This document shows, one piece after another, positions 1 to 7,205 of a stretch of DNA of 7,205 nt (its first letter is position 1; every line of letters begins with the position of its first letter). The notes beneath the pieces are model-generated. The model saw only the letters and a list, made by a program, of their open reading frames with translations. It searched no databases and was not told the DNA's origin. Made by a program: the position numbers and the translations under genes. The stretch is from Pseudonocardiaceae bacterium (GTDB lineage Bacteria; Actinomycetota; Actinomycetes; Mycobacteriales; Pseudonocardiaceae), in the NCBI GenBank assembly GCA_025937115.1, contig JAICSB010000159.1, positions 1 through 7,205 on the forward strand, given 5' to 3'.

Positions 1-1020
1 GCGGCGGGTACACCGCGTCGGGCCGAGCTCGTTGCGACGAGTGCACATATACGAGGGCGCTCTGCCCCGGGATCCGGACATGTGGGTGCCGCATTTCTTA
101 CACACCACCAAGGCGCGCAACACATAAAACCGCGACGACCGATACGCATGCGCCGACGCCCGGTAGGCAGACCGGTCCTGAACTTCTGCCCAGGTGCCCC
201 GGTCGATGATCGCTGGCCAGTCCCCCTCACCGAACTCTTCCCCTCGAAACACCCGAATTCCGGTCACATGCCGCGACCGCAACATCCGGCGCACCGACGC
301 CGGGTGCCACAGGCCCCCACCCGCCGCAGGCTCCCCGCGCTCATTCAACGCCTCAGCGATCTCACGCGGGGTGGCACCGTCGAGATACCGAGCGAACATC
401 TCCCGAAGGACCTGCGCCTCCGTCTCGATGACGGTTCGCGCGTCCGCGGCGTACCCATACGGGCGCCGCGCGCTGGTATGCGGGCGGCCGTCTCGCGCCC
501 GGTCCTCCAGCGCATCCCGCAACCGCCGCGACGTGTCATCTGAGGACCGGCACGCGTGCGCCACCTCGATCCGCAGGAAAAACCGATCATCCGGATCGGA
601 CAGATCTCGACGGTTCGCCTGCCCGTGCAACGTGATGTCATGTTCATCGGACAGGGTCAGGAGTTCTTCTAGATCCCGGGGTTGGCGCATCAAACGATCC
701 GGGTGATACACAATCACATGCCCCACCCCACCCGCCCGGATCACGGTCAGCAACGCATCCCACCCCGGACGACTCCGGCGCCGCTGCCACGCCGAACGAT
801 TGTTATCCACAAACACACACCCCGGCGCGATGACCAACCCCAGCCGGTCGGCCACCTGTCGGCACAACCGCTCCTGGCGATCCACTCCAGTCTGATCCTC
901 ATCCCGAGCACTCGACACCCGGCAGTAGATCGCCGCCGGTTGACCCACCCACCCCGACGCCCCATCAACCCGCCCACTCCGACGAGCTACACCTTGTCTG
1001 TGACGCTCCATACCATCCAT
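1..1020 (-). CDS. Large serine recombinase / phage-type integrase, C-terminus beyond the left edge
   Basis: This minus-strand frame is open from an ATG at 1020 to the window edge (340 codons, no stop), so the gene is partial at its 3' end. The resolvase domain (about residues 29-140) begins AIYCRVSSARDEDQTGVDRQ. The Ser in the RVS motif (about residue 36) is the expected nucleophile, and the domain continues with VIVYHPDRLMRQPRDLEEL. A recombinase domain follows, with the RRPYGY motif, ATPREIAEALNERG, SVRRMLRSRHVTGI and IIDRGTWAEVQ. A zinc ribbon comes last, with Cys at 307, 310, 326 and 337. This order is that of large serine integrases, which use a transient phosphoserine link to DNA to integrate or excise phages and integrative elements. 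The missing part should be the coiled-coil/C-terminal region. The start is uncertain: ATG 1020, ATG 1011 or GTG 948 are all possible and none has a clear Shine-Dalgarno. The gene reads away from a truncated DUF222 gene, as an integrase next to its att site would. Family call is strong; which element it belongs to is inferred. Confidence 0.93.
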   Translation of the reverse strand, partial: MDGMERHRQGVARRSGRVDGASGWVGQPAAIYCRVSSARDEDQTGVDRQERLCRQVADRLGLVIAPGCVFVDNNRSAWQRRRSRPGWDALLTVIRAGGVGHVIVYHPDRLMRQPRDLEELLTLSDEHDITLHGQANRRDLSDPDDRFFLRIEVAHACRSSDDTSRRLRDALEDRARDGRPHTSARRPYGYAADARTVIETEAQVLREMFARYLDGATPREIAEALNERGEPAAGGGLWHPASVRRMLRSRHVTGIRVFRGEEFGEGDWPAIIDRGTWAEVQDRSAYRASAHAYRSSRFYVLRALVVCKKCGTHMSGSRGRAPSYMCTRRNELGPTRCTRR

Positions 1021-1050
1021 GCGACGTAGTGTACGAACAACCAATGAGCT
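1020..1050. other. Probable attachment-site junction (attL/attR) of an integrated element
   Basis: DUF222 coding similarity ends at about 1040, and the serine recombinase starts at 1020 in another frame on the same strand. The junction must therefore lie in a few tens of bases. Serine integrase genes commonly lie next to their att site and read away from it, as seen here. A small inverted repeat, CGTA-GTG-TACG, sits at 1025-1035, but its role is unknown. The exact crossover dinucleotide cannot be placed without the other end of the element or an intact copy of the target gene. Confidence 0.45.
1028..1033 (-). promoter_or_regulatory. Candidate -10 element for the recombinase, leaderless arrangement
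   Basis: The minus strand reads TACACT at 1033-1028, which fits the TANNNT consensus of actinobacterial -10 elements. Seven bases separate it from the ATG at 1020, so transcription would begin at or next to the start codon. That would explain the missing Shine-Dalgarno. The hexamer 17 bases upstream (TCACCG) is a poor -35. Leaderless genes are common in actinobacteria, but this site is a prediction only. Confidence 0.35.
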
Positions 1051-1520
1051 CGGTGATCACCCGCACCTGCGCCGGCCCGATCTCCCCGGCGGCCAGCGCC
1101 GCAGCGGTGTTCGGCAGCAACGCCGGCAGGATCTCACCGCCCAACGCGCGACGCGGGGCGAGTTGGCCAGCGTGGGCGACTCGGGCGCCGGCCTCCACTG
1201 GTGACAGGTTCAACATCCCGGCCAGGAGTTGTTTGGTGTTGCGGAACCTGGCGGTTACCGCGACGTCGCGAGATTCCAGTTCCGCGACGGTATCCAGCAT
1301 CACCGAATACACCATCCGCCACACTGATTCAATATCGCGGACGTGCGCCGGCGTCATCGCACTTGACGATCGCATGACGCCACTGGTTGAGAGAAGCGAC
1401 CATCGCCTGCCTCGGATCCAGCTGGGTCTCTATCACGGCACCATTGTCGCACCCACCCCTGACAATCTCGGGACTCCAAAGAGCCATCGATGAAAGAAAG
1501 TCAGTGACGCGACGAGCGGT

Positions 1521-1534
1521 CGATTGAGCAATCG
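1521..1534. repeat. Short inverted repeat downstream of the LAL regulator gene
   Basis: CGATTG-AG-CAATCG is a perfect 6-bp inverted repeat with a 2-base centre, 24 bases beyond the regulator's stop codon. As RNA it could form a 5-bp stem with a 4-base loop. It has no T-run on the minus strand, so it is a weak terminator candidate at best. The remainder of 1376-1557 shows no gene I can support. Confidence 0.25.
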
Positions 1535-1557
1535 GAGTTGCTACTCGCGGATCCGGG

Positions 1558-4323
1558 TCAGATGTCGTGTCGGCCGATCATCAGCTGGCGGCGGGAGTTG
1601 ATGCCGAGTTTGAGGTAGACCTGCACGAGGTGGTATTCGATGGTCTTGCTCGACAGGGATAGCTGGGCGGCGATGGCGTTGTTGGAGTGGCCCGCCGCGG
1701 CCAGCCGGGCGACGCGTTGCTCTTGGGCAGTCAACCGGGTGGGGTCTTCGCAGGTGCGGCCGCGACGGCCGCCGGCGACGGTGAGTTCGCCGTGGGCCTG
1801 GTCGGCTAGCCAGGTCGCCCCGCAGTACTCGGCGATCTTCAATGCTTGGGCCAGGTGGGGGCGGGCTCGCGCGCGTTGCCCGCGGCGGCGCAGGAATGAG
1901 CCGTAGCTCAGCAGCGTCTCGATGTGTTCCAGCGGCAGCTCGACCTGCTCATGCAGGGCCAGCCCGGCCAGGTGATGCTTCTCGGCGGTCTCGTGGTCGC
2001 CGTCGACCTCGGCCAGCATCGCTCGACCAGCGGCGGCGGCGATCCGGGGCCAGCGGCACGGCAGCCGCGCGGCACCGCGCTCCAACCAGTCGATCACCCG
2101 ACGGGCATCGGTCGGCCGCTCGCTGGCCAGGTAAGCAACCACGGCGTGGCGACCCCAGGGCACCGCGCACGGCTCGGCTATCCCCAGCCGGGTGGTCACC
2201 TGCTCGATCCGCGCGTACAGCTCACAAGCACCGGCCTGGTCCCCGGCATCGTGCAGGAGCTGGGCGCGCACGTGCCACAGATGCAACAGCGGATAGGACT
2301 GGCCTCGGGCTGTCGCGAGCTCCTCGGCGCGCTGACACAGATCCGCGCATTCGGTCAGCCGTCCGGTCAGCAGCAGGATCGGGGCGTGGCTGAAGCTGGC
2401 GAATCCTACGTGGTAGGGCATCAGCTCGGCCGATGCGGTGACTTGATCTGCTATGGCCTGGGCTTCCGACAACCGGCCCTGCCGGGTCGCGAACACCGCT
2501 TTGAGGCCTAGATACACGGCTGTAGCCCATGGGGCGCCGACCCGGTCGGCCGGGGCCAGGGCACGGGCCAGGAGGCGTTCGGCATCGGCGAAGCGCTCGG
2601 TGTGCAAGGCGGCGAGTGCTGGGAGACCCAGCGGTCCGAAGCCCCAGAGCAGATCGGTCAGCTCGGCCGATCCCGCCATCAGCTCCACAGCGGCGGCTTC
2701 GCAGGCTGCCACACCCGCAGGGTCCCCGCTCAGTATGGCAAGATACCCCCACGCTGCGGAGGCCTGGCAGCGTAGCGGCCCCGCGACGGTGCGGGTCAGC
2801 TCATAGGCCCGGGTCGCGAGCGGTAGCGAATGGGTCAGACCGACAGTTAAATAGGAGGTGACCGCGTCATCGAGCAGCACCTCGGCAACAGTGGTCTCGC
2901 TGCAGCAGGTTTCGGCCAGCGCGGCGGCTTCGGCGAACCGTTGGATGGCTTGCTCATGTGCGCCTGTGAAGAACAGTGCACGACCCAGCATCCGCAGGGT
3001 CCGCACCCGCTCATCGGGACCAAGATCGGTCCGGATACGTAGCCGCTCATACACCTGGATCGCCTTACCAGGCCGGCCGCTGACCTGGAGCGCTTCCCCC
3101 AGGGCAAACAGCAGCGCCGGGCTGGCCCGGTCTCCGGCCAGCCGGACCGCGGCACGCAAGTGTTCGACCGCGGTGCCCAGCGCCCCGGTCGCCAGCGCGG
3201 CCCGACCAGCCCGCTCAATCACCGTGATCGCAGCCGGGTCGCCAAGAAGCTCAGCCCGGATAGCATGCTCGGCGGCTTCGGCCTCCAACCCGTGCGCACA
3301 CAGCGCGCTGAAGGCCCGGGCGTGCTGCCGGACCCGCACCGGAGCCGCCAAGTCGTGGTACAGGCTCTGGCCGAACAGTGGATGCACAAATGCCGCGGTG
3401 GTCTCCGTCTCCGCGCGCACCAGCCCGCTACGGCACAGCGCCGACAGCGCCGCCTCGGCCTGCCGCTCATCCAGTCCGGCCACCTCCGTGGCCAGTGCCG
3501 GGCGAAACCTGGTACCCAGCACGCTGGCCGCCCGGGCCACTCGCAGCGCCTCCGGCGGCAGGCCCGCGAAGCGGGTCAACACGATCCCCTCCGCGCTGAC
3601 CGCTGCATCGGCCCCCATCAAGGCACAAGGCTGCGACCCGAGGGCGCTGGCAGACGCCGCGACCTGTTCCAACAGCAGCGGGTTGCCCGCACACAGCGCC
3701 GCCGCTCCTTCGGCCACGGTGTGGGTCACCGACCGACCCAGTCGGGTCGCCAGCACAACGGCCGAAGCCTCCGCGCTCAGCGGCGCCAACCGCTGCACTC
3801 TCGCATCACCGTCGTGGGCCAGGGCGCCGATCAGTTCATGCGCGGCCGGCGGCCATGGCCGCAACGTGCCCATCACCGCCACCGGCAATCCATCCAGTCG
3901 ACGGCACAGAAACGATAGCAAGGCCAGTGAGTCCGGATCGGCCCAATGCAGATCATCCAGGGCCAATAGCACCGGACCGGTGGTGTGCTCCAACCAACGC
4001 AGCACCGAATAGAAACGGGCCGCGCGCACTTCATTAGCCCCCGCGTCCCCCGGGGACCCGACTAGCTCGTGGTTGCCCACCGCACCCAGCGCCGCGGCCA
4101 GCACGCCGAATGGCAGCGAGGTTTCCATCATATCCCCGCGACCCAATCCCACCCGCACCGCAGGAGCCGCCAGCACCCTGGCCTGGGACAGGCTGGTCGT
4201 CTTACCCAGGCCGGCCTCCCCCACCACAAACAACGCCGCACCGCGCCCAGCCCGCGCTCCATCCAGAAGCCCGGTGATTGCGGCCAGGAGCGCCTCGCGC
4301 TCCAACGGCTGCCCACCATCCAC
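1558..4323 (-). CDS. LAL-type (MalT-like) LuxR-family transcriptional regulator with ATPase domain
   Basis: With the GTG at 4323 as start this is a 921-residue protein, a usual size for LAL regulators. An N-terminal AAA/STAND-type ATPase has Walker A GEAGLGKTT (35-43) and Walker B VLLALDD followed by LHWAD (118-129). The middle is a long alanine/leucine-rich helical array resembling TPR repeats, the usual ligand or partner surface. The C-terminus (864-912) is a LuxR/GerE HTH: LTAQEQRVARLAAAGHSNNA, then IAAQLSLSSKTIEYH and LGINSRRQL. Known relatives bind ATP and an effector, oligomerise and activate transcription; here neither effector nor targets can be seen. An upstream ATG at 4506 keeps the frame but would overlap the hemerythrin gene by 151 bases. 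GTG 4323 lies just before the conserved LEREALL segment, has a GGGGG tract about 10 bases upstream, and leaves a 32-base gap, so I prefer it. A rare TTA leucine codon lies at 2850-2848. The gene is probably co-transcribed with the hemerythrin gene. Confidence 0.92.
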   Translation of the reverse strand: MDGGQPLEREALLAAITGLLDGARAGRGAALFVVGEAGLGKTTSLSQARVLAAPAVRVGLGRGDMMETSLPFGVLAAALGAVGNHELVGSPGDAGANEVRAARFYSVLRWLEHTTGPVLLALDDLHWADPDSLALLSFLCRRLDGLPVAVMGTLRPWPPAAHELIGALAHDGDARVQRLAPLSAEASAVVLATRLGRSVTHTVAEGAAALCAGNPLLLEQVAASASALGSQPCALMGADAAVSAEGIVLTRFAGLPPEALRVARAASVLGTRFRPALATEVAGLDERQAEAALSALCRSGLVRAETETTAAFVHPLFGQSLYHDLAAPVRVRQHARAFSALCAHGLEAEAAEHAIRAELLGDPAAITVIERAGRAALATGALGTAVEHLRAAVRLAGDRASPALLFALGEALQVSGRPGKAIQVYERLRIRTDLGPDERVRTLRMLGRALFFTGAHEQAIQRFAEAAALAETCCSETTVAEVLLDDAVTSYLTVGLTHSLPLATRAYELTRTVAGPLRCQASAAWGYLAILSGDPAGVAACEAAAVELMAGSAELTDLLWGFGPLGLPALAALHTERFADAERLLARALAPADRVGAPWATAVYLGLKAVFATRQGRLSEAQAIADQVTASAELMPYHVGFASFSHAPILLLTGRLTECADLCQRAEELATARGQSYPLLHLWHVRAQLLHDAGDQAGACELYARIEQVTTRLGIAEPCAVPWGRHAVVAYLASERPTDARRVIDWLERGAARLPCRWPRIAAAAGRAMLAEVDGDHETAEKHHLAGLALHEQVELPLEHIETLLSYGSFLRRRGQRARARPHLAQALKIAEYCGATWLADQAHGELTVAGGRRGRTCEDPTRLTAQEQRVARLAAAGHSNNAIAAQLSLSSKTIEYHLVQVYLKLGINSRRQLMIGRHDI

Positions 4324-4355
4324 TGTGGCCGCACCCCCGCCGATCGTGCCCCCGC

Positions 4356-5012
4356 CTAGCGCGACGTCGGCGACTGCCCATGTCCCAGAGCTTCTTTGAC
4401 AGGCTGGGGATAGAGTCGGCGACGGCGTTTGGCATAGGCCGGGATCCAGAAGACCTGGGCCAGGATGCGCACCAGTCGCGGCAGCATCTGGCGCACCGGC
4501 GGCCACTCTTGGGAGGTAGCTTCGCTAGACACCCAGCCCAGCACGATCGGCATGTACCGGCGAGGGATCGACGCGAGCGCCCGCTCGCCGAACGCGTCCC
4601 ACTCCTCGGCGCTGATGTGTGCGCTGCTCAGCGGCAGGATTACCCGTTCCTCTTCGTCGAAGTGAGCGTTGATCGCCTCCTGTAGCTCGGCGAGGACGGT
4701 CGCGCGCATCGGCAGCGGTCGCGAGGTGTCCCCGGCCGTGGCGATCAGCGGGTCGAGCTGCGTGTGCTGGGTCTCTAGCCGATCTAGCGCGGGCGTGGCC
4801 GCTGGCGCTCGGTTCCGCAGGGTGGGCCACAGCCAACGATCTTCCTCGGCGTGGTGGTGGTGCAGCACGCTCAGCGTGACCGCGATCTGCTCCTCGATCA
4901 GCGCCTGGTGTCCGACGTCCCGGGAGTGACAGGCGGCTTCAGCGAGCCGGCCGTATTCCTGGCGCATGCACTTGTGGGCGAGTAGGAAACCGGTGAAATC
5001 GATCTCAGTCAT
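4356..5012 (-). CDS. Hemerythrin / HHE cation-binding domain protein
   Basis: This 218-residue protein has the histidine and acid spacing of the HHE four-helix bundle. His13 lies in FLLAHKCMRQEY, a histidine cluster 51-54 with Glu57/58 in LHHHHAEED, His83 in LETQHTQLD, and His117 with Glu121 in INAHFDEEERVILP. These are the likely ligands of a di-iron centre that binds O2 or reacts with NO or peroxide in the family. No signal peptide or membrane segment is evident, so it should be cytoplasmic. A C-terminal extension of about 70 residues (VFWIPAYAKRRRRLYP and following) is usual for actinobacterial HHE proteins. ATG 5012 has AGG six bases upstream, and that site lies inside a palindrome. The LAL regulator starts 32 bases after the stop, suggesting one transcript and perhaps a sensor-regulator pairing. 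The domain call is strong; the ligand is unknown. Confidence 0.93.
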   Translation of the reverse strand: MTEIDFTGFLLAHKCMRQEYGRLAEAACHSRDVGHQALIEEQIAVTLSVLHHHHAEEDRWLWPTLRNRAPAATPALDRLETQHTQLDPLIATAGDTSRPLPMRATVLAELQEAINAHFDEEERVILPLSSAHISAEEWDAFGERALASIPRRYMPIVLGWVSSEATSQEWPPVRQMLPRLVRILAQVFWIPAYAKRRRRLYPQPVKEALGHGQSPTSR

Positions 5013-5013
5013 G

Positions 5014-5023
5014 ATAGGCCTAT
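5014..5023. promoter_or_regulatory. Palindrome ATAGGCCTAT overlapping the hemerythrin ribosome-binding site
   Basis: This perfect 10-bp palindrome contains the AGG likely used as Shine-Dalgarno and ends one base before the hemerythrin ATG. Its place would suit an operator that blocks expression. It is short and could be chance. Confidence 0.3.
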
Positions 5024-5096
5024 TCGTTCGGTGTCAGATCTCGCGCACGTTCTGCGGCTCGTTACGCAAATACTGCGGGCGCCGGCGAAGGAGGTC

Positions 5097-5116
5097 TATC
5101 CCGTCTGGGGGGGATA
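5097..5116. promoter_or_regulatory. Dyad TATCCC-N8-GGGATA, candidate operator between divergent genes
   Basis: Two perfect 6-bp arms (5097-5102 and 5111-5116) flank an 8-base spacer, 20 bp in all, in the 160-base region between the divergent hemerythrin and GAF-LuxR genes. LuxR-type HTH dimers bind dyads of about this size. A second, longer-range pair, CCCGTC (5100-5105) and GACGGG (5131-5136), overlaps it. Which regulator, if any, binds here is unknown. Confidence 0.4.
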
Positions 5117-5136
5117 CCGTCGTCGCTGCTGACGGG

Positions 5137-5142
5137 TAGAGT
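5137..5142 (+). promoter_or_regulatory. Candidate -10 element for the GAF-LuxR gene
   Basis: TAGAGT fits TANNNT and lies 30 bases before the ATG at 5173. The dyad ends 20 bases upstream of it, so a bound protein would overlap the -35 zone. No good -35 hexamer is seen; GATACC at 5113-5118 is the closest by spacing. Weak prediction. Confidence 0.25.
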
Positions 5143-5172
5143 TGTGGCCAGGACAAACGGGGGAACCTGACC

Positions 5173-6270
5173 ATGCACAGCACTGCAGCGACCCGTACCC
5201 AGGAGCTGATGCTGAGGCTGTCACAGACCCGCCGCCGCGACACGCTCACCTTGCGCCAGGAGTTGATTTCGCTGCTGCGCCGGGCGCTGCCATTCGATTC
5301 CTGGTGTTGGGCGTTGGCCGATCCGGATAGCCAGCTGGTGTCGTCCGGGACCGGCGACAGCCCAGCCGCCGCCGATATAGGACGCTTCCTGGCCTTGGAA
5401 TACGGCGGCGTCGACCTGGACCGGCTACTCACGTTGGCCGACGGTGCTGGTCCGGCCATCGGGGTGCTCAGCCAGACGACCGCCGGTGACCTGCGCCGCA
5501 GCACCCGCTGGCGAGAGCTGTATCACCCTCACGGCATCGGCGACGAGCTGCGTCTTGCGCTGTTCGCCGACGGATACTGCTGGGGTTACCTGGAGCTGCT
5601 CCGCGACCGCACCGGTGGACACTTCACCACCGAGGAAGCCGAGTTCCTGCTCCGGCTAGCTGTGCCCATGGCCAAAGCCCTGCGGGCCGCGCTGACCTGC
5701 GTCAGCGCACCGACGACCGAGGTGCCGCCCGGCCCCGGCATCCTGATCCTCGATGCCCACAATGCAATCCAAGCCACCACCGCGGAGGCGGACCAGTGGC
5801 TGGCCCTGCTCCGTTCCTACGCCATCCCCGCCGAGGCGCTCTTCCCCGCCCCGACGCCGGTCCTTTCGGTGGCCGCCCGTTTGCGTTCCCTGCCCAGACA
5901 TTCCGGCGCAACCCCCACCGCTGCGCCGGCTGCCGCCAGAGTGCGGACCCGCACGCCGGTCGGCCACTGGCTGACCATCCACGCCTCCCACCTCACCGGG
6001 ATGACCGTCCCGCCGGGCACCGTCGCGGTCACCATCCAGCGCGCCCCACCCGCCGATGTCGCCGCCCTGGTCTTCCACGCCCACGGGCTCACTGTTCGGG
6101 AACGCCAGCTAGCGCGGCTGCTCCTCGACGGCCTGCCCAACACCGAAATCGCCCAACAACTGCACATCTCGATCTACACCGTCCGAGACCATGTCAAAGC
6201 GGTACTCGACAAACTCGGCGTACACAGCAAACGCGAACTCATCGCCAGCATTCTGAGCCAGCGTCTGTAA
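5173..6270 (+). CDS. LuxR-family transcriptional regulator with GAF-like and PAS-like sensor region
   Basis: The 365-residue product starts at ATG 5173, preceded by GGGGGA eight bases upstream; an in-frame TAG at 5137 excludes a much longer form. Residues about 34-172 resemble the GAF domain of actinobacterial LuxR regulators (RRALPFDSWCWALADPDS, YHPHGIGDELRLAL, GYLELLRD). Residues about 187-295 look PAS-like (ILILDAHNAIQATTAEADQW, VGHWLTIHASHL, VAVTIQRA). The LuxR/GerE HTH occupies 306-365: LTVRERQLARLLLDGLPNTE, then IAQQLHISIYTVRDHVKAVL and LGVHSKREL. It has no phosphoacceptor receiver domain, so a small molecule or partner protein is the likelier signal. It is divergent from the hemerythrin-LAL operon across a shared 160-base region, which makes it a candidate regulator of that operon and of itself. 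That role is inferred; the architecture is clear. Confidence 0.92.
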   Translation: MHSTAATRTQELMLRLSQTRRRDTLTLRQELISLLRRALPFDSWCWALADPDSQLVSSGTGDSPAAADIGRFLALEYGGVDLDRLLTLADGAGPAIGVLSQTTAGDLRRSTRWRELYHPHGIGDELRLALFADGYCWGYLELLRDRTGGHFTTEEAEFLLRLAVPMAKALRAALTCVSAPTTEVPPGPGILILDAHNAIQATTAEADQWLALLRSYAIPAEALFPAPTPVLSVAARLRSLPRHSGATPTAAPAAARVRTRTPVGHWLTIHASHLTGMTVPPGTVAVTIQRAPPADVAALVFHAHGLTVRERQLARLLLDGLPNTEIAQQLHISIYTVRDHVKAVLDKLGVHSKRELIASILSQRL

Positions 6271-6277
6271 GACGTCC

Positions 6278-6327
6278 GACCGGTGTGCTCTCGGTCTAGA
6301 TTCCTTCCTGTGAGGAGCCTGTGCTCC
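6278..6327 (+). terminator. Weak hairpins just after the GAF-LuxR stop codon
   Basis: GACCG (6278-6282) pairs with CGGTC (6292-6296) around a 9-base loop, followed by a T/C-rich stretch (TAGATTCCTTCCT). A second stem, GGAGC-CTGT-GCTCC, lies at 6314-6327. Both are short. The position eight bases after the stop suits a terminator, but the stems are weak. Confidence 0.3.
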
Positions 6328-6399
6328 GACGTGGACTTCGTCAGGCGCAACGTTGGCGAGCTAATCTACGATCTTCGTTGCCGGCGAGGGCACTCAACC

Positions 6400-6417
6400 C
6401 TGCGGACGGGACCGCAG
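6400..6417. terminator. Hairpin CTGCGG-N6-CCGCAG between convergent genes
   Basis: A perfect 6-bp GC-rich stem with a 6-base loop lies in the middle of the 236-base gap between the convergent GAF-LuxR and carboxylesterase genes. It has no T-run, so it could act in either direction only as an actinomycete-type, U-less terminator. I see no supportable gene in 6271-6506; the frames open there have no recognisable protein features. Confidence 0.25.
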
Positions 6418-6479
6418 ATCACCCGAGCCCTGCGGCGTACACCGGGACGGTGGGTCAGCTATTAGGGCGGAGCACGCCT

Positions 6480-6496
6480 GCGCGGCAGCCCCGCGC
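6480..6496 (-). terminator. GC-only hairpin 10 bases past the carboxylesterase stop
   Basis: GCGCGG (6480-6485) and CCGCGC (6491-6496) form a perfect 6-bp all-GC stem with a 5-base loop, just downstream of the esterase stop at 6507. Place and strength fit a factor-independent terminator lacking a U-tract, a form often proposed in actinomycetes. It is untested and such stems also arise by chance in DNA this rich in GC. Confidence 0.35.
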
Positions 6497-6506
6497 CGCA
6501 AGCCCG

Positions 6507-7205
6507 TCAAAGCAGGTCGAATGGATGGAGGTCATGTCCGTTCCAGATTCGTTGAGACGGTTCCTCTGGATAGGGCGCCGTGCTCGGATTGGCGTCGAGC
6601 AGGCGGGTGAGCTGCTGGTCTGCCTGGTAGGCGGGCCAGCCGGGATCACCGTGGGCGGCGAACGTCGTCCACGCGCGGCGGATCTCGTCCGCGAGGGTGC
6701 GTGCCTCGGCGGAGGGTTCCTGCTCCCCGAGCAGCATCCGGGCGGTGGAGCTGGAGAAGGTGCCGAACAGCAACGGGATGTCCAGGGCGTGGCAGGCGCG
6801 CAGGGCGCCGCCCTGAGCTGGTGAGGACCAGCGCAGTTCGTACAGGAAGGCCGTGCCCCCGCCAGCGGTGTGCGCCTGGGCCAGGTGAAGCGTGGGCATC
6901 CGGAACATCGCGTCGGAGTGCACCAGTTCATACAGGTCCCCGGCGCAGGCGTGCGGGTAGCTGCTGCGGTAGGCCTGCTCGCCGCCGGTTCCGGGGGCGA
7001 AGATCCGCAAGGCTGTGGCGGCGTCCTGTTCGGTGATTTTCCCCAGGCGCCCGGACAGGGCGGGGAACAGCCGGAACTCGTCTCGGGTGTGGCCGGTCAG
7101 CAGCTCGACACCGGCCGCGCCCCCGTCGGCCAGAGCCCGCCACGGCACGTCGGGCACCACCTCGCCGTCTACCACCGGTGAAAATAGGAGTCCCCCATGC
7201 GCCAC
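6507..7205 (-). CDS. Type B carboxylesterase (para-nitrobenzyl-esterase-like), C-terminal part; N-terminus beyond the right edge
   Basis: The 233-codon open frame ends at TGA 6507 and is still open at the window edge; the GTG at the very edge (7205) is not a credible start. Family members are about 480-550 residues, so roughly half is missing, including the GESAG nucleophile. Numbering from the edge, the visible landmarks are PVVDGEVVP (10-18), the acid of the catalytic triad as Glu43 in TGHTRDEFRLF, and the catalytic His139 in RACHALDIPLLFG. The late motifs WTTFAAHGDPGWPAY and RIWNG are also typical. The enzyme hydrolyses carboxylic esters by a Ser-Glu-His triad of the alpha/beta-hydrolase fold; its substrate cannot be told from this part. 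It converges on the GAF-LuxR gene and so is probably a separate transcription unit. Confidence 0.92.
   Translation of the reverse strand: MAHGGLLFSPVVDGEVVPDVPWRALADGGAAGVELLTGHTRDEFRLFPALSGRLGKITEQDAATALRIFAPGTGGEQAYRSSYPHACAGDLYELVHSDAMFRMPTLHLAQAHTAGGGTAFLYELRWSSPAQGGALRACHALDIPLLFGTFSSSTARMLLGEQEPSAEARTLADEIRRAWTTFAAHGDPGWPAYQADQQLTRLLDANPSTAPYPEEPSQRIWNGHDLHPFDLL

Follow-up and report, generated by a model that had tools for sequence, protein, structure and literature searches.

The window analysed here, a stretch of 7,205 nucleotides from a Pseudonocardiaceae bacterium, very probably (we estimate a probability of about 0.93) carries the left junction (attL) of a mobile element that has been integrated by a serine integrase into a multi-copy DUF222 gene. 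The features on which this reading rests are listed in Table 1. Genomes (G), contigs (C) and loci (L) are referred to by our own handles.

Table 1 Features of the window, with coordinates, strand and the basis of each assignment
Feature	Position	Strand	Basis and remarks
Large serine integrase, N-terminal 340 residues	1-1020	(-)	Pfam domains, likeness to P0002, aligned start; remainder off the left edge
Element-side arm (P') of attL, integrase ATG to core	1021-1048	(-)	Near-identical in six DUF222-linked left junctions
Core ACCGAG	1049-1054	(-)	BLAST ends at reference 517 (left), 512 (right)
5' remnant of DUF222 (13E12-type) gene	1049-1436	(-)	Pfam, alignment to uninterrupted copies
Leader common to dispersed DUF222 copies	1437-1523	(-)	Likeness ends at about 1523
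AAA/TPR/LuxR regulator, host flank gene outside the element	1558-4506	(-)	Pfam

The window integrase has the domain set of the large serine integrases. The minus-strand open reading frame 1-1044 matches the Pfam families Resolvase (1.3e-21) and Recombinase (3.8e-17), and also part of the zinc ribbon (1.4e-4, below the Pfam cut-off; the window protein is truncated). In the full-length relative P0002, to which the window integrase is 94% identical, all three domains score above their cut-offs. The three nearest database proteins are 467, 467 and 493 residues long, with 94% identity to the 467-residue ones. The motifs YCRxS and PDRLMRQP, which we take to be the catalytic motifs of serine integrases, are conserved in the alignment. 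In an alignment with 34 relatives, several of these begin at the position of the ATG at 1018-1020, which makes it a likelier start than the TTG at 1044; this ATG sits 28 bases from the DUF222 break. A search of solved structures with P0002 returned nothing at 1e-3, and an integrase match at 1e-100 is present in six of 390 genomes (family of G004).

The DUF222 remnant is recognised by Pfam in the reading frame 965-1375 (1.7e-11, profile positions 3-89 of 306) and extends back to a GTG at 1434-1436. Two parts of one alignment lie in different frames, which indicates a frameshift near 1350. In an uninterrupted DUF222 copy of 425 residues (L087; DUF222 4.9e-48, profile 6-306) the core falls at codons 131-132. 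At a Pfam E value of 0.01 L087 contains DUF222 alone; an HNH-like C-terminus was seen by eye and has no Pfam support. The initial annotation had placed a serine recombinase at the break of a DUF222 gene on the same strand. Pfam confirms this, and the break is now refined to the core given in Table 1.

A scan of genome contigs with the integrase retained 80 loci of 95 relatives. The nearest are L001, L002, L003 and L005, which come from Pseudonocardiales bins, together with L004. L001 and L003 lie in genome G001, L002 in G002, L004 in G003 and L005 in G004. These four genomes belong to one genus, of which 11 genomes were examined. Window bases 1 to 1472-1522 align to L001, L002, L003 and L005 at 83-89% identity, and the likeness goes no further than the DUF222 unit.

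With one uninterrupted DUF222 unit of G550 as the reference, the DUF222 copies at six left junctions (the window, G001:C278, G001:C412, G002:C117, G004:C48 and G549:C79) all stop at reference base 517, and those at four right junctions, which begin the 3' part of the gene at the break, all start at base 512. Since the same base is found in all junctions, the break is beyond chance. The five left junctions besides the window come from four genomes of one Pseudonocardiaceae genus, and the right junctions from three of these. The six-base overlap is ACCGAG in the G550 unit. The right junctions read ACTGAG and the left junction L001 reads AGCGAG, which reduces the common part to GAG (1049-1051 in the window), found in every left and right junction seen; AC[C/T]GAG is common to the right junctions and most left ends. 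A passage in PMC9262239 describes serine-integrase cores of down to 3 bp. The sister loci thus have an attL and an attR with a short common core, and a target gene that is split precisely. A pattern made from the left arm, allowing up to three mismatches, occurs in six of 390 genomes, and its five junctions lie in G001 (two), G002, G004 and G549. Two matches with three mismatches (G560 and G686) are strays rather than junctions, and the reversed control pattern gave one match in the 390 genomes, in G458. The right-arm pattern occurs at four places in three of the 11 genomes of the genus, and its control at none.

It was proposed from the start that multiple DUF222 genes could offer several landing sites, and the genomes agree with this. 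DUF222 matches number 4 to 26 per genome in ten of the 11 genomes (some being pieces of one gene), so that several landing sites exist. Seventeen of 52 scripted DUF222 loci, representing 16 distinct places, align uninterrupted through the site, where they read ACCGAG (10), GCCGAG (4) or ACCGAA (2); GAG is therefore missing in two of the 16. A comparison with intact DUF222 genes of the same genome had been suggested, and copies uninterrupted through the site are present in the sister genomes G001 and G004 themselves.

The likeness between the window and four sister loci spans the integrase and the DUF222 fragment together and then stops. This is what would be expected if the two formed a single inherited or co-mobile cassette derived from one old insertion, with no fresh use of the target. 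We consider such a cassette improbable. The likeness stops at an edge that is common to dispersed DUF222 copies, the right ends supply the missing part of the gene, beginning at the matching base, and the remnants do not form one clade. In a tree built from about 420 bases of N-half sequence in 21 DUF222 copies, the label 'interrupted' needs five changes, well-supported branches force at least two origins, and a single origin of the interrupted copies appears in 0% of 200 bootstrap trees. Shuffled labels did as well in 248 of 500 cases, indicating that interrupted copies are not clustered. Support within the tree is partial: 4 of the 18 inner branches are well supported, which leaves the number of insertion events not fixed. 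Judged from these sequences, the six 5' remnants are likely to go back to several separate insertions into different DUF222 copies.

The genes flanking the G004 insertion are neighbours in G550, with 3 bases between the matched blocks as against 14,539 in G004. G550 has no DUF222 copy there either, so what was inserted is DUF222 plus element, and the G550 site is not an unoccupied attB. For the DUF222 copy of the window, no unoccupied orthologue was found in G004, G549 or G550. The best orthologues of the flanking regulator are 92% (G004), 87% (G549) and 82% (G550) identical, and from the 92% orthologue in G004 the window would appear to belong to the genus of G001-G004. In G550 the order is regulator, second gene, DUF222, large gene; in G004 it is regulator, second gene, PKS gene; and in G549 the regulator is followed by a PKS-like gene. 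No DUF222 was seen after the regulator orthologue in G004 or G549. The PKS domains are confirmed by Pfam in G004 only, and the second gene has no Pfam match.

It is worth adding that in G004 the orthologue of the LuxR regulator is two genes from the PKS gene (window 1558-6270; L200:9702-14999 (+)), and given this proximity a biosynthetic cluster may adjoin the window. In the vicinity of the PKS gene a ligase was labelled by eye, and it has no Pfam support at 0.01.

The initial annotation predicted a 3' part of the DUF222 gene in the same orientation, some kilobases away, and a short core identifiable from the flanks. Both were found in the sister loci, the core as the GAG of all junctions and the 3' part 12.9 kb away on G004:C48. 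The two DUF222 halves lie there on the same strand, the N-half at 61638-61925 (profile 5-89), adjoined by the integrase, and the C-half at 48126-48719 (profile 89-289), and the cores are 12,922 bases apart. This locus also bears on the suggestion that metagenome contigs have simply been misbroken or misjoined at repeated integrase and DUF222 sequences. The sister loci do include metagenome bins, and the contigs G001:C412, G549:C79 and G549:C54 stop within the junction region or shortly after it. However, both ends of the G004:C48 element are inside a contig of 402,709 bases, the same base recurs at all ten junctions, six left and four right, in the window and four genomes, and a comparable case in the named strain of Actinocrispum wychmicini (below) is inside a contig of 474,247 bases. 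The chance that the junctions are artefacts of assembly is thus very slight.

The integrase of G004:C48 is frameshifted, with one frame of 418 and one of 104 residues, so that this copy may be inactive. The Pfam-identified cargo comprises two regulators (HTH/DUF5753 and GntR/PBP-like), an MFS transporter, and transposase pieces of the DUF4158 and IstB kinds, one of each; five reading frames have no Pfam match. None of the ten cargo reading frames picked from this element, all ten of which were compared with Pfam, is a phage gene. The right end on G004:C31 has three DUF5753 genes, a DUF397 gene and a transposase upstream. In a limited Pfam scan, no phage structural, replication or conjugation genes were recognised in the cargo. 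An inverted repeat was looked for at the insertion edges of G004:C48 and was not found. The sequence TGATCACCGAG, which lies about 130 bp inward from this element's right end, was first read as the core and is interior sequence.

At the right end, a reading frame coming from the element enters the 3' part of DUF222 in frame (GHLVVHERRLTE...; L111:2375-3274 (-) and L116:4798-5163 (+)), and such an in-frame fusion might allow a shortened DUF222 protein to be made after integration. In G002 a weak PemK-like match (4.5e-4, under the cut-off) lies beside the interrupted DUF222 (L120:9331-9630 (+)), with a small reading frame before it.

We searched 109 loci for DUF222 with a local profile and tblastn: the 80 scan loci, 28 from genome searches and the window. 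DUF222 pieces were found in the window, at L001, L002, L003, L005 and L006, and at loci that correspond to the same places. Neither L007, which starts near a contig end, nor a G546 copy without the N-terminal part allowed a judgement. L006 is the element of A. wychmicini (NZ_SLWS01000010.1), whose integrase is 61% identical to that of the window and which also splits a DUF222 gene, but at another position and in the opposite orientation. In L006 the DUF222 gene, on the opposite strand, halts 5.2 kb off and restarts beside the integrase, giving an element of about 5.2 kb. When its halves are compared with six paralogues, they share 2-4 bases against four of these and stand 2 bases apart against the other two. 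Its cargo consists of a NUDIX gene plus one whose match to HTH is weak. The sequence CGCTTGAC occurs in the P arm of each of the two elements that split DUF222, equally far from the junction.

The P' arms look alike by eye at four sites, these being the window-type junctions and three relatives elsewhere. Two relatives have a similar P' arm and no DUF222 adjoining: G003:C56, with an integrase 75% identical, and G004:C25, with a frameshifted integrase 71% and 84% identical in two pieces. A transporter beside the former integrase was labelled by eye and has no Pfam support at 0.01; a transposase beside the latter (L144:11753-12049 (+)) is likewise a by-eye label, with no Pfam match. If the G004:C25 neighbour were truly a transposase, the clade might favour multi-copy genes in general. 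These two relatives, at 71-84%, are what could be cited for the view that the enzyme is a transposase-like serine recombinase of low target specificity, which met DUF222 by chance, an idea scarcely credible against six DUF222-linked left junctions that all lie at one base. Taken together, the relatives indicate a clade that switches between targets and has two insertion positions in DUF222.

On the basis of these observations, we return to integration by a serine integrase into a multi-copy DUF222 gene, and consider it most likely to proceed as follows. Fixed breakpoints, both gene halves on one contig, a short common core and uninterrupted paralogue sites are all present in the sister loci. 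The integrase gene would adjoin attP, its start codon lying 28 bp away from the core, and recombination of attP with attB would take place in the N-terminal part of DUF222, at the VRVI-TE codons (131-132 of 425). By analogy with other enzymes of this type, the integrase would make a double-strand cut, rotate and religate the ends, with a 2-bp overlap inside GAG. The product would have the first 130 or so DUF222 codons beside the integrase and the remainder at a far attR; the attR, right end and cargo belonging to the window's own element should all lie beyond the window. Each integration would remove one of several DUF222 copies. Excision would be expected to need a directionality factor (none was identified). 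Dyad symmetry in attP is not significant, with 13 of 26 pairs matching and 126 of 2000 shuffles as good.

The DUF222 units themselves merit some description. Related genomes differ in whether a unit lies between the same neighbours (L199:4897-6590 versus L200:9352-9657; L111:2185-16723 versus L227), and the ends that copies have in common are about 1.37 kb apart. In A. wychmicini, long inverted repeats (116-360 bp, 82-99.7% alike) bracket 12 of the 19 DUF222 loci L205-L223 (L206-L208, L211-L214, L217-L220 and L222), as though the gene formed a unit resembling a transposon, and no target duplication was seen by eye at the examined ends of these units. In the genus of G001 such a bracket is found in L183 only, among 51 loci, many of them fragments. 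L094 and L096 (G004:C48:187209-187830 and G004:C2:9530-10151) lie at two places of one genome; both show an internal gap at profile positions of about 145-250, and their scores are equal.

The integrase resembles the large serine integrases of actinobacteriophages, P0002 matching PHROG 95 at 2e-84. Identity to actinobacteriophage integrases is 31-35% among the matches listed (20 of 331 records), and it reaches 60% with none of the 331. The DUF222 protein has one weak match in the phage collection, and scans of viral contigs with the integrase alignment and with the DUF222 protein found no relative. Matches to plasmid DNA are 60-80% identical (13 records). A Microbacterium plasmid match that starts near the split site is annotated as a 13E12 repeat gene beside rpe and his genes, with no integrase in an incomplete gene table.

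The closest parallel is phiRv1, on which the initial annotation modelled the arrangement. The window element is like phiRv1 in having a serine recombinase (Rv1586c in phiRv1) and a 13E12/DUF222 target; it differs in its host and, as far as the one complete sister element goes, in its cargo, no phage genes having been seen there. 'PhiRv1-like' holds for the choice of target gene. Passages in the literature describe phiRv1 of M. tuberculosis as a serine-recombinase element that sits in the multi-copy REP13E12 (PMC9317374), count it with PICI-like elements (PMC10654092), report that prophages have inserted repeatedly into rep13e12 of M. tuberculosis (PMC12803068), and describe the 13E12 repeats as containing a putative prophage attachment site and having no defined function (PMC13061034). 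The titles, opening lines of abstracts and selected passages of the papers searched mention no other integrase using REP13E12/DUF222 genes. Searches for literature linking 13E12 to a serine integrase or prophage integrase, or Rv1587c/Rv1588c to phiRv1, found none.

Insertion into 13E12 by the tuberculosis prophage is therefore known, and what is added here is a clade of integrases, found in other genera, with two different insertion positions in the DUF222 family. The suggestion that 13E12 genes are more widely used as attB is supported by the sister loci and by the second target in A. wychmicini, and DUF222/13E12 repeats thus serve as landing sites beyond the tuberculosis case. Genes that are repeated and dispensable would thus seem to be preferred as targets. 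A broader view, to which we would give slightly less than even odds, is that DUF222 genes are dispersed movable units adopted repeatedly, at differing positions, by more than one serine-integrase lineage as multi-copy harmless landing pads that spread with the host repeats. The deduced attP/attB pairs are available for testing, and provide a handle on the DUF222 genes, whose function is undefined. As in phiRv1-like elements, the attB lies inside a 13E12/DUF222 gene.
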